This document shows, piece after piece, positions 1 to 7,020 of a DNA stretch of 7,020 nucleotides (position 1 is the first letter of the stretch; every line of letters begins with the position of its first letter). The notes below the pieces were generated by a model. The model saw only the letters and a program-made list of their open reading frames with translations, made no database searches and was not told where the DNA came from. A program made the translations under genes and the position numbers. This DNA comes from an uncultured Candidatus Saccharibacteria bacterium (GTDB taxonomy: Bacteria > Patescibacteria > Saccharimonadia > Saccharimonadales > CAMLKC01), in the NCBI GenBank assembly GCA_946480595.1, contig CAMLKC010000050.1, forward strand, positions 1 to 7,020. The letters run 5' to 3'.

Positions 1-1050
1 GAAATGAAAGAAAAATACGGTGACGACCGCCGCTCGAAGATGATCAACCACGAACTCGGTAAGTTTAGTGACGAAGAGCTCATTCCCGAAGAGGAAAGTG
101 TTATACTTCTTACAACAGAAAACTACATCAAGCGGACGCTCCTCAGCGAATACCGCAGGCAAAACCGGGGTGGCAAAGGTAAGCGTGGTATGACGACCAA
201 AGAAGAGGACGTTATTGACCAGCTCATACCCGCAAGCACGCACGATTATCTACTGTTCTTTACAAATAAGGGTCGCATTTTCCGGCTTAAGGCATACGAA
301 GTACCTGCAGCCAGTCTTGTAGGTAAGGGTGTTGCTGCGGTAAACCTCCTCCAGCTTCAGCCGGAAGAAAAGATCACTTCTATCATTCGTCACGACAAAG
401 ACTCGAGTGCAGAGGGCTATCTCTTTATGGCTACAACCAAGGGCACGGTAAAAAAGACGCCGCTTAAGGACTACGAGAATATTCGCACCAATGGTCTGAT
501 TGCTATCAAGCTTGACGACGGTGACGAACTTCGCTGGATCAAGAAGACGACAGGTGAAAACGATGTTATTGTGTCAACATCTGCCGGTCAGGCGGTTCGC
601 TTTAACGAGAGCGAAGCCCGTCCTATGGGCCGAACGGCTCGTGGTGTCCGTGGTGTCCGCCTTCGCCCGAACGATACGGTCGTGGGTATGGATATTGTCG
701 ATGACCCTGCTAATAACTTGCTTGTTATTAGCGAAAAAGGGTATGGAAAGATCACCAAGGTAGCAAACTTCCCAAGCCACAAGCGCGGTGGAGTAGGCAT
801 CAAGGCGGCGGTAGTAACCGCTAAGACTGGTCCGATTATCTCGGTGAATACGCTGGATCCTGAGGCGAGCGAAGTACTGCTCATCTCTAATAACGGTCAG
901 GCTATCCGTGTTGGCCTGAAAGATATCCCAACACTTGGTCGCACGACCCAAGGCGTCCGTATTATGCGTCTAGGCGATGGTGACGCTGTTTCGTCACTTG
1001 GCCTTATGCCTGAACAAACGACAATAATCGAAGAAGAAGAGGTACAATAG
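1..1050 (+). CDS. gyrA: DNA gyrase subunit A, C-terminal part (5' end outside window)
   Basis: GyrA and GyrB form the type II topoisomerase that puts negative supercoils into DNA using ATP. Only the last 349 codons are here; the frame is open from base 1, so the apparent ATG at 4 is internal. Residues below count Glu (bases 1-3) as 1. The fragment opens with the KEKYGDDRR segment that follows the coiled coil of the catalytic part, then the C-terminal DNA-wrapping beta-pinwheel. Six blade-like repeats are visible, e.g. LLFFTNKGRIFRL (84-96), YLFMATTKGTVKK (140-152), LLVISEKGYGKITK (240-253) and VLLISNNGQAIRV (292-304). QNRGGKG (54-60) is a GyrA-box, the motif needed for wrapping; ParC/TopA IV subunits lack it, which decides gyrase over topoisomerase IV. 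Blades 4 and 6 end in the related GRTARGVRGVRL and GRTTQGVRIMRL. It ends in a short acidic tail (EEEEVQ) and TAG. The active-site Tyr and quinolone region lie upstream of the window. The next gene starts 4 bp after the stop. Confidence 0.97.
   Translation, partial: EMKEKYGDDRRSKMINHELGKFSDEELIPEEESVILLTTENYIKRTLLSEYRRQNRGGKGKRGMTTKEEDVIDQLIPASTHDYLLFFTNKGRIFRLKAYEVPAASLVGKGVAAVNLLQLQPEEKITSIIRHDKDSSAEGYLFMATTKGTVKKTPLKDYENIRTNGLIAIKLDDGDELRWIKKTTGENDVIVSTSAGQAVRFNESEARPMGRTARGVRGVRLRPNDTVVGMDIVDDPANNLLVISEKGYGKITKVANFPSHKRGGVGIKAAVVTAKTGPIISVNTLDPEASEVLLISNNGQAIRVGLKDIPTLGRTTQGVRIMRLGDGDAVSSLGLMPEQTTIIEEEEVQ
1037..1042 (+). promoter_or_regulatory. Ribosome binding site of the DUF212 gene, inside gyrA
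   Basis: AAGAGG, 12 nt before the ATG at 1055, lies in the last codons of gyrA. It can pair with the CCTCC of the 16S 3' end seen in this same window. The spacing is a little long, but the placement and the 4-bp gap to gyrA suggest translational coupling. Confidence 0.5.
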
Positions 1051-1054
1051 TATT

Positions 1055-1486
1055 ATGGAGCTGCTTTCACCGTACTTAATAGCGATTGTCGCTGCGTGGC
1101 TTATCTCGCAGGGCGCCAAGTACCTATTTGTCGCGGTGAAACAGCGCAGCTTTGATCATTATCGTCAGCTGTATCTCTCGGGCAATATGCCCAGCGCGCA
1201 TAGCGCATCCGTCATAGCATTAGTGACGGTCATAGCTTTACGCGACAGCGTAGACTCCGGGTTATTTGCAATAGCGGCACTCTTTGCCGCTATTGTCATG
1301 TATGACGCCGTAATGGTGCGACGTTCATCCGGAGAGCAGGGAATTGCTATCCAAAAGCTTATAAAAGAACAAAAAAGCAGCGTACCTTTTCCGCGCGCAG
1401 CTAAGGGCCACACCCCTGTTGAAGTGGCCGTCGGAGCACTGCTCGGTGTGATTATTGGGGCGGTTGTCTTTTTAGCTACAAAATAA
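1055..1486 (+). CDS. Divergent PAP2 family (DUF212) membrane protein
   Basis: A 143-residue integral membrane protein of the divergent PAP2 family (PF02681, the family of Bacillus YuiD). Members resemble acid phosphatase/lipid phosphatases, but the physiological substrate is not settled, so no reaction is assigned. Family motifs are clear and in order: SGNMPSAHSA (42-51), the counterpart of the PSGH motif; MYDAVMVRR (82-90); and GHTPVEV (118-124). Hydrophobic segments lie at about 5-27, 50-65, 68-86 and 122-141, giving roughly four membrane spans; the length is near that usual for the family. It starts 4 bp after the gyrA stop, so the two are very likely co-transcribed. No terminator is seen between its TAA and the 16S promoter 14 bp further on. 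Confidence 0.9.
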   Translation: MELLSPYLIAIVAAWLISQGAKYLFVAVKQRSFDHYRQLYLSGNMPSAHSASVIALVTVIALRDSVDSGLFAIAALFAAIVMYDAVMVRRSSGEQGIAIQKLIKEQKSSVPFPRAAKGHTPVEVAVGALLGVIIGAVVFLATK

Positions 1487-1499
1487 GTTCAAATTACCC

Positions 1500-1529
1500 T
1501 TGACGTTCGCCTTACTCATAGGGTATGCT
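1500..1529 (+). promoter_or_regulatory. Promoter of the 16S rRNA gene
   Basis: TTGACG (1500-1505), 18-bp spacer, TATGCT (1524-1529): a good sigma-70-type match. The predicted start is near 1536, giving a leader of about 120 nt before mature 16S. It is the only convincing promoter between the DUF212 gene and 16S. Confidence 0.7.
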
Positions 1530-1586
1530 TAGACACAGTCTGGTCGCAAGGAGCGATAAACAACAGTGGAGTTGAACAGATCAAAG

Positions 1587-1600
1587 GAACTTTGACAATT
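1587..1600 (+). promoter_or_regulatory. Possible boxA-like antitermination site in the 16S leader
   Basis: The CTTTGACAATTTA segment resembles rRNA boxA elements (consensus near GCTCTTTGAAAA / CTCTTTAACAATTTA), which bind NusB-S10 to keep RNA polymerase from terminating within untranslated rRNA. It coincides with the outer arm of the 16S processing stem, as boxA often lies beside that stem. The match lacks the leading TGCT, so the call is tentative. Confidence 0.4.
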
Positions 1601-1627
1601 TAGTTGTGTAATATCATCGTCAGTCTA
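1590..1627 (+). repeat. 5' arm of the 16S rRNA processing stem
   Basis: This segment pairs with 3268-3304 across the whole 16S gene. Bases 1590-1608 pair with 3286-3304 (19 bp, one G:U), then come an internal loop, CATCGT (1615-1620) with ACGATG (3275-3280), and AGTCTA (1622-1627) with TAGACT (3268-3273). Such stems are RNase III substrates that release pre-16S from the transcript. The inner end can instead form a local hairpin, GTCTAT (1623-1628) with ATAGAC (1634-1639). Confidence 0.85.
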
Positions 1628-1639
1628 TTTTAGATAGAC

Positions 1640-1654
1640 GCATCGTTAAGATGC
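1640..1654 (+). other. Small hairpin just before mature 16S
   Basis: GCATC (1640-1644), loop GTTAA, GATGC (1650-1654): a perfect 5-bp hairpin between the processing stem and the mature 5' end. It is probably part of the leader fold used during 16S maturation. Confidence 0.5.
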
Positions 1655-1658
1655 ATCT

Positions 1659-3136
<1,478 letters not shown>

Positions 3137-3150
3137 AGGGAGAGTTATGC

Positions 3151-3250
3151 CAGCAATACGAGTAATCTATTGCTGAAGCTAGGTCGGTCTTGTTATTGTG
3201 ATGAGCTTACATAATAACGTAGTTCTTACTACTTGTAGTGAGAACAAGAC
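3151..3250 (+). other. Structured 16S trailer (hairpin plus three-way junction)
   Basis: Between mature 16S and the 3' arm of the processing stem the RNA can fold into CAGCAAT (3151-3157) with ATTGCTG (3169-3175), then a three-way junction. In the junction GTCTTG (3187-3192) closes with CAAGAC (3245-3250) around two arms: about 3192-3200 with 3210-3218 (one G:U) and 3222-3231 with 3236-3245 (10 bp, one G:U, CTTG loop). Closing-helix and arm ends share a base, so exact borders are uncertain. No gene is seen here. Confidence 0.55.
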
Positions 3251-3267
3251 TAAGTTCAAAAAACACT

Positions 3268-3304
3268 TAGACTTACGATGGTATGCACAACTAAATTGTT
3301 AAAG
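3268..3304 (+). repeat. 3' arm of the 16S rRNA processing stem
   Basis: Partner of 1590-1627; CACAACTAAATTGT (3286-3299) is the exact reverse complement of ACAATTTAGTTGTG upstream of 16S. It ends three bases before the terminator stem, so the primary transcript is just long enough to form the processing stem. Confidence 0.85.
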
Positions 3305-3306
3305 AG

Positions 3307-3342
3307 AAAAACTCTCCGGTATAAAAGCCGGAGAGTTTTTTT
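3307..3342. terminator. Rho-independent terminator of 16S, bidirectional
   Basis: ACTCTCCGG (3311-3319) pairs perfectly with CCGGAGAGT (3328-3336), extended by AAAA with TTTT to 13 bp, with an 8-base loop and a run of seven T (3336-3342). Read on the minus strand it also ends in a T-rich tail, so it can serve the opposing gene at 3377-3610 as well. It stops 16S transcription more than 1.1 kb before 23S. Confidence 0.92.
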
Positions 3343-3376
3343 GTTGTTCGGATGTTCGTTAGTAGAGATAATTAAT

Positions 3377-3610
3377 TTACGGGTGAGGGAAGAGTGAATT
3401 AAAGAACCAGGTAAGGAGCATCGTATGGAGGTTTACCATGACAATCAACCCAACGCCGCAGGTAATGAGTGCCCACAGTTTGTAGCGATCGTAGCTTGAT
3501 ACGCCACTGCCAAAATTATCAGCAACCTGCTGGTGCCATTTCACGAATGCGACGCCCGCTGCCAGGATAAGCAACCCTATAAAAAATGATCCTAAGTTGA
3601 ATTCATACAT
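3377..3610 (-). CDS. Small two-helix membrane protein of unknown function
   Basis: A 77-residue protein that I do not recognise as a named family. It has two hydrophobic stretches that look like membrane helices, about 6-24 (LGSFFIGLLILAAGVAFV) and about 45-70, joined by a polar segment (KWHQQVADNFGSGVSSYDRYK, roughly 24-44). It ends NSLFPHP. The amphipathic linker, the promoter directly before it and the terminator it faces make a real gene likely despite the small size. It lies between 16S and 23S and runs against both. No Shine-Dalgarno sequence precedes the ATG. TATAAT (minus strand, 3622 to 3617) is placed so that transcription should begin at or next to the A of the ATG, so the message is probably leaderless. 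Confidence 0.75.
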   Translation of the reverse strand: MYEFNLGSFFIGLLILAAGVAFVKWHQQVADNFGSGVSSYDRYKLWALITCGVGLIVMVNLHTMLLTWFFNSLFPHP

Positions 3611-3616
3611 AGCATC

Positions 3617-3627
3617 ATTATATACCA
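3617..3627 (-). promoter_or_regulatory. -10 region of the small membrane protein gene
   Basis: On the minus strand TATAAT (3622-3617) overlaps TATATA, which is preceded by TGG as in an extended -10 element. No good -35 is seen at 17 bp. Six bases separate the -10 from the ATG, which predicts a leaderless transcript. Confidence 0.55.
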
Positions 3628-3674
3628 GTCATCTCTAAAACGGGGAATTCAAGCAAATGCTAGCCAATACACTA

Positions 3675-3703
3675 TTGCCACCAAGGGTAATCTGCTGTAG
3701 AAT
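3675..3703 (+). promoter_or_regulatory. Promoter of the Ala-Val-Ile tRNA operon
   Basis: TTGCCA (3675-3680), exactly 17 bp, TAGAAT (3698-3703). The predicted start is near 3710, 14 nt before tRNA-Ala. The promoter lies after the 16S terminator, so these tRNAs are made independently of 16S. Confidence 0.75.
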
Positions 3704-3709
3704 ATAAAA

Positions 3710-3717
3710 AGTTCGCA
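3710..3717 (+). repeat. 5' arm of the helix enclosing tRNA-Ala and the minihelix
   Basis: AGTTCGCA is the exact reverse complement of TGCGAACT (3842-3849). It begins at the predicted transcription start, so the primary 5' end would be base-paired. The enclosed segment holds tRNA-Ala and the minihelix behind it. Confidence 0.55.
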
Positions 3718-3723
3718 ACACGT

Positions 3724-3800
3724 GGGGGCATAGCTCAGTTGGCTAGAGCACCTGCTTTGCAAGCAGGGGGTCCAGGGTTCGAGTCCCTGTGCCTCCACCA
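3724..3800 (+). tRNA. tRNA-Ala (anticodon UGC)
   Basis: Full cloverleaf with an encoded CCA. The acceptor stem is GGGGGCA (3724-3730) with TGCCTCC (3790-3796), discriminator A3797, CCA at 3798-3800. The D arm contains TAGCTCAGTTGGCTAGAGCA, the anticodon stem is CCTGC/GCAGG with loop TTTGCAA (anticodon TGC, 3758-3760), and the T arm is CAGGG-TTCGAGT-CCCTG. The third acceptor pair is G:U, the known identity signal for alanyl-tRNA synthetase. It is the first gene of a three-tRNA operon; Ala and Ile tRNAs are the usual residents of bacterial 16S-23S spacers. Confidence 0.98.
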
Positions 3801-3803
3801 TAT

Positions 3804-3839
3804 GGGGTGAACCAGGCGAAAGTCTGGGACACTCCACCA
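3804..3839 (+). ncRNA. Minihelix with ACCA end, tRNA-Ala acceptor-like
   Basis: Three bases after tRNA-Ala lies a 36-nt element that folds into one hairpin. GGGGTG (3804-3809) pairs with CACTCC (3830-3835); an AA/GA internal loop follows; CCAGGC (3812-3817) pairs with GTCTGG (3822-3827, one G:U); and the loop is GAAA, a GNRA tetraloop. It ends in ACCA (3836-3839), like a tRNA. The first three pairs are G-C, G-C, G:U and the unpaired base before CCA is A, matching the 1:72, 2:71, 3:70 and 73 positions of the tRNA-Ala next to it. It may be a remnant of a partial tRNA-Ala duplication (both contain CCAGG and end CTCCACCA) or a functional RNA. The fold is seen in sequence; function is inference. 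Confidence 0.5.
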
Positions 3840-3841
3840 AA

Positions 3842-3849
3842 TGCGAACT
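3842..3849 (+). repeat. 3' arm of the helix enclosing tRNA-Ala and the minihelix
   Basis: TGCGAACT pairs with AGTTCGCA at 3710-3717 (8 bp, perfect). It begins three bases after the ACCA of the minihelix. Confidence 0.55.
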
Positions 3850-3866
3850 GCGCACCTTTCACAAAT

Positions 3867-3872
3867 AGTTCA
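3867..3872 (+). repeat. 5' arm of a short helix enclosing tRNA-Val
   Basis: AGTTCA pairs with TGAACT at 3955-3960. Six pairs alone is weak; the call leans on the same arrangement around the two neighbouring tRNAs. The same bases could also pair with TGAAC at 3984-3988. Confidence 0.35.
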
Positions 3873-3877
3873 CTTGC

Positions 3878-3954
3878 GGGCGCTTAGCTCAGTTGGCTAG
3901 AGCATCTCGTTTACACCGAGAGGGTCGGGGGTTCGAGCCCCTCAGCGCCCACCA
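3878..3954 (+). tRNA. tRNA-Val (anticodon UAC)
   Basis: Cloverleaf with an encoded CCA. The acceptor is GGGCGCT (3878-3884) with AGCGCCC (3944-3950), discriminator A3951, CCA 3952-3954. The anticodon stem is TCTCG/CGAGA with loop TTTACAC, anticodon TAC at 3912-3914. The T arm contains GGTTCGAGCCC. A valine tRNA between the usual spacer Ala and Ile tRNAs is less common in bacterial rRNA spacers. The CCA is followed at once by the 3' arm of a short flanking helix. Confidence 0.98.
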
Positions 3955-3960
3955 TGAACT
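3955..3960 (+). repeat. 3' arm of a short helix enclosing tRNA-Val
   Basis: TGAACT abuts the tRNA-Val CCA and pairs with AGTTCA at 3867-3872; AGTTCA at 4069-4074 is an alternative partner. Confidence 0.35.
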
Positions 3961-3970
3961 TATATAAGCA

Positions 3971-3988
3971 AGAAAGCATTTTCTGAAC
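3971..3988 (+). repeat. 5' arm of an 18-bp helix enclosing tRNA-Ile
   Basis: All 18 bases pair with 4070-4087 (three G:U pairs, no mismatch). Only four bases separate this arm from tRNA-Ile. A T run at 4083-4088 overlaps the far end, so the helix may act as a processing stem, a terminator with the tRNA as its loop, or both. Confidence 0.7.
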
Positions 3989-3992
3989 GTAT

Positions 3993-4069
3993 GGGCGATT
4001 AGCTCAGCTGGTTAGAGCGCGTCACTGATAATGACGAGGTCGGAGGTTCAAGTCCCTCATCGCCCACCA
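3993..4069 (+). tRNA. tRNA-Ile (anticodon GAU)
   Basis: Cloverleaf with an encoded CCA. The acceptor is GGGCGAT (3993-3999) with ATCGCCC (4059-4065), discriminator A4066, CCA 4067-4069. The anticodon stem is CGTCA/TGACG with loop CTGATAA, anticodon GAT at 4027-4029. It is the last gene of the tRNA operon. The tRNA sits as the loop of an 18-bp helix whose 3' arm begins at the base after CCA. Confidence 0.98.
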
Positions 4070-4088
4070 GTTCAGGAGATGCTTTTTT
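4070..4088 (+). terminator. 3' arm of the tRNA-Ile helix with T run
   Basis: GTTCAGGAGATGCT and the following T bases pair with 3971-3988, and six T follow the GC-containing part (4083-4088). This has the parts of an intrinsic terminator, but with an 81-base loop holding the tRNA, so its efficiency is uncertain. The hairpin at 4102-4137 is the safer terminator. Confidence 0.45.
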
Positions 4089-4101
4089 GTTGGCAAAATA
4101 T

Positions 4102-4137
4102 ATTAAAAACACCTGTCGTACGCCGGGTGTTTTTAAT
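4102..4137. terminator. Terminator of the tRNA operon
   Basis: ACACC (4109-4113) pairs with GGTGT (4126-4130), extended by ATTAAAA with TTTTAAT to 12 bp; the loop is 12 bases. The T run is five long (4130-4134) and the symmetric A/T flanks would work in both directions. It separates the tRNA unit from the 23S promoter. Confidence 0.7.
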
Positions 4138-4161
4138 TACCGCATTTTTACGTATAAAAGT

Positions 4162-4190
4162 TGATAAAACCTCTTGTAAAAGTTTTATCA
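4162..4190. repeat. Inverted repeat over the -35 box of the 23S promoter
   Basis: TGATAAAAC (4162-4170) and GTTTTATCA (4182-4190) are a perfect 9-bp inverted repeat with an 11-base centre. The -35 hexamer TTGTAA lies in the centre. No T run follows on either strand, which argues against a terminator and suggests an operator. Confidence 0.5.
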
Positions 4191-4202
4191 GTAGAGTATA
4201 GT
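4174..4202 (+). promoter_or_regulatory. Promoter upstream of 23S rRNA
   Basis: TTGTAA (4174-4179), 17-bp spacer, TATAGT (4197-4202); predicted start near 4209. No other convincing promoter is seen before mature 23S, so it probably drives the large-subunit rRNA through a leader of about 285 nt. A terminator-like hairpin lies 23 nt after the start. Confidence 0.65.
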
Positions 4203-4231
4203 TACTAACAGTTAAGCGAATGTTCAATAGA

Positions 4232-4278
4232 ACCTCTGGCGATGTGTGGTAAAAGGCAAATCGTAAGAGGTGTTTTTT
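4232..4278 (+). terminator. Terminator-like hairpin in the 23S leader (attenuator or small RNA end)
   Basis: ACCTCT (4232-4237) pairs with AGAGGT (4266-4271); after one mismatch, a G:U and CGAT (4240-4243) with ATCG (4260-4263) continue the stem; the loop is 16 bases. Six T follow at 4273-4278. The form is that of an intrinsic terminator about 70 nt after the predicted start. It could attenuate 23S transcription, be overridden by an antitermination complex, or end a short independent RNA. Confidence 0.55.
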
Positions 4279-4451
4279 ATCGCAAAAATAACAACGAATT
4301 ACCCCTAGACAGTATGCGAGTATAGGTGGTACGATGGTGAAGCTTGAGTGCAGACGAGATACATCGAGGTGATGTAGCGAAATGTGCTCTCAAGGTGTGA
4401 GAACGCAAGCTATTTAAAAATTTGATTGTAAGAAAGTAAAGATTGACGGCA

Positions 4452-4475
4452 AGTAATTGGTAATTTCCAATTACT
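4452..4475 (+). other. Hairpin before the mature 23S 5' end
   Basis: AGTAATTGG (4452-4460), loop TAATTT, CCAATTACT (4467-4475): 9 perfect pairs. TTGAC (4443-4447) with GTCAA (4477-4481) can extend it below a small internal loop. It is likely part of the precursor fold used in 23S maturation. Confidence 0.6.
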
Positions 4476-4494
4476 AGTCAAGTCAATGCATAAA

Positions 4495-7020
4495 AAGGTA
4501 CTCAAGGGCACAGTAGTGGATGCCTAGACGTATATTACCGATGAAGGACGTGGAAGACTGCGAAAAGTCTCGGGGAGCTGTCAACAAGCTTTGATCCGGG
4601 AATATCCGAATGGGGAAACCCGGCATGGTTCATACCATGTCACCTGTCTCTGAATATATAGGAGATTTGGCGGGAACCGACTGAACTGAAACATCTTAGT
4701 AGGTCGAGGAAAAGAAAGTAAATAACGATGGCGGGAGTAGTGGCGAGCGAAACCGTTAGAGCCCAAACCTTACAAGTTTCTCTAGCAATAGAGATAAGCT
4801 GATAGGCGAATACTTATAAGGGGTTGTGATATAACACGAGACCAAGTCAGAGAACTGAAATTTATTTCAGGTATCTGATTTGCGATAACAGGCTGTCAAC
4901 TGTTAGTAAGGTAAGAAATTAGCGTGGTTAGCAGAATAGTTTGAATGACTAGCCAAAGGACGTGAAAGCCGCGTATGCGAAAACGACGCTGACCTTATAC
5001 GTGTTTTATCGAGTAGGGCGGGGCACGAGAAACCCTGTCTGAATCCGGCTGGACCACCAGCCAAGGCTAAATATAATATACGATCGATAGTGAACTAGTA
5101 CAGCGATGGAAAGGTGAAAAGAACCCCGGGAGGGGAGTGAAATAGATCCTGAAACTCTGTGCCTACAAGGAGTCGGAGCATCTTCGGATGTGACGGCGTG
5201 CTTTTTGTAGAACGATCCAGCGAGTTAATTTCAAGTGCAAGGTTAAGTCAAGTGACGGAGCCACAGTGAAAGCGAGCCTGAATAGGGCGAAATTAGTACT
5301 TGGAATTAGACCCGAAACCGGGTGACCTAACCATGGGCAGGCTGAAGCTACTGTAACAGGTAGTGAAGGGCCGAACCGTCGTACGCAGCAAAGTGCTCGG
5401 ATGACCTGTGGTTAGAGGTGAAATGCCAATCGAACTCGGAGATAGCTGGTTCTCCTCGAAATAGCTTTAGGGCTAGCGTCAATTAAAATAGCCAACGGGG
5501 GTAGAGCTCTGTAAAGGACTGGGGGGAGCAATCCTACCCACCCTTAACAAACTACGAATACCGTTGGTGGTACATTGGCAGTTAGAACGTCGGGGCTAAG
5601 CTCGGCGCTCGAAAGGGAAACAGCCCAGACCATCGTCTAAGGTCCCTAAATATACACTCAGTGGGAAACAAGGTGAGATTTCTTAAACAGCTAGGATGTT
5701 GGCTTAGAAGCAGCCATTCATTTAAAGAGTGCGTAACAGCTCACTAGTCAAGAGATCTTGCGTGGAAAATGTAACGGGGCTCAAGTGTATTACCGAAGAC
5801 ATGGATGTGCGATTTATCGTACGTGGTAGAGGAGCGTTCCTATCTGCGGTGAAGCAGTACTGGAAAGTATTGTGGAGCGTTAGGAAGTGAGAATGCTGGA
5901 ATGAGTAACCATAAGACATGTGAGAATCATGTCGGCCGTAAGAGCAAGGTTTCCTGAGCCATGGTAATCATCTCAGGGTTAGTCGGGCCTAAGCCGAGGC
6001 GCATAGCGTAGGCGATGGACATCAGGTTAATATTCCTGAACCGGTTATAATTTGTACACTGTTCACGGTGAAGTAGTCGAAGCGGATTCATGGTATGTAT
6101 CCGTCCAACCTAGCGGGAACGCAAAGGGAGTGAAAGTTACCTTTCGAGGTGACGATTTCGATCAAAGCACTGGCTAGAAAAGCAGGTGTACGTTAGGTTA
6201 TAGCCGCCCGTACCGCAAACCAACACAGGTGCTCGAGTCGAGTAGACTCAGGCTTACGAGAGAACCTTCGCTAAGGAACTCGGCAATACAGCGACCGTAA
6301 CTTCGGGATAAGGTCTGCCCCCACATCATTCGATGTGAGCCGTGTTCAACAAACTTGGTGAAAGGTGGTTAAAAAACGTATAGTTTTGCCACCGATAGTA
6401 ATATCGATGACAGGCTGTATAAGTGAGTACGCTTGGGTTCATGAGAATGAATTCAAGTGATCAAATCCTTTTTAAACACGAAACTTTTTTACCGAGATAG
6501 ACAAATTATGATTAATTTGCTCTTATTGTTGATCACGACCTCTCGCATTTAATGATGTGGGGGCCGCAGCAAAAGAGCCCACGGAACTGTTTACCAAAAA
6601 CACAGGTCTCTGCTAATTCGAAAGAAGATGTATAGGGGCTGACTCCTGCCCGGTGCTGGAAGGTTAAGGGGAGTGCTTCACGGTGCGAACTGAAGCCCCA
6701 GTGAACGGCGGCGGTAACTATAACCGTCCTAAGGTAGCGAAATTCCTTGTCAGGTAAGTTCTGACCCGCACGAATGGCGTAACGATCTGGGTACTGTCTC
6801 GACGAAGAGCTCGGTGAAAGTGCATTGACGGTAAAGATGCCGTCTGTCCGCAGCAGGACGAAAAGACCCCGTGCAGCTTTACTACAGCTTGGCATTGAGT
6901 CGGGTTATAACATGTGTAGCATAGGTGGGAGACTTTGAAGCTGAGGCGCTAGCCTCGGTGGAGTCGCCAGTGAAATACCACCCTCGTTATGATCTTGTTC
7001 TTACCAGGACCACAATCTGC
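4495..7020 (+). rRNA. rrl: 23S ribosomal RNA, 5' part (3' end outside window)
   Basis: The large-subunit rRNA runs from about 4495 (start within a few bases, by comparison with E. coli) to the window end near E. coli position 2200. Landmarks include AGTGGATGCC near the 5' end, GGAACTGAAACATCTTAGTA at 4682-4702, AAAAGAACCCCGGGAGGGGAG near 5116, GATAGCTGGTTCTCC near 5441, the GTPase-associated centre near 5695-5755, the helix 69 region GGTAACTATAACC near 6713 and GACGAAAAGACCCCGTG near 6858. The base matching E. coli A2058 is A, and 2057 is A rather than G. The gene is about 330 nt longer than E. coli over the same span, because of expansions in domain I (about 4819-5010) and helix 63 (6318-6563). 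GTPase-centre sequence has one extra T. No homing endonuclease frame is present. Confidence 0.97.
6318..6563 (+). other. Helix 63 expansion segment of 23S rRNA
   Basis: CCCCCACATCATT (6318-6330) and AATGATGTGGGGG (6551-6563) form a perfect 13-bp helix where E. coli helix 63 begins, and they enclose 220 nt. CGTGTTCAAC (6341-6350) with GTTGATCACG (6528-6537) can continue it with one mismatch. Inside are a GGTGG/CCACC hairpin (6364-6393), CGATA/TATCG with a GTAA loop (6393-6406), an 11-bp stem with a GAGA loop (6432-6457) and CAAATTA/TAATTTG (6502-6519). The segment is AT-rich compared with its flanks. It is best read as a retained rRNA expansion; a small intron is less likely because no group I core or open frame was found. 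Confidence 0.75.

What the first reader, a model, noticed from the sequence alone, without database searches (positions are those of the whole stretch)
3804..3839. A natural alanine-type minihelix encoded next to tRNA-Ala
The element is a 16-nt by 16-nt hairpin with a GNRA loop and a 3' ACCA, three bases after tRNA-Ala. It repeats the acceptor features alanyl-tRNA synthetase reads: G1-C72, G2-C71, G3:U70 and A73. It is established that this enzyme can charge artificial minihelices carrying G3:U70, so a genomic one could be a substrate, a decoy or a CCA-tagged small RNA. A decayed partial tRNA copy is the plain alternative, but an intact GNRA loop and a fully paired stem would be lucky in a decayed copy.
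Basis: partly seen in the sequence, partly recalled or inferred. Interest (0 to 1): 0.78.

Follow-up and report, generated by a model that had tools for sequence, protein, structure and literature searches.

The report
Natural alanine minihelix RNA gene
Saccharibacteria carry a conserved tiny RNA gene shaped like only the amino-acid-accepting end of an alanine tRNA; if cells load it with alanine, it would be a natural example of a molecule so far used as an artificial one.

Summary
The 36-nt hairpin at 3804-3839 is real and conserved. Of 80 GyrA-anchored loci, 30 show the stretch after a downstream tRNA-Ala: 24 keep the hairpin, 1 a relic, 5 lack it. A covariance model finds one copy each in 54 of 294 genomes of the class; all 13 hits among 379 phylum genomes are class members. 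Stem pairs 5-14 change with compensation (114 double-change cells, 0 of 500 shuffles) while G1-C72, G2-C71, G3:U70 and A73-CCA stay in 47 of 47, G4-C69 in 46 (partly by construction of the search). Pairs 5-7 mostly differ from the same genome's tRNA-Ala, so it is no recent copy. Five copies stand as genes of their own, with a -10 box 11 nt upstream and a terminator downstream. AlaRS lacks the elbow-binding C-Ala domain in 9 of 9 intact genes, also in genomes without the hairpin. Best reading: an alanine-accepting minihelix RNA trimmed by RNase P. Processing and charging are inferred; its use, perhaps as alanine donor for FemAB enzymes, is a guess without co-distribution support.

The parts
3804..3839 (+). 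alanine-type minihelix RNA, 36 nt
   Evidence: fold -21.6 kcal/mol, z -4.67; covariance model R1 58.3 bits, the window being one of the sequences R1 was built from
3801..3803 (+). leader bases YAU just before G1: T at -1 in 47 of 54, A at -2 in 49 of 54, pyrimidine at -3 in 54 of 54 distinct elements; read as RNase P cleavage context (inference)
3804..3809 (+). 5' arm of acceptor-like helix, G1-G4 then U5 G6
3830..3835 (+). 3' arm of acceptor-like helix (CACUCC); U at 3833 pairs with G at 3806 as G3:U70
   Evidence: G3:U70 in 47 of 47
3810..3811 (+). 5' side (AA) of 2x2 internal loop
3828..3829 (+). 3' side (GA) of 2x2 internal loop
3812..3827 (+). upper 6-bp helix with GAAA tetraloop (3818-3821); contains a second G:U (3816:3823)
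   Evidence: loops in relatives GAAA, GCAA, UUCG, UUAC, UUAU and others
3836..3839 (+). 3' A73-CCA tail; no conservation after it
3724..3800 (+). tRNA-Ala(UGC), neighbour, with the same GGGG/CUCCACCA ends
3878..3954 (+). tRNA-Val(UAC), neighbour
3993..4069 (+). tRNA-Ile(GAU), neighbour

Best explanation
A Saccharibacteria small RNA gene whose product is a 34-38 nt alanine-type minihelix. Shown by sequence: a conserved, covarying hairpin with fixed alanine identity pairs and an encoded ACCA end, one copy per genome found, sometimes with its own -10 box and terminator. Inferred: RNase P cuts just before G1, 3' exonucleases trim to the encoded CCA, and the C-Ala-less AlaRS, which should read mainly the acceptor stem, loads it with alanine. 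Inferred and least sure: the alanyl-minihelix has no anticodon and so serves off the ribosome, most likely as a dedicated alanine donor for the FemAB-family peptidoglycan transferases common in these genomes. My split: real selected RNA 0.97; alanine-accepting 0.75; Fem donor 0.25.
For: Kept in 24 of 30 informative loci chosen without regard to the hairpin. Covariation: 114 double-change cells against 36 shuffled, 0 of 500. The fixed set G2-C71, G3:U70, G4-C69, A73 equals the acceptor part of the bacterial alanine identity set in PMC9976931 (passages). Internal control: the upper wobble G13:U20 is G-C in 9 of 44 sequences, G3:U70 in 0 of 47. Pairs 5, 6 and 7 agree with the same genome's tRNA-Ala in only 1, 4 and 5 of 25 while pairs 1-4 agree in 25 of 25 (the hairpin side of pairs 1-4 was set by the search pattern). 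Neighbouring tRNA-Ile and tRNA-Val have G3-C70 in 39 of 39 counted. Copies with a -10 box 11 nt before G1 and a terminator in L115, L116, L119, L122, L125. AlaRS without C-Ala, 9 of 9 intact; a viral mini-AlaRS without C-Ala charges a bare acceptor helix as well as tRNA and needs G3:U70 (PMC10036535 passages). FemAB in 59 of 61 genomes; FemX of Weissella needs G2-C71 (PMC4052509 passages), which the RNA keeps.
Against: No RNA or charging data. FemAB does not track the hairpin: 34 of 35 genomes with it and 25 of 26 without; G075 has the hairpin but no FemAB match. Short AlaRS also occurs in genomes without the hairpin, G011 and G249, and frames are as short in other Patescibacteria, so it is permissive, not specific. 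In E. coli an AlaRS fragment without C-Ala binds tRNA-Ala and the acceptor helix poorly (PMC10036535 passages), so loss of C-Ala alone does not prove acceptor-only binding. The RNA is dispensable: absent from 5 of 30 loci, a relic in L052. Constancy of GGGG/CUCCACCA is partly by construction: the seed set was found with that pattern and the models weight it.
Confidence: 0.62

Rival explanations
1. AlaRS decoy or regulator: an uncharged or charged minihelix that titrates AlaRS or senses alanine, without passing alanine on.
For: Same sequence evidence as the best explanation. [quoted passage not shown] title only seen).
Against: No regulated target stands out in the 20 neighbourhoods listed; many copies sit among tRNAs behind 16S rRNA, which suits an abundant house-keeping RNA better than a switch (inference).
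Confidence: 0.15
2. RNase P/processing signal: a tRNA-end mimic in the rRNA or tRNA spacer that marks a cut; alanine features are a relic of its origin.
For: YAU leader before G1 and the encoded ACCA suit RNase P; common place between tRNAs.
Against: Copies with their own -10 box and terminator and no tRNA close by have nothing to process. RNase P does not need G3:U70 (recalled), yet 3:70 is never G-C while the other wobble often is.
Confidence: 0.12
3. Decayed partial tRNA-Ala copy or pseudogene.
For: The T-arm plus acceptor of tRNA-Ala is similar in outline, so an ancient origin there is possible. L052 is a decayed copy of the hairpin, and the spacer of L073 holds a tRNA-Ala-like fragment that does not fold so.
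Against: Compensatory changes over the stem and fixed identity pairs; pairs 5-7 mostly unlike the tRNA-Ala next door.
Confidence: 0.02
4. Transcription terminator, attenuator or DNA-level hairpin.
For: Stable hairpin in a spacer.
Against: No T-run follows the stem in the window, ACCA does; in several loci a separate terminator follows.
Confidence: 0.02

Closest known systems
Artificial alanine minihelices and microhelices charged by AlaRS (Francklyn and Schimmel 1989; title seen)
   Same: acceptor helix with G3:U70, A73, CCA and no D or anticodon arm
   Different: those were made for experiments; this is encoded and conserved in genomes, with a 14-pair-long stem (12 paired plus a 2x2 loop in the window) capped by a tetraloop, not a T loop
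tmRNA (tRNA-like domain charged with alanine)
   Same: alanine-type acceptor end outside normal tRNA
   Different: no T loop, no reading frame, about ten times shorter; tmRNA is present as well, over cut-off in 60 of 61 genomes
Special tRNAs feeding Fem transferases (tRNA-Gly of Staphylococcus aureus; passages of PMC4052509)
   Same: proposed role: amino-acid donor kept away from the ribosome
   Different: those are full tRNAs; here only the acceptor helix, and the role is unproved
Armless mitochondrial tRNAs (recalled, no call)
   Same: reduced tRNA
   Different: those keep an anticodon arm and work in translation; this has none
Plant-virus tRNA-like structures (recalled, no call)
   Same: chargeable ends on RNA that is not tRNA
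   Different: part of long viral RNA; this is a small bacterial element

Membership tests
Alanine minihelix (AlaRS substrate) | hairpin with G3:U70 and A73-CCA | tested here: met
   window; 47 of 47 in A4; relic L052 is the exception
Alanine minihelix (AlaRS substrate) | G2-C71 and G4-C69, the other acceptor pairs listed for bacterial alanine identity (PMC9976931) | tested here: met
   G2-C71 47 of 47; G4-C69 46 of 47, one G:U
Alanine minihelix (AlaRS substrate) | is charged with alanine by the cognate AlaRS | not testable with these tools
   needs in vitro aminoacylation or an acid-gel Northern blot
Alanine minihelix (AlaRS substrate) | cognate AlaRS keeps the G:U-reading Asn and Asp | tested here: inconclusive
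   Asn of P[AS]N and Asp of DT[YF]GFP invariant in 9 of 9; that these equal E. coli N303 and D400 is recalled mapping, not aligned here; the AlaRS of the window's own genome was not available
tRNA | cloverleaf with anticodon arm | tested here: not met
   ARAGORN and the Rfam tRNA model give no gene at 3804-3839
tmRNA | tRNA-like domain plus tag reading frame | tested here: not met
   no RF00023 match in the window at the gathering score; tmRNA found elsewhere in relatives
Independent small RNA gene | own promoter and terminator | tested here: met
   consensus-like signs in L115, L116, L119, L122, L125; not in the window, where it lies among tRNAs between 16S and 23S; L121 has a weaker box and no terminator by my rule; transcription untested
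RNase P substrate | acceptor-like stem with ACCA and suitable -1 base | tested here: inconclusive
   sequence fits, U at -1 in 47 of 54; cleavage untested
Alanine donor for FemAB transferases | co-occurs with FemAB | tested here: inconclusive
   34 of 35 with hairpin, 25 of 26 without
Alanine donor for MprF-type lipid transferases | LPG_synthase_C domain in the genome | tested here: not met
   1 of 61 over cut-off, and that match overlaps a FemAB match in G216
Intrinsic terminator | T-run after the stem | tested here: not met
   ACCA follows the stem in the window; T-run terminators are separate where seen

The most novel reading that the evidence does not exclude
A natural aminoacyl-minihelix: a genome-encoded RNA consisting of a tRNA acceptor end alone, charged with alanine in living cells and used as a dedicated amino-acid carrier outside translation (probably for cell-wall bridges), i.e. 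a working modern example of the minihelix stage proposed for early tRNA evolution.
Probability: 0.4. Interest if true: 0.97.

Novelty: categorically new. Interest (0 to 1): 0.88.

Why it matters
Minihelices have been used since 1989 to argue that the acceptor end of tRNA is older than the rest and can be charged on its own, but as artificial molecules. A conserved bacterial gene for one would show that cells use an acceptor end alone, would give the Patescibacteria a new translation-side pathway, and would make the off-ribosome use of alanine directly testable in Saccharibacteria. The ten full-text searches made here listed no title or abstract start that reports a natural encoded alanine minihelix; they cover open-licence papers only, and I saw capped listings and passages of three papers, not every hit.

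Tried and rejected
Rejected: pseudo-tRNA copy (covariation; pairs 5-7 differ from tRNA-Ala). Replacement for a missing tmRNA (tmRNA over cut-off in 60 of 61). Donor for MprF-type lipid transferases (1 of 61 over cut-off). FemAB co-distribution as proof (no contrast). C-Ala loss as a hairpin-specific trait: of 20 genomes first met in the phylum draw, 17 have open AlaRS frames of 593-653 aa, one 691, two are cut by contig ends (frame lengths only, domains not scanned).

Led nowhere: R1 hits of 79 nt are whole tRNA-Ala genes, not hairpins; A3 held such rows and opposite-strand artefacts and was not used. In genomes whose tRNA-Ala locus lacks the hairpin, the weak matches were tRNA-Ala genes or, in G008, an unrelated stretch. 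Two of 11 AlaRS genes were broken or split (G003, G009) and were left out of the domain test.

Limits of the searches: stricter filters were used and only 17-22 first-look candidates per genome were scored, so misses there are weak evidence of absence. The six genomes checked singly (G008-G013) also had more candidates than the 150 scored.

Full report
What is there. The window holds the 3' part of gyrA and a second gene after it, 16S rRNA (1659-3134), a small open frame on the other strand (3377-3610), tRNA-Ala, tRNA-Val, tRNA-Ile and the start of 23S rRNA. Between tRNA-Ala (ends 3800) and tRNA-Val lies a hairpin at 3804-3839: six pairs, a 2x2 internal loop (AA/GA), six pairs, a GAAA loop and a 3' ACCA. 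Its energy is -21.6 kcal/mol, z -4.67, and none of 200 shuffles fold as well. Rfam has no family for it at gathering thresholds.

Is it conserved? I searched public genomes with the GyrA fragment of the window, which knows nothing of the hairpin; 270 stretches encoded a relative and the best 80 were kept. Most record titles say Saccharibacteria; a few say Nomurabacteria, Patescibacteria or only bacterium. Of these 80, 31 hold a tRNA-Ala. In L002 the contig ends 7 bases later, so 30 are informative. Twenty-four have the hairpin before the next tRNA or contig end, 3 to 199 bases after tRNA-Ala; L052 has a decayed copy; L003, L013, L067, L072 and L073 have none. No good match was found elsewhere in the genomes of these six, though not all first-look candidates were scored. 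On a GyrA tree of 31 rows the 25 with the hairpin fall on both sides of the midpoint root, and five changes of presence are needed; shuffled labels need 5.6 on average, so absence is scattered, not one clade. That suits an old gene with several losses, but the count cannot tell gain from loss.

Covariation. A MAFFT alignment of 23 of the 25 elements (L039 and L079 have the same letters as L038 and L043 and were left out) shows 88.5% of cells paired and 45 cells changed on both sides, against 15 in shuffles, 0 of 500; two weaker measures, number of pairs with such a change (50 of 500) and further pair types (282 of 500), do not stand out. A wider set of 47 matches of the covariance model shows 91.5% paired and 114 double-change cells against 36, 0 of 500; that alignment is fitted to the structure, which favours it. 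Pair 5 occurs as U-A, C-G and U:G, and as A-U in L170 and L171. Loops are GAAA, GCAA, UUCG, UUAC, UUAU and others. In one group the upper stem is wholly different yet the ends stay the same (L124, L126, L131).

What does not change. G1-C72, G2-C71 and G3:U70 are 47 of 47, and G4-C69 is 46 with one G:U. The first set was collected with a pattern that asks for GGGG and CTCCACCA, so this is partly built in; in the spacers, folded without that pattern, I saw only one ACCA-tailed hairpin of another kind, the relic L052. Within the same molecule the upper G:U pair is G-C in 9 of 44 but G3:U70 is never G-C. On the GyrA tree pair 3 has 0 changes, pair 5 two, pair 6 five, pair 7 ten, the upper wobble two. 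PMC9976931 (passages) lists A73, G2-C71, G3:U70 and G4-C69, with G20, as bacterial alanine identity. Hairpin and same-genome tRNA-Ala agree at pairs 1-4 in 25 of 25, which the search pattern forced on the hairpin side, but at pairs 5, 6 and 7 in only 1, 4 and 5 of 25. The likeness stops where the synthetase's known interest stops. Neighbouring tRNA-Ile and tRNA-Val genes that end in CCA have G-C at 3:70 in 39 of 39.

Edges. Among 54 distinct elements the leader reads YAU: T at -1 in 47, A at -2 in 49, pyrimidine at -3 in 54. After ACCA nothing is conserved. That is how a tRNA-like unit cut by RNase P and trimmed to its CCA would look; processing itself is inferred.

How wide? With model R2, 54 of 294 genomes of the class of G001 have a match at E 0.005 or better, one each. 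G001 is the genome of L017, a named Saccharibacterium; the class name Saccharimonadia is recalled. Completeness was not shown, many are drafts, and only 22 candidates per genome were scored, so 54 is not a prevalence. In 379 genomes of the phylum 13 match at E 0.01, all of them genomes already found in the class. How many of the 379 lie outside the class is not told, and a diverged form could be missed.

It can be a gene of its own. Copies also lie beside tRNA-Ile, upstream of tRNA-Ala, or with no tRNA close by. In L115, L116, L119, L122 and L125 a -10-like box (TATACT, TATAAT, TATACT, TATAAT, TATTAT) ends exactly 11 bases before G1, and an intrinsic terminator follows. The script found both signs in L115, L119 and L125, with a second, worse-placed box in L115 and L125. 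L116 and L122 have the same hairpin letters as L115, were dropped as duplicates there, and were read by eye. A sixth locus without a detected tRNA, L121, has TATCAT 10 bases upstream and no terminator by my rule. L115, L116 and L122 share their hairpin, so the five are not five independent cases. L120 and L131 run tRNA, hairpin, terminator by the script, and L118 by eye. This speaks against a mere spacer or processing element. Transcription is not shown.

The synthetase. AlaRS was found in 11 of 11 genomes tried; nine are intact, 624-636 aa, with the catalytic (PF01411) and editing-core (PF07973) domains and no further domain; two are broken or split and were left out. So the C-Ala domain, which grips the tRNA elbow, is missing. 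PMC10036535 (passages) reports that a viral AlaRS without editing and C-Ala domains charges a bare acceptor helix as well as whole tRNA-Ala and still needs G3:U70, and that a catalytic piece of the Aquifex enzyme charges a minihelix; but also that E. coli AlaRS prefers the tRNA about 68-fold and that its piece without C-Ala binds both RNAs poorly. Two of the nine short enzymes are from genomes without the hairpin (G011, G249), and AlaRS frames in other Patescibacteria are as short. The window's own AlaRS was not available.

What could it do? Without an anticodon it cannot decode. It does not replace tmRNA (60 of 61 over cut-off). FemAB transferases, which move amino acids from charged tRNA onto cell-wall precursors, are found in 59 of 61 genomes (many rows are pieces, so counts are not gene counts). 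FemX of Weissella needs G2-C71, and MprF1 accepts an alanine minihelix (PMC4052509 passages), but the MprF domain is over cut-off in 1 of 61, there on top of a FemAB match. So a Fem-type donor role is my first guess, with no co-distribution to back it: 34 of 35 with the hairpin, 25 of 26 without; G075 has the hairpin and no FemAB match. A decoy for AlaRS or an alanine sensor is the main rival.

Verdict. A real, conserved, covarying RNA element with alanine-acceptor features, in some genomes apparently a stand-alone gene, not described in any listing I saw. That it is charged is likely but unproved; its use is open.

Noticed in passing
window 3377-3610 (-): A small open frame for a likely membrane protein lies before tRNA-Ala; by eye, similar frames lie beside the tRNA/minihelix in L114, L115, L118, L125-L128, L130 and L132, of which only L127 showed rRNA within the 4 kb scanned (L114 was not in that scan).
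   Followed up: partly
L045 and L077 (also L017 and L117) between tRNA-Ala and minihelix: The CCA end of tRNA-Ala is the start of a long hairpin ending in TGG in the folds of L045 and L077, which could hide the tRNA 3' end; L017 and L117 have the complementary letters by eye only.
   Followed up: no
L180-L188 and L193-L211: AlaRS lacks the C-Ala domain in the Saccharibacteria tested, and frames are about as short in most other Patescibacteria sampled, so tRNA-Ala recognition may rest on the acceptor stem through much of the phylum.
   Followed up: partly
L115, L116, L119, L122, L123 downstream of the minihelix: A gene for a small protein of 82-86 aa (such as MDKDKIIAAIKEKVDLPDDVIAKAG...) follows the minihelix; alike by eye, unknown link.
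   Followed up: no
61 Saccharibacteria genomes: FemAB-family matches are numerous for genomes of 0.7-1.5 Mb, up to 13 matched pieces in one genome.
   Followed up: no
G003 (locus L189): AlaRS lies in two open pieces in this assembly; sequencing error or real split not decided.
   Followed up: no
elements of A4, upper stem: A second G:U pair (G13:U20) sits one pair below the tetraloop-closing pair, kept in 35 of 44 and G-C in 9; its role is unexplained.
   Followed up: partly
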